Below, one piece after another: positions 1 to 64,000 of a stretch of DNA of 64,000 nucleotides. The DNA is taken from positions 62,001 through 126,000 of the forward strand of contig JAJEIQ010000014.1 of the NCBI GenBank assembly GCA_022827905.1, written 5' to 3'. Origin of the DNA: Pseudomonadales bacterium (lineage in GTDB: Bacteria; Pseudomonadota; Gammaproteobacteria; Pseudomonadales; Azotimanducaceae). The notes beneath the pieces are model-generated. The model made no database searches. It was not told the DNA's origin and saw nothing but the letters and a program-made list of their open reading frames with translations. The position numbers and the translations under genes were made by a program. Each line of letters opens with the position of its first letter. Position 1 is the stretch's first letter.

Positions 1-898
1 CGGTGCCGACCGCGAAGGCCGCGAGGCCGAGCAGCAGAATGCCCAAGGTGCTCGGCCGCAGAAACAATTCCGCCTGCAGCTTGGCGCCCACCGCCAACCC
101 TAGGAAGATGGTGACAGCATTGATCAGGGCGTTCCGCGTCGTGTCGGCCAACCGCTCAACCACTCCGCACTCGCGCATCAGGTTGCCGAAGCAGAACATG
201 CCAAGCAGCGGCGCCGCGGCGGGCAGCAGCAGGGCGATGAGCAACAACAGCAGCATCGGGAAGAGCATGGCTTCGGCCTTGCCCACTTCCCGCAACTGCG
301 GCATCTCAATGGCCCGCTCCCGCTCGCTGGTCAGGGCGCGCACGATGGGCGGTTGAATCAGCGGCACCAGCGCCATGTAGGAGTATGCGGCGATGGCGAT
401 GGCGCCCAGCAAGTGCGGTGCCAGCTTGCCCGCCACATAGATGGCGGTGGGACCGTCCGCCCCGCCGATGATGGCGATGGCGGCGGCCTCCCGCACATCG
501 AAGTCCATCAGTCCACCGGCGCTTAAGCCGAGGACGGCAAGCAGGGTCCCGAAGATGCCAAACTGCGCCGCAGCACCCAGCAGCAGGGTCTTGGGATTGG
601 CCAACAGGGGACGGAAATCGGTGAGCGCGCCGACCCCCATGAAGATGATCAACGGAAACGCGCCGGTTTCAATGCCGACCCCGTAGATCAGGCTCAGCAG
701 GCCATCGCCAGTGGCGATCCCGGCGCCGGGAATGTTGGCGAGAATCCCGCCGAAGCCGATGGGCACCAGCAGCAGGGGCTCGAACCGGCGCACGATGGCC
801 AAGTAGAGCAGCAGGCCGCCGACGCTGATCATCGCCAGCTGCCCCCAAGTGGCCTGATGGAAGCCGGAAGCGCGCCAGATTTCTAGAACTAGATCCAC
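1..898 (-). CDS. oadB: Oxaloacetate decarboxylase beta subunit (Na+ pump), 3' end outside window
   Basis: Integral-membrane subunit that decarboxylates carboxybiotin and exports Na+. About 299 codons are visible; the C-terminal part lies beyond the left edge. The translation is strongly hydrophobic with family-type segments such as [30 protein letters not shown] and [13 protein letters not shown], the last being the conserved Asp-containing motif of the sodium path. I place the start at GTG 898 because an in-frame TAG lies two codons upstream; no clear Shine-Dalgarno is visible. It follows oadA by 24 nt and forms the third gene of an oadG-oadA-oadB operon. Glutaconyl-CoA or methylmalonyl-CoA decarboxylase beta subunits are homologous, but the neighbouring OadA favours oxaloacetate. 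Confidence 0.93.
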
Positions 899-922
899 CG
901 GCTAGTCAGGCCGGCCGAAGGG

Positions 923-2674
923 TCAAACCACCGACAGCAGCGCATCGCCCATCTCGACCGCATCCCCCTCGCGCACAAACACCGCGTCGACGGTGCCCGC
1001 TTGCGGCGCCGTGACCTCGTTCTCCATCTTCATGGCTTCCAGCACGGCGACCGGCTCACCGGCGCTGACCACATCGCCGGGCTTGACCAGAACCTTGAAA
1101 ACAGTGCCCGCCAAGGCGGCGGTGATGGCGCCCGCTTGATCTGCCTTGGCCGGTGCCGCCGGGGCGATGTCCTGGACGGCGCCATTGGCGGCCACCTCCA
1201 CCTGAAAGGCCTTGCCGTTCACCCGCACCGAATAGACGGCAGCTTCTTCGGCTGCGGTGGGCTGCGCAGAGGGTTCCGCCGCTTCCTCCACCGGGGGCTC
1301 AAAGGCGCTTGGATCGCCGCGATGCTCAAGAAAGCGCAGGCCCACTTGGGGGAACAGCGCGTAGGTGAGCACGTCGTCAATGGGATCGTCGGCCAAGGCG
1401 ATTTGCCGCTGCCCGGCCGCCTGCTTCAACTCCGCGGTCAGGGTCTCCATCTCCGCCGCCAAGCGGTCGGCCGGGCGCTCCGTCAGCGGCTCGGCGCCGT
1501 TGAGAACGCCAGCCTGCAAGGCGGTGTCCACCGGTGCCGCGGTGGCGCCGTACTCGCCCTTGAGCACCCCCGCCGACTCCTTGGTGATGGACTTGTAGCG
1601 CTCCCCCGTCAGCACGTTGAGCACAGCCTGGGTGCCGACGATCTGCGAGGTGGGGGTAACCAGCGGGATCATGCCCAAGTCCTCGCGCACCTTGGGAATT
1701 TCCTCGAGCACCTCGTCCAAGCGGTCGAGCGCATTCTGCTCGCGCAGTTGATTTTCCAAGTTGGTCAGCATGCCGCCGGGCACCTGGGCGACGAGGATTC
1801 GCGAGTCCACCCCCTTGAGGCTGCCCTCAAAGCGGGCGTACTTGCGGCGCACCGTTCGGAAGTAGGCTGCGATTTCCTCCAGCAGCGCCAGGTCCAAGCC
1901 GGTGGGGCGCTCGCTGTCCGCCAACATGGCGACCAAGGACTCCGTGGCGGAATGGCCATAGGTCATGCTCATCGACGAAATGGCGCCGTCGAGGTTGTCG
2001 ATGCCCGCCTCCACCGCCTTGAGATAGGTGGCGGTGGACAATCCGGTGGTGGCGTGGCAGTGCAGGTGAATGGGAATGGCGACCGCCTCCTTCAGGCGGC
2101 TGACCAGTTCGAAGGCCGCGTAGGGGGTGAGCAGGCCGGCCATGTCCTTGATGCATAGGGAATCGGCCCCCATGTCCTCAATGCGCTGGCCGCGCTGCAC
2201 CCAAAGCGCGATGGTGTGCACCGAGCTCAGGGTGTAGGCCATGGTGCCCTGGGCATGCCGTCCCACCTTGCGCACCGCGCCGATGGCCCGCTCCAGGTTG
2301 CGCATGTCGTTCATGGCATCGAAGATGCGGAACACGTCCACCCCGTTGGCCGCGGCGCGCTCCACGAAGCGATCCACCACGTCGTCCGCATAGTGCCGGT
2401 AGCCAAGCAGGTTTTGCCCGCGCAGCAGCATCTGTTGGGGCGTTTTGGGCATGGCCGCCTTGAGCTTGCGCAGCCGCTCCCAGGGATCCTCTCCCAGATA
2501 GCGAATGCAGGCATCGAAAGTGGCCCCGCCCCAGGACTCCATGGACCAAAAGCCCACCTGGTCGAGCTTGCCGGCGATGGGCAGCATGTCCTCGATGCGC
2601 ATGCGCGTGGCCAACAGGCTTTGGTGCGCATCGCGCAGCGCCAATTCGGTCAGACCCAGCGGGGCGGCGTTCAT
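923..2674 (-). CDS. oadA: Oxaloacetate decarboxylase alpha subunit (biotin carboxyltransferase)
   Basis: Cytoplasmic subunit that transfers CO2 from oxaloacetate to biotin. At 583 residues it has the usual family length. It contains an N-terminal HMG-CoA-lyase-like carboxyltransferase domain ([13 protein letters not shown] near the start, then FDAMND and HLHCHATTG metal-site segments), a PYC/OADA middle domain, an Ala/Pro/Glu-rich linker and a C-terminal biotinyl domain with EAMKMEN (biotin Lys about residue 549). The open frame continues upstream to 2761, but that extension is Pro-rich and overlaps oadG, so I choose the ATG at 2674, 19 nt after the oadG stop. Pyruvate carboxylase subunit B has the same architecture; adjacent oadG and oadB decide for the decarboxylase. 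Confidence 0.95.
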
Positions 2675-2693
2675 GGGCGTGAGGGGGGTTGGG

Positions 2694-2912
2694 TCAGCGC
2701 CGGTGCTGATGCAGGGCGGCGGCGATGGCGGCGGCTTCCTCCAAGGAGGGACCCTTCCCAACGTCTGCCACCGCTTGCCAGCGCACGGTGAACCGCTGCG
2801 TCACGGCACCGAGGGCCATGGTGGCGAAAACCAGAATCAACAGGAAGGCGAACACGGAGCCCATGCCAACCAGCATCAACGCCACACCTTCAGCCAGCAG
2901 ATCGCCTTGCAC
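2694..2912 (-). CDS. oadG: Oxaloacetate decarboxylase gamma subunit
   Basis: Small 72-residue membrane anchor and assembly subunit. It has one transmembrane helix near residues 12-35 ([19 protein letters not shown]), then a short cytoplasmic tail ending in HQHRR; His-rich tails of this subunit are known to bind Zn2+. The start is GTG at 2912 preceded by GGAG-AAGAGAA, a good ribosome binding site. It is the first gene of the oadGAB operon and is separated from the tRNA-Arg 3' end by about 60 nt. That gap holds a foldable sequence (CGCCT/GGCT pairing with AGCC/AGGCG) that could be a leader or a tRNA terminator. Confidence 0.9.
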
Positions 2913-2974
2913 TTCTCTTCTCCAACTGCCGTTCTACGCCTTGGCTGCCAGTAACGGAGCCGAGGCGGAAAACC

Positions 2975-3051
2975 TGGCGCACCCGGCTGGATTCGAACCA
3001 GCAATCCCCAGTTTCGTAGACTGGTGCCTTATCCAATTTGGCCACGGGTGC
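2975..3051 (-). tRNA. tRNA-Arg (anticodon ACG)
   Basis: A 77-nt cloverleaf read on the minus strand. The acceptor stem GCACCCG pairs with CGGGTGC, followed by discriminator G and an encoded CCA. The D stem is GCC/GGC. The anticodon arm is CCAGT-CTACGAA-ACTGG, giving anticodon ACG (read as ICG, Arg CGU/CGC/CGA). The T arm is GCTGG-TTCGAAT-CCAGC. All stems pair perfectly. Confidence 0.97.
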
Positions 3052-3062
3052 GGCGGGCGCGT

Positions 3063-3092
3063 ATCCTACACCCATTCGCGTTGGTTCAACAA
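3063..3092 (-). promoter_or_regulatory. Possible sigma70 promoter of tRNA-Arg
   Basis: On the minus strand, TTGTTG/TTGAAC lies 18 or 15 nt before TAGGAT, whose last base is 11 nt from the mature tRNA 5' end. The match to consensus is only fair (4 of 6 at each box), so this is an inference from position. Confidence 0.35.
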
Positions 3093-3115
3093 ACCGTGGA
3101 GATCTCTCCCCAAGC

Positions 3116-4462
3116 ATGTCCACAAACCAGCAAAGCCTGCGCCTGAACGTGCACATACACGGCCAACTCGCGCTCAGCATGGAAGCTAACCCCGACCGGC
3201 CCGCCAGCTTGGAAAGCGGAGACGCGATGCCCTGGCTCTCGTCAACATGGTCCGGCGACGAGGACAAGGTCACCGCGCAGCTCTGGCTCTTGTGCTGCCT
3301 ACCGGAAAACGGCGTGCTCGAGCAATGGGTAGGGGAAGCACTCGCCGCCCTGCGCCGATTGGGTGGCTTTGGGCAGGTCCGGCTCCCTGAAACCGTGTTG
3401 TGGGCACATCCCGACAGTGAATACCCGGGCGCCATGTCGGTGTCAGTCGGCGATGCGGCCAGCCCACCCAACCCCCAGATGCCGCTTCAAGACTATGAAC
3501 GCCTCGGCTCCGCCGATATGGAGAGCCTTCTGCAGGATGCGATCGCGGCTTCCGGCGGCGCAAGTGGCCGCGCTAGGCCTTCGCGGCGCTGGCCAGTGGC
3601 CTCCCTATCCGGCATGCGGCCCAAAACAGCCGCCACGCTGGACAATGGTATCTGGCGCTTAGCGCCCCAGGGCCATCTGAACACCGCCATCGTCAAGGTT
3701 GAGGACAGCCGGCGAAACCCCGGAGAGGCCGGGATCGAGAGCCTCTGCCAACAAACCCTGTTGCAGCTCGGCCTGCGCGCCGCGCCCACGCAGTCACAAG
3801 TCATTGCAGGGTTGCAGTGCGTCATCAGCGAACGGTCCGATCGGGTCGTCACCAACGGACGAGTCCTTCCCATCCACCAAGAGGACTTCCGCCAAGCCGG
3901 CGACTTTGGCCCGGAGAAGTATCCAGCGGCGTATGACAGCAGCGAGAAAAGAGGGTGGGCCCAGGCGTATCAGGTCTTGCGCCAAGGCGCAGAGGACGCG
4001 GATGCGGAGTGCGACGCACTGACTCGCTTCCTGGCGGCAACTTGGATGCTCGGCCACGGCGACCTGCACCGCGGCAACCTCGGCTTCCGTGTGTCCGCCC
4101 CCGGTGAGGGGCCGAAACGCGTTAGCATCGCCCCCGCCTACGACGTCTCAAGCGCCGTAGGCACGCCCTACTCCAATGAACTGGTGCTGGAAATTGGCGG
4201 GCAGCAGCAACCTGCCAAGATCAGGCCAGGTTCGTGGCGGGAGCACGCCCGATCCTGCGGCTTGGACGCAGCCCAGACACTGGACGTGGTCGCCGACGTT
4301 GCCGCCCGGCTGCCTGACGCCTTCGCGGACGCAAGGCGCATCTGCGCAGCCCAAGACGAAAACCGCGAGAAGGGCAGCGTTGCAACGCGCACGGAAAAGA
4401 CGGCTAGGCACGTCCAAGAGTGTGCGCGTGAATTCAGATGTGCGATGGAGCGGGCCGCCTAG
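3116..4462 (+). CDS. HipA-like serine/threonine kinase (lone, no HipB partner)
   Basis: A 448-residue protein with HipA landmarks: an N-terminal beta segment (LRLNVHIHGQLAL), a phosphate-binding loop SLSGMRPK (163-170), the catalytic loop GHGDLHRGN (313-321, Asp316) and a metal-binding APAYDVSS (339-346). HipA kinases phosphorylate glutamyl-tRNA synthetase in the well-studied cases; the target here is unknown. No HipB-type helix-turn-helix gene lies upstream, where tRNA-Arg sits divergently. The catalytic loop differs from the classical GNNDRHxKN and resembles aminoglycoside-kinase-type loops. I choose ATG 3116 because an earlier ATG (3038) would run through the tRNA gene. Its 3' end is duplicated in decayed form at 5224-5361. 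Confidence 0.75.
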   Translation: MSTNQQSLRLNVHIHGQLALSMEANPDRPASLESGDAMPWLSSTWSGDEDKVTAQLWLLCCLPENGVLEQWVGEALAALRRLGGFGQVRLPETVLWAHPDSEYPGAMSVSVGDAASPPNPQMPLQDYERLGSADMESLLQDAIAASGGASGRARPSRRWPVASLSGMRPKTAATLDNGIWRLAPQGHLNTAIVKVEDSRRNPGEAGIESLCQQTLLQLGLRAAPTQSQVIAGLQCVISERSDRVVTNGRVLPIHQEDFRQAGDFGPEKYPAAYDSSEKRGWAQAYQVLRQGAEDADAECDALTRFLAATWMLGHGDLHRGNLGFRVSAPGEGPKRVSIAPAYDVSSAVGTPYSNELVLEIGGQQQPAKIRPGSWREHARSCGLDAAQTLDVVADVAARLPDAFADARRICAAQDENREKGSVATRTEKTARHVQECAREFRCAMERAA

Positions 4463-4548
4463 GCATGGCCGGTGGTCAAGACATCGCTTGACGAGCAGAT
4501 AACATTCCATTACTTTTTCTCAAATTCATCTATCTAGTAAGGCGCGCG

Positions 4549-4806
4549 GTGGACACAGCAAGGGTGACGAGCAAGGGTCAGGTCACGATTCCGAAGCGAG
4601 TTCGCAACCTGATGGCAATCGAGACCGGCGACCGCTTGGCCTTCGATCTCGACGAGAACGGAGACCTCCATGTCAGTCCCATCCGAGACGAAAAGCGCTT
4701 TCTAAGAGGGCTGCTCTCGGACTACGGCAAGGGCCCAAGGGTGGATGAGGAGCGGATTCGCACGGCGCTCCGCGAGCGAGCGGCGGCTAAGTACGCCGTC
4801 CGTTGA
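4549..4806 (+). CDS. AbrB/SpoVT-type antitoxin (VapB-like)
   Basis: An 85-residue protein with an N-terminal swapped-hairpin AbrB domain, VTSKGQVTIPKRVR at residues 6-19, the hallmark of this DNA-binding family. The C-terminal half is charged and likely wraps the toxin. The start is GTG at 4549; upstream DNA (4500-4540) is AT-rich and may hold the promoter. Its stop overlaps the toxin start by TTGA, so the two are translationally coupled. Such antitoxins normally repress their own operon together with the toxin. Confidence 0.85.
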   Translation: MDTARVTSKGQVTIPKRVRNLMAIETGDRLAFDLDENGDLHVSPIRDEKRFLRGLLSDYGKGPRVDEERIRTALRERAAAKYAVR

Positions 4807-5201
4807 TCGCCTTCGACACCAATGTCCTGCTGCGCCTGCTGCTGGACGACGACGCAACGCAGGCGAGGAAGGCGCATGCCCTGCTTGAGCAGACGCAGTC
4901 CAGGTCCGACAAGGTGCTGTTGCCGGATATCGTCCTATGCGAGGTGGAATGGGTGCTGAGTTCCGTTTACAAGGTGCCGAAGGTGCAGATCATCGAGACG
5001 TTACGGCATTTGCTTGAAGCGGACGAGTTCGCATTCTTCAATCGCGGTGCCGTCGCCGAAGCCCTAATCGCATACGGGGACGGCAGCGCGGACTTCTCGG
5101 ACTACCTCATCGGCGCCACTGCCGCGAGAGCAGGCGCTGCGACCACCTACACATTCGACCGCGCTCTGCGGCACACCGCTGGGTTCAGCTTGCCGGCGTA
5201 A
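4803..5201 (+). CDS. PIN-domain ribonuclease toxin (VapC-like)
   Basis: A 132-residue PIN protein. Acidic residues of the Mg2+ site are visible: Asp5 in FDTNVLLRLLL, Glu47 in CEVEWVLSS, Asp97/Asp100 in ADFSDYLIG and Asp119 in TFDRAL. VapC toxins cleave tRNA or rRNA; the target cannot be predicted here. The start is TTG at 4803, inside the stop of the antitoxin gene (TTGA). All catalytic acids are present, so the toxin appears intact. Confidence 0.87.
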   Translation: MIAFDTNVLLRLLLDDDATQARKAHALLEQTQSRSDKVLLPDIVLCEVEWVLSSVYKVPKVQIIETLRHLLEADEFAFFNRGAVAEALIAYGDGSADFSDYLIGATAARAGAATTYTFDRALRHTAGFSLPA

Positions 5202-5223
5202 CACCAGCGTGAAGCCGATGACG

Positions 5224-5361
5224 GTTGATGCAAAGCGCATCTGCACAGCCCAAGACGAAAACCGCGAAAATGGCAGCTTAGCGGTGCGCACGGAAAAGAC
5301 GATTAAGCACGTCCAAGAGTGTGCGGGTGAGTTTAGGTCGGCAATGGAGCGGGTCGGCTAG
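5224..5361 (+). pseudogene. Remnant of a second hipA-like 3' end
   Basis: This 46-codon in-frame stretch ends in TAG and translates to a near copy of the HipA-like C-terminus (about 33 of 45 residues identical; shared AQDENRE, RTEKT, HVQECA, AMER). Homology to 4325-4462 begins and ends abruptly. No start codon, ribosome binding site or kinase core precedes it; vapC ends 22 nt upstream. It looks like the tail of a tandem paralogue truncated when vapBC arrived, or a duplication arm. Confidence 0.8.
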
Positions 5362-5514
5362 GCGCCTACGGTGTACTCACAACAGGAATACCGAAGAGAA
5401 GCAATCCGTCTTCAACTCCTTGATCGGTTCATCCGTGCGGATGACAGGTCGGGGCCACTCATAGATTTGGAGAACTGTATTCTTGACCCCTAAGCCAAAG
5501 CACCTTGTTTCCAG

Positions 5515-5964
5515 TCAATTCTGGCTTGGTCTGATCTCTTTCGGCCAGTGTGAATTGGCAGTCGGGATGGACCCGAACGCTTCGTAAAAGCTCCTGATGA
5601 GACCCGCTTCTATGTTCTGCACGTTCTGAGGCCCGTTGCGTGAATAGTACGCACAGGTAGCCCCGAAGGCAGCGCCGTACTGGTAGCGAGGCCACCAATA
5701 GCGCTCGTCGTGGTCCTCGACTGCGCCGAGTATGTGGTTCCTGTGGGTAAACAAACGCTGACTCAAGTCATTCGCTTTGCCTATGTAGAATATCGGGGAA
5801 CTGCCCCATGGGTAGGTCAGCATGGTGCCATCCGATGTTCCCAGCACATACGCGCCGCCAGAGCTTGTCGGCGGATCGTCATCGTAGTCGTCAGCCAGCA
5901 GGTCGAAGAGACGCGTGTACCAGTCCTGTGTGCTGAGGCAGAAGCGGAGGTGGAAGTCCTTCAT
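5515..5964 (-). CDS. GIY-YIG-like nuclease-domain protein
   Basis: A 149-residue protein. GGAYVLGTSDG (about 36-46) and IFYIGKANDLSQRLFTHRNH (about 58-77) match the GIY and YIG strands plus the following Lys/Arg and His helix of the GIY-YIG nuclease fold. A later IEAGLIRSFYEAFG helix carries a Glu at the position of the metal-binding acid. The fold occurs in endonucleases such as UvrC, homing enzymes and Slx1; nothing identifies the substrate. It stands alone between the vapBC/hipA patch and the CsgG-like gene. ATG 5964 has only a weak, distant GGGGA. Confidence 0.6.
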   Translation of the reverse strand: MKDFHLRFCLSTQDWYTRLFDLLADDYDDDPPTSSGGAYVLGTSDGTMLTYPWGSSPIFYIGKANDLSQRLFTHRNHILGAVEDHDERYWWPRYQYGAAFGATCAYYSRNGPQNVQNIEAGLIRSFYEAFGSIPTANSHWPKEIRPSQN

Positions 5965-6022
5965 CTTGGCTGTGTATCCCCTTAAGGCCAGAGCTTAACG
6001 GCTGTACGGTGACGTACTATTG

Positions 6023-6994
6023 TTACCACTCAGCCCCTGATCTTTTCCGTTCCCCCTTGCCTTTGCCGGAGTCGGCAACGACCACACGCTTTAGCGTCGT
6101 GCCAGCCTGAAAAGTGACAGGGTCTCCATCCAGTATGGATGCTCGAGACAATTTGGCATCCGACGACGTGATTTGCACCGTACCGATGGGCGTTTCCTCA
6201 GCTCCTAGGACTTCCCCGGTATCCGGGTCAACAAACACTTCACCCACAGTGAAAGCCGCCAATTGGTCGCCCGCCTTGAAAAACACATTACCGTAGTTCA
6301 GCACCAAGGTGCCGTTGCCCTGAACGGCAATGATCTTAACGGGCGTTCGGGCGGTCACGATTGCCTCAGCTATTCGCGACGACACCACCCGTTGCACGTC
6401 CGCAAAGGGACCGGCGCTTGCATCGGATTGGGACACCCCGCCCACGGAGAACGACGAACCAGCCTGGACTGTGCCCGATACTTCGTCCGCTATGACAATT
6501 CTGCCGGTGGAAACATCGGTGACCTTGAGATCCACTCCCATTGACACTGAGACTTTGGAGGTGTTCAACCCGCCGGCGGCCCGTCGAAAGCGGCCCCCTA
6601 TGCCGCTATTGCCCGACACGGTTACTCCGCTTTCCACCGAACCAAATCGGGTGATGGTGCCGTAAACGAGGTAGTCAACCCCAGTCAAGCCCCCGATGCC
6701 ACCGCCGGCATCGGTGATGCCAGCGCCAGCCAATCCTTGTTCCTGGAGCACGACTTCCAAGCGCCCTCGCTCCATCACATCCATTTTCCCGGTCTTGGTG
6801 ATGGCGGTTTCCAGCATGACGCGGAATCCTTCCGACAGATCGGCATTACAGTCGTAAGAAGCCCGATCCCAGCCTTTGCACGATATGTTCTGGGCGGCAG
6901 CGGCGATCTGGTCTATGGCAACTACTGGTTTGGCCGCTTGGGCGAAGCTGGGCAACGTCAGCAAGATTGCTACTAGTGAGTAGAGTGAACGCAT
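6023..6994 (-). CDS. CsgG/curli-assembly-like secreted protein
   Basis: A 323-residue protein with a Sec signal peptide (hydrophobic residues 4-20, ending SFAQAA). The segment MLETAITKTGKMDVMERGRLEVVLQEQGLAG followed by GVDYLVYGTITRFG is typical of CsgG-family domains. The lipobox cysteine of true CsgG is missing, so it is probably periplasmic rather than a lipoprotein pore. A Gly/Ser-rich insert occupies about 125-150, and the C-terminus (GKGKGERKRSGAEW) is basic. No other curli genes are nearby. AGGGG precedes ATG 6994 by 8 nt, supporting the start. Confidence 0.65.
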   Translation of the reverse strand: MRSLYSLVAILLTLPSFAQAAKPVVAIDQIAAAAQNISCKGWDRASYDCNADLSEGFRVMLETAITKTGKMDVMERGRLEVVLQEQGLAGAGITDAGGGIGGLTGVDYLVYGTITRFGSVESGVTVSGNSGIGGRFRRAAGGLNTSKVSVSMGVDLKVTDVSTGRIVIADEVSGTVQAGSSFSVGGVSQSDASAGPFADVQRVVSSRIAEAIVTARTPVKIIAVQGNGTLVLNYGNVFFKAGDQLAAFTVGEVFVDPDTGEVLGAEETPIGTVQITSSDAKLSRASILDGDPVTFQAGTTLKRVVVADSGKGKGERKRSGAEW

Positions 6995-7627
6995 GGATTA
7001 AACCCCTAATGTTGGCATCCCCGGGACACAATGGTGCCGGGCCATTAGACCAATCCATCGGAAGATGAAGCGTGCCACCTATTTGCCGACCCGTCGGGGA
7101 GCTACCCCGTGGATAGTCAACGGCTATGTCATTCAGCGGCTGACCCGACAGGCGGGTGCCGATGGATTTGGTCTAGGATGGGAGTAGAGAAGAAACGGGG
7201 TCGGGTGTCAAGTCCTAGCCCTGCGTCGGGTCGGAGCAGCCGCCAAGAGATAGGTTTACCTACTCTACTGCAAGCAGCCACCAAGCTCTGATTTTAGAGG
7301 GATACACTACTTGAAAATATTCATATAACTATTTGAAAATAAATTAGTTAGTCTAAGTTTGCCGTTTGAAGGCAGGAAGCCATCCAGCCCCTACATTGCA
7401 AGGCTAAGGGGCTCCAAATGGAGTTTCCGTGGATCGGAGCGAGGGCAAGATGCCCTCGAGCCGACCTTCGTTCATAGTTTTCCCGAATATAAGGCGTCCC
7501 TCCCTCGCACTGAATCAGGTTTGTTGCGCGGAAACACCATTTGGTGACTCGGGTTTCGCGTTCAACCTCCGTTCAGGTTCCCCTCGCTATTCTGATAGAG
7601 TCTCGACAGACGAAGGGGCATCGAACC
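6995..7627. other. Long non-coding gap between csgG-like and DUF3300 genes
   Basis: This 633-bp divergent gap holds no ORF I believe. It contains two small hairpins (CGGGG-AGCTA-CCCCG at 7095-7109 and ACCCG-N5-CGGGT at 7143-7157), an unusually AT-rich tract at about 7300-7355, and one copy of the dispersed palindromic repeat at 7435. The AT-rich tract is the best place for a promoter, but no box pair is convincing. Confidence 0.6.
7435..7459 (+). repeat. Dispersed palindromic repeat, copy 1
   Basis: CGGAGCGAGGGC, then spacer AAGAT, then GCCCTCGAG. The core GCGAGGGC-N5-GCCCTCG is an inverted repeat also found at 11650, 47756 and 47799. It lies in an intergenic gap, as REP-like elements do. 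Confidence 0.8.
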
Positions 7628-9508
7628 ATGAAACTCTGGCGCGGAACCAAGATCTCGGTGGCGTTTTCCCTAGCGGCGTTGGTGGGGCTGTTCACGGCAG
7701 GCGCTTGGGCGGAAAACCAACCGGCCGTCGAAGTCGAACCGATTGAATTGCTGGATGCCGAGGCGCTGGAGATGTTGGTGGCACCCGTGGCGCTCTATCC
7801 CGATGATCTGCTCGCCGTGGTGCTCCCCGCCTCCACCTACCCGCTGCAAGTCGTGCTGGCGGCGCGCTTCCTTGAAGACGAACAGCAAAACGCCGATGGG
7901 GATGCGGCGCAGCCGAGCGAGGAGTGGGACGACGCGGTCGTGGCGCTGCTGAATTACCCCGAGGTGGTGGCGTTGATGGACAACAACCTGGATTGGACCC
8001 GCCGGCTCGGCGAGGCGGTGATCGTTCAGGAGCAGGACGTCATTGCCGCCATCAGCGCCTTCCGGGAGCAGGCCAAGGATGCGGGCAACCTGGAAAGCGA
8101 CGGCAAGCAGGACGTGGTGGTGAACGACGCCGGCGCCATTGAGATCAAGCCCGCCGTTCCCGAAGAAATCTATGTGCCCTACTATGAACCCGAAGAGGTG
8201 GTGGTGCGCCAGCCGGTGCGGGTTTACCACTACTATCCCCGTTCCTATCCGGTGTACTACTACCCCTACCACCAAGGCTACAGCTTCGCCCACGGCCCGT
8301 TCTGGGGCGTCACCTCAGCCTTCAGCATCGGCTGGCATACGCGCAACCTGCATCTGCACCACTACGGCTTCCTCGACCACCCCTACTACAGCTACCGCTA
8401 CTACGACCCGTTCTACTACCGGCGGCCGCATTTGGTTCTGAACGTCTATGACCGGGACCGCCGGCACCGCCATCGACATCGTTCGGATCGCCACCACCGG
8501 GGCAACGACTGGCGTTCCGAACGCTCCAAGCGCGACCACCGGCGGTGGACCGCCCGGAACGATGGGCGGCGCGGCAAGGACCGTGGGTACGATCAGCATC
8601 GAAGGGCCACCCCAGACGAAGGCCGGCGCGGCGAAAGCCATGGGAACGGCCAGCAGCCGTGGGTTGCCCGAGGTGACCGCCCGCGCGGTGAACGCCGTGG
8701 GAACGAGCGGCGTCCTGAGAACCGGCAGCGGCCCCTGCATCCGGAGCATGGCGAATCGATTGCGCAAACACTGAAGACCGGCGCCAACGCCCCGATACAC
8801 CGGCCAACTCGAGTCACGCCCTTGGGTGAAGTGCCGCCGCAACCCACTGTGAACCGAACGGGCATTCGCGGAGCGCAGGCGGGGGCACCGGCGGCGGATC
8901 CCTCCCTCCGACAGCGTGCGGGGCCGCAACCCGCACAGCGGGGGCGCGCTGAACGTCGCCGGGAGAATGCCCGCTTGCCGCAGTCCCGCTCGCAGATTGC
9001 GGCGCCGACGGCAGTGCGCCCAGTGCAACGGCCCAACCGGGCACAGCCAACACGGCAAGCCCAACGTCCAGCGGGCGTGGCACCCCAAACGCCCGTGCGG
9101 CCGCAATCACCGAGAGCGCTTCCCAACCGCGCCTCCCAACGCGCCGACCGCGCCCCTCAGCGCGTCAATCGCGCACCGCCGCCCAGGACGCAAAGGCCCA
9201 TAGCGGCGAACCGGCCAGCCGAACGGCCAACCGCTCGCCAGCCCGTTCGACAAGTGCGCCCACAACCGAATCTCAACCACGGCGCACTCTCTCGGGTGCA
9301 GCGGCCTGCGCCAGCCGCTCGGCAAGCGCCACAGCAAGTACGCCAACCAAGCTTCAATCGGCAAACGCCCGCTCGGGCAGAAAGGCCCGCTGCACCCGTC
9401 CGTCCCGCACGCACCGAACGCCGCGCCGAGCGGCCTGCGCCGCAACGGCCAGTTCGATCCCGTCCGGGACCATCCAGCGACGACTTCCGTTCGCGGCGCC
9501 CGCACTGA
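7628..9508 (+). CDS. DUF3300 secreted protein with basic low-complexity tail
   Basis: A 626-residue protein. Residues 1-27 form a Sec signal peptide (ending AGAWA). The DUF3300 domain follows at about 35-170 (MLVAPVALYPDDLLAVVLPASTYP). Next is a Tyr/His-rich stretch at about 195-265, then a C-terminal half dominated by Arg, Pro, Gln and Ala (repeated RPVR, QRPN and RAPQR-type runs). The function of DUF3300 is unknown; the tail suggests binding to a polyanion such as nucleic acid or cell-wall polymer. I choose ATG 7628, which opens directly into the signal peptide. The extreme composition makes long false ORFs in the other frames. Confidence 0.8.
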   Translation: MKLWRGTKISVAFSLAALVGLFTAGAWAENQPAVEVEPIELLDAEALEMLVAPVALYPDDLLAVVLPASTYPLQVVLAARFLEDEQQNADGDAAQPSEEWDDAVVALLNYPEVVALMDNNLDWTRRLGEAVIVQEQDVIAAISAFREQAKDAGNLESDGKQDVVVNDAGAIEIKPAVPEEIYVPYYEPEEVVVRQPVRVYHYYPRSYPVYYYPYHQGYSFAHGPFWGVTSAFSIGWHTRNLHLHHYGFLDHPYYSYRYYDPFYYRRPHLVLNVYDRDRRHRHRHRSDRHHRGNDWRSERSKRDHRRWTARNDGRRGKDRGYDQHRRATPDEGRRGESHGNGQQPWVARGDRPRGERRGNERRPENRQRPLHPEHGESIAQTLKTGANAPIHRPTRVTPLGEVPPQPTVNRTGIRGAQAGAPAADPSLRQRAGPQPAQRGRAERRRENARLPQSRSQIAAPTAVRPVQRPNRAQPTRQAQRPAGVAPQTPVRPQSPRALPNRASQRADRAPQRVNRAPPPRTQRPIAANRPAERPTARQPVRQVRPQPNLNHGALSRVQRPAPAARQAPQQVRQPSFNRQTPARAERPAAPVRPARTERRAERPAPQRPVRSRPGPSSDDFRSRRPH

Positions 9509-9518
9509 GCAAGCGCGC

Positions 9519-9971
9519 TCAGCGCGCCAACTGGGCAGTATCCGAGTCGCGGATCTCGTAGAGCTCTATGATGTTGCCGAACGGATCCTTGCCGTAGATG
9601 GCTGAGGTGTCGCCGAAGTTGACCGGCGGCCCGGCAAACTCCATCCCAGCGGCGCTGAGGCGGTCGTACTCGGCCTCGATGCCATCCACCTGCAGGGCGA
9701 AGTGGGGATAGCCGTAGTCGCAGGGGCGCTGGCGGCGGTCTGCTGGCTCGGGACTGCTGTACTCCCATAGCTCCACGAAGGCGTTCGGCGCCTTCAGCAT
9801 GGCCATTCGGGCGGCCGTCCCGGTCAAGCCGATCGCCTGATCGGCGAGGGGATTGTCGCGGTCCCAATCGCCTTCCTGAACCACTTCGAATCCGAGCAGA
9901 TCCCGGTAGAACCGAAGCCCCCGCTCGAAGTCCGGCACGCCGATCGCCACATGATGGATGCCTACGATCAT
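9519..9971 (-). CDS. VOC (glyoxalase/dioxygenase superfamily) protein
   Basis: A 150-residue protein with two beta-alpha-beta-beta-beta modules. IHHVAIGVPDFERGLRFYRDLLGFEV starts the first; PHFALQVDGIEAEYDRL starts the second, and DPFGNIIELYE is the usual C-terminal strand with the metal Glu. The start at ATG 9971 is set by AGGAGG eight bases upstream; a longer frame to 9992 would include that site. Substrate unknown. It is convergent with the DUF3300 gene and divergent from a kinase-like gene. Confidence 0.85.
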   Translation of the reverse strand: MIVGIHHVAIGVPDFERGLRFYRDLLGFEVVQEGDWDRDNPLADQAIGLTGTAARMAMLKAPNAFVELWEYSSPEPADRRQRPCDYGYPHFALQVDGIEAEYDRLSAAGMEFAGPPVNFGDTSAIYGKDPFGNIIELYEIRDSDTAQLAR

Positions 9972-10055
9972 CGATGCTTCCTCCTTACTCACTACCCGAG
10001 TGTTCCAGCATAGACTTCGGCGGGCGCATCATCCATAGTTTGGCGCTCGCCTCCC

Positions 10056-11108
10056 ATGGCGGAACATCTCATGGCAGCATTTCCAACTTCTCCAGACGCG
10101 CTCACCACCGATTGGCTTTCCGAGGCGCTCGGCTACCCGGTGCATGGCTTCCGGGTCAGCCACTTCAGCGAGGGCGCGGGCGTAATCGGCTTAGTGACCC
10201 GCCTGCATCTTGAGTCCGACCGCGGACCCGATTCCCTGATCGCCAAGTTCCCCTCCCCGGCGGCAGACAACCGCGCCGTGGCCGAGCTTTACGACATGTA
10301 CGGGCGGGAGGTGCGCTTCTACCAGGACATCGCGCAGGAGATCAAACTGCGCACACCGGCTTGCCACCACGCCCAATTCGACCCCGGGAGCCACGACTTC
10401 ATTCTGCTCATTGAAGACCTCAAGGGCTACCAGATCGGCGATCAGGTGGCAGGCTGCACCCGCCAGCAGGCGTTGGCGGTGATCGACGCCATCGCAGAAC
10501 TGCACAGCAGCGGCTGGGGCGCCGCCGCACCCGATGTCATCTCCCACAACAACCCCATGCAGAGGGACGGCATGATCGCCGGCTTTCAGGCCGGCTGGCC
10601 AGTGGTGCTCAAGCACTTTAGCGACCTCATACCGGAGGCGGCTCTGCCGGTCGGCGAGCGGATGCCGTCGCTGGTCGCCCCGCTCCTGGAACGCATGTGC
10701 GCGCAACCCACCTGTCTTGCGCACGCAGACGTGCGCTTGGACAACATCTTCTTCGGCGAGGATGAAATCGCGCTGGTCGATTGGCAGTCGGTGTGCGTCT
10801 CCGCCCCGGAGCAGGATCTCGCCTATTTCGTCACCCAGAGCATCCCGCCCAAGGTGCGCGCCGAAGAGAACTGGCTGGCCCGCTATCACGCAGCGCTCAC
10901 TGGCAGGGGCATCGACTACCCCATCGAACGCTGCCGCGAGCGCTTCGTCGTCACCTCGCTCTACCTGCTCTGTTACGCCGTCGTCATCGCCGGTACGCTC
11001 GATTTGGGCAACGAGCGCGGCCAAGCCCTCGGCCGCACCCTGCTCGGCAACGCCATGAGCGCGCTCGACGAAATGGGGGCCTTTGCGTTCGCATCCCAAA
11101 TCGCTTGA
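10056..11108 (+). CDS. Phosphotransferase of the aminoglycoside/ecdysteroid-kinase-like group
   Basis: A 350-residue cytoplasmic kinase-fold protein. SLIAKFPSP (about 56-64) carries the nucleotide Lys, LIEDLKGY matches the hinge strand, LAHADVRLDNIFF is the HxDxxxxN catalytic loop and IALVDWQSV the metal-binding DxD/DW motif. This pattern is shared by the APH and EcKL families, which in marine proteobacteria often sit in catabolic regions; the substrate is unknown. An alternative ATG lies at 10071. An SRPBCC protein follows 27 nt downstream, so the two are probably co-transcribed. Confidence 0.75.
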   Translation: MAEHLMAAFPTSPDALTTDWLSEALGYPVHGFRVSHFSEGAGVIGLVTRLHLESDRGPDSLIAKFPSPAADNRAVAELYDMYGREVRFYQDIAQEIKLRTPACHHAQFDPGSHDFILLIEDLKGYQIGDQVAGCTRQQALAVIDAIAELHSSGWGAAAPDVISHNNPMQRDGMIAGFQAGWPVVLKHFSDLIPEAALPVGERMPSLVAPLLERMCAQPTCLAHADVRLDNIFFGEDEIALVDWQSVCVSAPEQDLAYFVTQSIPPKVRAEENWLARYHAALTGRGIDYPIERCRERFVVTSLYLLCYAVVIAGTLDLGNERGQALGRTLLGNAMSALDEMGAFAFASQIA

Positions 11109-11135
11109 GCGGGGCAGCACACTGGAGCAAAGGGC

Positions 11136-11624
11136 ATGATCGAAATCGAACATCGGCGCGACACGGACCTTTCCGCGGACGCCGTGTGGGACGAGTTGCG
11201 GCACTTCGACCGCGTGCTGAACTGGATTCCCGGCGGGGACCAAAGCACGATCACCGTCCAGGGCGAGGGGGTCGGCGCCGTTCGTGAATTGCAACTGGCC
11301 ACTCAAGGCCCGGTGGGCCATCGGCTGCTGATCCTCGACGACGAGCGGCGGATGCTGTCCTACGAGCTCACGGACGGCAAGCCCATCGGCATGCAGGACT
11401 ATGTGGTCGTGGCCACCGTGACCCCCGCCGATAGGGGTGGCTGCACCATCCGTTGGTCGGGCCGCATGACGGCCGATGCCAGTTTGGATGAAGAGGAAGT
11501 CGGCCGCGCCTTGGAAGTGGCCTTGGCGAACATGACAACCGGCCTCATCGCGCGCCTGAAGGGCGAGGTGCCCGCCTTCGTACGGCAACCTAACGAAGAC
11601 TGGCAGCTACGCAACACCCGCTGA
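11136..11624 (+). CDS. SRPBCC-family ligand-binding protein
   Basis: A 162-residue protein with the helix-grip pattern: IEHRRDTDLSADAVWDELRHFDRVLNWIPG at the N-terminus and the long C-terminal helix EEVGRALEVALANMTTGLIARLKGE. The family (START/Bet v 1/polyketide cyclase) binds hydrophobic ligands. ATG 11136 has GGAG 8 nt upstream. It follows the phosphotransferase gene, and the pair may handle the same small hydrophobic compound (inference). Confidence 0.75.
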   Translation: MIEIEHRRDTDLSADAVWDELRHFDRVLNWIPGGDQSTITVQGEGVGAVRELQLATQGPVGHRLLILDDERRMLSYELTDGKPIGMQDYVVVATVTPADRGGCTIRWSGRMTADASLDEEEVGRALEVALANMTTGLIARLKGEVPAFVRQPNEDWQLRNTR

Positions 11625-11649
11625 GTCCAACGCGGGTTCGGGCGTTCAG

Positions 11650-11675
11650 TTCGAGGGCGGGACGCCCTCGCTCCG
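11650..11675 (-). repeat. Dispersed palindromic repeat, copy 2
   Basis: TTCGAGGGC-GGGAC-GCCCTCGCTCCG, the reverse orientation of copy 1. It lies between the convergent SRPBCC and GPH-transporter genes, the classic position of REP-like elements. Confidence 0.8.
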
Positions 11676-11709
11676 GGGAATAACTTGGAACAAGGGTCGG
11701 AGCAGGGGA

Positions 11710-13041
11710 TCAAGACTTGAGTTCTGCGACCAGTTCCGCGTGGGCTTGGCGGCTTAGGGGATAGGCCAGCGCGGCGGCGATCATGACCACCATGATGGCA
11801 GCGGGCGCCAGCGTCATGAGGCTGCGAATGGCATCCAAGGATGCCGGGGTCTGTTCGGCATTGGCCACGTAGCCCGCCAGCGCCAGGACGGCGGCGACAC
11901 CGGCCCCACCCAGTGCCTTGGCCAGTTTCTGGAAGAAGCTCGACATCGCGAACACCGAGCCGTCGGCGCGCACACCGAAGCGCGCTTGGGCATAGTCCAC
12001 CGTATCCGGAATCATCGCCCAGCCGAGAACGGCGATGGGCGTGCCGCCCAAGGCCAGCAGGCAGCCCCATAGGAAGATCAGCTCGATCTGGTCGTAGGGG
12101 GTGAAGTACAGGCCCAATGCCGCGGCAATGGTCACCGCGGCACCGATGAGGATGCCGCCCGGCTTGCTGTACCGATCAGCCAGCCTCGGCGTGAAGACAA
12201 GCCCTACAAACATGATCGATAGGGTCGCCGCAAACCAGGTTTCGATCAGGTCGGGACGTCCTAGGTTGTACTTGAAGTAGTAGATGGCAACGGCCTGGCG
12301 CACCGTGAACGACAGCATGCCGCAGGAGAACATCACCATGACCACCAGCAGCGGCGGATTGAGGAACACCGCCTTAAGGCTGTCGCGGATCGCCAGCCGC
12401 TGCGCCGCGGGCGGTTGAATGCGCTCCTCGGTTTGCGCGAACGCCAGCGCGAGCAATGGCGTCGCCAACGCGGCGAAGATCAGCATCGACCAAAGGTAGC
12501 CTTCGGCTTCGGTGTCGAACGTGCCCACCAGGATCGGCATGCCAACGGATATCGCCAAGCCGCCGCCAAACGCACAGGCCATGCGTATGGTCGAAAGCAC
12601 GGTGCGCTCATGGTAGTCCGCGGTCAGCGAGGCGGTCAGGGCCGAATAGGGGATCGAGACCACCGTGAAGGCGATGCTGAAGGCGATGTAGGTGAGGTAC
12701 GCCCACCAGAGCTTGCCTGAATCGCTGAACGCTGGACTGGCGAACGTCAGCACCGCTGATGCGCCCAGCGGCAACGCGCCAAACAGAATGTAGGGCCGCA
12801 GGCGCCCCCACCGGCTGCGGGTGCGCTCCGCGATGGCGCCCATCAGCGGATCGGTGACCGCATCGACCACCCGCGCCACCAGCATCACGCCCGCGGCAGC
12901 AGCGGCCGACAGGCCGAATACGTCGGTGTAGAAGTAAAGCAGGTAGGTCAGCGTCGAAATAAAGAACAGATTGATCCCGAAGTCGCCCACTCCGTATCCA
13001 ATCCGCTGCGCTGCGGTCAGTTTTTCAGATGAGTCCTTCAT
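11710..13041 (-). CDS. GPH-family (MelB-like) cation/solute symporter
   Basis: A 443-residue inner-membrane protein with about 12 hydrophobic segments. The N-terminus (RIGYGVGDFGINLFF, then VDAVTDPLMGAIAERTRSRWGRLRPYI) is diagnostic for the glycoside-pentoside-hexuronide symporter family; the D-x3-D-P-x2-G motif forms the cation site. Substrate is unknown; many marine members are not sugar transporters. Its ATG overlaps the stop of the upstream MFS gene (ATGA), so the two are translationally coupled. Confidence 0.85.
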   Translation of the reverse strand: MKDSSEKLTAAQRIGYGVGDFGINLFFISTLTYLLYFYTDVFGLSAAAAAGVMLVARVVDAVTDPLMGAIAERTRSRWGRLRPYILFGALPLGASAVLTFASPAFSDSGKLWWAYLTYIAFSIAFTVVSIPYSALTASLTADYHERTVLSTIRMACAFGGGLAISVGMPILVGTFDTEAEGYLWSMLIFAALATPLLALAFAQTEERIQPPAAQRLAIRDSLKAVFLNPPLLVVMVMFSCGMLSFTVRQAVAIYYFKYNLGRPDLIETWFAATLSIMFVGLVFTPRLADRYSKPGGILIGAAVTIAAALGLYFTPYDQIELIFLWGCLLALGGTPIAVLGWAMIPDTVDYAQARFGVRADGSVFAMSSFFQKLAKALGGAGVAAVLALAGYVANAEQTPASLDAIRSLMTLAPAAIMVVMIAAALAYPLSRQAHAELVAELKS

Positions 13042-14369
13042 CCATCACGCCGGTCCGCGGCTTCGAGGCTGGCGGCGTAGGGCTTGCGGGCGAATTGCAG
13101 CAGGACAACGCCCAACAGCCCGAAGACGCTGGACACCGTGACCAAGGAGTAACGCACCCCATCGGCATCGGGAAAGACGTATTCGTTGAAGGCGCCGGCG
13201 ATCGGCGGCCCCAGCATCATGCCCAACGCCGAAACGAACAGGTACACCGCCGCGACCTGGGCACGCAGGTTGGGCGGCGTGATCACCGGCAAGGCGCCGG
13301 CCGCGATGCCGAACGGCGAGTTGATCAACAGCATGGCCGGGACGTAGAGCACGAATGCCCAGAAGGCGCTTGGCGCAAATTGAATGACGACGATGTTGAC
13401 AATGGCCAGAAAGCCGCCAATCATGCCGGCAACGATGTTGGCGTCCTTGGCGCCTCGGGCGCTTAGGCGGCGCGCCAACACCGCCACTACCACCGGCCCG
13501 AGCGGCCCGGCGATGAGGAAGATCCAGCCAAAGGTCAGCGACGCCTCCGGGGCTTCGAGCCCGTGGACGCGCACGAAAAACGACACGCTCCAAAAGACGA
13601 AGGCGTAGCCCGCCAGCACCAGGGACAGGAAGCCCACGTGATGCAGCGCCAAGGCCTTGAAGTTCTGCTGGTAAAAGGCCGCCAGTTCGCTCAAAGTGCC
13701 GCCACCGCCTTGGCCCACCCCCCGGCGCGCCGGCTCACGCAAGAAAAGGAAGAGCAGGGCCAGGAGCAGGCCCGGTGCGCCAACGTACACGAACGTCTGC
13801 TGCCAAGGGGCCAGTTCGCCAAACACCGGCAGCACCAGGGGCGGCGCATCCTGCACCAAGCCGAGCACGTAGCCGCCGATGATGAAGGCAACCCCCGAGC
13901 CCATGATGGGGCCGGCCTGATACACCGACATCGCCACCGGCACCTGTTCGCGGGGAAAGAAGTCGCCCACCAAGGAGGTGGTGGCCGGGCTGAGGGTCGC
14001 CTCGCCGACGCCCACGCCGATGCGCGCCAACAGAACCTGCCAGAAGGTGCGCGAGACGCCGCAGGCCATGGTCATCAGCGACCAGAAGAAAATGCCTGCC
14101 GCGATGATGAGCTTACGGCTTCGGCGATCCGCCAACCAGGCGATGGGCAGCGCGGCAACCGCGTAGAACACCGCAAAGACGCCGTACAGCCAACCGATCT
14201 CGGCGTCATTGACGCCCAAGTCCGCCTTCATGGGATCGACCACGATGGCCACCACCTGGCGGTCGATGAAGGCCACCAGTGCCGCCACCACCAGCACGCC
14301 CACCACCAGCCAAGCATAGGTGCGGCTCGGCCAAGCCGCTTCGGCGCGGCTGCCGATGGATTCGCTCAC
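13038..14369 (-). CDS. MFS permease (spinster-like)
   Basis: About 443 residues, 12 hydrophobic segments. Loop 2-3 carries GWLYGVFAVFYAVAALPIAWLADRRSRK, the MFS signature D/G-x3-D-R-x-R/K region, and LLARIGVGVGEATLSPATTSLVGDFFP resembles the spinster-type H+/organic-anion group. I prefer GTG 14369 over the overlapping TTG 14372. It lies between the TonB receptor gene (about 70 nt upstream) and the GPH symporter, so outer- and inner-membrane transport of one substrate is likely (inference). Confidence 0.85.
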   Translation of the reverse strand: MSESIGSRAEAAWPSRTYAWLVVGVLVVAALVAFIDRQVVAIVVDPMKADLGVNDAEIGWLYGVFAVFYAVAALPIAWLADRRSRKLIIAAGIFFWSLMTMACGVSRTFWQVLLARIGVGVGEATLSPATTSLVGDFFPREQVPVAMSVYQAGPIMGSGVAFIIGGYVLGLVQDAPPLVLPVFGELAPWQQTFVYVGAPGLLLALLFLFLREPARRGVGQGGGGTLSELAAFYQQNFKALALHHVGFLSLVLAGYAFVFWSVSFFVRVHGLEAPEASLTFGWIFLIAGPLGPVVVAVLARRLSARGAKDANIVAGMIGGFLAIVNIVVIQFAPSAFWAFVLYVPAMLLINSPFGIAAGALPVITPPNLRAQVAAVYLFVSALGMMLGPPIAGAFNEYVFPDADGVRYSLVTVSSVFGLLGVVLLQFARKPYAASLEAADRRDG

Positions 14370-14440
14370 CAAGCCGCTAGCCCGCGCGCATCGTCAACGG
14401 CGCGAACTTAAAAGGCTTGCCGAAGGGGCGCTGCCCCAAC

Positions 14441-16858
14441 CTACATTGAGTACGATAGCTCAACCGCGTAGGTCTGCGGCGCGCCCCAACCTTGGAAGCC
14501 GGTGTTCGGGCCGCCAAGGAACAGGGCCTGTTCGCGCCATTCCTCGTCGGTCAGGTTCTTGCCGAACGCCGACAGGGAGAGGATATTGCCGTTGTCCAGC
14601 GTCCACTCGTAGGCCACTCGGGCATCAAGACCGAAGTAGCCGCCTTCATAGAGGCGCTGGTCGGCGCCACCGCCGGTGTTGACCAGCAGGAAATCGCCCA
14701 CCTTCTTCCAACCCACATTGGCCGCGAACACGCCGGGGCCCATCTGCCGGGCAAAGGCCAGCGTGACGCTGACGTTCCATTCGGGTTGCCGGGAATCCGA
14801 GTTGCCGCCCAAGGTGCGCAAGGTGCCCGGTGGGTCTGCCCCGATGACGCCGCCAGCGGTACAGCCATCCAAACGGAAGCAGTCGATGGTGAACTCCTGG
14901 TTCTTGACGTCCAGGAACCCGCCGTTGACCACCAAGGTGAAGTCCTCATTGATGAGCCACTGCGACTCCAACTCGACGCCGGAGAACTCCGAAGTGCCAC
15001 CATTGTTGATGATGGTGGTGGTGCCGGGAATGGAGCCCGGCGGCAAAGAGATGATGGAGCTGAACTGGCTGGCGTTCCGCTCCAAATGGAAGTAAGCCAG
15101 GTTGAGGCGCAGCCGACGGTCGAAGAACTCGTTCTTCAAACCCACTTCAATCTGAAACGCATCCTCCGGATCAAAGGGTGCCTCGTTGGGATCCCGTGCC
15201 GAGCGAATGCTGAAGCCGCCGCTGCGGAAGCCTTCCGAATAGCTGATGTAGGCCGTGTTGACATCGGTGATGGCCCAGGTGGCGGAAGCCAGCAGGATGA
15301 CGTCATCCCAGGAGTCGCTGCCTTCGTAGGCGTTTCCAACCCGCTCCGGCAGCCCGGCGAAGTTATGTTCCTGACTGACTGGGCCGGTATCAAAGGTTCC
15401 GGTCGAGTAGTCGAAGTAGGAATTGAAGGCGTCCTTCTCCTCATCAATGTAGCGGGCGCCAAAGCTGAGCTCCAAATCCTCCACCGGACGCCAGTTGATG
15501 GCCCCGAACACCGCCACCGACTGCACGTCCTCCCCTGCCCGCTGAATGCTGCGGGCGTTGGGGAACTGACAGAGCACATCGCCAAGTCCCGGATTGGCCC
15601 GCAGCCCGAGAATGGGCGTCAGCACACCACAGGGCACGCCCGGCGGCAGGCCGAGCGCCACCGGCGGCAATTGCAGCACGTTGTTGGTGTTCTGCTGGAA
15701 CTCGAGTTCCGAATCGAAATAGTAAACGCCCGCCATGAAGTCCACGGAGTCCGTGAAATCCCCGGACAACCGTACTTCCTGGGTGAAGACGTCGTACTTT
15801 TGGTCGCGTAGGGTATGCAGTTGGGCGAAGGGGATCGCCGCACCGTCGATGGCGGCGCCGTCGAAGTCCTGATTGACCTTGTCGTCGCCGGAATGGTAGC
15901 CGGTGATCGAGTTGACGACGTAGCCGTTGCCGAGTTCCCACTCGGCCCGAAGCCCCACTTGGTCCACGTCGTACCTGACTGGCTCCTTCTTGTCGGCCAA
16001 GTTCTCAAAGGGATCGTCGCCGTTGAAGCGCGGATCCTGGGGCGGTATCTGGCCCCGGTCGCGGATGCGGTCGTAGGTGAGGATGGCATCGAAGCTGTCG
16101 TTGGGTGCCCAGCGCAACGCCGCGGTATAAGAGGCGAAGTCGATGTCACCCGCGGAATCGTCGAGCGTGACGTTGTGGTAGAAGCCATCGCGCTCCCGGG
16201 ATATGGCACCCACCTTGAGCGCCAGGGTGTCGTCGATCAACGGGATGTTGACCCGGCCCTTGATGATTCGCGAGTCGAAGTTGCCGACTTCAGCGGACAG
16301 CCGCACCCCCATCTCGTTGAACTGTGGCCGCACCCGGTTGACGACCACGTTGCCGCCGATGGTGTTCTTGCCGAACAGCACACCCTGGGGACCCCGGTTG
16401 ACCTCGATGCTCTCCACATCGAAGGTGTCGATCAACTGGCCGGTGCTGGAGCCCATCTGAATGCCATCGACGATGACGCCGACCTGCGGGCTCTGGGTTT
16501 TTTCGATGTCGGCGTAGCCCACACCACGGATGTACAGGGCGCTGGCGCCCGGACCGGCGGTGTTCATGCCGATGTACATGTTCGGAATGAATCCGTCGAA
16601 GTCCCGCAGGGTTTGCGGCTTGATCTGCTCGATCTGCTCCGCACCGAATGCGGTCACCGACAACGGCACGTCCTGCTGCGATTCCAAGCGGCGCCGGGAG
16701 GTGACCACGATCTCCTCGATTAGGCCGGACGCATCCTGCTCCGCGGCCACCCCGGAGGGCGCCTGCACGGCCAGGGTGAAGCCGAAGGCCAGCAGCGCCA
16801 AGGCGCCCGCCAAGCCAACTCTCCCAATGGCAAAACTCATGATTGAAGCGACTCTCAT
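14441..16858 (-). CDS. TonB-dependent outer-membrane receptor
   Basis: An 805-residue receptor. A Sec signal peptide (about 1-36) is followed by the TonB-box-like IEEIVVTSRRR, a plug domain (LRDFDGFIPNM, YIRGVGY, VESIEVNRGPQGVLFGKNTIGG) and a 22-strand-type barrel with repeated aromatic/glycine strands (YISYSEGFRSGGF, FGKNLTDEEWR). The C-terminus YSM lacks the usual final Phe. The start at ATG 16858 is set by GAGGGG eight nt upstream. The plug and barrel resemble the iron/organic-compound receptors abundant in marine proteobacteria. A small GGGGC-AGC-GCCCC hairpin (14424-14436) follows the stop and may attenuate the two downstream permease genes. Substrate unknown. Confidence 0.92.
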   Translation of the reverse strand: MRVASIMSFAIGRVGLAGALALLAFGFTLAVQAPSGVAAEQDASGLIEEIVVTSRRRLESQQDVPLSVTAFGAEQIEQIKPQTLRDFDGFIPNMYIGMNTAGPGASALYIRGVGYADIEKTQSPQVGVIVDGIQMGSSTGQLIDTFDVESIEVNRGPQGVLFGKNTIGGNVVVNRVRPQFNEMGVRLSAEVGNFDSRIIKGRVNIPLIDDTLALKVGAISRERDGFYHNVTLDDSAGDIDFASYTAALRWAPNDSFDAILTYDRIRDRGQIPPQDPRFNGDDPFENLADKKEPVRYDVDQVGLRAEWELGNGYVVNSITGYHSGDDKVNQDFDGAAIDGAAIPFAQLHTLRDQKYDVFTQEVRLSGDFTDSVDFMAGVYYFDSELEFQQNTNNVLQLPPVALGLPPGVPCGVLTPILGLRANPGLGDVLCQFPNARSIQRAGEDVQSVAVFGAINWRPVEDLELSFGARYIDEEKDAFNSYFDYSTGTFDTGPVSQEHNFAGLPERVGNAYEGSDSWDDVILLASATWAITDVNTAYISYSEGFRSGGFSIRSARDPNEAPFDPEDAFQIEVGLKNEFFDRRLRLNLAYFHLERNASQFSSIISLPPGSIPGTTTIINNGGTSEFSGVELESQWLINEDFTLVVNGGFLDVKNQEFTIDCFRLDGCTAGGVIGADPPGTLRTLGGNSDSRQPEWNVSVTLAFARQMGPGVFAANVGWKKVGDFLLVNTGGGADQRLYEGGYFGLDARVAYEWTLDNGNILSLSAFGKNLTDEEWREQALFLGGPNTGFQGWGAPQTYAVELSYSM

Positions 16859-17054
16859 GTGGATTTCCCCTCCTCGATACAACAAATGGCGGCTGCCCAC
16901 AGTGGTATGCCGCGATGGGGCAAGCTGAAGGCCCATCCCTTTTAGAGGATGCCGCAGGCAGTGTCAAATTGCGGTTTCGTCGGGCCGACTTCCTACAGCG
17001 CTTTGGGAGATTCGCTCTTGGTTGCCGGCTGGGGATCGGCGTAGTCTCCTCAGC

Positions 17055-17666
17055 ATGAAAATCCAGCAACAACACCGCCCGGCCAACCGGCCTCAATCGG
17101 CACCGCATTCCGGCTGCCGCGGGGCGTCGTTGCTGGAACTGCTCGTCACCCTAGCCGTTGCCGGCGTGCTGATGGGCACCGCCCTGCCCGCCTTTGTTGA
17201 ACTCGGTGCCGACCACCGCGCCGCGGCGCGGATCAACGCCATGCTCGGCGCGGTGCGCGCCACCCGTCATCTGGCCATCGCCCACAACGCCCCCGCCACC
17301 CTGTGCCCCGGCCAGGGGCCACGATGCCTACGTGCGAACCGTTGGCATGAGGGAGCCGTGGTGTTTCTGGACCACGATCGGGACCGGCGCATTGATGAAG
17401 GCGAGTTCGTGGGTCTCCGGCTGCCCCCCATGGAAGAGGGCGAACGCATCCAGTGGCGTTCGTTCCGCAACCGCAGCTATCTGCTCATTCACGGGTCCGG
17501 CTTGACGGACTGGCAGAGCGGCAACTTCCAATACTGCCCTGCGGACGGCGACGCCCGATTCGCCCGGCAGATCATTCTAAATGCCCAAGGCCGCGCGCGG
17601 CGGGCCATCGACACCGACGGTGACGGCATTCGCGAGAACGCGGCGGGAGAGCCGCTGAGCTGCTGA
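17055..17666 (+). CDS. fimT: Type IV pilus minor pseudopilin, GspH/FimT type
   Basis: A 203-residue prepilin. After a 31-residue basic leader comes the type III signal RGASLLELLVTLAVAGVLMG, with cleavage after Gly and Glu at +5. The C-terminal domain has the GspH/FimT pattern (ATRHLAIAHNAPATLCPG, VVFLDHDRDRRIDEGE). It converges with pilY1 (1 bp between stops) and so is inverted relative to the rest of the minor pilin cluster. FimT-type proteins have been linked to DNA uptake by type IV pili. Confidence 0.85.
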   Translation: MKIQQQHRPANRPQSAPHSGCRGASLLELLVTLAVAGVLMGTALPAFVELGADHRAAARINAMLGAVRATRHLAIAHNAPATLCPGQGPRCLRANRWHEGAVVFLDHDRDRRIDEGEFVGLRLPPMEEGERIQWRSFRNRSYLLIHGSGLTDWQSGNFQYCPADGDARFARQIILNAQGRARRAIDTDGDGIRENAAGEPLSC

Positions 17667-17667
17667 A

Positions 17668-19779
17668 TCAGAACACCGAGAGTTCACGCCAGGACAGCCG
17701 CCCCGCCAACCGGTGAATGGGCGGGCCGATGGCTTGGGACCGGCGGCTTATGCCGCCAGCCAGAACCAACTGCCCGCCGCCGAAGCCCGGCAACACCTGA
17801 GGCGCGGCCAACGAGCCGCTAAAGTCGCGCTCATCAAAGGCCATGGCGGGGGCGCGATCCCCGGTGTCCGTGGGCAGCAGGTCGCTTTCATCCAAAAGGC
17901 CGTCGGTGTTTAGGTCAAGAACCGGACGGCGGGGACTGCCGCCAGTGGCCCACTTGATCGGCACGACGGCACCGATTGCGCCACCATCCGCCCCATCTGG
18001 AATCTGGGTGGTCACGATCAGGAGGTCGCCCCAAGCCGTCAGGCGCGGATGGGAGCGCTCGCCGGGGTGTTGGGCGGTGCCGGTTGCGCTTCCGGCGCGA
18101 GGGGCATCGAAGTCGATGCGCCAACCGCGCACGCCCGACCGGGAGGCGCCCGACCGGGAGGCGCCCGGAAGTTGATAGTCCACCGGCTGGTCGGCAACGA
18201 CCCGGTGGAGGCGCACCGAACCGTTGCCAGTGGTCTGGATGTTGCTCATTCTCTGCGCTACCAGCGAATCGAGGTCCACCACGTCGTCCACGACCCCGCC
18301 CGCATCCCAGATGCCGTACAAGGACTGAACGGCCGCCTCCCCCGATTGGCCGGGACGCAGGGGAACGCCGGTGGCGAATACAACCATGAAGCCACGTTGG
18401 CTGGGGTGTTTGAAGACCAGGGGTCGAGCGGTGATGGGTTGGGGAACGCCCCGCCCGTTGCCGTACCGCGCTTGGAACAGGCGTGTGGCGCTCCAGCTCG
18501 CGGGCTCTGGGCTCGACATATCGAACCGGTGCAAGTTGCCCTCCAGGTCTCCGGCATAGGCCCGGTCCACCGTGCCGTTCAGATCCAAGTCCACCAAGGC
18601 CGGCTCGCCCAACCCAGAGGCGCCGTCGGCCGGCAGCTTGACGAAGTCGCCCGCCGCCCAGCCGTCAAGCCCTTCATCGACAAACAACACGAACAGGACA
18701 GCCCGGCCTGCGGTGCTGCCGCCGCCGTTGCCGAGAGCCGCCACCCACTTTCGGCCACCCCGTGCGTCGCGCACGTTGCTCATGGCGAGACGGGCCTGGC
18801 TGGTGGCGTAGCCGAGATCCTTGATCGGCGCCCCGTCTTCGTCCAAATCGGTGGTCGGCTGACCGTCGTCATCGACCGGGGGAACGTCATCGGCATCCGT
18901 GAACTCCCAAAGCACCATCTGCGCGGCCGCCTCGGCGGAGTCGGCGCTTGTTTCGGGATCCGTGACGTCGAGGGCGAAGTAACCCTTGCCGCCTTCGCCC
19001 AGCCCACCGATCAGCAGCGTCCGCCAAGCCTTGCGCGCATCGGCGGACGCCAACATCACAAACGCGTCCTCCACGGTGGGCGTGGGAAGCAGCACGGAAA
19101 GATGGCGCCCCGAACTCGAGGCGCGGGCGTCAAGCCGCGTGGCGAATCGTTGGTCGCCGTCAATCAACTTGTTCGGCACGTAGGCAAAAACTTCATCGCC
19201 GTTGGCGGCGTCAAAGGCATGCAGCAGTCCATTGTTGGAGTTGGCGTACACCACCCCCGTGCGGCCGGCCCAAGCGGCCGCGAACTCGGAGTAGGCTTCG
19301 CCGCGAGCGACGGGATAGGGTGCGCGATCGCGGCGCACGGCCTGGGGCGCCCCGACAATCACCGGCTCCGAGCCGACAATCGGCCCCAGCCGCCGGGTGT
19401 TGCCCTCGCCGCGCTGCCAGTTGACCTCGTCTTCATCCAAGACGGCTCTCTGGCTGGCATTGAGCCGTCCGTGCGTGAACGGCAGGCCCGCCCAAGCGGC
19501 ACGGTCCTGGGTGATGATGATCCGCTCGTCCGGCGCGGCGCGTTCGAGCCGTCGCGCGGCTCGCCACAGCACACGCAAACCGTCCTCATCGAAGCGCACG
19601 GCATGAAGATCGCCGGTTGCCGCATCCAAGTCGTGGAACGTCCGATATTCGATGCCACCCTCGCCAGATGCACGGGGACCGAAGGCGAGCCCCGCCAGCG
19701 CCTCGGAAGCGCACGCCTCGTCCAGAGCGGCAGCCACGGAAAGACCCATCCCAATCAAGACGCTGGCCAGTCGATTCAA
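17668..19779 (-). CDS. pilY1: PilY1-like pilus tip protein, short form lacking the von Willebrand domain
   Basis: A 703-residue exported protein. It keeps the C-terminal beta-propeller of PilY1: GRTGVVYANSNNGLLHAFD (about 173-190), WRTLLIGGLGEGGKGYFALD, and the calcium loop DLDLNGTVDRAYAGD (397-411) next to GNLHRFD. Canonical PilY1 exceeds 1000 residues with an N-terminal vWA domain; here only about 130 residues precede the propeller and no MIDAS motif is visible. A GASRSGASRSG microduplication occurs near residue 550. It starts with TTG at 19779, overlapping the pilX stop as TTGA. PilY1 controls pilus extension, adhesion and surface sensing. Confidence 0.85.
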   Translation of the reverse strand: MNRLASVLIGMGLSVAAALDEACASEALAGLAFGPRASGEGGIEYRTFHDLDAATGDLHAVRFDEDGLRVLWRAARRLERAAPDERIIITQDRAAWAGLPFTHGRLNASQRAVLDEDEVNWQRGEGNTRRLGPIVGSEPVIVGAPQAVRRDRAPYPVARGEAYSEFAAAWAGRTGVVYANSNNGLLHAFDAANGDEVFAYVPNKLIDGDQRFATRLDARASSSGRHLSVLLPTPTVEDAFVMLASADARKAWRTLLIGGLGEGGKGYFALDVTDPETSADSAEAAAQMVLWEFTDADDVPPVDDDGQPTTDLDEDGAPIKDLGYATSQARLAMSNVRDARGGRKWVAALGNGGGSTAGRAVLFVLFVDEGLDGWAAGDFVKLPADGASGLGEPALVDLDLNGTVDRAYAGDLEGNLHRFDMSSPEPASWSATRLFQARYGNGRGVPQPITARPLVFKHPSQRGFMVVFATGVPLRPGQSGEAAVQSLYGIWDAGGVVDDVVDLDSLVAQRMSNIQTTGNGSVRLHRVVADQPVDYQLPGASRSGASRSGVRGWRIDFDAPRAGSATGTAQHPGERSHPRLTAWGDLLIVTTQIPDGADGGAIGAVVPIKWATGGSPRRPVLDLNTDGLLDESDLLPTDTGDRAPAMAFDERDFSGSLAAPQVLPGFGGGQLVLAGGISRRSQAIGPPIHRLAGRLSWRELSVF

Positions 19780-20339
19780 GGGTCGTTCTCCGGAGGCAAC
19801 CGCACCGCGAAGGTGCTTTGCAGCTGCGCCCGGGCGTGGCGCGTGGCACCAAAACCCCGGGCGGTGATTCGAAATATGGCCGTTCGCGGCACGCTGGCAA
19901 CGGTTGACTGCTCAAGCAGGTGGGGATTGTCCGGCCCGGTCAGGGTCGTCAGCCACTCGATCAGGTACTGCGGCGCGGCGCTCGCGCCGGCGACCGGTGC
20001 GGCCCGGCGGCTGCCGCTTCCGCCGTCCACCCAAACGCGCTCAGCCCGCCACACCGGGACGGCGCCGAAGTCCGCCGGGCGCCACAGGCCATCGGCGCCC
20101 GCCGCAGTGTAGCGGGACGCATCCGGGCTTGATGTCATCAAGAAGCGCTCGCCCTCCCGCAACGCCCGCTCCGCCGCCTGCAAGGCGATCAGGTTGTCAT
20201 GGGCGTTGCGGGCCATGCGGGCCTGCAGCTGCGTGGTCTGCACCGCCGCCACGCCGGCGATGGTCAGCAACATCAGTATGACCAAGCTGAGGAACAGGGC
20301 GATGCCGCGCTGCCCATCGCCCGATGTGCTACCACGCAT
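19776..20339 (-). CDS. pilX: Type IV pilus assembly protein PilX
   Basis: A 187-residue minor pilin. RGIALFLSLVILMLLTIAGVAAVQ (about 11-34) is the PilX N-terminal helix, lacking the classical Glu+5 as in other PilX proteins. The C-terminal part has QAAERALREGERFL and FRITARGFG, common in PilX. It overlaps the pilW stop by 11 nt and pilY1 by 4 nt. Confidence 0.85.
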   Translation of the reverse strand: MRGSTSGDGQRGIALFLSLVILMLLTIAGVAAVQTTQLQARMARNAHDNLIALQAAERALREGERFLMTSSPDASRYTAAGADGLWRPADFGAVPVWRAERVWVDGGSGSRRAAPVAGASAAPQYLIEWLTTLTGPDNPHLLEQSTVASVPRTAIFRITARGFGATRHARAQLQSTFAVRLPPENDP

Positions 20340-21387
20340 TTCTCAAGCTCAGGGTCTGCACGAAGCGCCGGGTGGCCTCCCCACTGGCGGCGGTCACCGC
20401 CACGGAAATCGACCGAATCGTCTGATCGTCAGCCAGGGCACTGAAGGGCAGGTATCGATTGGGGCCATCGAGACCGTCGTGGCGATCCCCATCGACGCCC
20501 GCCCAGACCTGCAAGTCAACGATGCCCGCCACCAACTCCACGGGCCGCGAAGCGCCGGAGCGCCGCCAAAGGCCCATTTCCCGGCTCCGCGCACCGTGGC
20601 CGACAAAGTAGATTTCGGTGACCGCACGAGCGACCTGCGCACCCTCGCCGTGGACGCCGCCGCCGTATCCCTGGCCGGACTCCGAGAGGCTGCGGCCACC
20701 GTCGTTGTCGTACGGTCCGCTGCCCGAAGCACGCCGCAAAACGGACTGACCTGGGCTCGCCGCGGACACCCGGGTGATGCGGAACATCGCTGCCTGCTCG
20801 CAGTCGCTGACCACCGCCACGTCGCCCGCGCGAAGGAGGCCATCCGCCGAGTTTTGCACCACCGGTTCCCCGTCGGGCGCCAACTCCGCCGCCAAGGCAA
20901 AGGCCGGCTGCTGCAGGCGGCGAAACACGACGATGTCAGCCCCCGGCGCCAGACGTCCAGGGCGGATGCCCGTACCCCTGGCCAAGGCGTTGACCGTGCC
21001 GCCACTGGCTTGCCGGGGCAAGGGTGCCAAGCTGGGCCTCCAGTCATCCAAGGCGGTGGAGGCGCCGTCGCCCTGATAGTCAAACCCCTGCACCGGCCGG
21101 GGAAGATTGAATTCGAACAGATCGTCCCAATCGCCGTTCAGGGCACTCATCAGGCGGACGGCCCGGCCATTGCAGCCGAGATTGCCCGCCGCAGCCGCCG
21201 ACTGGCGCAGAAAGGCCAAGGCGTAGCGTCCGCTGTCCTGGGCATCGGCTTGGTCCATGAGGCTGGACGCCGAAGCTCGGCCTCCCACGTACTGCTGCGT
21301 TAGCCCCAAGGTCACGACCAACCCCAACGCCAAGGCCAGAAGCAATTCGACCAACGACAGGCCTTGAGCGAAAGGCGGGCGGAACAT
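20329..21387 (-). CDS. pilW: Type IV pilus minor pilin PilW
   Basis: A 352-residue minor pilin. The leader MFRPPFAQG is followed by LSLVELLLALALGLVVTLGLTQQY with Glu at +5 after the Gly cleavage site. The long C-terminal domain contains SGRYALAFLRQSAAAAGNLGC, the usual PilW segment, and YFVGHGARS near the middle. It begins 6 nt after pilV and overlaps pilX. With PilV, PilX and PilE it forms the initiation complex at the pilus tip. Confidence 0.88.
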   Translation of the reverse strand: MFRPPFAQGLSLVELLLALALGLVVTLGLTQQYVGGRASASSLMDQADAQDSGRYALAFLRQSAAAAGNLGCNGRAVRLMSALNGDWDDLFEFNLPRPVQGFDYQGDGASTALDDWRPSLAPLPRQASGGTVNALARGTGIRPGRLAPGADIVVFRRLQQPAFALAAELAPDGEPVVQNSADGLLRAGDVAVVSDCEQAAMFRITRVSAASPGQSVLRRASGSGPYDNDGGRSLSESGQGYGGGVHGEGAQVARAVTEIYFVGHGARSREMGLWRRSGASRPVELVAGIVDLQVWAGVDGDRHDGLDGPNRYLPFSALADDQTIRSISVAVTAASGEATRRFVQTLSLRNAW

Positions 21388-21393
21388 CGCGGT

Positions 21394-21882
21394 TCAAACC
21401 CCACTGTCAATGGTCAACGTCCGGCTTTCTCCTGCGTCCTGCCATTCAATGGTGATGCGCGCGGAACCGGCGGCGGCGTCCGCGTCGACGGTTCCGGTGG
21501 CATTGAGTGGCCCGCGGCAACCTGGGTCCGTCGTGGATGCGCCCAAGGCACAGCCCCACTGCGCCATGTCGAAGGCCGCCATTTCCGCGGCGGCGCACCA
21601 GCCGGCGTGGCAATCCGGTCCGCCAAGGGCGTCTCCGCTTGCCGCATAGCTTCCCGTTTGCTGGCCAGCCGGGTTGGCGCGAATGCGCTCGATCATGTCT
21701 TCGGCCAGCCTGACCGCCTCGGCATGGGCGGCGGCGGACCGGCGTTGCTGCGCATTCAGGGTGGTCAAGCCGGCAACACCCAACACGCCAACACTGGTGA
21801 CCAACAGGGCCACCAACAGTTCGAGCATCGAAAAGCCCCCTTGGCGGGCGTCCCGGCGTCTGGCCTCAATATTCCCAGCCAT
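21394..21882 (-). CDS. pilV: Type IV pilus minor pilin PilV
   Basis: A 162-residue minor pilin. The prepilin motif RQGGFSMLELLVALLVTSVGVLGVAGL shows Gly/Phe cleavage and Glu+5. LAEDMIERIRANPAG matches the PilV family. Two starts are possible: GTG 21903 or ATG 21882; the latter has GGAAG close upstream and gives a 17-nt overlap with pilE, so I prefer it. The C-terminus ends in the strand ITIEWQDAGESRTLTI. Confidence 0.87.
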   Translation of the reverse strand: MAGNIEARRRDARQGGFSMLELLVALLVTSVGVLGVAGLTTLNAQQRRSAAAHAEAVRLAEDMIERIRANPAGQQTGSYAASGDALGGPDCHAGWCAAAEMAAFDMAQWGCALGASTTDPGCRGPLNATGTVDADAAAGSARITIEWQDAGESRTLTIDSGV

Positions 21883-22327
21883 CTTCTTCCGCAACCAGTT
21901 CACCGTCGTCGTTGCGGTCCCATGCCCGGTTGCCCGCCTCGTCCAAGGTCATGAAGCCATCCCCAACCATCACGCTCCCGGCTTCGGGATGGGCGGCAAG
22001 TGCAAAGCCCTCGGCGCCGGCGGAAATGCTGATGCGATAGCGGCCTTCGGCAGCCGAGCGGGGCGCGCAGACCTCGGCTGCGATGGGGCCGGCGTCCCCG
22101 TCCCCCACCCCATCCGCATCGGTGTCGGCGGCGCCCTGGTAGGTGAAGCGAACGCCCGCCCAACGCTCCAAGGCGAGTGCGCAGGCCACCAAGTCCCCTT
22201 GGGCCTCACTGCGGTAGGCTCGGTCTGAATAGGCTTTAAGCGCTGGCAGGCCCAATCCAGCCAGCACGGCCAGGATCACCACGGCCACCAGGACTTCGAT
22301 GAGCGTCAACCCGCGGAACCGGCGCAT
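21866..22327 (-). CDS. pilE: Type IV pilus minor pilin PilE
   Basis: A 153-residue prepilin with a very short leader: MRRFRGLTLIEVLVAVVILAVLAGLG, Gly cleavage and Glu+5. PALKAYSDRAYRSEAQGDLVACALALERW matches the PilE/major-pilin-like helix. An acidic stretch DTDADGVGDGDAG resembles a calcium loop. ATG 22327 has GGAGG eight nt upstream. It is the first gene of the pilE-V-W-X-Y1 operon; in Pseudomonas pilE is the last gene, so the order has changed. Two AlgR-type boxes lie 68-97 nt upstream. Confidence 0.87.
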   Translation of the reverse strand: MRRFRGLTLIEVLVAVVILAVLAGLGLPALKAYSDRAYRSEAQGDLVACALALERWAGVRFTYQGAADTDADGVGDGDAGPIAAEVCAPRSAAEGRYRISISAGAEGFALAAHPEAGSVMVGDGFMTLDEAGNRAWDRNDDGELVAEEDGWEY

Positions 22328-22394
22328 CAGGCGCACCTCCTCCAAAGACGCGCCCTACCCTAGGCCAAGATTCAGTCGAGATCAGCCGGTTTCC

Positions 22395-22424
22395 GACGAA
22401 CGGCACCAACCAGCCGACGAACGG
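22395..22424 (-). promoter_or_regulatory. Two AlgR-type boxes (CCGTTCGTC) upstream of the minor pilin operon
   Basis: Read toward pilE, the sequence holds two exact copies of CCGTTCGTCGG (9-mer cores at 22395-22403 and 22416-22424), 21 bp apart, that is two helical turns. CCGTTCGTC is the known consensus of the response regulator AlgR, which in Pseudomonas aeruginosa activates the orthologous minor pilin operon. The boxes are 68-97 nt before the pilE ATG, a typical activator distance. The regulator gene itself is not in the window. Confidence 0.7.
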
Positions 22425-22525
22425 GCACGAGCGGGCATACAGGAGACATTAAACTGAACTTACTAGCGGATGAGGTGTGTTGATCGCCGCTATTCGCGGA
22501 CTCGAGCGCTCTTGAAGCGTGGCCC

Positions 22526-22620
22526 CCGGCAGGGCATCGGGGGATAGACCCGAAAGCCCTACCGGAGGAATGAGGAGAAGAGACTAACACCCTCTCCGCC
22601 TATTATGGGCATCCTCATTC
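22526..22620. other. Strongly foldable element in the lspA-pilE gap
   Basis: The 359-bp gap 22328-22686 holds no convincing gene. Within it, 22526-22535 pairs with 22556-22565 (9 of 10 positions), enclosing a second CGGG/CCCG stem with a 7-nt loop. Adjacent, GAATGAGGA (22568-22576) pairs perfectly with TCCTCATTC (22612-22620). A CCGC/GCGG hairpin lies at 22487-22499. The strand is unknown. It could be a small RNA, a long 5' leader of pilE, or the scar of lost genes. Confidence 0.45.
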
Positions 22621-22686
22621 ACGCTAGCAAGCGTCGGCTGGCCACCGCTCCGGGACGGCCACCCAAGTTCAACCGGTTCGCATCGG

Positions 22687-23178
22687 TCATTTGCCGTCCT
22701 GTGCCGAAGGCGAAGCGCGGGCGTCGCGGATCATGCACAGAATCCACAGCGCAGCGCCGCAGGTCAGCGCGGCATCGGCCAGATTGAAGGCCGGGAAGTA
22801 CCAGGAGCCGTAGTGGAACAGAACGAAGTCCACGACGTAGCCGTTGGTCAGGCGGTCGATCATGTTGCCCAGCGCGCCACCTAGGATCAGTCCGTAGGCG
22901 AGGCCTTGAGGCCAGTCGCCCACTCTCAGCCGCCGCAGTTCATAGACGATGAAGATCGAGAAGCCGCCAGCCAAGGCGACGAAGAACCAACGCTGCCAAC
23001 CGCCCAGCCCGGACATGATCGAAAAGGCGGCACCGTCGTTGTGCCAAAGCACCCAACTGAAGAAGGGCAGCACGGCAACCCGCTCGCCAAGCGCGAGCGC
23101 GGCGCTCGCCAACCATTTCGTGGCTTGGTCGAGCGCCATCACCAACCCCGCGACGGCCATCCACTTGAAGGCGTTCAT
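22687..23178 (-). CDS. lspA: Lipoprotein signal peptidase
   Basis: A 163-residue aspartic protease of the inner membrane that removes signal peptides from prolipoproteins. Four transmembrane segments are visible. The catalytic Asp pair lies in GYVVDFVLF (Asp117) and FNLADAAL (Asp135); HNDGAAFS and GNMIDRL are conserved. It lies 33 nt downstream of ribF. In Pseudomonas and many relatives ileS lies between these two genes; here it does not. The C-terminus is a short hydrophilic tail. Confidence 0.96.
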   Translation of the reverse strand: MNAFKWMAVAGLVMALDQATKWLASAALALGERVAVLPFFSWVLWHNDGAAFSIMSGLGGWQRWFFVALAGGFSIFIVYELRRLRVGDWPQGLAYGLILGGALGNMIDRLTNGYVVDFVLFHYGSWYFPAFNLADAALTCGAALWILCMIRDARASPSAQDGK

Positions 23179-23211
23179 GGCTTGCTCGCCGATCTGGACG
23201 CCGCAGTCACC

Positions 23212-24153
23212 TCAGTGGTTGCCCGCGCGGTCGTAGCGGAACCAAGCACGGGCCGCCTCGATGTCGTAGCCGATTTGCGCCTTGAGCGCCTCGATGGACT
23301 CAAAGGCCCGCTCATCGCGGATCTTGTGCTTGAAGGTCACCGTTAGCAGCCGTCCGTAGATGTCCTCGTCGAAATCGAAGACATGTACTTCCAGCAACGG
23401 CTCCTTGCCGTCCACGGTGGGGCGAATGCCGATGTTGGCGATGCCCTGATAGGGACGGTCGAGGCCAGCGTCCACGGTGACGGCGAAGACCCCCTCCAAG
23501 GCCGCACGGTAGCGCTGCAGGCGGATGTTGGCGGTCCGCACCCCCAGTTGACGGCCAAGTTGGCGGCCGTACACCACCCGGCCCATGATGAAGTAAGGGT
23601 GGCCGAGCAGCTTCTCCGCCAAGCGCAAATCACCCTCCGACAGCGCTTGGCGCACCCTGCTGCTGGAGACCCGGTCGTGCCCCAAGGTGAGGGTGCCGAG
23701 GAGGCCGACTTCATAGCCGAACCGGTCGCCGGCCTCCTTGAGCAAGGTGTAGTCGCCGGTGCGGCCCTTGCCAAAGCGGAAGTCGTCACCCACCACCACA
23801 TAGGCGGCGCCCAGCAAGCCATGCAGGAAGTCGTCCACCACCCATTCGGCGGGCGTGCTGCTGGTGCGGGCGTTGAACGGCAAACAGAGAACCCGGTCGA
23901 GCCCGGTGCGCCTGAGCAGGGTGATTTTCTCCCGAAAGCGGGTTAGGCGAGCGGGCACCGCCGCCTTGAAGAACTCCCTCGGCGTCGGCTCGAAGGTCAC
24001 CAAGGTGCTGGCCACGCCGAGTTCCCGGGCCTTGGCGCAGACGTGGGAAAGCAGCATCTGATGCGCCTGGTGAACGCCGTCGAAGCTGCCGATCGTGACG
24101 ACGCCGCCCCGGTGGCGGGGCTTGAGATTGTGCAGGCCGATGACGACTTCCAT
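23212..24153 (-). CDS. ribF: Bifunctional riboflavin kinase / FAD synthetase
   Basis: A 313-residue enzyme making FMN and FAD from riboflavin. The N-terminal adenylyltransferase domain shows VVTIGSFDGVHQAHQ and SSSRVRQALSEGDL. The C-terminal kinase domain shows GRVVYGRQLGRQLGVRTANI, NIGIRPTV and LLEVHVFDFDEDIYG. ATG 24153 gives the normal length; the frame remains open far upstream, but that extension overlaps murJ out of frame and looks random. It lies 62 nt after murJ. Confidence 0.95.
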   Translation of the reverse strand: MEVVIGLHNLKPRHRGGVVTIGSFDGVHQAHQMLLSHVCAKARELGVASTLVTFEPTPREFFKAAVPARLTRFREKITLLRRTGLDRVLCLPFNARTSSTPAEWVVDDFLHGLLGAAYVVVGDDFRFGKGRTGDYTLLKEAGDRFGYEVGLLGTLTLGHDRVSSSRVRQALSEGDLRLAEKLLGHPYFIMGRVVYGRQLGRQLGVRTANIRLQRYRAALEGVFAVTVDAGLDRPYQGIANIGIRPTVDGKEPLLEVHVFDFDEDIYGRLLTVTFKHKIRDERAFESIEALKAQIGYDIEAARAWFRYDRAGNH

Positions 24154-24215
24154 TACGCAATCATAGCTCAATCCCTGTCGGGCAACGCTTCCAGTTCGCA
24201 GGCTGGAAGGAACCA

Positions 24216-25784
24216 TCAAATGCGATGTTGCAATTGTGCCAAGCGCAAGCCGCTGACCCACAGGGCACCAGCGTAGGTGAGGCCGCCCGCTGCCACCAGA
24301 CCCGCCAGCCACGGGACTCGATGCCAAGCGGGCACAGCGAACCAAAACTCGGCGCTCGGCGACAGCGCCGCCAAAACCCCGCCCATAACCAGGGTGGCGG
24401 CCAGCGCACGTGCGCCCGTGCGGGCCAAGGCTGGTGTCGCTTGATAGTAGTCCGCCGCGTGAACGCCGCGCCACAGCAGCCAGAAGTGCACCCAGCCGGC
24501 CGCGGCCGTCGCTAGGGCTAGCCCCACATGGCCGAACCACCAGAAGAGGGAGAGATTGAGCGCCACATTGACGCCGATCGCGGTCAGCGCGAATCGCAAT
24601 GGCGTGCGGGTGTCCCTGTCCGCGAAGAAGGCTGGGGCGAGTATCTTGACTAGCACCAGCGGCAGCGCGCCGCAGGCGAAGGCGCGCAGGGCCAGCGAGG
24701 CCATGGTGGCGTCAATGACGGTCATCTCGCCGTGCAGGAAGATGGTGGCGATCAGCGGTTCCGCCAACAACGCCAAGGCCATCGACGCCGGCAAGCCCAG
24801 CAGGATTCCCATGCGCAGCCCCCAATCCAACGTTCGGCTGAACGCAGCCCGCTGCTCCTCGCCAGCCAGTCTCGACAGGCTCGGCAGCAGCACAGTGCCC
24901 AAGGCCACCGCCACCAAGCCAATGGGCAGCTCCAGCAGGCGATCCGCGTAGTACAGCCAGGCGATGCTGCCGGTGAGCAGCATAGACGCGAGAATGGTAT
25001 CGATCAGGGCGTTCAACTGCCCCGCCGAGGACGCCAACAGGGCCGGAACCAGCAATCGGCCCACTTCCCGGGCACCCTCGTCCCGAACGCTCACCCGAGG
25101 CGCCGCAGCAACCCCGAGACGGGCAACGTTCGGCGCCAAAAAAGCGAATTGAACGACGCCCGCTGCCAACACGCCCCAAGCGAGCGCCGGGGCCATGGCA
25201 GCGCCGGTGCGGGCCGCTTGAATCATGGCCAGCATCAGGCACAGGTTGAGCAGCACCGGGGTGAAGGCCGGTGCCGCGTAGCGCCCGTGGGCGTTGAGGA
25301 TGGCAGCGGCGAAGGCGGTCAGGGAAATGAATCCCAAATAGGGAAAGGTCACGCGCACCAACTCCGCCGTCAGGTCCAACTGGGCTGGGTTGCGCCAAAA
25401 TCCGGGCGCAAAGATGAGCGTCAAGCCTTCGGCAACCAAAACACCGAGGATGACAACGAGTGCCAGCGCCAATCCGAGGTTGCCGCCGATCACGGCAACG
25501 AAGCCCTTGAGCTCGTCCAGCCCGCGGGCGCGGTAGCGCGCCAGAACCGGGACGAAGGCTTGGCTGAAAGCCCCTTCCGCAAACAGGCGACGGAAAAAGT
25601 TGGGAATGCGGAAGGCGACCAGAAAGGCGTCGGCGGCGCCGCTGGCCCCTAGGAAATGGGACAACAGCAGGTCACGGGCAAAGCCGGAGATGCGCGACAG
25701 CAGCGTCATGCCGCTCACCACGGCACCTTGGGCGGTGACGCTGACCGTCTCGGCCGCTGCGCGGGCGTTGCTATCGGTTGACAT
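24216..25784 (-). CDS. murJ: Lipid II flippase MurJ
   Basis: A 522-residue MOP-superfamily membrane protein with about 14 hydrophobic segments, essential for peptidoglycan precursor export. The N-terminus shows SGMTLLSRISGFARDLLLS, FLVAFRIPNFFRRLFAEGAFSQAFVPV, both family signatures including the conserved Arg residues of the central cavity. It is divergent from rpsT with only 60 bp between the starts, the arrangement seen in Pseudomonas. Confidence 0.96.
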   Translation of the reverse strand: MSTDSNARAAAETVSVTAQGAVVSGMTLLSRISGFARDLLLSHFLGASGAADAFLVAFRIPNFFRRLFAEGAFSQAFVPVLARYRARGLDELKGFVAVIGGNLGLALALVVILGVLVAEGLTLIFAPGFWRNPAQLDLTAELVRVTFPYLGFISLTAFAAAILNAHGRYAAPAFTPVLLNLCLMLAMIQAARTGAAMAPALAWGVLAAGVVQFAFLAPNVARLGVAAAPRVSVRDEGAREVGRLLVPALLASSAGQLNALIDTILASMLLTGSIAWLYYADRLLELPIGLVAVALGTVLLPSLSRLAGEEQRAAFSRTLDWGLRMGILLGLPASMALALLAEPLIATIFLHGEMTVIDATMASLALRAFACGALPLVLVKILAPAFFADRDTRTPLRFALTAIGVNVALNLSLFWWFGHVGLALATAAAGWVHFWLLWRGVHAADYYQATPALARTGARALAATLVMGGVLAALSPSAEFWFAVPAWHRVPWLAGLVAAGGLTYAGALWVSGLRLAQLQHRI

Positions 25785-25844
25785 GGCCCATCCTCATCGG
25801 CATATTACCGCGCCTTCCAAAGCCGCACCCTTTAGGAGCGTCCA

Positions 25845-26126
25845 TTGGCCAACAGTCCGCAGTCCCGAAAGCGCGCCCGCCAAGCGGAAACCCGCCGTCG
25901 GCGCAACGCCAGCCAACGGTCCATGGTGCGCACCACCATCAAGAAGGTGCGCGGCGCCATCGCCGACGGCGACGCCAAAGCCGCCGCTGAGGCGCTCGAT
26001 GCGGCGGTGCCCGTTATCGACCGCATGGCCAACCGCGGCATCATGCACCCGAACCAAGCCGCCCGCCACAAGTCCCGGCTGAGCGCCGGCATCAGGAACA
26101 TCGCGCGGAATCAGAATTCGGACTGA
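25845..26126 (+). CDS. rpsT: 30S ribosomal protein S20
   Basis: A 93-residue basic protein: SPQSRKRARQAETRRRRNASQRSMVRT, then KAAAEALDAAVPVIDRMANRGIMHPNQAARHKSRL, the S20 signature. The start is TTG at 25845 with TAGGAG nine nt upstream; a UUG start for rpsT is also known in Escherichia coli, where weak initiation serves autoregulation. It converges with proB, 13 nt between stops. Confidence 0.97.
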   Translation: MANSPQSRKRARQAETRRRRNASQRSMVRTTIKKVRGAIADGDAKAAAEALDAAVPVIDRMANRGIMHPNQAARHKSRLSAGIRNIARNQNSD

Positions 26127-26139
26127 GCCGCAACGCCGG

Positions 26140-27297
26140 TCAAACCAAGACCAAGTTGTCCCGATGCATCAGTTCCGGCTCCAGGACGTAGCCCAGCCGT
26201 GAACGGATGTCGCTGCTGGCAGCGCCGCGAATTTTGAGGGTCTCGGCACTGGAGTAGTTGACCAATCCCTGGGCGATGAGCTCGCCGGTGGCGTTGACGC
26301 AGCGAACCAAGGCGCCGCGGCTAAACTCGCCGCGAACATCCGCCACCCCCACCGGCAGAAGGCTCACGCCCCGGTCGCGCAGCGCCATGGCGGCACCGGC
26401 GTCAAGCACCAACTCCCCCTTGGGCCGCTGCTGTCCGGCAATCCAGCGTTTGCGGGCGACCAGAGGTTCCACTCCCGCCGCCAGCAGGGTGCCCACGGAG
26501 CGGCCGCCAAAAACGTCACTGAGCACGCCGGAGCGGCGGCCATCGGTGACTAGGGTATGGGCGCCGGAGCGTGCCGCTATTCGGGCCGCCTCGATCTTGG
26601 TCACCATGCCCCCGCGGCCGAGTTCCCCGCCCGAACCCGCCCCCGCATCCAGGCTCGGATCGCCGGCCTCGGCATAGGCAATGCGCGCCGCCTGTGGATC
26701 GATGCGCGGATCCGCCTTGTGGACGCCATCCACGTCGGTGAGCACGATTAAGGCGTCCGCCGCCAACAGGCTCGCCACCAATGCCGCCAAGGTGTCGTTG
26801 TCGCCGAAACGGATCTCGTCGGTGGCCACGGTGTCATTCTCATTGACCACCGGCACGACGCCCAGGTCGAGCAGGCGGTTCAATGTGGTTCGCGCATTGA
26901 GGTAGCGGCGGCGGTCGGCCAAGTCCTCATGGGTCAGGAGCACGAGGGCAGTGTGCCGGCCGTGTTCCGCAAAGGCGCTCTCGTAGGCGCCCACCAAGCC
27001 CATTTGCCCCACCGCAGCGGCCGCCTGCAGATTGGGCAGATCCGATGGCGGGCGGCGCCAATCCAGCCGGGCCACGCCCTCCGCTACGGCACCGGAGGAG
27101 ACCAGCAGTATCCTCCGGCCTTGGTTCAACTCGGCAACGATTTCGCCACACCAATGACGGATGTTCCCGTGCGCAGTGCCGGCATCGGGATCCGTCAGCA
27201 GCGAACTGCCGATCTTGATCACCACAAGGCCCGCGGAGGCGACCTTGTCCCGTGCCGCACGCTCGGCGGCTGCTTGTTTCTCGTGCGAATTGGCCAT
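26140..27297 (-). CDS. proB: Glutamate 5-kinase
   Basis: A 385-residue enzyme catalysing the first step of proline synthesis. The amino-acid kinase domain has VVIKIGSSLLTD, VSSGAVAEG, NENDTVATDEIRFGDNDTL and GTGGM-like GRGGMVTKIEAARIAARSG. The C-terminal PUA domain (about 290-385) follows, with KGELVLDAGA and GLVNYSS. The N-terminus is about 15 residues longer than usual. It starts 2 nt after the obg stop, as in the conserved rplU-rpmA-obg-proB order. Confidence 0.95.
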   Translation of the reverse strand: MANSHEKQAAAERAARDKVASAGLVVIKIGSSLLTDPDAGTAHGNIRHWCGEIVAELNQGRRILLVSSGAVAEGVARLDWRRPPSDLPNLQAAAAVGQMGLVGAYESAFAEHGRHTALVLLTHEDLADRRRYLNARTTLNRLLDLGVVPVVNENDTVATDEIRFGDNDTLAALVASLLAADALIVLTDVDGVHKADPRIDPQAARIAYAEAGDPSLDAGAGSGGELGRGGMVTKIEAARIAARSGAHTLVTDGRRSGVLSDVFGGRSVGTLLAAGVEPLVARKRWIAGQQRPKGELVLDAGAAMALRDRGVSLLPVGVADVRGEFSRGALVRCVNATGELIAQGLVNYSSAETLKIRGAASSDIRSRLGYVLEPELMHRDNLVLV

Positions 27298-27299
27298 GT

Positions 27300-28481
<1,182 letters not shown>

Positions 28482-28742
28482 TCAAGGACTCGGCACAACG
28501 GTGACGAACTTGCGCTTTTGCTGGCCCTTCTCGACGAACTTCACCTGTCCGTCAGCGGTGGCGAACAACGTGTAGTCGCGGCCGCAGCCCACGTTCTCCC
28601 CAGCGCGAAAGTGACTGCCTCGTTGGCGCACGATGATGTTGCCGGCGCGCACGAACTGTCCGCCGAAACGCTTCACCCCTAGGCGCTTTGACTCCGAGTC
28701 CCGGCCGTTGCGGGTGCTGCCCCCTGCCTTCTTGTGCGCCAT
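28482..28742 (-). CDS. rpmA: 50S ribosomal protein L27
   Basis: An 86-residue protein: [20 protein letters not shown] with the Gly-rich N-terminal arm that reaches the peptidyl transferase centre, then [22 protein letters not shown]. No N-terminal cleavage extension as in Firmicutes. It lies 49 nt after rplU. Confidence 0.98.
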
Positions 28743-28791
28743 GACTGTGCCTCCTATCCCTAGTGCGTGCCCTAGTGTGCGCCAAACCCGA

Positions 28792-29115
28792 TCAAGCGGC
28801 CGAGGCCGCTTCGATGCCCGTGACTCGGACCTCGGTGTAGGCTTGGCGATGGCCTTGCCGGCGCATGTAGCCCTTGCGCCGCTTGAACTTGATGACGCGG
28901 ATTTTCTTGCCGCGGCCCTGGGCGACCACCTCGGCGGTCACCCGGCCACCCGCCAACAGTGGCTGGCCGACTTGAACGCCGCTGTCGCCGCCAACCATCA
29001 GCACCTGATCGAAAACCACTTCATCGCCCAGCCCGGCGTCGAGACGCTCAAGCCGAAGCCTTTCGCCCTCGGTAACCCGGTGCTGCTTGCCGCCGCTTAC
29101 AAATACCGCAAACAT
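28792..29115 (-). CDS. rplU: 50S ribosomal protein L21
   Basis: A 107-residue protein with the L21 start [18 protein letters not shown] and the C-terminal signature [28 protein letters not shown] lies close upstream of ATG 29115. It is the first gene of rplU-rpmA-obg-proB; the 131-bp gap to divergent ispB must hold both promoters. Confidence 0.98.
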
Positions 29116-29246
29116 TTTCCTACTCCGCTCGTGTCAGCGCTCGTGTAAAATAGCCCAATTGGCGCCGGCACGCCCATGGCCCGAAAGGCCGCGTATTCTA
29201 GAGGCGAAGACATGGAATTACAACGAGACGGGGAGGCGCGGCGGCG

Positions 29247-30284
29247 ATGGCGCTAGGTGGTTCTGCGACAGCGGCGCCGATGAACGACTTCCCTGCGCGG
29301 CCACCAACAGGCGTCAATGCGCTGACGCCGGTGTTGGCCTTGATCGAGGATGACTTCGCGGCGGTTAACTGCCTGATCGCCAACCAATTGACCTCTAGAG
29401 CCGCCTTGGTCGAGGAAATCGGCCACTACCTCATCGAGTCCGGCGGCAAGCGGCTGCGGCCAGCGCTGGTGCTGCTCGCCGCCCGCTGCTGCGAGTACAA
29501 CGGCAAGCGCCACATCGCCTTGGCCACCATCATCGAGTACCTGCACACGGCCACCCTCCTCCACGATGACGTGGTTGACCGCTCCAAGCTGCGCCGCGGG
29601 CGGCTGACAGCCAATTCGCTGTGGGGCAACGCACCCTCGGTTCTGGTGGGCGACTTCCTGTATTCGCGCGCCTTTCAACTCATGGTTGAACTGGACAACC
29701 AGGCCGTGCTGTCCATTCTCGCCGACGCAACCAATCTGATCGCCCAAGGCGAGGTCATGCAGTTCTCCGATGTCGGCAATCTCGGCATCACTGAGGAGCG
29801 CTACATGGAGGTCATCCGCTGCAAATCCGCCCTGCTCTTTCAGGCAGCCGCGCAAAGCGGCGCCGTGCTGGGCGGAGGCAACCCGGAGCAGGTGGCAGCG
29901 CTGCGCAACTTCGGCCTGGAGTTCGGCATGGCCTATCAACTTGTGGACGACTGGCTCGACTATGCCGGTGACGCTAAGTCCATGGGCAAAAACGCCGGCG
30001 ATGACCTCGCCGAAGGCAAGCTCACGCTGCCCCTCATTTTTACACTCGCCAACGGCGCAGGCGCCCAGGTCGATCTGGTGCGCGAAAGCCTAATCAGCCG
30101 CTCAGCCGCCCGCCTTGGTGATGTGCTCAGCGTGGTCAAGGCCAGCGGGGCGCTCGACTACACCCGCGCCGCCGCTGTAAGGCACAGCCAACGGGCGATG
30201 CAATGCCTGGGCGCCCTGCCGAACAACGAATACCGCGAGGCCCTGGCAGCATTCACGGAGTTCGCCCAAGCGCGGATGGCCTAA
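29247..30284 (+). CDS. ispB: Octaprenyl/polyprenyl diphosphate synthase
   Basis: A 345-residue trans-prenyltransferase making the quinone side chain. The first Asp-rich motif is LLHDDVVDRSKLRRG, the second LVDDWLDYAGD; GGKRLRP and GDFLYSRAF are also conserved. ATG 29247 has GGGGAGG upstream; ATG 29280 is an alternative nearer to the usual N-terminus. Divergent from rplU, as in Pseudomonas and Escherichia. Confidence 0.94.
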   Translation: MALGGSATAAPMNDFPARPPTGVNALTPVLALIEDDFAAVNCLIANQLTSRAALVEEIGHYLIESGGKRLRPALVLLAARCCEYNGKRHIALATIIEYLHTATLLHDDVVDRSKLRRGRLTANSLWGNAPSVLVGDFLYSRAFQLMVELDNQAVLSILADATNLIAQGEVMQFSDVGNLGITEERYMEVIRCKSALLFQAAAQSGAVLGGGNPEQVAALRNFGLEFGMAYQLVDDWLDYAGDAKSMGKNAGDDLAEGKLTLPLIFTLANGAGAQVDLVRESLISRSAARLGDVLSVVKASGALDYTRAAAVRHSQRAMQCLGALPNNEYREALAAFTEFAQARMA

Positions 30285-30301
30285 CTCACCGGTACGCTCG
30301 G

Positions 30302-30329
30302 TGCCCGAAGTTGCGCGCAACTTCGGGCA
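30302..30329. terminator. Perfect 28-bp palindrome between convergent genes
   Basis: Bases 30302-30315 (TGCCCGAAGTTGCG) are followed directly by their exact reverse complement. It lies 17 nt after the ispB stop and 6 nt before the stop of the convergent SDR-like gene, so a bidirectional terminator is the simplest reading. There is no T-run on either side, so it may instead be a protein-binding site. Confidence 0.55.
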
Positions 30330-30335
30330 TGGAGC

Positions 30336-30953
30336 TCAAAGTCCAATCGTCAGCGAAGTGCCCGTAACATAGCCTTGGGGGCGGACCAGCAGGCGCCCCA
30401 GCAGAGCGGTCAGGCTAGCCGACGGTTCCCCGCTTGGTTGGCCGGAAACGATCAGCGCGTTGGCGAGCAGGGGTGGCTTGAGCGGCCCACCTTCCGACGC
30501 CGCCACCAAGCTCATCTGCCGCAGCGCCCCGTTGCGGATGTCGGCGGCGAGAGCGGCCTCCTCGCCAGCCGCCGACTCTCCCGTCAGCGCCACCACGTCA
30601 GTCGCCGCCTTGACGCGCTGGCGTTTGGCCAGCTTTAGGTGGAAGTGGTAGCTGGCGATGCTCTCCTCAATGAAATCAGCCATCGCCTCGCCATCCCGCA
30701 GGTCGCGTCCGACGAAGACGAGGGCGTCGGCGCCGTCAATGGCAGCCGCCACCCGGTCCAGCGCCGTACCGACCCGCGCCTCCTCCTTGAGCTCAGCGAT
30801 TTCGAGGCGCACTGCACAATCCGAGCCCACTTCGATGGCCTGCGCGCCCAAGGCTGCCAGGCAGGCCGCCGCCTGATCCCGGAGCGGCTCGGCCTCGCCC
30901 GCCAAGACCACCGTGCGACCGCGAAGGGCGTCAGCTAGCGAGAAATCCGCCAT
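30336..30953 (-). CDS. Degenerate SDR-like protein (probably non-catalytic)
   Basis: A 205-residue protein that I recognise only weakly. The N-terminus RTVVLAGEAEPLRDQAAACLAALGAQAIEVGS has the beta-alpha-beta rhythm of a Rossmann fold but lacks TGxxxGxG. The C-terminus VRPQGYVTGTSLTIGL resembles the last strand of SDR enzymes. No YxxxK is visible. AGGAGG precedes ATG 30953, and the gene overlaps the end of a canonical SDR by 23 nt. In known cases such as BbsC/BbsD an inactive SDR subunit pairs with an active one encoded beside it; that role is an inference here. Confidence 0.55.
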   Translation of the reverse strand: MADFSLADALRGRTVVLAGEAEPLRDQAAACLAALGAQAIEVGSDCAVRLEIAELKEEARVGTALDRVAAAIDGADALVFVGRDLRDGEAMADFIEESIASYHFHLKLAKRQRVKAATDVVALTGESAAGEEAALAADIRNGALRQMSLVAASEGGPLKPPLLANALIVSGQPSGEPSASLTALLGRLLVRPQGYVTGTSLTIGL

Positions 30954-31710
30954 CGGCCAGCACCTCCTGATCTTCGAGTCGAATGGCAGGATCGAGCATC
31001 AGCAGCAGTGTTTCGCCGATCTCCTCCGGTTCCGCCCAGCGCCGCAGCGGGATGGTCTCGGCGAGCTGATTGACCAGCGGCGAATCGCGGCCAATGGCCT
31101 TGTCCACTTGCGGCGTCATGGTGTACCCCGGCAGCAGGCTCTTGACCTGCACCCGGTGCGCCTGTCCGGCGAGCATCCGCTCATAGGCCTGGTTGAGGCC
31201 GGCCATGCCCCCCTTAGTCGCGCAGTAGGCGCTCGCGCCATCCTGGCCCGTGCGGCTCAGTACCGAAGAGACATTGACCGCCATGCCAGGGAAGCCGCGC
31301 GCACTGTGGGACTCCGCAATGATCGGCACGCAGTGCTTGAGCCCGTAGTAGGCGCCGATCAGATTGACCCGCACCAGCGACATCAGGGTCTCGGCAGGGG
31401 TTTCCTCGATGGGGCTCAGATGGGAGATGCCCGCGTTGTTGACCAGAAAGTCGAGGCGTCCGAAGCGCTTGAGGGTCTCCCCGGTGACCCGTTGCCAATC
31501 GGCCTCCGAGCCAACGTCCTGGGGCGTGTAGATCACTTCAAGGCCCAATCCCGCGAAATCCGCTTCGGCCTGCCGGCCATCAGTCTCGGTGCGGGCGGTA
31601 ATAACCACCCGCACACCGGCGCCGCCCAGCGCCGCGGCGCAGCCGTAGCCAATCCCGGTGCTGCCGCCGGTAACGATGGCGACACAATCCCTCAAGCGAT
31701 CCCCGGTCAT
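30931..31710 (-). CDS. Short-chain dehydrogenase/reductase
   Basis: A 259-residue classical SDR. TGGSTGIGYGCAAALG is the nucleotide loop, NNAGIS the structural motif, and SSVLSRTGQDGASAYCATK contains catalytic Ser, Tyr and Lys. RTETDGR after strand 2 suggests NADP(H) preference. It starts 7 nt after the candidate selenoprotein and overlaps the next gene, in a five-gene operon. Substrate unknown. Confidence 0.88.
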   Translation of the reverse strand: MTGDRLRDCVAIVTGGSTGIGYGCAAALGGAGVRVVITARTETDGRQAEADFAGLGLEVIYTPQDVGSEADWQRVTGETLKRFGRLDFLVNNAGISHLSPIEETPAETLMSLVRVNLIGAYYGLKHCVPIIAESHSARGFPGMAVNVSSVLSRTGQDGASAYCATKGGMAGLNQAYERMLAGQAHRVQVKSLLPGYTMTPQVDKAIGRDSPLVNQLAETIPLRRWAEPEEIGETLLLMLDPAIRLEDQEVLADGGFLAS

Positions 31711-31717
31711 CGATTCG

Positions 31718-32062
31718 TTAGCCGAAAATCTCGGTGAACAGGGCTTCGTTGAACCCCACGAGAAGCGTGTCCCCCACCACCATCGTCGGCGCGCGCAGAT
31801 TGCCCGTGGTACCTAGCATGGCCGTCACCGCGGCATCAGAGGTGATGTCAGCGCCGCTGAACTCGCTCAGTTTTCGGCCCTTGGCAACCGCTGCCCGGTC
31901 GGCCTTCTTCAACAGTTCCAACGCGTCGCCGCGCTGCAGCTTGCGGCTGGCGGGAACGGTCTCGGCCACTTCGATGCCTCTGGCCTCCAAAAACTTGGAG
32001 GCTCGTGTGCAGCTCGTTCAGCCGCCGCGGTGGTAGTACCAATCAACAGTCGGTGCAGTCAT
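31718..32062 (-). CDS. Candidate selenoprotein: ArsC/glutaredoxin-like thiol protein with UxxC motif
   Basis: The frame opens at ATG 32062, behind AAGGAG with ideal 7-nt spacing, and reads MTAPTVDWYYHRGG, then TGA (32020-32018), then TSCTRASKFLEARGIEV to a stop at 31718: 114 residues if UGA is decoded. The part after the UGA has the ArsC/Spx-like pattern, including NLRAPTMVVGDTLLVGFNE with the cis-Pro strand. The UGA falls at the first Cys of a CxxC-type motif (U15-T-S-C18). A perfect 8-bp stem with GUUU loop begins 15 nt after the UGA (see 31983-32002). Other genes in the window use TGA as a stop, so code change is excluded. Alternatives are a sequencing error (TGC or TGT read as TGA) or a dead gene; starting at TTG 31990 would discard both redox residues. 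Confidence 0.75.
31983..32002 (-). promoter_or_regulatory. Candidate bacterial SECIS hairpin
   Basis: In the mRNA, GCCUCCAA pairs perfectly with UUGGAGGC around the tetraloop GUUU. The stem begins 15 nt and the loop 23 nt after the in-frame UGA. Bacterial SECIS elements lie inside the coding region just after the UGA, with the apical loop about 16-37 nt away and a G among the first two loop bases; all of this is satisfied. Confidence 0.7.
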
Positions 32063-32149
32063 CGGTTTCTCCTTTCGATTAGCGTAGTTTCCAGATTGGA
32101 TCGTGCCTTCGCAAGGCCACGCATCGCCTTCGGCGGTGCACAGGCCCAG

Positions 32150-32941
32150 CTATCGGTGATCGACGAAGACGTGCTCCTTGGCGAGCCACATGGTGGAGCG
32201 CTTGAAGTCGATGAAGTGGGCCTCATCCGCCACCGCCCGCCGTCCGGCCGCAACCTGCTCCGGCGTTGAACCCATGAGGGCGGCGCGCTCGAACCAGAGT
32301 TCCGCGTGGCCGTCATAGGCCTCAACCTCGGTGCCCCGGGCGCTGGCAAAGGCCCCGTCAAGCGCCTCATCGCGCACCCGATGCACTTGCAGATAGCGCA
32401 AAATGCCGGACCCCGCCGCTTGGCGGCGGATGAGCGGGCCGTGGTTGGCATACCAGTGCTCGTGGGCCTCGCTGAGCGGGAGAGCGGCTTGCATGCGCAG
32501 CGGAAAGTAGAGCTTCACCAAGCCGCTGCGCGGCGTGGCGACTAGGTTCTCCGGCGTCGGATTGACCTGCGGAAACTCGTGGCACAGCCAGAGCGGCGAG
32601 TTGGGCAGGTCGATGAACTTGGCCTCGTCCGCCACCAAGGCCTTGGCAGCGGCGCGGCCAGCGGGGGCGGATGAAGCCTCCATCAGCGCCGCCCGGCTCT
32701 CGAACCAAGCCTCCGCCACGCCGTCGTAGATGGGCTCCATGCCGCCCCGCGCCCGGGCCATGCCGGCCGCGGCGGTGAGCGCCGCCTCATCACGCAGCGT
32801 GTGAACCTGCACATAGCGCAGCATGCCCAATCGGTGGGCGTGGCTGGCCACCAACGGGCCATGCTCCTCCAGCCAGTACTGGTAAAACTCATCGTGGCTG
32901 AGTTTCGGCTGCTTGCGCAGCAGAAAGGTGAGGCGCAACAT
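32150..32941 (-). CDS. Tandem EthD-domain protein
   Basis: A 263-residue protein with two EthD (dimeric alpha/beta barrel) domains. Domain 1 starts LRLTFLLRKQPKLSHDEFYQYW with EEHGPLV and LRYVQVHT; domain 2 at about 140 repeats the pattern (LSEAHEHWYANHGPLI, LRYLQVHRV, YDGHAELWFE). EthD proteins are small accessory or monooxygenase-like proteins in ether and polyketide metabolism. It begins 2 nt after the metallo-hydrolase stop and precedes the candidate selenoprotein. Confidence 0.82.
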   Translation of the reverse strand: MLRLTFLLRKQPKLSHDEFYQYWLEEHGPLVASHAHRLGMLRYVQVHTLRDEAALTAAAGMARARGGMEPIYDGVAEAWFESRAALMEASSAPAGRAAAKALVADEAKFIDLPNSPLWLCHEFPQVNPTPENLVATPRSGLVKLYFPLRMQAALPLSEAHEHWYANHGPLIRRQAAGSGILRYLQVHRVRDEALDGAFASARGTEVEAYDGHAELWFERAALMGSTPEQVAAGRRAVADEAHFIDFKRSTMWLAKEHVFVDHR

Positions 32942-32943
32942 CG

Positions 32944-33888
32944 TTAGCCGCCAGCCCTTTGCAAGCTGGTGTAAGCACGGTTGACGAAGCCGAACGGATC
33001 GCCGAAGGCCTCGTCGAACGGCGCCGTGGGCTTGGCCTCCAGGACCGCTTCAAGGTCGGCACCTTCCGCCATGAGGTCCATGATGGCGGCCCGAACGGTC
33101 TTGAGCATGTCGATGTAGTCCACCAGCGCTTGATGGTCGGTCACCGGGCCGTGGCCCGGGATGACCGTGGTGTCCTCGTCAATTTCGGCGAGCACCGATT
33201 CGCAGAAGTGGATCATGCCGTCGAGGTCGCCGCCGTTGTCTGCGTCGATGAATGGATAGCCCGCGTTGTTGAACACGTCGCCCATGTGGACGGCATTGCG
33301 GCCGCGGAAGATCACCGCCGCATCGCCGGTGGTGTGCGCCGGACCGAAGTGGGCCAAGTCGATCTGCTCGCCGTTGAAGTGGAACTGCATCGTCTCATCG
33401 AAGGTGATCGCCGGCCGGGCGTCCTCCGGATAGGCCTGCTGCTCATACTGCATCGCCACCAGATTGATGATGTGGGCGTCCGCCATCATCCGCCGCGAGT
33501 TGGCTTGGGCCACCAGCCAACTGCCCTGCGGACCTAGGGCCAGGTTGCCCTCCGCATGGTCGAAGTGCCAATGGGTGTTGATGACGAAATCCACCGCGCC
33601 GCCGCCAAGCTCGGAAATCTTGGCTTCAATCTTGGGCACGAGCTGCGGAAACTGATCATCGACGATCAGCACGCCATCTTCGCCGATGCTGACGGCGATG
33701 TTGCCGCCTAGGCCGAACAGGACGTAGAGACCCTCGCCGTGGTGCTCCGCCGTGATCTCGGCGCTATCGAAGTCCCAGCCGAAGGCGCCCATCAACTCAT
33801 CGAGCGTCATCGCGTCATGGGCTAGGGCATGGGACGTTGCAAACGTCAGGCTGGCGGACAACAAGGCCATCGAAACAGTGCTGCGCAT
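32944..33888 (-). CDS. Secreted metallo-beta-lactamase-fold hydrolase
   Basis: A 314-residue protein with a Sec signal peptide (1-23, ending HALAH). THWHFDHAEGN (His106, His108, Asp110, His111) is the dizinc motif; AHTTGDA and PGHGPV supply further metal ligands. Its overall form resembles periplasmic MBL-fold hydrolases rather than true beta-lactamases; substrate unknown. ATG 33888 has GAGGGGG eight nt upstream. It is the first gene of the operon running to 30336 and is divergent from an aminotransferase gene. Confidence 0.87.
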   Translation of the reverse strand: MRSTVSMALLSASLTFATSHALAHDAMTLDELMGAFGWDFDSAEITAEHHGEGLYVLFGLGGNIAVSIGEDGVLIVDDQFPQLVPKIEAKISELGGGAVDFVINTHWHFDHAEGNLALGPQGSWLVAQANSRRMMADAHIINLVAMQYEQQAYPEDARPAITFDETMQFHFNGEQIDLAHFGPAHTTGDAAVIFRGRNAVHMGDVFNNAGYPFIDADNGGDLDGMIHFCESVLAEIDEDTTVIPGHGPVTDHQALVDYIDMLKTVRAAIMDLMAEGADLEAVLEAKPTAPFDEAFGDPFGFVNRAYTSLQRAGG

Positions 33889-34039
33889 CGGAATCCCCCT
33901 CAGGTGCAGTGCGGCCGGAAGTTTCGGGAAAGAGTAACCGAATCGTCCGTGCAGCACGAGGGCCGTGACGGCAGCAATCTGGCCGCTTCACCTGAACCCC
34001 GTGATAGCATTGCGCCGCCTTCGAAGGACCAGCCAGCGC

Positions 34040-35191
34040 ATGTCCAGCGTTCCCTACGACTTTGGCACGGGCCGATCCGACCCGGCCACCTTCCCCACCG
34101 AAGCCCTCAAGGCGGCGGCACTGCAGGTCATCGAACGGGAGGGTGAGTCATTCAGCGACTATCCCGGCAAGCTCGGCCACCCCGGCTTCCGCCAAGCAAT
34201 GGCGGCCCGCGAGGCTCGGCGCGAGGGCGTGGCGGTCGATCCGGATCACCTCGTGATCACCAACGGCTCAATGCAGGCGGTGACGCTGACCGCCGAAGCG
34301 CTCACCGAGCCCGGCGACGCCGTGTTGCTCGAGGAATACTCCTACCCCGGCACGCTGTCCGCATATCGCTCGCTAAAGCTGGAGCTGGTGGGCATTCCCC
34401 TGGACGAAGGCGGCATGCGCCTAGACGCGGTGGAGGCCGCCCTGACCCGCCTGCAAGCAGCTGGCCGGACCGCGAAATTCATCTACGCCATCTCCACCTA
34501 CCAGAACCCAACCGGTTTCGTCATGCCCAAGCAGCGCCGCTTGGAACTGATCCAACTCGCCTGTCGCTTCGGCGTGCCGGTCATCGAGGACAACTGCTAC
34601 GGAGACGTTCACTACGAGGGCCCCGTCGAGCCGGCGATGTACGCCTTGGACGACGGCGCCGACCAAATCTATCTCTGCTCGCTGTCGAAGATTCTCGCCC
34701 CCGGTTTGCGCCTCGGCTACATCTACGCCAGGCCACCGATGCTGGAACGGATTCTGGCCCGCCGCCACGACGCCGGCGGCAACAGCTTTGCAGCGGCGGT
34801 GGTGGCCGAGTTCTACCGCAACGGCATCGCCGGCCACGCCGCGGTCACCACCCCGCCGCTGCGGCGCAAGCGCGACCTCACCTGCCAACGGCTGGAGGAG
34901 ACCGCAGCGGACCTCTGCATCTGGTCAAGGCCGGTGGGCGGGCTGTTCATCTGGGTACGGCTGCCCGACGACGTGGACCGGGCGCGGCTGGGCCAGCTGG
35001 CCCACAGCCGCGGCCTTGCTTATCTGCCCGGAGCAGCCTTTCATTATCAGGGAGCCGACGCCCCCTACCTACGGCTGGCCTTTGGCCACCTCACTGAAGC
35101 GCAGATCGACGAGGGCGTGCCCATCCTCGCCCGCTGCATCCGCGAAGCCCGCACCAGCAACGAACCAATCGGCTTCGACTCACTGTTTTGA
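34040..35191 (+). CDS. PLP-dependent aminotransferase (class I/II, MocR/aminoadipate type)
   Basis: A 383-residue fold-type I enzyme. ITNGSMQAVTLTAEALTEPGD, ISTYQNPTG and IEDNCYGD are cofactor-site motifs; SLSKILAPGLRLGY carries the Schiff-base Lys217; YLRLAFG has the carboxylate Arg. It lacks the N-terminal GntR domain of MocR regulators, so it is a free enzyme, closest in style to 2-aminoadipate/valine-pyruvate transaminases. ATG 34040 is chosen because the longer frame does not resemble the family. Confidence 0.87.
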   Translation: MSSVPYDFGTGRSDPATFPTEALKAAALQVIEREGESFSDYPGKLGHPGFRQAMAAREARREGVAVDPDHLVITNGSMQAVTLTAEALTEPGDAVLLEEYSYPGTLSAYRSLKLELVGIPLDEGGMRLDAVEAALTRLQAAGRTAKFIYAISTYQNPTGFVMPKQRRLELIQLACRFGVPVIEDNCYGDVHYEGPVEPAMYALDDGADQIYLCSLSKILAPGLRLGYIYARPPMLERILARRHDAGGNSFAAAVVAEFYRNGIAGHAAVTTPPLRRKRDLTCQRLEETAADLCIWSRPVGGLFIWVRLPDDVDRARLGQLAHSRGLAYLPGAAFHYQGADAPYLRLAFGHLTEAQIDEGVPILARCIREARTSNEPIGFDSLF

Positions 35192-35202
35192 GGAACACCT
35201 GA

Positions 35203-36051
35203 ATGAGAATCGGCGTATCCCTCCCCGTGCGCGAGCTCGAGGACGACCTCGGCGCAATCAAGGACTTCGCGCAAACCGCCGAAGCGCTCGGCTACACCCA
35301 CCTGCGCGTCCCGGATCAGGTGCTGCGCCAAGGCAACAAGCATCTGCATGAACCCATGATGCTGCTCGCCTGGGTTGCCGCCGCCACTGAGGCGATCGAG
35401 TTGGTGCCCTCCGTCATCGTCCTGCCTTCACGGCAGACGGCGCTGTTCGCCAAGCAGGCCGCGGAGCTCGACCGGCTCTCCGGCGGACGCCTGCGGCTCG
35501 GCATCGGCGTCGGCGGCAGCGCCGATGAGTACGAGGCTCTAGGCCAGGACTTCAGCAACCGAGGGCGGCGATGCGATGAGCAGCTTGAACTGCTCAAGCG
35601 GCTGTGGAGCGAGAAAACAGTGGACTTTCAGGGGCGCTGGGACCGCATCAGCGGTGCGGGGCTCAATCCGCTGCCCGTGCAACGCCCCATTCCGGTTTGG
35701 ATCGGCGGCCGGGGAACGCCGGGGCCGGCAGTCACGCGCCGCATTGGCACCCACGCCAACGGCTGGTTCGTGCTCTGCTCGCCGGAGGACTTCCCCGCCG
35801 TCAAAGGTGCCATTGACGCCGTCGCGGAAGGCGCAGGGCGAAATCCCGGCACCATCGGCACCGAGGCCGGGGTGGCGGTGGTGGGGCCGCGCCAAGCCGA
35901 ATGGCAGGACCGCGTGGCGGGCTGGCGGGAAATGGGCCTGACCCACCTGTGCTTGCGCACCCTCGGCGGCGGCCTTGCGCCCAGCGAACACATCAAGACG
36001 CTCAAGGCCGCTGCGGATGAGTTTCCGGGCGGCCTTCAATCCACGAGCTGA
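35203..36051 (+). CDS. Luciferase-like (LLM) flavin/F420-dependent oxidoreductase
   Basis: A 282-residue TIM-barrel enzyme. The N-terminus MRIGVSLPVRELEDD, then RLSGGRLRLGIGVGGSADEYEALG and PIPVWIGGRGTPG are LLM signatures. It starts 11 nt after the aminotransferase with GAGGAA upstream, so both are likely co-transcribed. Its stop overlaps the convergent LLM gene by 16 bp. Confidence 0.87.
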   Translation: MRIGVSLPVRELEDDLGAIKDFAQTAEALGYTHLRVPDQVLRQGNKHLHEPMMLLAWVAAATEAIELVPSVIVLPSRQTALFAKQAAELDRLSGGRLRLGIGVGGSADEYEALGQDFSNRGRRCDEQLELLKRLWSEKTVDFQGRWDRISGAGLNPLPVQRPIPVWIGGRGTPGPAVTRRIGTHANGWFVLCSPEDFPAVKGAIDAVAEGAGRNPGTIGTEAGVAVVGPRQAEWQDRVAGWREMGLTHLCLRTLGGGLAPSEHIKTLKAAADEFPGGLQSTS

Positions 36052-36791
36052 CGCACCGACTCGGGGCTGGGGCCGCCCGGCAGGATCAGCACCACGGCAT
36101 CATCAAATCCCGCCTCGGCAAAGCGGTCAAGCTTGGCCTTGAGTTCGCCGAGGTCGGTGTCCCGCGGCAACTGAATGGTGGACACCACAGCTCGGCCGCC
36201 GCCAGCTTGTCGATAACGGCCCAAGGCGGCAATGACCTGATCGGCGCTCCGATAGTGGGCGGAGGCGATCCAGCCGTCGAACTCGGTCGCCGCCCGTTCG
36301 ACCCCCTTTCCCCAAGTGCCGAGATAGAGCGGCGGCCCACCGCGGACGGTGGGCCAAGGCGTCACGTCCACACCCCGGTGCTTGCCGGTGCGGAGAATCC
36401 CCTGCAGAACGTCGATCATCAGCGGCAGGTCGGCAAACCGGGTTGGGAAGGGCCGATCCAAGGCGTCGAAGTCCGCCTGCGACGAGCCGGCGCCGAGGCC
36501 GATCACGAGACGGTCGCCGCAAACCTGGTGCAGGGAGAAGATGCGCAGCGCCAAGTCCACCGGATGGTAGAGCGGCGCCTGCAGCACGGCAGTGCCGAGC
36601 TCCACCTCCTCCGCCGCCGTGGCCGCAACGCTGAGCGCCACGAAGGGCTCGGTCAGCATGAAGCCGCGGCCCAAGGCATGCGCCGACCACAGGCTTGAAA
36701 ACCCCTCGCCAGCGTAGGTGCGGGCCTGCTCGGCCAGCCGATTCGGGGCCGAGTCGCCGGTCACCGGCCCCAGGAGCGCACCAAGCCTCAT
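36036..36791 (-). CDS. Luciferase-like (LLM) oxidoreductase, second copy
   Basis: A 251-residue LLM protein, shorter than the first: MRLGALLGPVTGDS, YAGEGFSSLWSAHALGRG, GTAVLQAPLYHPVDLALRI and RLVIGLGAGSSQADFDAL. Its ATG overlaps the stop of the SDR upstream (ATGA), so the pair is coupled. It is not a recent duplicate of the facing LLM gene; residues differ widely. Confidence 0.83.
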   Translation of the reverse strand: MRLGALLGPVTGDSAPNRLAEQARTYAGEGFSSLWSAHALGRGFMLTEPFVALSVAATAAEEVELGTAVLQAPLYHPVDLALRIFSLHQVCGDRLVIGLGAGSSQADFDALDRPFPTRFADLPLMIDVLQGILRTGKHRGVDVTPWPTVRGGPPLYLGTWGKGVERAATEFDGWIASAHYRSADQVIAALGRYRQAGGGRAVVSTIQLPRDTDLGELKAKLDRFAEAGFDDAVVLILPGGPSPESVRQLVD

Positions 36792-37579
36792 AGCACCAGC
36801 CAGCCGCCGTCGACCGGCAGATAGGCACCGGTGACGAAATCACTCATGGCCGAGGCCAGAAACACTGCCGCCTTGCCCTGCTCCATGGGATCCCCCCAAT
36901 GGCCGGCCGGCAGCCGAGCGATGCGGTCGGCCACGGTGTCCGCCAAGGGATCGCCGGTCGGCGGTGGCGGATGGCCGTCAACGGGCGGCGGCTCGCCGCC
37001 GTGTATCCACGTCGGCCCCGGCGCCAAAGTGTTGACGTTGATGCGATGGGACGCCAATTCCAACGCCAGCGCCTTGGTGATCTGCGCCACCGCCGCCTTG
37101 GAGCCGTCGTAGGTGACCCCCACCCCTGGCGTCACCGCCTGGGTGGATCCCACGTTGATGATGCGCCCACCGCGGCCCGCCTCGATCATGATTCGTGCCG
37201 CCGCCCGGCAACAGTAGAACACGCCATCGACGTTGACTGACCAGAGCTTACGCCACATCTCGTCGGTGATGTCCCGCACCGGCCCGCCCAAATCTTGGTA
37301 AACGCCCGCGTTGTTGACCAGGATGTCCAAGCCGCCCAACCGATCCACCGTGGCGGTCAATGCTGCATCCACCGCCTCCCGGTCGCTGACGTCGAGCGCC
37401 ATGCCGACGCCGCCCACCGCTTCGGCGACCTCGTCCGCGCTGGCCGCGTCAATGTCACTCACCGCCACCTTCGCCCCCGCTGCGGCTAGCGCACGCGCAA
37501 TGGCAGCGCCAATGCCGTGCCCGGCGCCCGTCACATGGGCCACCTTGCCACTCAAGTCGATCCAATCCGCTGCTTGCAT
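36788..37579 (-). CDS. Short-chain dehydrogenase/reductase
   Basis: A 263-residue SDR: GAGHGIGAAIARALAAAG, SDIDAAS (acidic residue favouring NAD), NNAGVYQD, and YDGSKAAVAQITKAL with catalytic Tyr/Lys; VNTLAPGPTWIH and VDGGWLVL at the end. A Pro-rich insert near residue 195 (PPPVDGHPPPPTGD) is unusual. It is divergent from another SDR across a 183-bp gap in which TGGACCC (37611) and GGGTCCA (37646) form an inverted repeat. Confidence 0.87.
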   Translation of the reverse strand: MQAADWIDLSGKVAHVTGAGHGIGAAIARALAAAGAKVAVSDIDAASADEVAEAVGGVGMALDVSDREAVDAALTATVDRLGGLDILVNNAGVYQDLGGPVRDITDEMWRKLWSVNVDGVFYCCRAAARIMIEAGRGGRIINVGSTQAVTPGVGVTYDGSKAAVAQITKALALELASHRINVNTLAPGPTWIHGGEPPPVDGHPPPPTGDPLADTVADRIARLPAGHWGDPMEQGKAAVFLASAMSDFVTGAYLPVDGGWLVL

Positions 37580-37762
37580 GCCACCTCCACAGTGCCAAAT
37601 GTACTAACTCTGGACCCCACAAAAGAGCACAGTCTAATGGATGGAGGGTCCAATAATCTCCGGGTGCGTGTGGTGGATGCCGACATGGCATTGAAGCAAG
37701 CGGACTGGACCTCGCGCCCGCAAAGCGATTGAATTGCGCCCGGTAGCAAACGGGAAACAACC

Positions 37763-38614
37763 ATGCAGCTTGAAGGAAAAACCGCCCTCGTTTCGGCGGC
37801 GGGACGGGGGATCGGGCGCGGCATCGCCTTGGCGCTGGCTGAGGCCGGGGCCAACCTAGTCGTCAATTCCTATGCCGAGGAGACGACGGCGGATACCGCC
37901 GAGACCGTGCGGGGGCTGGGCCGGGAGGCGCTGGCCTTTCCCGGCGACATAACGGATGCGGCGGTCATCATCGACTGCGTCGATGCGGGCTTAAAGCGCT
38001 TCGGGGGCATCGACATCCTGGTCAACAACGTCGGCGCTGCGCCGAAGTCGGCCATCGAGCCGGATGCCGGCCCCCTGTCTGGGCCAGCGGCCATCTGGGA
38101 TGCCCTCTACGCCCAGAACCTCAAGCCCGTGGTGCTGATGTGCGAGGCCTTGATTCCCCACCTCAAGCGCCAAGGCGGCGGCAAGATCGTCAACCTGTCC
38201 TCCATCGCCGGGCGCGCTTCGCTGTCCGCGAAAATGCTTAACCACTTCGTGCATCCCTCATACAGCGCCATGAAGGCGGCAGTGGTCAACTACACGCAAA
38301 CCCTCGCCGAGCAGCTCGGCCCGCACAACATCAATGTCAACGCCATCTGTCCGGGGATCGTCTATACCGACGCCTGGGCCGGCAATGCTCGGCGCGCCGT
38401 CGGCCACATGCCGGAATTCAAGGGGCAGGATCCGCGCCAGTGGTTCGAAGGCATCGCCCGCGGCGACTACCCGGAGATCTTTGACCGTACGCCCCTACAG
38501 CGCGAACAGACCGTGGAGGACATCGGCAACGCGGCGGTGTTCCTGGCATCGGAGGCGGCCAAGAACATCACCGGCCAATCCCTGATGGTCGATGGCGGCA
38601 TGGTGAAGTGCTGA
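37763..38614 (+). CDS. Short-chain dehydrogenase/reductase
   Basis: A 283-residue SDR: SAAGRGIGRGIALALAEAG, NNVGAAPKS, LSSIAGRAS and YSAMKAAVVNYTQTLAEQLG with Tyr-x3-Lys, ending GQSLMVDGG. A short insertion follows the NNVG motif. Its stop shares one base with the ATG of the acyl-CoA synthetase (TGATG), so the two are translationally coupled and probably act on the same acyl intermediate (inference). Confidence 0.88.
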   Translation: MQLEGKTALVSAAGRGIGRGIALALAEAGANLVVNSYAEETTADTAETVRGLGREALAFPGDITDAAVIIDCVDAGLKRFGGIDILVNNVGAAPKSAIEPDAGPLSGPAAIWDALYAQNLKPVVLMCEALIPHLKRQGGGKIVNLSSIAGRASLSAKMLNHFVHPSYSAMKAAVVNYTQTLAEQLGPHNINVNAICPGIVYTDAWAGNARRAVGHMPEFKGQDPRQWFEGIARGDYPEIFDRTPLQREQTVEDIGNAAVFLASEAAKNITGQSLMVDGGMVKC

Positions 38615-40068
38615 TGAGCGAGATTCCAATAGCCCGGCTTCCCGCCCATTGGGCTGAGATCCTCGGCGGCGAGGCCATCGCCTTGGTGCACGACGATGAG
38701 CACCTGACCTGGGCGGAACTGGACGCCGCCTCGAACCGGCTGGCCCGCGCCTACCGCAGGCTCGGCGTGCGGGAGAACGACTACGTGACCATCGCCCTGC
38801 CGAACGGCATCGAGTTCTTCATCGCCAGCTTCGCCGTCTGGAAGGCCGGTGCCACGCCGCAGCCGGTATCCGCCAAGCTGCCGAAATTCGAACGCGACCA
38901 GATCATTGACCTTGCCCAGCCGAGCCTAGTGGTCGGCGTGGGCCAGGACGAGCATCCCGGCTTCGCGTGCGTGGCGGGGGGATTCAGCGCCGACGCCGAG
39001 TCGAGCGAACCGCTCACGGCAACGCCCGCCGCGTCCTTCAAGGCGATGACTTCCGGCGGCAGCACCGGTCGGCCCAAGCTCATCGTCTCGGCAACGCCCG
39101 CCGTCTGGAGCCCCGATCAGGACTTCCTGCAGATGCCGATGGGCGGGTCGGTGCTGGTTCCCGGTCCGCTCTACCACAACGGGCCGTTCATGTGGGCCAT
39201 GATCGCCCTGTTCAAGGGCAACCGAGTGACCATCACCACGCGCTTCGACGCCGAGAGCACCCTGCGCCTCATCGAGGAGCAGCAGGTCGAGTTGCTGTAC
39301 TTGGTGCCCACCATGATGCAGCGCATCTGGAACCTGCCCGAAGCGGTGCGCCGCCGCTACGCCCTCGGATCCCTCAAGGTGCTCTGGCACCTAGCCGCGC
39401 CCTGCCCGCCTTGGCTCAAGGAGGCCTTCATGGACTGGCTCGGCGCGGACGTGATCTGGGAGCTCTACGGCGGCACGGAGGGCCAGGGCGGCACCGTCAT
39501 CACCGGTCCGGAATGGCTCGAGCACCGGGGCAGCGTCGGCAAGCCGAACCCCGGCTGCCGGATGAAGATTGTCAACGAGGCGGGCGAGGAACTTCCCACC
39601 GGCGAAATCGGCGAGATATTCATCCTGCCGGACACCGGCCAAGGCAGCACCTACCACTACATCGGCGCCGACCCCAAGGCCATCGAAGGCGGCTGGGAAA
39701 GCCTTGGCGACCTAGGCTACATGGATGAGGACGGCTACCTCTACCTCACCGATCGGCAAACGGACATGATCCTATCCGGCGGCGCCAACATCTATCCGGC
39801 GGAAGTGGAGGGTGCGGTCGAGTCCTTCCCGGGGGTGCGCTCATGCGCCGTCATCGGCCTGCCGGACGCCGATATGGGCAACATGGTGCATGCCATCGTG
39901 GATGCGCCGAACGGCGGCATTGACGAAGAGGCTTTGCTGGCCCATCTCGCCGAACGGCTGGTGCGCTACAAAATCCCCCGCAGCGTCGAATTCACCAACC
40001 AACCCCTGCGCGACGATGCGGGCAAATTGCGCCGCAAGCAGCTACGGGCGGAGCGCATCGGCGGATAA
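38614..40068 (+). CDS. AMP-forming acyl-CoA synthetase/ligase
   Basis: A 484-residue ANL-superfamily enzyme activating a carboxylic acid to its CoA ester. FKAMTSGGSTGRPKLI is the phosphate loop, ELYGGTEGQG motif A5, LGDLGYMDEDGYLYLTDRQTDMIL the hinge region, and SGGANIYPAEVE a C-terminal motif; DDAGKLRRKQL carries the catalytic Lys. It is slightly shorter than typical (about 510-550). The start is ATG 38614; GTG 38608 is less likely. Confidence 0.9.
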   Translation: MSEIPIARLPAHWAEILGGEAIALVHDDEHLTWAELDAASNRLARAYRRLGVRENDYVTIALPNGIEFFIASFAVWKAGATPQPVSAKLPKFERDQIIDLAQPSLVVGVGQDEHPGFACVAGGFSADAESSEPLTATPAASFKAMTSGGSTGRPKLIVSATPAVWSPDQDFLQMPMGGSVLVPGPLYHNGPFMWAMIALFKGNRVTITTRFDAESTLRLIEEQQVELLYLVPTMMQRIWNLPEAVRRRYALGSLKVLWHLAAPCPPWLKEAFMDWLGADVIWELYGGTEGQGGTVITGPEWLEHRGSVGKPNPGCRMKIVNEAGEELPTGEIGEIFILPDTGQGSTYHYIGADPKAIEGGWESLGDLGYMDEDGYLYLTDRQTDMILSGGANIYPAEVEGAVESFPGVRSCAVIGLPDADMGNMVHAIVDAPNGGIDEEALLAHLAERLVRYKIPRSVEFTNQPLRDDAGKLRRKQLRAERIGG

Positions 40069-40075
40069 CCCTCAC

Positions 40076-40585
40076 TCAAACTTGGTTTTTGAACGCCGCC
40101 CCTTCCTCGTAGTAGCGGTGGTGCCAGATGCCTTCCCCCGCCTCGCCGTCCATGGGCATCCGCCAAGTGGTGATGCGCGCCCCGTCAAGGCGCAGGCGAT
40201 ACAGCCCCCGGGGCTGATTGATGGTGTTGCGAATGTAGGCGTCCGCCCCTTCCGGCGGCACGTAACGCTCGGCAATGCGTCGATATAGATCGCGCCAGAC
40301 GTCATCCTGGCCGACGTCGTAAAGCAGTTCCGCATCCCCTTCGGCAAGCACCTTGCGGTACGGCAGCGCCTGCTCGTCGATGCACAGCGCCACCCGCGCA
40401 TCCCGGCGCAGGCAGGCAAACCATTCGGAGCGCTTACGCGGCGTGAAGTAGATAGCTCCGTCCTCGTGCAGGAACCAAATCGGCGTGACCAAGGGGCTGC
40501 CATCCTCACGCACCACGGCCACCCGCATCAGCACACCGGGTTCAGCCAGGAACTGATCGGTTTCCGTTGCGGTCAGCTTCGGCAC
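40076..40585 (-). CDS. Pyridoxamine-5'-phosphate-oxidase-like flavin-binding protein
   Basis: A 169-residue split-barrel protein: VLMRVAVVREDGSPLVTPIWFLHEDGAIYFTP and KRSEWFACLRRDARVALCID are typical of the PNPOx-like/F420-binding group. It lacks the specific PNPOx C-terminal signature, so PLP synthesis is unlikely. GTG 40585 follows AGGGGG. It begins 11 nt after the acyl-CoA dehydrogenase gene and is probably in the same operon. Confidence 0.8.
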   Translation of the reverse strand: MPKLTATETDQFLAEPGVLMRVAVVREDGSPLVTPIWFLHEDGAIYFTPRKRSEWFACLRRDARVALCIDEQALPYRKVLAEGDAELLYDVGQDDVWRDLYRRIAERYVPPEGADAYIRNTINQPRGLYRLRLDGARITTWRMPMDGEAGEGIWHHRYYEEGAAFKNQV

Positions 40586-40596
40586 GCCGCAACCCC

Positions 40597-41853
40597 CTAG
40601 TTCCCGAAGTCCCAGGACTCGCCGGCGTGGTAGCGGCGCAGCACGTTCTTGGCGATGAGGATGCGATGCACCTCGTCCGGGCCGTCGGCGATGCGCAGGG
40701 TGCGGGCGCCTTGGTACATGCCCGCCAAGGGCAGGTCGCCTGAGACGCCCGCCGCGCCCCAGACCTGAATGGCGCGGTCCACCACCCGGTGGTATGCCTG
40801 CGGCACGAACACCTTGATGGCGGAGATGTCGGTGCGCGGATCGGCGCCGCTTTCCATCTTCTCGGCACAGTGAATGGTCATGAGCCGAGCGCTCTGGATG
40901 TCCATGTAGCTGTCGGCGATGAAGCCCTGCATGAACTGCTTCTCCTCGAGCTTTTCGCCGCCATGCACCTCGCGGCTCATGATGCGCTCAACCATCAGGT
41001 CGAAGGCCCGCCACATGGCACCGATGGAGTTCATGCAGTGATACACCCGCCCCGCCCCCAAGCGGTCCTGGGCAGCGGCATGGCCGGTGCCGGTGCGCCC
41101 GAGTTGATTCTCCCGAGGCACCCGCACGTTGTCATAGACGATCTCGCAGTGGCTGGAGCCGCGCCCCCAAACCGGGACGCCGCGCACGATATTCACCCCC
41201 GGCGTGTCCTTGGGCACGATGATCTGGGTCATCTTCTCGTTGCGCCCGCCGGACTCGTCGGGCTCGGACGTGCGGCACATGACGATGTAGAAGTCTGCGG
41301 CATGGCCGTTGGAGGTGAACCACTTGTGGCCGTTGATCACCCATTCATCGCCGTCGAGTTCGGCACGGGTGGTGAGGGAGCGCGGGTCGGAGCCCGGATT
41401 GTGGGGCTCGGTCATGGAGAAGGCCGACTGCATGCGCCCTTCGGTAAGCGGCTTGAGCCACTTCTCATGCTGTTCCGGCGTGCCGTACTTGACGAGGATC
41501 TTCTGATTGCCCGAATTGGGCGCCACCACGCCAAACAGCGAAGCGGCGCCGGGGCTGTAGGCGAGCACCTCGTTCATGAAGGCGTGCTGCATGAACGAAA
41601 GGCCCATGCCGCCAAACTCCTCGGGCAGGTGCGGCGCCCAGAGCCCCGCATCCTTCACCTTGTTCTGGATGCCGTGACGGAGTTCCCTAGCCTCGTCAAC
41701 CACCGCCTTGGGCGCTCTCGCACCCTCCGCCATCCAGCCCCACAGCTTGTCCTCCGCCGGCAGGATGTCGTCGTTGACGATTTCGGCCGTGGTCAACCGG
41801 ATGTCGTTGACCTCCGCATCGAGGGTGGGAACGGGCCTAACGTTCATTGCCAT
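40597..41853 (-). CDS. Acyl-CoA dehydrogenase
   Basis: A 418-residue FAD enzyme. MTEPHNPGSDPRSLTTRAELDGDEWVINGHKWFTSNG is the central beta-domain signature; MQGFIADSYMDIQSARLMTIHCAEKME and the C-terminal VWGAAGVSGDLPLAGMYQGARTLRIADGPDEVHR complete the fold. Instead of the usual GTNEI motif it has GPDEVHR, as in the FadE/phosphotransferase-associated ACAD10/11-like group. ATG 41853 has CGGAG upstream. Located near an acyl-CoA synthetase and an SDR, it fits a fatty or cyclic acid oxidation route. Confidence 0.9.
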   Translation of the reverse strand: MAMNVRPVPTLDAEVNDIRLTTAEIVNDDILPAEDKLWGWMAEGARAPKAVVDEARELRHGIQNKVKDAGLWAPHLPEEFGGMGLSFMQHAFMNEVLAYSPGAASLFGVVAPNSGNQKILVKYGTPEQHEKWLKPLTEGRMQSAFSMTEPHNPGSDPRSLTTRAELDGDEWVINGHKWFTSNGHAADFYIVMCRTSEPDESGGRNEKMTQIIVPKDTPGVNIVRGVPVWGRGSSHCEIVYDNVRVPRENQLGRTGTGHAAAQDRLGAGRVYHCMNSIGAMWRAFDLMVERIMSREVHGGEKLEEKQFMQGFIADSYMDIQSARLMTIHCAEKMESGADPRTDISAIKVFVPQAYHRVVDRAIQVWGAAGVSGDLPLAGMYQGARTLRIADGPDEVHRILIAKNVLRRYHAGESWDFGN

Positions 41854-41934
41854 GGGTGCTTTCTCCGAATTCACGGCGGGCCGCGGCCCCGACAACGCAT
41901 CAAGGCCCGGCTTGTGCCAATTTGTCTCTTGCGG

Positions 41935-43245
41935 TCAGCGGGATCGGTTGGGCCGGTCCGAAAGGGCGACGTAAATCGCCTTCGCCATCTCCCGATAGCC
42001 GGCCGCATTGGGATGCAGCCCGTCAGCGCTCAAGGCCCCACGCATGAGCGTCGCGTCGTCCCGATCCCTAAGGACGGCGTCGATGTCCACCACGATGTCA
42101 TAAGCATCGCTGCTACGCATCCAAGCGTTCAATCCCTGGCGAGCCTCCTCAACCGCGCCCATTCCGTAGCCCGGCAGAAACGAGGCGCCAGACGGCGGCA
42201 AGGTCAAGCCAATGGTGGTCAACCCCGCCACATGGGCGCGGGCGGCAATCTGTTGATGGGCGGCGATCAACTGCGCTGCCGACGCGCCGGCCGGGGCGCC
42301 GAGCAGGACCGGCAATCCAATGTCGTTGATGCCTTCGAGCACGATCACGTGGGTGACGCCGGTCTGGGTGAGCACATCCCGGTTCAGCCGTGCCTGGGCG
42401 CTCTCGCCCAAAAAGTCGCTCCCCACCTGATTGCCGGAGATGCCCAGGTTCACCACGGTGGCGTACCTGTAGCCGTTGGGATGCAAGTCGTTGGAACGCA
42501 GGATGTACTCGGCCAGAAAGTTGGTGTAGCGGGCGTTTTGGTCCACCGGCTCGGGCTGGGTCTGGTCGCCGTCGGTGATGGAGTCACCGAACGCCGCAAT
42601 AACCGCCACGGGGCGATCCCGGCCGACGTCAATGGCCGAAAGATAGAACCAGGACGGCACCGTGGTCGGCATCTCGAGGTCCATCGCCGCAGCCTGGTTG
42701 CCGTCCGCCAGGTAGTTGGTCTGCAGCGCGCGGACGTGATAGCTCACGGGTGATTCGGACATGGAGATGTCATCCGGCAGATGCAGGCTGACGACCAAAT
42801 CCGACAGGTGCGGCGCAAAGAGCTCAACCGGATCGCTGACCACCCGTGCGCCCGGCGGTATGGCCACCGAGGCTTGGCCCCCGAAGGTCAGTTGCCGGTC
42901 GGTGCCGGCACGGACCGCCGAATCGGCGTCCCGCCGAGCGAGGCGCGCCTCCCCCACGTTCAGCGGCGCCGTGCCGAATTCGTTGGTCAACCAAACCCGG
43001 AACTGGGAGCCGCCCATGCTGATGCGAACGACTTGACGGATGGTCGTGTCGTTGATGGCCGGCAAGGGCGCATCGAAGGGCGTAATGGTCTTGGAGGCCG
43101 TTGCCCAAGTCGCGGCCCAGTGCCTGGCATCGTCAGCCGCAGCGCCTGCAAAGGGCATTGCCAGCAGCGCCAACCCCGCGATGAATCCGCCGACGGCAGC
43201 CCGCCAGCCCAGCCGGGGCAAAGGCCCAGTGTGTTTTCCAGTCAT
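41935..43245 (-). CDS. Secreted SGNH/GDSL-type esterase
   Basis: A 436-residue protein with a signal peptide (1-36, ending AGAAA). The first half is a beta-rich region (about 40-210) of the rhamnogalacturonan-esterase-like type. The hydrolase domain has FGDSITDG (block I Ser), NLGISGNQV (block II), EGINDIG (block III) and DGLHPNAAG (Asp-x2-His). Substrate unknown, likely a carbohydrate or lipid ester. GAGGGGG supports ATG 43245. Confidence 0.87.
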   Translation of the reverse strand: MTGKHTGPLPRLGWRAAVGGFIAGLALLAMPFAGAAADDARHWAATWATASKTITPFDAPLPAINDTTIRQVVRISMGGSQFRVWLTNEFGTAPLNVGEARLARRDADSAVRAGTDRQLTFGGQASVAIPPGARVVSDPVELFAPHLSDLVVSLHLPDDISMSESPVSYHVRALQTNYLADGNQAAAMDLEMPTTVPSWFYLSAIDVGRDRPVAVIAAFGDSITDGDQTQPEPVDQNARYTNFLAEYILRSNDLHPNGYRYATVVNLGISGNQVGSDFLGESAQARLNRDVLTQTGVTHVIVLEGINDIGLPVLLGAPAGASAAQLIAAHQQIAARAHVAGLTTIGLTLPPSGASFLPGYGMGAVEEARQGLNAWMRSSDAYDIVVDIDAVLRDRDDATLMRGALSADGLHPNAAGYREMAKAIYVALSDRPNRSR

Positions 43246-43412
43246 CGAAGATTCCCCCTCAAGTTAACGCGCTCGAATGAGCGTGCTCGAATGAACGAGT
43301 TGCCGATCATAGGGAGGCATGGAAGCGTTGACAACCGTCGGCTGGCTGGCGAGCTTGACGGACCCGCCCCCCTGCGTCACTGTGCTTGGCCTTACGCCCC
43401 TAAGGAGCGCCC

Positions 43413-44162
43413 ATGCTCAATCCGCCGAGACGACGGCGCATCTACCTCATGCGCCACGCCGAGGCCGCCTACGTTCAGGAAGATGGCTCGGTGACCGACA
43501 ACGAAAGACAGGTGGCCCTCACCCCCTTGGGCCGCATCCAAGCCCGCAAGCAGGCGGGCCTCTTGGCCAGCGTTCCCTTCGATCGGGCCGTCTGCTCCGG
43601 CCTGCCGCGAACCCTGGAAACGGCAACCCTAGTGCTGGCCGGACGGGAGGCGCCGCCGCTCGAGACGGTCCCCGAACTGGAAGAGGTTCGTCCCCGGCGC
43701 ACCCTTGAACCGCCCGCCGATCCACAGGCTTGGCTGGCCGACATGGCAAACCCTTGGGCGGCCGGGGAAACCCCCGAGGGGCGCTTCCTCGGCGGGGAGC
43801 GCTTCGCCGACTTCGATGCGCGGGTCCACCCGGCCTTCGATGCCCTCGTGGCCGCTGATGATTGGACCCACTTGCTGCTGGTGCTGCACGGCGCGGTCAA
43901 CCGCTCCATTCTCAACCACGTGCTGAACCTGCCTTGGCAAGGCCGGGTCAGCATCGAGCAGGACAACGCCTGCATCAACATCATCGACGTCGATCGGAAC
44001 GAGAATGGAACCGCAAACCGCTACCTGATCCGGGCGGTCAACGTCACCGGCTACAACCTGAACAAGTCCGGCATGGTGCTCACCAACATGGAGCAAACTG
44101 CGATGCGGATGGAGGAATTGCTGGAGCCCCGCGCCGAAGGCGGGGCGGGGCCCAGCGCATGA
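43413..44162 (+). CDS. Histidine-phosphatase-superfamily protein
   Basis: A 249-residue protein of the phosphoglycerate-mutase branch. IYLMRHAEAA has the RHxE motif (His15), SGLPRTLETA the second Arg, and LLVLHGAVNRSIL the distal catalytic His. It has the form of broad-specificity phosphatases rather than glycolytic mutase. AAGGAG precedes ATG 43413. A small VOC gene follows. Confidence 0.85.
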   Translation: MLNPPRRRRIYLMRHAEAAYVQEDGSVTDNERQVALTPLGRIQARKQAGLLASVPFDRAVCSGLPRTLETATLVLAGREAPPLETVPELEEVRPRRTLEPPADPQAWLADMANPWAAGETPEGRFLGGERFADFDARVHPAFDALVAADDWTHLLLVLHGAVNRSILNHVLNLPWQGRVSIEQDNACINIIDVDRNENGTANRYLIRAVNVTGYNLNKSGMVLTNMEQTAMRMEELLEPRAEGGAGPSA

Positions 44163-44282
44163 GGGATGGTCAGGGACTGAATCCCTCAACAACAGATAAA
44201 TGCACGATCACCTCCTCGCTTTCCGTTGAACACGGCGCGCATAGTGCGCTAAGTTGTTTGGCATTGCAATGCGGAGAACAGC

Positions 44283-44636
44283 ATGCAGCTTGAAGGCATT
44301 CATCATGTGTCGATCAACGTCAAGGACGTCGATGAGGCGTTGGGCTTCTACGCCGATCTGCTCGGCATGGAGAAGCTTGACCGGCCGGATTTCGGCTTCC
44401 CCGGCGCGTGGCTGCGCAGCGGTGCGCAGGAGGTTCACCTAATCGGCATCGATTCCGGGCCACCGCTCAAGGAGCAGCACTTCGCCTTCAAGGTGGCGGA
44501 CGTGGACCGCGTGAAGGCCACCTTGGAAGGTGCCGGGTTGAAGTGCTCAAAGCCCTTCGAAATCGCCGGCGTCTGCCGTCAGGCGTTCACCCACGATCCG
44601 AGCGGCAACATGGTGGAGTTCAATCAGCGGCTTTAG
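44283..44636 (+). CDS. VOC-family glyoxalase-like protein
   Basis: A 117-residue protein with IHHVSINVKDVDEALGFYADLLGMEKLDRPDFGFPGAWL and DPSGNMVEFNQRL, both beta-alpha-beta-beta-beta modules and the terminal metal Glu. GGAG precedes ATG 44283. Upstream is a GCGCA-TAG-TGCGC inverted repeat (about 44238-44250). Substrate unknown. Confidence 0.87.
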   Translation: MQLEGIHHVSINVKDVDEALGFYADLLGMEKLDRPDFGFPGAWLRSGAQEVHLIGIDSGPPLKEQHFAFKVADVDRVKATLEGAGLKCSKPFEIAGVCRQAFTHDPSGNMVEFNQRL

Positions 44637-44652
44637 CGCCGCAGCGACCGGC

Positions 44653-45855
44653 TCAACCAAACACCGGCAGGGTCTCGAACGGCCCTTTCAGCACCGTTGA
44701 CGCAGCCCTCGGCTGCATCCAGCCGTCAATAGCTGTGGCGTACACGCGGCGGAAGTCCACCGTGTGGACCAGGTTTTCGCCATCAGTCAGTTCCGTCAGG
44801 CTGGGCGGCTTGCCGTAGTGCCCACCTTGGATCGGCTTGCCGGCCAGGAACATCAGGTTGGCGGTGCCGTGGTCGGTGCCGAGGTTGGTGTTCTCCGGCA
44901 CCCGGCGGCCGAATTCCGAATGCACCAGCATCACCACCCTATCGGCCTGCCCCAGGCGTTCCAAGTCGCGAATGAAGCCGTGAATGCCGTCGCAGGCATA
45001 GCTTAGGAGCCTTCGGTGCAGGTCGCCCTGCTGCACATGGGTGTCAAAGGCGTTGTTGCGGAACGCGACATGGTAGATGCGCGCCGGCAATCCCGCCCCG
45101 ATGCAGGCCGCCACCTTGGGCAGGTCCATCGGCGCGATGCCGTAGTCCACCGGCGAGCGGTAGTCCGACCAGGCTTGGCGAATACGCGCTGAAGCGCCGA
45201 GGGCGCTCCGGGCCACGTCGTTGAGGTAGGCGCGCGATGCGTTGCCGTCGTCTTGGTCGATGCGTGCCATCAACGCTTGCTGCGAGCGGAAGGCGCGACG
45301 TTGAAAGCGCTCCGGATCGTCGAAGACCACCGGCGTGTGCAGTCGGCTCTTAACCGCCAAGGACTGCGCCGACGCGATGTTGATGAGCAGTTCCGCTCCA
45401 GCGCCCCCGTTTTCGCCGATTGCGTCCGCCAGTCGGCCCAGCCAGCCGAACTCATCGCCTCCGCCAGGCATGCCTGTATGCCAATAGGCCATGGAGGTGA
45501 AGTGGGAGTATGACGGCTGCTCGTAGCCGCAGCCGTGGACGATGGCGAGGTCGCCGCTGCGCCAGAGCCGCTCAAAGCCCAGCATGCCGGGGTTGAAGCC
45601 GAAATCGCCGTCCAGCTTGAGCAGCTCATCCGCCTTGATGCCAATGGTGGGACGCTGCCGGTAGTAGGCGTCATCGCCGTATGGCACCACGGTGTTCAAG
45701 CCGTCATTGCCACCGGAGAGTTCAACCACCACTAAGATTCGGTCCGCCTCATCCCGACGCGGCGCCGCCCAGGCACGGCGGTCGAAGACGGGCGCCGTGG
45801 CCAGCGCCGCCGTTGCGGCGACCCCGCCCCTCAACAGACTTCGGCGATTGATCAT
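44653..45855 (-). CDS. DUF1501 Tat-exported protein
   Basis: A 400-residue protein. The N-terminus MINRRSLLRGGVAATAALATAP is a twin-arginine signal peptide. The body has VVELSGGNDGLNTVVPYGDDAYYRQRPTI and VHSEFGRRVPENTNLGTDHGTAN, DUF1501 hallmarks resembling the alkaline-phosphatase/sulfatase fold with metal ligands. Function is unknown. ATG 45855 is set by GGAGGG just upstream; GTG 45867 is less likely. It follows the DUF1800 gene by 36 nt; these two families very often occur as a pair. Confidence 0.85.
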   Translation of the reverse strand: MINRRSLLRGGVAATAALATAPVFDRRAWAAPRRDEADRILVVVELSGGNDGLNTVVPYGDDAYYRQRPTIGIKADELLKLDGDFGFNPGMLGFERLWRSGDLAIVHGCGYEQPSYSHFTSMAYWHTGMPGGGDEFGWLGRLADAIGENGGAGAELLINIASAQSLAVKSRLHTPVVFDDPERFQRRAFRSQQALMARIDQDDGNASRAYLNDVARSALGASARIRQAWSDYRSPVDYGIAPMDLPKVAACIGAGLPARIYHVAFRNNAFDTHVQQGDLHRRLLSYACDGIHGFIRDLERLGQADRVVMLVHSEFGRRVPENTNLGTDHGTANLMFLAGKPIQGGHYGKPPSLTELTDGENLVHTVDFRRVYATAIDGWMQPRAASTVLKGPFETLPVFG

Positions 45856-45891
45856 TCCTCCCTCCACTGCTTTTGGTCCCGCTTCCGCGCT

Positions 45892-47736
45892 TCAGCCCAA
45901 CTGATACTCCGGGCGGCTGAGCAGCGCGTGCAGCAAAAGCCGCAGCGGCTCCTCCAGATAGGAGGCCGCAGCGCGAATGTCCCCGGTGCCCAGCTCCGCC
46001 TCCAAGTAGTCCGCCAACGCGCTTTGCGTCGCTGGGTCCGGCGCCACTGAGAAGAACCGCTCCACCAAGTAGCCGACCACTTCCCGTGGGGTTTCGAGGC
46101 CTTCCCGAAGCACCATGCCAGTCAAGTCGAGGCGCGCAGTATGGCGGGGGATGGGCCTGACCCGCTCAATGGCCATCTGCCAGCCCCGGTAGCTGCCGTA
46201 GCGGGTGTTGAAGGCCTCGTCGCGGTCGGCAAGCAGGTTGGATGCCGCCATCTCCCCCATCCCTTCGGAAGCCATGCCGTCGCCCGCTAGGGCGGCGGGC
46301 CGAGTCGCCCGGCTGATGTCCATGCCGGCGCGCAGGCGCTCATGGACGCTCAGTATTTCCGCACCGTAGCTCGGATAGCGGTCCGGGGGCACGAAGGCGA
46401 TGTCGGGAAACGCCAAGTCAAGCACGAAGTTGCCCCGCTCGAAAAGCAGGCTCGGCGTGATCCAAGTGCGGCCCTCGCTCCAGCCCGCCACCGTGGGTGG
46501 ATGCATCAACCGCTGGCCCAGCGACTCGGTGACGGTGTTGAAATCCGGCGCGCCCGGCACGGCTTCAAGGCCCAGCTTGCGGTAGGTGGAGATGACGAAT
46601 TCAACCGGACCCTTGATGCGGGTGCCCAACACGTCGGGCGCGTAGAAGTGCCGCGACAGAAAAAGCCGCTCCAGAAAGGCGGCGATGTCGTAATCCGCCG
46701 CCTTCAGCCAAGCGCCGAGTTCCCGTCGGCCGCCGGCGTCCAGCGCCTCGCCCACGAAGTGCCGGTGGAGCTTACCGGCGATGAATTCGGCAGCGGCGTC
46801 CTGAGCCAGGATGATGTCGATGACTTCCACGCCGTTGAAGCGTCCCTCCCGGCCCAGGAAGCGTTTGCTGCCGCTGTCGTGAGCATCGGCGTTGAAATCG
46901 AAGTCGAGCCCCCTGTAGTTCCAGCCGGTGAATGCGCGGGCGGCTTCGCGCACGTCGGCTTCGCCGTAGTGGCCCACGCCCATGGTGAACAGTTCCATGA
47001 TTTCCCGGGCGAAGTTCTCGTTCGGCGAGCCCTTGACGTTGACGCCCGCATCCAGGAACGCCAGCATCGCTGGATCCTGGGCCACGCCGATCAACAGGGT
47101 GCGAAAGTCGCCGAGGCCCAGCCGCTGAAAGAGGCGCAGCTGCTTGAGCATCTTGCGGTAGTCGCGCACCTTGTCCTCGTTGGTGGCGAAGTGCCCGTGC
47201 CAGAACAGTGCCATGCGCTCCTGGAGCGGACGGGGACTCAACAGCATACGGTTGGCCCACCAGTAGGCGACCCGATCGGTTTCCAACCGGCTGGCGCGCA
47301 GCCAGTAGAAGAAGGCGTTGACCACGGGCTGCAGGGGCCGGTTGCCAGACGGCTTGGCTTGGATGCCGAGTGCCCCGCCCTGCTGGCGGGCTAAGGCGGT
47401 GGTGGCCGGACGACTGGGGGGAAAGGGGTCCAGCCCTTCGTCAAAGATCCCCGACGGCTCGAAATCCGGCAGCTTCGCCTCCGCCACCCCCTCGAAGTAC
47501 ACCAGCCGGCGCACCGCGGCCTTGGGCGTCAGAGCCGCCAACGCGGCCACCTCGGCGGGCGTGCCGCCGAAGCCAGCCCGCTCAAGAAGGTGGCGCGCCT
47601 CGGCCTCGCCCCAATCCTGAGGATCGATGGGCCGGAAATCGGCAGCGGTCCCGATCGGCAAGAGGGCTAGGCAGGCGCTTAGGACAAAATGGGCAAAGAC
47701 GCCGCCCCGCCACCAGTTCCCAGTTTGGCTTTTCAC
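45892..47736 (-). CDS. DUF1800 family exported protein
   Basis: About 614 residues. From GTG 47736 the protein begins with a short basic region and the hydrophobic FVLSACLALLPIGTAA, a plausible Sec signal. The body has EARHLLERAGFGGTPAEV, NRMLLSPRPLQERMALFWHGHFATN and NENFAREIMELFTMGVGHYGEADVREAARAFTGW, the DUF1800 signatures. The frame also stays open to ATG 47871, but that extra 45-codon segment consists of a palindromic-repeat insertion and a duplicated stretch (GVFAHF twice), so it is probably not native. Function unknown; it pairs with DUF1501. Confidence 0.85.
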   Translation of the reverse strand: MKSQTGNWWRGGVFAHFVLSACLALLPIGTAADFRPIDPQDWGEAEARHLLERAGFGGTPAEVAALAALTPKAAVRRLVYFEGVAEAKLPDFEPSGIFDEGLDPFPPSRPATTALARQQGGALGIQAKPSGNRPLQPVVNAFFYWLRASRLETDRVAYWWANRMLLSPRPLQERMALFWHGHFATNEDKVRDYRKMLKQLRLFQRLGLGDFRTLLIGVAQDPAMLAFLDAGVNVKGSPNENFAREIMELFTMGVGHYGEADVREAARAFTGWNYRGLDFDFNADAHDSGSKRFLGREGRFNGVEVIDIILAQDAAAEFIAGKLHRHFVGEALDAGGRRELGAWLKAADYDIAAFLERLFLSRHFYAPDVLGTRIKGPVEFVISTYRKLGLEAVPGAPDFNTVTESLGQRLMHPPTVAGWSEGRTWITPSLLFERGNFVLDLAFPDIAFVPPDRYPSYGAEILSVHERLRAGMDISRATRPAALAGDGMASEGMGEMAASNLLADRDEAFNTRYGSYRGWQMAIERVRPIPRHTARLDLTGMVLREGLETPREVVGYLVERFFSVAPDPATQSALADYLEAELGTGDIRAAASYLEEPLRLLLHALLSRPEYQLG

Positions 47737-47841
47737 TATGTCGAGCAAAGCACCCCGGAGCGAGGGTGTCCCGCCCTCGATGGAATTCCGCGGTTCAATT
47801 CGAGGGCAAGATGCCCTCGCTCCGCCAAAATGGGCAAAGAC
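47686..47841. repeat. 141-bp direct duplication flanking the repeat pair
   Basis: AAAATGGGCAAAGAC occurs at 47686-47700 and again at 47827-47841, and the bases after each copy remain similar (CCGCCCCGC vs CCGTCCCGC, then CAGTTTG in both). The offset is 141 bp, exactly 47 codons, so the DUF1800 frame stays open through it. It looks like a repeat-element insertion with duplication of flanking DNA. Confidence 0.65.
47756..47824. repeat. Dispersed palindromic repeat, copies 3 and 4 (inverted pair)
   Basis: Copy 3 (47756-47780) reads CGGAGCGAGGGT-GTCCC-GCCCTCGA; copy 4 (47799-47824) reads TTCGAGGGC-AAGAT-GCCCTCGCTCCG. They face each other 18 nt apart, so the pair could also fold into one long cruciform. 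Both belong to the same family as 7435 and 11650. Confidence 0.8.
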
Positions 47842-47860
47842 CCCGTCCCGCTTAGTCAGT

Positions 47861-47888
47861 TTGAATCCCATGGAACCGCCAGTATAAT
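47861..47888 (+). promoter_or_regulatory. Sigma70-type promoter of the HiPIP gene
   Basis: TTGAAT (47861-47866), a 16-bp spacer, then a perfect TATAAT (47883-47888). Transcription would start near 47895, giving a leader of about 55 nt to the ATG. Confidence 0.65.
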
Positions 47889-47951
47889 GCCGCTCGCCAG
47901 CAATCGCTGGCCCTTCCGGAACTTCAATCCAAGCAAGTCATGAGGATACCG

Positions 47952-48278
47952 ATGCTGCAACGCCGTTCATTTTTGAAGAAAAGCGCCCTCACCTTAGGCG
48001 CCATACCCGTCGCCAACCTGTTGGCGGGCTCAAGCGCTTGGGCCGCTGGCGAGGTGGAGATCACCGAAGACGACCCCATGGCGATGGCCTTGGGTTACAA
48101 GCATTCCGTGGACGACGTGGATACCGCCAAGTACCCCAAGTATGCGGACGGCCAGTTCTGCGACAATTGCGTTCAGTACAAGGCCACCAGCGAGGGCTGG
48201 GGTACCTGCGCCATCTTCCCCGGCAAGCTGGTTGCCGCCAAGGGCTGGTGCAATGTCTGGGTGGCGATTCCTGCCTAA
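47952..48278 (+). CDS. High-potential iron-sulfur protein (HiPIP)
   Basis: About 108 residues. A twin-arginine signal (LQRRSFLKKSALTLGAIPVANLL) exports the folded protein. The mature part has the four cluster cysteines: GQFCDNCVQYK, WGTCAIFPGKLV and KGWCNVWV. HiPIPs carry one electron in the periplasm, to a reaction centre or a terminal oxidase; the convergent cytochrome c oxidase operon next door suggests the latter (inference). Start is ATG 47952 with AGGA 5 nt upstream; ATG 47940 is an in-frame alternative. Confidence 0.92.
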   Translation: MLQRRSFLKKSALTLGAIPVANLLAGSSAWAAGEVEITEDDPMAMALGYKHSVDDVDTAKYPKYADGQFCDNCVQYKATSEGWGTCAIFPGKLVAAKGWCNVWVAIPA

Positions 48279-48287
48279 TCAACCGCT

Positions 48288-48324
48288 CCGGCGGGCGCAG
48301 CGCCCAAGCGGTGATGCCCGCCGG
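48288..48324. terminator. Hairpin between convergent HiPIP and cox genes
   Basis: CCGGCGGGC (48288-48296) pairs exactly with GCCCGCCGG (48316-48324); a small GGGC/GCCC stem lies inside. It lies just after the HiPIP stop and touches the coxIV stop, so it probably ends transcription from both sides. No T-run is present. Confidence 0.55.
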
Positions 48325-48325
48325 G

Positions 48326-48655
48326 TCAATCGCCCCAGCTAAAGGGCGTGAAGAACTCCTCGCGCGTGAGCCAGGTGTAGTCGGCCTCGCCGGCCATTAG
48401 GCCCACCAGCACGATCAGCACCAGGGTAGGCACGAGGATGGCGTAGATCAGCGCCATCCGCTCCCACATCATGTGCATGAAGATGGCGACAATCAGGCCC
48501 GCCTTGAGCATCATGAAGATGATGATGAGGGTCCAGCGCACATAGCCCTGGAACGCCACGTAGTCCACCATGTAGGAGGCGGCGCTGAGCACGAACAGCA
48601 AGCCCCAAACCCAGAAGTAGATGGAAATTGGATGTTGTTGGCCTTGGTCTGACAT
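48326..48655 (-). CDS. Cytochrome c oxidase subunit IV
   Basis: A 109-residue protein with three transmembrane segments: ISIYFWVWGLLFVLSAASYMVDY, LIIIFMMLKAGLIVAIFMHMMWE and LIYAILVPTLVLIVLVGLMAG. The FMMLKAGLIVAIFMHM segment is typical of the small bacterial subunit IV (COX4_pro type). It is the last gene of the cox operon, 28 nt after subunit III. The start at ATG 48655 excludes a longer frame that overlaps subunit III. Confidence 0.87.
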   Translation of the reverse strand: MSDQGQQHPISIYFWVWGLLFVLSAASYMVDYVAFQGYVRWTLIIIFMMLKAGLIVAIFMHMMWERMALIYAILVPTLVLIVLVGLMAGEADYTWLTREEFFTPFSWGD

Positions 48656-48683
48656 CGGTTGAAATCCCTGCTGGTCGTATGGA

Positions 48684-49385
48684 CTACCAAAGGTAGAAGA
48701 AAGCGAAAATAAAGACCCACACGAGGTCAACGAAGTGCCAGTAGAGGCCCATCGTCTCGACGATCTCGTAGCGGTTCTTGCGCCCGGTCATGAAGCCGGG
48801 CGTCTCCTTGTCCAAATCGCCGCGCCGCACCTTGAAGGCGGTGATGAACAGGAACAGCACGCCGAACGACACGTGGGTGCCGTGGAAGCCGGTGATCATG
48901 AAGAAGGCGGCGCCGAACTGCGGCGCGCCCATCGGGTTGCTCCAGGGCCGCACCCCCTCATCGACGATCAGCTTGGTCCACTCGAAGGCCTGCATGCCCA
49001 CGAAGGTGGCGCCGAGCACGGCGGTTGTCATCAGCAGCCAGAAGGTCGGCACCTTGCGCTTCTCGTAGCCAAACTTCACCGCCATGGCCATGGTGCCGCT
49101 GCTGGTGATGAGCACGAAGGTCATGATAGCGATCAGCAGCAATGGAACCGGCGTGCCCATGAACTCCAAGCCAAACACCTCGCTGGGGTTGGGCCAGGGC
49201 GTCGTGGTGGACATGCGCACGGTCATGTAGGACACCAGGAAGCAGGAAAAGATGAAGGTGTCGCTCAGCAGGAAGATCCACATCATGGCCTTGCCCCAGG
49301 GCACGTTCTTGAACGCCCGCTGGTCAGAGGACCAATCGTCAACAATGCCCTTGATTCCCGGCGCCAGGGCTACTGATTCAGCCAC
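48684..49385 (-). CDS. ctaE: Cytochrome c oxidase subunit III
   Basis: A 233-residue protein with about seven transmembrane segments. Conserved features include WIFLLSDTFIFSCFL, a Glu in AFEWTKLI, FFMITGFHGTHVSFGVLFL and the C-terminal GLYWHFVDLVWVFIFAFFYLW, the subunit III signature. It follows the subunit III-like gene by 110 nt. Confidence 0.93.
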   Translation of the reverse strand: MAESVALAPGIKGIVDDWSSDQRAFKNVPWGKAMMWIFLLSDTFIFSCFLVSYMTVRMSTTTPWPNPSEVFGLEFMGTPVPLLLIAIMTFVLITSSGTMAMAVKFGYEKRKVPTFWLLMTTAVLGATFVGMQAFEWTKLIVDEGVRPWSNPMGAPQFGAAFFMITGFHGTHVSFGVLFLFITAFKVRRGDLDKETPGFMTGRKNRYEIVETMGLYWHFVDLVWVFIFAFFYLW

Positions 49386-49495
49386 GTAATTGCTTTCCTT
49401 CTATGATGTGAGTGAGTGGTTGATGAGCTAAGTTCTAACCGTCTAAATGTGGGTGCGCAGATAATGTGCTTAAGTTCCAGCCGTCCGATGTCGGC

Positions 49496-50152
49496 TCAGG
49501 TCGAGAGCATCAAGCCAAACAGGATGAGCCAGACCACGAACAAAAAGTGCCAGTAAACAGCGCAAAGCTCCACGCCCAGCCGCGTCTTCGCCAGCGCCCC
49601 CGCCCAAGCATGGCCCGCGGTTCGGGCCAACGCCACCAGCCCACCGAGCAGATGCAGGACATGCAGCCCGGTGAGCACGTAGAAAAACGAATTGGCCGGG
49701 TTGCTGGCCACCAGATAGCCGGAAGCGGCAAGGCCCTGCCAAGCCATGAACTGTCCAGCCATGAAGGCCAACGCGCAGCCGCCGCCAACCACAAGGCCCC
49801 AACGGATGGCCAGCCATTGCTCCCGGGCCGCGCCCCGCCAAGCCCACTGCAGCCCCAAGCTGCCGGCAAACAAGATGGCGGTGTTGACCCACAGCAGGTC
49901 CGGCTCCGGCAGAGGACGCCAATCCGACAGCTCCATGCGGATGGAGTAGGCGCTGACGAACAGCGCGAACAGCGATGTGATGACGGCCAGCAGCACGCCC
50001 AACGCCACTTTTGGCGGCGCCGGGAACCCCACCCCCTCCTGCGCTCCCGAGGGCGCGCTGGCCACCCAAGGCTTGACGTTGATGGTCTGGCGCACCAGCC
50101 ACCAAACCACCGCCCCCATGAGAAGGGCCAGAAATACGAGCGTCGCAGTCAT
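49496..50152 (-). CDS. Second, divergent cytochrome c oxidase subunit III-like protein
   Basis: A 218-residue membrane protein. The first helix VFLALLMGAVVWWLV is followed by an interrupted hydrophilic loop. The C-terminal half has VLTGLHVLHLLGGLVALA and ELCAVYWHFLFVVWLILFGLM, matching subunit III, and MAGQFMAWQGLAASG in the middle. It starts 3 nt after coxA and precedes the canonical subunit III, so two subunit III paralogues share one operon. Confidence 0.85.
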   Translation of the reverse strand: MTATLVFLALLMGAVVWWLVRQTINVKPWVASAPSGAQEGVGFPAPPKVALGVLLAVITSLFALFVSAYSIRMELSDWRPLPEPDLLWVNTAILFAGSLGLQWAWRGAAREQWLAIRWGLVVGGGCALAFMAGQFMAWQGLAASGYLVASNPANSFFYVLTGLHVLHLLGGLVALARTAGHAWAGALAKTRLGVELCAVYWHFLFVVWLILFGLMLST

Positions 50153-50155
50153 GGA

Positions 50156-51976
50156 TCAGCCGTCCGTCTTGGTCTCGCCTTGGGCGCGGGCCTCGCCCTG
50201 GGCGCGGGCGGCAGCCATTTCCTCGGACGGCACGTTTTGCGGGATGAAGTCCTGCTCCGCCCCCGGCACCCCGTAGTCGTAGGCCCACCGGTAAACCGAC
50301 GGCAGTTGGTCCTCATCGAAGTTGCCGTGCCGCGGCGGCGTATGCGGGGTCTGCCACTCCAAGGTGGTGGCGTTCCACGGGTTGTGGCCAGCCTTCTCGC
50401 CGCTGAACAGGCTCTTGATGACGTTGTAGATGAAGATCACCTGGGCCAAGGCGACGACGATGGCCGCAACGGATATGGCCACGTTCAAGTCCTGCGCCGA
50501 CTCCGACATGAAGGCGGTTTCGCCGTAGGCGTAATAGCGCCGGGGCACGCCTTCAAAGCCCAAGTAGTGCATCGGGTAGTAAATGGCGTAGGTGCCAAGG
50601 AAGGTAATCCAGAAGTGGATCTTGCCCAGGGTCTCGTCGAACATCCTGCCGGTTATCTTCGGATACCAGTGGTAGATCGCGCCGAACACCACCAGCACCG
50701 GCGAAACCGCCATCACCATGTGGAAGTGGGCCACCACGAAGTAGGTGTCCGACAGTGGCAGATCGACGGTGACGTTGCCTAGGAACAGCCCAGTCAGCCC
50801 GCCGTTGATGAAGGTGAAGATGAAGCCGATGGCAAACAGCATGGGCACGGTCAGCTGAATGTTGCCCCGCCACAGGGTCAGCACCCAGTTGTACACCTTG
50901 ATGGCCGTCGGCACCGCGATGATCAACGTGGTGGTGGCGAAGAAGAAGCCGAAGTAGGGGTTCATGCCGCTGACGTACATGTGGTGCGCCCAGACGATGA
51001 AGCTCAGCGCGCCGATGGCGACGATGGCCCAAACCATCATCCGGTAGCCGAAGATGTTCTTGCGGGCATGGGTGGCGAGCACGTCGGAGACGATGCCGAA
51101 TGCCGGCAGGGCGACGATGTAAACCTCCGGATGCCCAAAGAACCAGAACAGGTGTTGGAAGAGGATCGGGCTGCCGCCGTCATAGGCGGTCTGCGCACCC
51201 TCCGCAATCATAGCTGGCATGAAGAAGCTGGTGCCGATCAGCCGGTCGAGAATCATCATGATGCAGCTCACGAACAGCGCCGGAAAGGCCAGCAGCGCCA
51301 GCACCGTGGCCATGAAGATGCCCCAGACCGTCAGCGGCATGCGCATCAGCGTCATGCCCCGCGTGCGCGCCTGCAGCACGGTCACCACATAGTTGAGCCC
51401 GCCCATGGTGAAGCCGATGATGAACACGCACAGCGAGATCAGCATCAGGATGATGCCCGCCCCCGTGCCCGGGGTGCCGCCAATCACTGCCTGCGGCGGG
51501 TACAGCGTCCAGCCCGCCCCGGTGGGCCCGCCGGGAACGAAGAAGCTGGCCACCAGAATCAGCACCGCCGCCAAATAGACCCAGTAGCTGATCATGTTGA
51601 CGTAGGGAAACACCATGTCCCGGGCGCCGCACATGAGCGGGATGAGGTAGTTGCCGAAGCCGCCCAAAAAGAGCGCCGTCAGCAGGTAGATGACCATGAT
51701 CATGCCGTGCATGGTCACGAACTGCAGGTAGTTGGCCGGATCGATCAGGGCGAAGGACTCCGGGAAGCCGAGCTGCAGGCGCATGAGGATGGACAGCACC
51801 AGCGCCACCAAACCGATGCCGATGGCGGTGATGCCGTATTGGATGGCAATGATCTTGGCGTCCTGGCTCCAGATGTACTTGCCGATGAACGTCTTGGGGT
51901 GGTACAGCGGCTCCTCGGCGACCTCGAACGGCCGCAGGTCCGCATCGGTGACTGCATCGTGGGCGACTTGAGCCAT
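50156..51976 (-). CDS. ctaD: Cytochrome c oxidase subunit I
   Basis: A 606-residue heme-copper oxidase catalytic subunit with 12 or more transmembrane helices. TMHGMIMVIYLL holds a heme a ligand; WFFGHPEVYIVALPAFGIVSD has the CuB His and cross-linked Tyr, which marks an A-type enzyme; WAHHMYVSGMN gives the CuB His pair and VVAHFHMVM the heme ligands. ATG 51976 has GGAGGA eight nt upstream and lies one base after the coxB stop. The C-terminus has a repeated ARAQGEARAQGE tail. Confidence 0.96.
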   Translation of the reverse strand: MAQVAHDAVTDADLRPFEVAEEPLYHPKTFIGKYIWSQDAKIIAIQYGITAIGIGLVALVLSILMRLQLGFPESFALIDPANYLQFVTMHGMIMVIYLLTALFLGGFGNYLIPLMCGARDMVFPYVNMISYWVYLAAVLILVASFFVPGGPTGAGWTLYPPQAVIGGTPGTGAGIILMLISLCVFIIGFTMGGLNYVVTVLQARTRGMTLMRMPLTVWGIFMATVLALLAFPALFVSCIMMILDRLIGTSFFMPAMIAEGAQTAYDGGSPILFQHLFWFFGHPEVYIVALPAFGIVSDVLATHARKNIFGYRMMVWAIVAIGALSFIVWAHHMYVSGMNPYFGFFFATTTLIIAVPTAIKVYNWVLTLWRGNIQLTVPMLFAIGFIFTFINGGLTGLFLGNVTVDLPLSDTYFVVAHFHMVMAVSPVLVVFGAIYHWYPKITGRMFDETLGKIHFWITFLGTYAIYYPMHYLGFEGVPRRYYAYGETAFMSESAQDLNVAISVAAIVVALAQVIFIYNVIKSLFSGEKAGHNPWNATTLEWQTPHTPPRHGNFDEDQLPSVYRWAYDYGVPGAEQDFIPQNVPSEEMAAARAQGEARAQGETKTDG

Positions 51977-51977
51977 G

Positions 51978-53393
51978 CTATTCCTCCGCTCCTGGGTAGG
52001 CCGCGCCAGCTTGGGCTGAAGCGTCGGCGACTTGAGTTTCACCTAAGGTGTTGATGTAGGCAACGACATCGTTCACGGCGCCGTCGTACTTGAGTATGCG
52101 AGCCATTTCGGCCATTTGCCAGCCGTACAGGTCGTCCGCATGGCGCCCCCGAATGTCGGCCTTGAAGTTCTCCAACTGCCGGGCCAGGTACCAATCGGTC
52201 ATGCCCGCCATGCGCGGCGCATTCAGCGCCTTGATGCCCTCGGCGTCGTAGCCATGGCAGGCGCCGCAGGTGACCCAGATATCCTCGCCGCGCTCGGCGT
52301 CGCCGGTGATGGTGACCTCGGCGGGCTCATCCGGCAGGGTGCCGATGTAGGCGATGACGTCCTCCATGGCCTGCTCGTTCACCAGCGTCATGACCATGGG
52401 CGCCATCTGCTGGCCGAAGGTGTCCTGCGGGTGGGCGCCGCGAACGCCGGCCTTGTAGTAGTTGAGCTGGCGGCGCAGGTACCAGTCCTCCTGGCCAGCG
52501 ATCTTGGGTGAGTTCATGATCTGCATGCCCTTGCCCTCCGGGCCGTGGCAGGCCACGCACACGGCGTACTGCGCTTGCCCGGCCACCGGATCGCCCTGCG
52601 GGCGGGCGAGGATGTCGGCGTAGGTGGGCTGCGCGGCGTACCAAGCCTCGTAGTCCGCCGCCTCATCGACCACCACCTTGCCGCGCATGGCGAAATGGCC
52701 GATGCCGCAAAGCTCCTCGCACAGCACCTCGAATTCGCCCACCTTGGTGGGCTTAAGCCACAGGTAGGAGACCAGGCCCGGCACCAAATCCATCTTGACC
52801 CGGAACTGGGCGACCGTGAAGTTGTGCAGCACGTCCTTGGAGCGCAGGTTGATCTTGACGTCGCGGCCGATCGGCAGATGCACCACGTTGCTCTCGATCA
52901 GCCGATCGTCCTGGCCGTGGGGATCGTCGGGATCCATGCCGAAGGGGTTGTCGTCGGTGATGCGCTTGGCGTCCACGTTGCCGAACTTGCCGTCATCGCC
53001 CGGCAGCCGGTAGCTCCAATGCCACTGCTGGCCGATGGCCTCGATTTCGTCGGCGTCCTCCGGCACGGTGACGAATTCCGCCCAGACGATCAGGCCGGGC
53101 GCCAGCATGGCGGCGACGCCGACCGCGGTGATGGCGGTCAGCCAGAACTCAAGCTTGGGGTTCTCCGGCTCGTACTCGGACCGCTTCTCCTTGTTGTAGC
53201 GGAACTTGATGACGCAATACGCCATGAAGCCGTTGACGGCGACGAAGACAATGCCCGTCACCCAGAAGGTAACGTCGATCGTGAAGTCGATCAGGCCCCA
53301 GTTGGAGGCCAAGGGGGTCAGGTACCAAGGGCTCAGAATGTGAAAAAGGACCGAGCCAACGATCAAAATGATCAGTGCAACAGCAAATGCCAT
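51978..53393 (-). CDS. ctaC: Cytochrome c oxidase subunit II fused to two cytochrome c domains
   Basis: A 471-residue protein. Two transmembrane segments (about 1-20 and 38-62) are followed by the CuA domain, with HNFTVAQFRVKMDLVPG and the ligand motif CEELCGIGHFAM. Two c-type heme domains then follow: CVACHG (about 282) and CGACHG (about 386), each with a distal Met region (QMAPMV; QMAEMA). This is a caa3-like oxidase with two hemes rather than the usual one. It is followed directly by coxA. Confidence 0.93.
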   Translation of the reverse strand: MAFAVALIILIVGSVLFHILSPWYLTPLASNWGLIDFTIDVTFWVTGIVFVAVNGFMAYCVIKFRYNKEKRSEYEPENPKLEFWLTAITAVGVAAMLAPGLIVWAEFVTVPEDADEIEAIGQQWHWSYRLPGDDGKFGNVDAKRITDDNPFGMDPDDPHGQDDRLIESNVVHLPIGRDVKINLRSKDVLHNFTVAQFRVKMDLVPGLVSYLWLKPTKVGEFEVLCEELCGIGHFAMRGKVVVDEAADYEAWYAAQPTYADILARPQGDPVAGQAQYAVCVACHGPEGKGMQIMNSPKIAGQEDWYLRRQLNYYKAGVRGAHPQDTFGQQMAPMVMTLVNEQAMEDVIAYIGTLPDEPAEVTITGDAERGEDIWVTCGACHGYDAEGIKALNAPRMAGMTDWYLARQLENFKADIRGRHADDLYGWQMAEMARILKYDGAVNDVVAYINTLGETQVADASAQAGAAYPGAEE

Positions 53394-53410
53394 CTATGCA
53401 GCTTCCTCAA

Positions 53411-53929
53411 CTAATTTTCTTGCAAGCTCTCCACAACGCTGCGGATGAGCGTGAAGTCCTCGGTCTGCGCACCCTTCAGCACGCGTTCCACCACGCCTTC
53501 GGCGTTGATGATGAACGCTGCCGGCAACGCGGACACGCCGTACCGGCGAGCCGTGCCGCCACCGAGGTCCAAGGCATTAGGATAACCGATGGAAACCCGT
53601 TCAAGGAAGCGAACCGCATCGGGGCGGCTAGTATCCAGATTTAGGCCGACGACTTCAAACTTTTCTTGCGGCCAATCTTTCCGCAGGGCGTCGAGCTTAG
53701 GCATCGACCGCCGGCAGGGGGCGCACCAGCTCGACCAGAACTCCAAATAGAGAACCTTGCCGCGATAGTCGGCCAGCGTTATGGGCTCGGCGTCGGCGTC
53801 CATGGCAGGCAACGTGAAGCCGGGCGCCGGATCTCCGGCCTGGACGGCCATGGCGGGCGCCGCCCAAGCCATAACCCCTAGGAAGGCTCCGCAGGCCAGT
53901 GCGCTTCGCGTTAGGGCAACGGGTTTCAT
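53411..53929 (-). CDS. TlpA-like thiol-disulfide protein (exported)
   Basis: A 172-residue thioredoxin-fold protein. Signal peptide 1-28 (ending APAMA). FWSSWCAPCRRSMPKLDAL holds the CxxC redox site; GVSALPAAFIINAEG holds the cis-Pro. It is 17 nt upstream of coxB. TlpA-type proteins reduce the CuA cysteines in known bacteria; assembly of this oxidase is the likely role. GGGGAG precedes ATG 53929. Confidence 0.88.
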   Translation of the reverse strand: MKPVALTRSALACGAFLGVMAWAAPAMAVQAGDPAPGFTLPAMDADAEPITLADYRGKVLYLEFWSSWCAPCRRSMPKLDALRKDWPQEKFEVVGLNLDTSRPDAVRFLERVSIGYPNALDLGGGTARRYGVSALPAAFIINAEGVVERVLKGAQTEDFTLIRSVVESLQEN

Positions 53930-53949
53930 CAATTCTCCCCAAAGGGACA

Positions 53950-54306
53950 TCAATCGTCCTCAAGGGGAATGACCAAGCAGGTGCGCGGTTCGCCCCCCAC
54001 CGCACGGGAAATGTGTCCCTGGCCGGTGGTGTCCTCCGCCAGCACAGTCGAGCCGGGGCCGAACCGCCGCTTGGTTCCGTCGCCGAGCTCAATTTCGACG
54101 CTGCCGGTCAAGTTGACGATGAACTGCCGCCGGGGCGCATTGTGAAAGCTCCAGCCGTAGTCCCCGGAGACTTCCCGAAACACCACCGAACGGGCTGGCC
54201 AAGGCTCGGACATGCGGCCACTGCCACCAAAATCCTCCAGTTCCAACTCGATGTCCTCGAAATGGGACCGCCCATCATCGCCCGTGTGGAGTCTGGTCAC
54301 TTGCAT
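53950..54306 (-). CDS. Cupin-domain protein
   Basis: A 118-residue protein: WSFHNAPRRQFIVNLTGSVEIELGDG and FGPGSTVLAEDTTGQGHISRAVG match the two cupin motifs, with metal ligands only partly conserved (HISRAVG retained). ATG 54306 is chosen; a longer frame would run into the P450 start. It lies 20 nt upstream of tlpA and may be in the same transcript. Function unknown. Confidence 0.8.
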   Translation of the reverse strand: MQVTRLHTGDDGRSHFEDIELELEDFGGSGRMSEPWPARSVVFREVSGDYGWSFHNAPRRQFIVNLTGSVEIELGDGTKRRFGPGSTVLAEDTTGQGHISRAVGGEPRTCLVIPLEDD

Positions 54307-54374
54307 GTTCGCGCCCGCGCCGCCGTAGAAAGATGCGGGCAAGATTGCATGGTGTGGGCCCATGCCGCAAGGGT

Positions 54375-54392
54375 TGCTTCGAATTCGAAACA
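54375..54392. promoter_or_regulatory. Inverted repeat, candidate operator of the P450 gene
   Basis: TGCTTCGAATTCGAAACA; the central 12 bp TTCGAATTCGAA is a perfect palindrome and the outer bases pair except one. It lies in the divergent gap between the cupin and P450 genes, 51 nt before the P450 ATG. A regulator-binding role is inferred from form and place only. Confidence 0.45.
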
Positions 54393-54442
54393 AAGCAGGT
54401 CCCTCGTGATAGGATTTTGCTTTTCCCTCGGAGCATCCAAAC

Positions 54443-55702
54443 ATGAGCGAAGCCTTGGAACTGCCGGTCAACGATCCTTGGACGATGCCCCTAGCGGACA
54501 TCGACGTGAGCGACGCGTCGCTTTACTCCAGCGACACCGTTCATCCCTACTTCGCTCGGTTGCGCCGCGACGCCCCGGTGCACTACTGCGCCGAGAGCGC
54601 CAGCGGCCCCTACTGGTCGGTCACCCGCTTTGAGGACATCAAGCACGTCGATACCCACCATCATCAGTTCTCCTCCGAACTCGGCGGCATCAGCATCGCC
54701 GAGCTGGAGCTCGAGGAGCACGTCCAGCTCGAGAACTTCATCGCCATGGACCCGCCCAAGCACACCGCGCAGCGCAAGACCGTGGCACCTTCGGTGGCAC
54801 CGGCCAACCTGCGCAACCTGGCGCCCATCATTCGCGAACGGGTCATCGACATCTTGGACAACCTGCCGATTGGCGAGACCTTCAATTGGGTCGACCAGGT
54901 TTCCATTGAGCTGACGGCGCGCATGCTCGCCACGCTCTTCGACTTCCCTTACGCGGACCGCCGCAAGCTCGTTCACTGGTCCGACCTCGCCACGGCCACG
55001 CCGCAACTCATGGGCGATGCGGGCCTGCCCGGCGAGTACCGGCTCAAGGAATTGACGGAGTGCGCGAACACCTTCGCCGAGTTGTGGCACGAGCGCGCAG
55101 GACGCGAGCCGGGCAACGACCTGATCTCCATGCTGGCCCACGGCGAAGACACCAAGGACATGCTGCAACGGCCCGTCGAATTCCTAGGCAACCTGATGCT
55201 GCTAATCGTCGGCGGCAACGACACCACACGCAACTCGATCAGTGGCGGCGCGCTGGCGTTCCACCGCTATCCCGGCGAATTCCGCAAACTGCAAGGCGAC
55301 CGGAGCCTCGTCCCCAACGCCGCCAGCGAGATGATCCGCTGGCAAACGCCGGTGATCCACATGCGGCGCACCGCCACCGAAGACACCGAGTTGGCGGGCA
55401 AACGCATAAGGGCCGGCGACAAGGTCATCATGTGGTATCTCTCCGGCAACCGCGACGAGGCGGTGTTTGACGACGCCGAGCGGCTGGTCATCGACCGTCC
55501 CAACGCCCGCCAGCACGTCGCCTTCGGCTACGGCATTCACCGCTGCATGGGCAACCGCTTGGCGGAAATGCAGCTGCAGGTGCTCTGGGAGGAGATTCTG
55601 GAACGGTTCGAGCGCATCGAGGTGGTCGGCGAACCGGTGCACGCGGCCAACAACTTCATTCGCGGCATCCTGGAACTGCCCGTCCGGATCACCCGCAGGT
55701 AA
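54443..55702 (+). CDS. Cytochrome P450, CYP153-like
   Basis: A 419-residue soluble P450. GGNDTTR (257-263) is the I-helix oxygen-activation motif, EMIR (296-299) the ExxR, and FGYGIHRCMG (361-370) the heme loop with Cys368. Long stretches agree with the CYP153 terminal alkane/fatty-acid hydroxylases, for example GPYWSVTRFEDI, FIAMDPPKH, RKTVAPSVAP, MLATLFDFP, NDLISMLAH and SHMRR-like IHMRR. CYP153 operons normally contain a ferredoxin and a ferredoxin reductase; neither is seen here. A Rieske oxygenase follows 41 nt downstream. Confidence 0.88.
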   Translation: MSEALELPVNDPWTMPLADIDVSDASLYSSDTVHPYFARLRRDAPVHYCAESASGPYWSVTRFEDIKHVDTHHHQFSSELGGISIAELELEEHVQLENFIAMDPPKHTAQRKTVAPSVAPANLRNLAPIIRERVIDILDNLPIGETFNWVDQVSIELTARMLATLFDFPYADRRKLVHWSDLATATPQLMGDAGLPGEYRLKELTECANTFAELWHERAGREPGNDLISMLAHGEDTKDMLQRPVEFLGNLMLLIVGGNDTTRNSISGGALAFHRYPGEFRKLQGDRSLVPNAASEMIRWQTPVIHMRRTATEDTELAGKRIRAGDKVIMWYLSGNRDEAVFDDAERLVIDRPNARQHVAFGYGIHRCMGNRLAEMQLQVLWEEILERFERIEVVGEPVHAANNFIRGILELPVRITRR

Positions 55703-55743
55703 ACCCACAGACCACTCTCCACATCCATCCAGAGGAGGAAGCA

Positions 55744-57291
55744 ATGGCCGAACCCGCTCTCATCCCGGTACGCACCATCGACGACGCCTACCACCGGCTG
55801 CTGGACGAGGAAACTCGCCCAGTTCCGGCCTCCTACCGGCGCGACAACCCGATCGCACCGGGACCGACCCGCGTGCCGGTGGCGCGCTACACCTCCCAAG
55901 CCTTCTTTGATCTGGAAGTGGAGAAGATATGGAAGCGCGCTTGGCAAATGGCTTGCCACGAGGACGACTTGCCCAACGTGGGCGATTACGTGCCCTACGA
56001 CATCGCCGGGATGTCCTTCCTGGTGGTCCGCACCGGCGCCGATGAGTTCAAGGCCTACTACAACGCCTGCCTGCACCGGGGACGGAAGCTGCGCGAAAAC
56101 CGCGGCGGGCGGGCCACCGAGTTCCGTTGCCCTTTCCACGGCTGGACTTGGAACATCGACGGCAGCCTGCGCCAAGTGCCCTGCCAATGGGACTACCCCG
56201 GCCTAAAGGCCAGCGAGCAGTCGCTGCCGGAGGTCCGGACCGGCCGTTGGGGACGCTTCATCTTCATCAACCCCGACCCCAACTGCGAGCCCCTTGAGAA
56301 CTTTCTGGGCGATCTATCCAGCCACTTCGAGCTGCTGCCCTACGAGCGGCGCTACAAGGCCGCCCATGTGGCCAAGACCATTCGCTGCAACTGGAAGGTG
56401 GCCTCGGAAGCCTTCATGGAGTCTTACCACGTCATCGCCACCCACCCGCAAATCCTGCTCGGGGGCGTCCACGACGTGGACACCAAGTACGACGTGTTCG
56501 GCAACTACTCCCGGGCGATCCGCTGTGGAGCCTTGGAGAGCCAAGGACAGCCGGAGTGGGACCCGCTCCCCGACGACGGCAAGCGGCGGCTGCGCCACCC
56601 GCTCAACGGCTGGGTCTATGAGGCCGCTGGCGAGAACTTGGTGCGCGTCACCACCCCCAAGGGCAAGACCGGCCTGTTCACCGCCAACGCTGAGCCGGTG
56701 GAGGGTGAGTTGGGAGACGTCAATCCGCACCTGTGCAACTGGGTGGGTGGCCGGCAGCTGCCCCAATCGGAGCTGGAGCGGGCCATGGCGGAACGCAACG
56801 CCAAGAACGACAAGTCCCAGCCGACGCATCCCCGCGTCGCCTACGCGCAGATGCAGCGCGAAATGCTCAAGCCCGTGGTCCCCTCCATCGCCGACCAAAT
56901 CGCCGACATCGAGTTCTCGTCGGTGTTCTTCACGGTGTTCCCCAACTTCCACCCGTGGGGGTCGTTCAACAGCATCAACTACCGCTTCCGCCCCAAGGGC
57001 CGCAACCCCGATGAGTGCATCATGGAGTGCATGTTCCTAGCCCCGATCCCGGAGCACGGCGAGTACGAACCGGTCCGCCAGATCCACTGGCTGGGGCCGG
57101 ACGACGACTGGACCGACGCTCCGGAACTCGGCATGTTGGCCAAGGTCTTCAACCAGGACGTGCGCAACCTGCCCCACGTCCAGGACGGCCTGCACGCCAC
57201 CGCCAAGGAGTACGTGCAGTTCGCCGACTACAACGAAACCAAGCCCCGGCACCTGCATATGCTGATCGATGAGTGGATCGCCCGGCCTTAG
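55744..57291 (+). CDS. Rieske non-heme iron ring-hydroxylating oxygenase, alpha subunit
   Basis: A 515-residue protein. The N-terminal Rieske domain has CLHRGRKL (Cys109, His111) and CPFHGWTW (Cys129, His132). The catalytic domain has NWKVASEAFMESYHVIATHPQ, where the usual bridging Asp of the E-x-F-x-D-x-YH motif reads Glu-Ser. AGGAGG supports ATG 55744. No beta subunit, ferredoxin or reductase is encoded nearby. It may act on steroid-, terpenoid- or aromatic-like substrates, but the specificity is not readable. Confidence 0.88.
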   Translation: MAEPALIPVRTIDDAYHRLLDEETRPVPASYRRDNPIAPGPTRVPVARYTSQAFFDLEVEKIWKRAWQMACHEDDLPNVGDYVPYDIAGMSFLVVRTGADEFKAYYNACLHRGRKLRENRGGRATEFRCPFHGWTWNIDGSLRQVPCQWDYPGLKASEQSLPEVRTGRWGRFIFINPDPNCEPLENFLGDLSSHFELLPYERRYKAAHVAKTIRCNWKVASEAFMESYHVIATHPQILLGGVHDVDTKYDVFGNYSRAIRCGALESQGQPEWDPLPDDGKRRLRHPLNGWVYEAAGENLVRVTTPKGKTGLFTANAEPVEGELGDVNPHLCNWVGGRQLPQSELERAMAERNAKNDKSQPTHPRVAYAQMQREMLKPVVPSIADQIADIEFSSVFFTVFPNFHPWGSFNSINYRFRPKGRNPDECIMECMFLAPIPEHGEYEPVRQIHWLGPDDDWTDAPELGMLAKVFNQDVRNLPHVQDGLHATAKEYVQFADYNETKPRHLHMLIDEWIARP

Positions 57292-57387
57292 AAGCTGTTA
57301 AAACCGACCGCACCATCCACAGGCGGAGTGTTCCCTTCCGGGCAGGCAGAACGCATAATTTCGGTTTCGCCTAGACAGGAACCGCCC

Positions 57388-58398
57388 ATGCCCGAAGCCG
57401 TCAACCGTCAATTCCTGCTCGCCGCGCGCCCTCACGGGATGGTCAAGGCCTCCGATTTCGAGTACCGGGAGGTCGCTGTGCCGACGCCGGGACCGGGCGA
57501 GGCGCTCATCAAATCCAACTACATCTCGCTGGATCCCTCCATGCGTGGGCAAATGGAGAATCGAGCCGACTACGTCGCACCCCTATCGCTCGGCAGCGTC
57601 ATGCGAGCGCGGGGCGTCGGCACGGTGGTGGCCTCCAACCACCCAGACTATCCCGAAGGCACCCAGGTGACCGGCACCTTCGGCATGCAGGACTACGCCC
57701 TGTCGGACGGCACGAAGCTGCCGCTGCGGACCTTCGAGGCCGGCATCGATCCCAAGGTGGCCCTGGGCGTGCTCGGCGGCACCGGCATGACCGCCTACTT
57801 CGGGCTGCTCCATGTCGGCCAGCCCAAGGCGGGGGACGTGGTGGTGATCAGCGGCGCCGCCGGAGCCACCGGCAGCGTCGCCGGACAGATCGCCAAGATC
57901 AAGGGCTGCACGGTGTTCGGCATGGCGGGCAGCGACGAGAAGTGCGCCTGGCTGACCGATGAGCTCGGCTTCGACGGCGCCTTCAACTACAAGACCGCCG
58001 ACGTGGCGGCGGAGGTGGATCGCCTCTGCCCCAACGGCATCAACCTGTTCTTCGACAACGTGGGCGGCGAGATACTCGACATCTGCCTCGACCGCATCGC
58101 CATGAACGCCCGCATCGTGATCTGCGGCGGCATCTCCCGCTACAATTTCACCGAACAGCCGCCGGGACCCAAGAACTACTTCAACCTGGTCTTCCGCCGT
58201 GCCCGCATGGAGGGCTTCATCGTCATCGACTACGAAGACCGCTACCCGGAAGCCGAGGCCGAGATGCGCCGCTGGATCGACGCCGGGCAGCTCAAGCAGC
58301 AAACCACCGTCATCGACGGCTTCAAGGAACTGCCAAACGCCTTGATTCAGCTCTTCGAGGGCGCCAACACCGGCAAGATGATGGTGCGGACCACCTGA
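57388..58398 (+). CDS. NADP-dependent MDR oxidoreductase (leukotriene B4 dehydrogenase/CurA-like)
   Basis: A 336-residue zinc-free medium-chain reductase. NYISLDPSMRGQM and LGVLGGTGMTAYFGLLHVG lead to VVISGAAGATGSVAGQIAKIKGC, the NADPH loop; FFDNVGGEILD and YEDRYPEAEAEM follow. Such enzymes reduce alpha,beta-unsaturated ketones or aldehydes. ATG 57388 is chosen because the longer frame does not match the family. Third gene of the P450-Rieske run. Confidence 0.9.
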   Translation: MPEAVNRQFLLAARPHGMVKASDFEYREVAVPTPGPGEALIKSNYISLDPSMRGQMENRADYVAPLSLGSVMRARGVGTVVASNHPDYPEGTQVTGTFGMQDYALSDGTKLPLRTFEAGIDPKVALGVLGGTGMTAYFGLLHVGQPKAGDVVVISGAAGATGSVAGQIAKIKGCTVFGMAGSDEKCAWLTDELGFDGAFNYKTADVAAEVDRLCPNGINLFFDNVGGEILDICLDRIAMNARIVICGGISRYNFTEQPPGPKNYFNLVFRRARMEGFIVIDYEDRYPEAEAEMRRWIDAGQLKQQTTVIDGFKELPNALIQLFEGANTGKMMVRTT

Positions 58399-58416
58399 AG
58401 CAACAGGAGCCATGAC

Positions 58417-58950
58417 ATGAGTGACGAACTGCAAGCCCTGAAGGCCCGCATCGCCCGCCTGGAGGCCAAGGAGGCCGTGCTCAGCGCCTTCAACCGCTAT
58501 CTGTACAGCCTGGACACCGGCTACGGCGACGAAATCGTGGACTGCTACACCGAGGACGCCGTGCTCGACGTACCGAACTTTCCCGGCGCCGGCGGCGATG
58601 ACCTGCACTTCGAGGGCCGGGCGGAGATCGCGCCCCTCTACGCCCCCTACGCCAACGGCCCGAAGGGCATCCGCGGCGGCCACCATTCGGCCAACATCGC
58701 CATCAACGTGGCACCGGACCTCAACTCCGCCGAAGTCACCGCGTACTTCATGACCAACACTGCCAACGGGGTGCAGGGTGGGCGCTACGAAGGGGTCATG
58801 CGGCCCGGAACGGACGGCCAATGGCGCTGGCAGACGCTGGCCATCACCAGCGCCTGGGGGTGGCAAGCGAAGGACTTCGATACCGTATCCGAACCCGTCG
58901 GCCTAGAGTACTCGCCGTTCGGCGGCCGTCACGCAGCTTACACCCCCTAG
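58417..58950 (+). CDS. SnoaL-like/NTF2-fold protein
   Basis: A 177-residue protein. A coiled N-terminus (LQALKARIARLEAKEAVLSAFNRYLYSLDTG) leads to DCYTEDAVLDVPNF and GRAEIAPLY, the SnoaL_4 pattern seen in small ring-hydroxylating beta-subunit-like and isomerase proteins. It lies 18 nt after the reductase and converges with a GST gene (1 bp apart). Substrate unknown; the beta subunits of Rieske dioxygenases share this fold. Confidence 0.8.
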   Translation: MSDELQALKARIARLEAKEAVLSAFNRYLYSLDTGYGDEIVDCYTEDAVLDVPNFPGAGGDDLHFEGRAEIAPLYAPYANGPKGIRGGHHSANIAINVAPDLNSAEVTAYFMTNTANGVQGGRYEGVMRPGTDGQWRWQTLAITSAWGWQAKDFDTVSEPVGLEYSPFGGRHAAYTP

Positions 58951-58951
58951 C

Positions 58952-59992
58952 CTAGGGCGCCTGAAACAGCGCCTCGCAGCCGGTTCCAGCCAGCAGTTCA
59001 TCCACGCAGGCGCGGTCCTCCCTATCGAGCCGCGCCCGTTCGCTGCGCAGCCATTGCAGGCATTTGGCCTGATACGGGAAGGGCTTTTGGGTCCATAGCC
59101 GCCCATCGATCTCGGTGCGCACCTCATCCGCACCCTGATTGACCGCCGCGGCGTTGGCCAACAACGCGGGAGCGTACACCCGACCCACTTCCTCCAGCAG
59201 TCCGCGCAGGGTGTCCGGCAGCGCATCGCGGTCGAACCAGTGGTCCTCGGCAGGCTCCAAGCCGGACAGATCCTCCATGACGCCCACCCAGGCAAAGACG
59301 TGGGGGGCACTTTCCAAGGCGATTTGCATCGGCGTCGGATCGAACCCGGTCAACTGGGTGAGCTGGCCAAAGATGGCGAAGTCAGCGGCGCCTGGACGCT
59401 GCCCAAGCACGAAGGGACCGTTGCGGATGTGGGCGTCGAACAAGCCCAGGAAGCGCTTGTAGCTCGCCTCGATGATCGGGGCGGTGGTCTCATTGCTGCC
59501 CACCACGTGCAGGCGGCTGATCTGCCGCTCGCGGATGAACGCCGACATGGGCGCGATTTCAGAGTCGCTGGCGGCCAGGTTTCGCCACCGGGGCAGGATC
59601 TCGCCGCCGCGCTCAATGTCCGCCGCATAGTGCCAGCGATAGTGGAACATTGCCTTGGTCAGCCATTCATCGCCGTAGTCCTCAAGCAGGAAGTCGATGA
59701 ACGCCAAGGCCGGATCGGACGCTATGACCGAGCGTCCCAGAACCTCCTGCTCCAGGCGGCGGATGATGGGCGAGGAGTCCACCACCGCCTCGAGCTCGCC
59801 ATCGTCGGCGGGCAAGTAAAAGGTGGGCATCAGGCCCACCTTCGGCTGAGGCAGACCGGCATCCGGCTCCCTTCCGTCCACCGCACTTTGCAGAAAGCGA
59901 TAGGGAATGCGCCGGTAGCGCATCAGCGCCAGCATTTTGCGGGTGTATGGGGAGCCGGGCGCTCCCTTCAAAGCGATTGGGGCATCAAGCAT
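58952..59992 (-). CDS. Glutathione S-transferase family protein
   Basis: A 346-residue protein, longer than typical GSTs (about 200-230). The N-terminal thioredoxin-like domain is ALKGAPGSPYTRKMLALMRYRRIPY and VVDSSPIIRRLE (Ser of the GSH site). The all-helical C-terminal domain has FVLGQRPGAADFAIFGQL, the GST_C signature. The function is unknown. Confidence 0.85.
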   Translation of the reverse strand: MLDAPIALKGAPGSPYTRKMLALMRYRRIPYRFLQSAVDGREPDAGLPQPKVGLMPTFYLPADDGELEAVVDSSPIIRRLEQEVLGRSVIASDPALAFIDFLLEDYGDEWLTKAMFHYRWHYAADIERGGEILPRWRNLAASDSEIAPMSAFIRERQISRLHVVGSNETTAPIIEASYKRFLGLFDAHIRNGPFVLGQRPGAADFAIFGQLTQLTGFDPTPMQIALESAPHVFAWVGVMEDLSGLEPAEDHWFDRDALPDTLRGLLEEVGRVYAPALLANAAAVNQGADEVRTEIDGRLWTQKPFPYQAKCLQWLRSERARLDREDRACVDELLAGTGCEALFQAP

Positions 59993-60213
59993 GGAGGTGC
60001 GCTCAAGACGGCGAAACGGAGCATCAGTATAGCGCTCCCAACCCGCGAACGAAGGCGGTGGAACCGGAGATAGCCATTCTGAACCGCCCTCAACGAATTA
60101 GCGGGCACCAAGCGTCAATCTCCCACAAGGAGTGCGGAGTTAGCCTACAGACAACCTCAGTCGCTCGGGCTTGGATGGCGTTTTTCCAAACCTGCCCCAG
60201 GGGGCATATACTC

Positions 60214-60711
60214 ATGCAGCAAGCAGTCGAAGAAATCGGGGTGATGACCAAGAGCCTTGAGGCATCGGGTCTTGAGCGGCGCCAGGCGGATGCGGCCGTG
60301 CGGGCCATCGCCAACTCCATCGAGAAGTTTGCGGTGACGCCCGACAGGCTGCGCGAGGCATTCGACGAACACCGGTCGGAGATGGCTGCCCTATTCCGGG
60401 AGCAGACCGCGGCAATGAACGCTCGGTTCGACGACCAGAACGCTGTCATCAATGCCCGGTTCGAGGATCACCGGTCGGACATCAACGCCCGATTCGAGGA
60501 TCAAAGGTCGGACACCAACGCCCGATTCGAGGACCAAGGGTCGGACACCAACGCTCGTTTCAATGATCTAAGGTCAGACATGAACAAGCAGTTTGAAGCC
60601 CTGCGCACGGAGTTGCGGGCTGAAACCTCGCGCCTGTTTACGCTGACCCTCTCCATTGCGATGGGCATGGCGGGCATGGTGGGCGTCTTCATCATCGACA
60701 AGCTGTCGTAG
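60214..60711 (+). CDS. Coiled-coil protein with 11-residue repeats and C-terminal membrane anchor
   Basis: A 165-residue protein. Residues about 15-60 resemble DUF1640-like proteins (LEASGLERRQADAAVRAI). Six consecutive 11-residue units follow (NARFEDQRSDT type), forming a hendecad coiled coil, then one transmembrane segment near the C-terminus (LFTLTLSIAMGMAGMVGVFII). The start is ATG 60214 with AGGGGG at 9 nt; ATG 60244 behind CGGGGTG is an alternative, and TATACT at 60207 with TTTCCA 18 nt earlier could be a promoter that would favour it. It probably sits in the inner membrane with a cytoplasmic rod. Role unknown. Confidence 0.7.
   Translation: MQQAVEEIGVMTKSLEASGLERRQADAAVRAIANSIEKFAVTPDRLREAFDEHRSEMAALFREQTAAMNARFDDQNAVINARFEDHRSDINARFEDQRSDTNARFEDQGSDTNARFNDLRSDMNKQFEALRTELRAETSRLFTLTLSIAMGMAGMVGVFIIDKLS
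60418..60615 (+). repeat. Six 33-bp tandem repeats
   Basis: Units begin at 60418, 60451, 60484, 60517, 60550 and 60583. Each encodes an 11-residue N-A-R-F-x-D-x-x-S-D-x unit; the last (NKQFEALRTEL) is the most diverged. Units 3 and 4 are almost identical at the DNA level, pointing to recent slippage or unequal exchange. Confidence 0.85.
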
Positions 60712-60789
60712 CCTGCCCCGTCATCCCATTTCCACCCCCGATAGTGGTAAATTCCTCTTTTCAGCGCAGCCAACCAAAACGGAGCCCCC

Positions 60790-61449
60790 ATGACCCTACG
60801 CATTAACGCCCAAGCACCTAATTTCACCGCCGAGACCACCCAAGGCCGCATCGACTTCCACGAATGGGTCGGCGACGGCTGGGCGGTGCTGTTCTCCCAT
60901 CCCAAGGACTTCACCCCCGTCTGCACCACCGAACTCGGTTACATGGCCGGTCTGCAGCCGGAGTTCGCCAAGCGCAACTGCAAGATCATCGGCCTCTCCG
61001 TGGATCCAGTGGACAACCACGCCGCGTGGTCCAAGGACATTGAGGAGACCCAAGGCCACAAGGTCACCTATCCCCTGATCGGCGACCCGGAGCTGAATGT
61101 GGCCAAGCTTTACGACATGCTGCCCGCCGAAGCCGGCGACGCCGCCGAGGGCCGCACGGCGGCCGACAACGCCACGGTGCGCTCGGTGTTCGTGATCGGC
61201 CCGGACAAGGGCATCAAGGCGATGCTGACCTACCCGATGAGCACCGGGCGCAACTTCGACGAGGTGCTGCGCCTGCTCGACTCCTGCCAACTCACCGCCA
61301 AGCACAAGGTGGCGACGCCGGTGAACTGGAAGCAGGGCGAGGACGTCATAATCGTGCCCGCCGTGTCCGACGAAGAGGCCAAGGCGAAGTTTCCCAACGG
61401 CTGGAAGGCGCCCAAGCCCTACCTGCGCATCGTTCCCCAGCCCGACTAG
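60790..61449 (+). CDS. 1-Cys peroxiredoxin (Prx6 type)
   Basis: A 219-residue thiol peroxidase. PKDFTPVCTTELG contains the peroxidatic Cys45 within P-x3-T-x2-C; the typical long C-terminal domain (KGQ-like NWKQGEDVIIVP) follows, characteristic of the Prx6 subfamily. Other cysteines exist but not at a canonical resolving position. GGAG precedes ATG 60790. Confidence 0.93.
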   Translation: MTLRINAQAPNFTAETTQGRIDFHEWVGDGWAVLFSHPKDFTPVCTTELGYMAGLQPEFAKRNCKIIGLSVDPVDNHAAWSKDIEETQGHKVTYPLIGDPELNVAKLYDMLPAEAGDAAEGRTAADNATVRSVFVIGPDKGIKAMLTYPMSTGRNFDEVLRLLDSCQLTAKHKVATPVNWKQGEDVIIVPAVSDEEAKAKFPNGWKAPKPYLRIVPQPD

Positions 61450-61539
61450 GACGCGCCCGCAGCGCCCCGCCGTCCTCGGTGGCCGGGGCGCCGTACTGTT
61501 TACAACAGCCATCCAAAGCAGCGGCAAGGAGAATGGGCC

Positions 61540-62943
61540 ATGATGACTGGCGATGAGTACCGCGCCTCCCTGGACGACGGGCGGGCCACCTACTTTGAGG
61601 GCAAGCAGATCTTCGACTTGCCCGGCCACCCCATCCTCGGCATCACCGTGGACTCCGCCGCAGCCGGCTACGACCGCTTCTACGACCCCGCCCTAGGCGC
61701 TGTGGGCGCCTTCATGGCAGTGCCGGGTTCGGCCAAGGAATTGCGCGAGCAGGTGGAACTGCACGAGTCCGTGGACCTGCTCACCCACGTCACCTACGCC
61801 TCCATCATGACGCTGCTGACCGCCGCCGACCGCATCGAAGCGAAGCTGCCCGACGAGGCGCAGCGCATTCGGGCCTGGGTCAAGGACGCCCAGCAGCGGG
61901 ATGTGCGCATCACCCAGTGCATCACCGACGCCAAGGGCGACCGCAGCCGTCGGCCCGGCAACCAGGACGACCCGGACGCCTACGTGCGGGTCATTGAACG
62001 GCGCTCCGACGGCATCGTCATTCGCGGCGCCAAGCTGCACATCTCTGCCGCCTCCATGGGCCACGAACTGATGACCATCCCCACCAAGAGCATGAAGCCT
62101 GGGGAGGATCAATACGCGGTAGCCTGCATGGTGCCGGTGGGTGCGCCGGGGGTGAAGATCATCAACACCACCTATGCGCCGCGCCACGCGGACACTCGGG
62201 ACTTCCCGATGTCCGGAAACCACCACACCCCGGAGGGTTTCGTCATCTTCGACGATGTGTTCGTGCCGAACGAGCGGGTCTTCCTAGCGGGCGAGCACCC
62301 GGAATTCGCTGCCGTCTTCGCCCACTCCCTCGGGCTTTGGGAGCGCCTCGGGGGCTTGGCCGCCTTTGTCACCGGCTACGACCGGCTGGTGGGCTTCGCC
62401 CAGCTCATTGCCGAAGCCAACGGCCTGGAACGGGTGGGCCACATCAAGGAAAAGATCAGCGACATGATGATCAACGCCACATTGATTCGGGCCAGCCTCG
62501 AAGCCGCCATCGAGAACTGCAGCATCACCTCCGACGGCGCCGCCTTTCCGAGCGAGCTTTACACCAATGTCGGCAAGTACCACGGCGCGGCCAACTACGC
62601 GCTCATGGTGCGCCACCTGCACGACATCGCCGGCGGCAGCATCCTCACTGCACCGGGCATGGCGGACCTGGACAACGAGCAGACCGGCCACTTGGTACGC
62701 AAGTACATGGGCACCATGCAGTCGGTGGACGGCATCTACCGCTCGAAGCTGTTCCACGCCATCCGCGACTACACTGCCGACGCCCTGGGCGGTTGGTACG
62801 CGGTGACCAATCTGCAGGCCGGCGGCGGCCTCTACGCCCAACGCATCGTCTCACGCCTGCACTACGACCTGGAGCACGCTAAGAAGCTGGCCTTGGAAGC
62901 AGCGCACATGGGGGAATACACCAACGGCGCCGCGCGAGCCTGA
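61540..62943 (+). CDS. HpaB-family flavin-dependent hydroxylase
   Basis: A 467-residue protein of the 4-hydroxyphenylacetate 3-hydroxylase / 4-hydroxybutyryl-CoA dehydratase superfamily. TGDEYRASLDDGRATYFEGKQI opens the N-terminal domain; DRSRRPGNQDDPDAYVRVIER and RGAKLHISAASMGHE are conserved, and VFVPNERVFLAGEHPEF occurs in the central barrel. The iron-sulfur cysteines of the dehydratase are not evident, favouring a FADH2-dependent monooxygenase; no reductase partner is adjacent. AAGGAG precedes ATG 61540. Confidence 0.88.
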   Translation: MMTGDEYRASLDDGRATYFEGKQIFDLPGHPILGITVDSAAAGYDRFYDPALGAVGAFMAVPGSAKELREQVELHESVDLLTHVTYASIMTLLTAADRIEAKLPDEAQRIRAWVKDAQQRDVRITQCITDAKGDRSRRPGNQDDPDAYVRVIERRSDGIVIRGAKLHISAASMGHELMTIPTKSMKPGEDQYAVACMVPVGAPGVKIINTTYAPRHADTRDFPMSGNHHTPEGFVIFDDVFVPNERVFLAGEHPEFAAVFAHSLGLWERLGGLAAFVTGYDRLVGFAQLIAEANGLERVGHIKEKISDMMINATLIRASLEAAIENCSITSDGAAFPSELYTNVGKYHGAANYALMVRHLHDIAGGSILTAPGMADLDNEQTGHLVRKYMGTMQSVDGIYRSKLFHAIRDYTADALGGWYAVTNLQAGGGLYAQRIVSRLHYDLEHAKKLALEAAHMGEYTNGAARA

Positions 62944-62952
62944 ACGCCGGAC

Positions 62953-64000
62953 ATGAGCACACGGCCGCGCATCGATCTCTTCAGCGACACCCAGACCCGG
63001 CCGTCACAGCCCATGCGGGAGGCGATGGCCAATGCCGAAGTGGGCGACGAGCAGCTCGGCGAGGATCCCACCGTGCGGGCGCTCTGCGCCATGGTGGCGA
63101 ACCTGCTCGGCAAGCAGGACGCCCTGTTCCTGCCCTCCGGCACCATGTGCAACGAGGTGGCCTACCGCGCCCATACCCAGCCCGGCGACGAGATCATCCT
63201 GCACGAGACGAGCCACGCCGTGCACTACGAAGCGGGCGGGCCGGCCGCCCTAGCCGGCGTGACGCTGCGCACCCTGTCCGGCGAGCGCGGCATCTTCACG
63301 GCGGCACAGGTGCGCTCAGCGCTGCGCGACGGTGCGCCCCACACCCAACGTTCGCGTCTTGTCTCCGTGGAAAACACAACCAACATCGGCGGCGGTGCCG
63401 TTTGGCCCATCGACGCGCTCGACGCGGTGGCTAACCTGGCCCACGAACATGGGCTGGCCACGCACATGGACGGCGCCCGGTTGATGAACGCGGTGGTGGC
63501 GTCCGGCCAGCCTGCCGCCGCCTTCGCGCGCGGCTACGATTCGGCCTGGATCGACCTGAGCAAGGGGCTCGGCGCCCCCGTGGGCGGCGTGTTGGCGGGC
63601 AGCCGGACTTTCATCGCCGAGGCCCTGCGCTTCAAGCACCAGTTCGGCGGCGCCATGCGCCAAGCGGGGATCATCGCCGCGGCTGGCATCTACGCGCTCC
63701 AGCACAACGTCGACCGCCTAGCCGAGGACCACGCCAACGCCCAGCGCTTCGCCCGCTTGATCGCCCCCATCGCCGGCATCGGCGTGAATGCGGACGCCAT
63801 CGAGACCAACATGATCTACTTCGACGTGTCCGGCACCGGACTAAGCGCCCCCCAAATCGCCGATCGCCTCCTCGAGCGCGGTGTGCGCATCGGCGCCATC
63901 AGCGAAAGCCGAATGCGGGCGGTCACCCACCTCGACGTGGATGCCGCCGGGGTGACGGAAGCGGCTCAAGCCCTCGCCGCAATAGCAGAACCAGCTGGCC
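62953..64000 (+). CDS. Low-specificity threonine aldolase / beta-eliminating lyase, 3' end outside window
   Basis: At least 349 codons are open to the right edge with no stop, close to the full family length of about 345-350 residues. IDLFSDTQTRPSQPMREAMANAEVGDE is the N-terminal signature; LFLPSGTMCNEVA binds PLP phosphate, THMDGARLMNA holds the PLP Asp and WIDLSKGLGAPVGGVLAG the Schiff-base Lys204. It cleaves threonine to glycine and acetaldehyde in known members. It follows the HpaB-family gene by 9 nt and may be co-transcribed. Confidence 0.93.
   Translation, partial: MSTRPRIDLFSDTQTRPSQPMREAMANAEVGDEQLGEDPTVRALCAMVANLLGKQDALFLPSGTMCNEVAYRAHTQPGDEIILHETSHAVHYEAGGPAALAGVTLRTLSGERGIFTAAQVRSALRDGAPHTQRSRLVSVENTTNIGGGAVWPIDALDAVANLAHEHGLATHMDGARLMNAVVASGQPAAAFARGYDSAWIDLSKGLGAPVGGVLAGSRTFIAEALRFKHQFGGAMRQAGIIAAAGIYALQHNVDRLAEDHANAQRFARLIAPIAGIGVNADAIETNMIYFDVSGTGLSAPQIADRLLERGVRIGAISESRMRAVTHLDVDAAGVTEAAQALAAIAEPAG

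Follow-up and report, generated by a model that had tools for sequence, protein, structure and literature searches.

A member of the NF041106 family of ArsC-related UxxC selenoproteins predicted in a Pseudomonadales bacterium

Selenoproteins related to ArsC have been listed several times. The accessible part of a 2026 review (PMC13188914) contains an entry named 'Arsenate reductase-like protein' (NF041106, UxxC), which it traces to an ocean metagenome survey published in 2008 (PMC2398784, its reference 61). The corresponding excerpt of that study gives 'Arsenate reductase 2, cd03032, UxxC' with 42 sequences, the excerpt of PMC9312934 holds an entry of the same name, also with UxxC, and that of PMC1794560 counts ArsC-like selenoproteins. 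The sequences of PMC2398784 and PMC9312934 belong to NF041106 only by the attribution made in the accessible text of PMC13188914. As UxxC family entries appear in the available parts of PMC13188914, PMC2398784 and PMC9312934, proteins of this kind are already in print. Among the matches listed in a search of the literature on selenoproteins in sponge symbionts, no title concerned the NF041106 family.

The locus analyzed here lies in a 64,000-nucleotide stretch of DNA from a Pseudomonadales bacterium, which we call the window. Read through its in-frame TGA, the gene yields a product of 114 amino acids with a predicted Sec15. The NCBIfam profile NF041106, 'ArsC family (seleno)protein', aligns with this product over positions 1-107 of 107, i.e. 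its full length, at 104.5 bits against a cut-off of 85. The feature that marks membership, a UGA-encoded Sec opening the UxxC motif, is found in TGA codon 15, in the motif U-T-S-C and in the aligned column of the relatives. Compared with the NF041106 (ArsC_rel_Se_1) entry as it appears in the excerpt of PMC13188914, the window protein has a whole-length match over the cut-off, the UxxC motif, a thioredoxin-like fold and, in its relatives, UGA at the same aligned place, with no difference among the features tested. It is not a new family because it scores 104.5 bits against NF041106, which the accessible part of the 2026 review already lists as UxxC; the locus is a further member of a known selenoprotein family and is ordinary in kind. 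The original description of the frame as 'ArsC/glutaredoxin-like' was correct, and the exact family had already been named.

Translation bears out the original prediction for the layout of the gene, all elements of which (AAGGAG, ATG, 14 codons, TGA and 99 further codons) are present (Table 1). The start codon ATG occupies positions 32062-32060 of the minus strand, and the frame closes with TAA at 31720-31718. The TGA is codon 15 and stands at the first position of U-T-S-C, as had been proposed. By eye, and uncounted, purine-rich stretches are also seen upstream of the start in many of the 29 family members described below.

Table 1. Features of the predicted selenoprotein locus in window coordinates.
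Feature	Position	Strand	Basis
ArsC-related selenoprotein gene (predicted), NF041106 family	31718..32062	minus	Translation, NCBIfam match, same TGA-bearing frame in relatives
Shine-Dalgarno sequence AAGGAG	32069..32074	minus	6 nt upstream of ATG, read from sequence
In-frame TGA, predicted selenocysteine codon, residue 15	32018..32020	minus	Conserved; Cys in one exception
Predicted bacterial SECIS hairpin	31983..32002	minus	8-bp stem, GUUU loop, covariation in relatives

The similarity to ArsC proper is remote. The Pfam model ArsC (PF03960) matched with 19.4 bits (E 0.0013), under its gathering score of 24, and by sequence the window protein appears to be a distant relative of that family. An AlphaFold model built from 29 aligned sequences has a mean pLDDT of 93.4 and a pTM of 0.85, and it places the first strand at residues 8-11, followed by the U-x-x-C site. 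A Foldseek search with this predicted thioredoxin-like fold returned Spx as the best match (E 5.7e-05), with glutaredoxins and ArsC-related proteins ranking next; just three matches had E <= 0.001, and the query TM-scores were at most 0.57 among the 50 matches listed. In a profile search of solved structures, the arsenate-reductase-related 2m46 was found at E 2.6e-08 and Spx (1z3e) at 2.6e-06. The Spx, YffB and ArsC-related structures (6gho, 1z3e, 2m46 and 1rw1) resemble the window protein in that their profiles match over most of its length and that Spx gives the top fold matches, whereas the identity is 17-19%, the query TM-scores are only 0.55-0.57 and the rmsd is large; the NCBIfam scores for the Spx models are under their cut-offs. 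The fold group is evident, and within it the window protein lies far from the solved members. The Uxx-star glutaredoxin-like selenoproteins (NF041212 and NF047338) match weakly in the glutaredoxin-like N-terminal part, with scores well under the cut-offs (22.6 vs 66 and 14.2 vs 97, respectively).

The genome of a bacterial selenoprotein gene must also carry selA, selB, selD and tRNA-Sec, and an absence of the sel genes would speak against the selenocysteine reading. The window sits in contig C46 of a 4.44 Mb assembly (81 contigs, 96.76% complete), and selA (TIGR00474, 502.6 bits vs a cut-off of 267.9), selB (TIGR00475, 409.6 bits vs 242.25) and a tRNA-Sec with the anticodon UCA (75.7 vs 47) form one cluster in contig C47. 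SelD was found in contig C64 as the C-terminal part of a 722-residue open reading frame (265.7 bits vs 125). All four components are therefore present in the window's genome, each over its cut-off.

Several minor observations were made on these genes. By eye, the N-terminal part of the SelD fusion (L168:1422-3590, minus strand) resembles an oxidoreductase. Many SelD matches in the taxonomic family lie in frames of at least 720 residues, and in four of its genomes SelD has an in-frame TGA (L049-L052). In the window's genome, an integrase-domain gene is located 165 bp downstream of tRNA-Sec (L045:3889-5070 and L045:5236-5328, both minus strand). The selC gene serves as an integration site, and an integrase gene beside tRNA-Sec is what is expected if this tRNA gene was one. 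A second selenoprotein was sought with one family, formate dehydrogenase alpha, which was found over the cut-off and carries no in-frame stop.

The original prediction called for an alignment of homologues at the TGA position. In a sample of 51 genomes from the same taxonomic family, 29 encode the protein over the cut-off (G222 reaches it only with its neighbours in the frame counted in), and 28 of these 29 have exactly one in-frame TGA. The exception, G223, has no in-frame TGA and carries a Cys at the site, in the motif C-P-A-C. Of the 28 genomes with TGA, 26 gave a match to SelB, 26 to tRNA-Sec and 24 to SelD, and none lacks all three. One TGA genome (G209, 91% complete) gave a SelD match only, with neither SelB nor tRNA-Sec matched. 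The gene for the Cys form (L082:1483-1821, minus strand) belongs to a genome that keeps SelB, SelD and tRNA-Sec.

Outside the taxonomic family, the protein was found over the cut-off in 4 of the 194 genomes of the order sample, each with one TGA and with SelB over the cut-off, SelB itself being over the cut-off in 26 of the 194. A further 66 genomes of this sample gave weak sub-cut-off matches only, listed without an in-frame stop, which we take as general ArsC relatives. The search of named genomes yielded 536 confirmed relatives; the best 80 of the 536 were read for the site, and all 80 have TGA there. The record titles of these 80 name Gammaproteobacteria, Myxococcota, Deltaproteobacteria, Acidobacteria, Entotheonella and Planctomycetes. 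The named-genome and taxonomic-family sets seem to overlap in part and are not summed. In the phylum sample, one of 398 genomes matched at E <= 1e-12, the window's own; among viral contigs, five stretches fit a pattern, none of which encodes a relative.

The bacterial SECIS is described in the accessible part of PMC13188914 as a stem of 4-16 bp with a loop of 3-9 nt (Fig. 2 legend), a G within the first two loop positions, a distance of 16-37 nt from UGA to the loop and a minimum free energy of at most -7.5 kcal/mol. The hairpin of the window consists of the arms GCCTCCAA (32002-31995) and TTGGAGGC (31990-31983) around the loop GTTT (31994-31991). It had been proposed as an 8-bp stem without mismatches, capped by a GUUU loop and lying 15 nt past the TGA, and this is what the sequence contains: all eight pairs are perfect, and the hairpin starts 15 nt 3' of the TGA. 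With a 4-nt loop opening with G, 8 bp, a loop 23 nt after UGA and -14.2 kcal/mol for the 45-nt segment, it falls within the ranges of that excerpt. The window contains 1724 TGA triplets in any frame and on both strands, this one included, and a Watson-Crick hairpin of 8 bp with a loop of 3-8 nt lies 5-35 nt after nine of them (0.5%).

A comparison across relatives shows that the hairpin covaries. In a set of 81 sequences (75 distinct), tested against the structure taken from the window's own sequence, 88.2% of the cells are paired, as against at most 46.2% when the partner is slid by 1-3 columns, and both partners have changed in 28 cells, which belong to five of the eight pairs. Covariation scored 0.093, compared with a shuffled mean of 0.033, and none of 500 shuffles scored as high. 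A smaller set of 28 sequences gave 87.5% paired, four cells changed on both sides and again no shuffle of 500 as high, although in further pair types it did not exceed the shuffles (386/500). The clearest switch links the third positions of the sixth and eleventh codons past the UGA, which in the 81 sequences form C-G in 15, G-C in 12, A-U in three and U-A in one, with an A-A mismatch in 35. One stem pair is unpaired in 41 of the 75 distinct sequences and another in 21. The G at the first loop position is invariant (81/81). In the 28 UGA genes, the Leu of the 3' arm is encoded by TTG 25 times, whereas TTG makes up 33 of the 235 Leu codons that these genes contain from codon 21 onwards. The Cys form of G223 keeps four of the eight hairpin pairs, whereas the 28 UGA forms keep six to eight.

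Taken by itself, the hairpin fares weakly in energy-based tests. The folding energy of the 45-nt segment has a z-score of -1.74, and 13 of 200 shuffles fold equally well or better. A synonymous-shuffle test on 12 of the 29 sequences was not supportive, with p <= 0.05 in one of the 12 and two folding worse than the mean of their shuffles. RNAalifold predicted four of the eight stem pairs from the 81 sequences, and an Rfam scan of 30500-33500 gave no match up to E 1. Conservation across relatives is the stronger evidence for the hairpin.

Taken with the sel genes and the conserved TGA, the covarying hairpin supports the original reading of the codon as selenocysteine. We put at roughly 94% the probability that the product is a selenoprotein of 114 residues with a thioredoxin fold, belonging to the ArsC/Spx/glutaredoxin group and having Sec inserted at the UGA, and we infer that the insertion takes place at residue 15.

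A TGA is only one base away from TGC or TGT, and errors do occur in draft assemblies, so that a Cys codon might have been misread, or mutated in a pseudogene. However, the frame downstream is intact and the sel genes are present. The same codon is TGA in 28 of the 29 family members and in the best 80 of the 536 relatives, which therefore excludes a read error, and we regard an error or a pseudogene as the least probable of the alternatives, with next to no chance of being true. It is only slightly less improbable that the protein starts downstream, at TTG 31990 or another codon, and that the upstream frame is a short leader closed by the TGA. The original prediction had expected gene callers to begin at this TTG, and a mechanical ORF finder indeed reports a 90-residue frame from there, in which the redox site is missing. 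Against such a start speak the ribosome binding site upstream of ATG 32062 and the conservation as protein of the residues N-terminal to the TGA, W8, Y10 and R12 being invariant across the 29 aligned rows. Moreover, the 90-residue form would miss the first strand and the U-x-x-C of the modelled fold.

An open frame in which TGA stands for a residue leaves the identity of that residue unstated, and Trp or a near-cognate amino acid could in principle be inserted by readthrough instead of selenocysteine. Yet, of 13 further ORFs inspected near the gene, 10 terminate with TGA, which is therefore a normal stop in this genome region. The sole non-UGA member of the 29 has Cys at the site, and the tRNA-Sec, selA, selB and the covarying hairpin all argue against Trp or near-cognate decoding, which we consider very unlikely.

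If selenocysteine is inserted, the ribosome would initiate at ATG 32062, and SelB with GTP and Sec-tRNA-Sec, acting on the downstream hairpin, would place Sec at residue 15, so that no termination occurs at the UGA. In thioredoxin-fold proteins with a UxxC site, Sec generally acts as the attacking selenolate and Cys as the resolving thiol. By analogy, Sec15 and Cys18 may form the redox pair of the folded protein: the selenolate of Sec15 would attack a disulfide or an oxidised substrate, Cys18 would resolve the intermediate to a selenenylsulfide, which thioredoxin or glutathione, as the cellular thiol, would then recycle. Arsenate reduction by the window protein is not implied.

A plain ORF call at this locus drops the redox site of a conserved selenoprotein. 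The locus adds a member to the NF041106 family, relatives of which number at least 536 in the genomes searched, and it leaves knowledge of selenocysteine insertion itself unchanged. With its family-wide UGA and covarying hairpin, the protein makes a good small test case for selenium use in uncultured bacteria. We would tentatively entertain, without favoring it, the idea that the family is near-obligately selenium-based: Sec would have been fixed before the spread over several phyla, the uniformity of the peptide A-S-K-F-L-E-A beside the redox site would be due in part to its codons serving as SECIS, and the rare Cys form would have lost most of the hairpin.

The neighbourhood was compared over 81 loci by crude ORF picking, which in the window chose an antisense ORF for the downstream side, and the largest neighbour cluster obtained in this way spans 14 of the 81. 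The cluster with the window's EthD neighbour spans four loci, the window included. As the neighbourhood varies among the 81 loci, gene context does not give the function, and this variation weakly suggests a general redox role rather than a pathway-specific one. In the window itself, genes separated by short gaps form a possible operon at 30931-33957 on the minus strand, with a metallo-beta-lactamase-fold protein, an EthD-domain protein, the selenoprotein and a short-chain dehydrogenase as its possible members.
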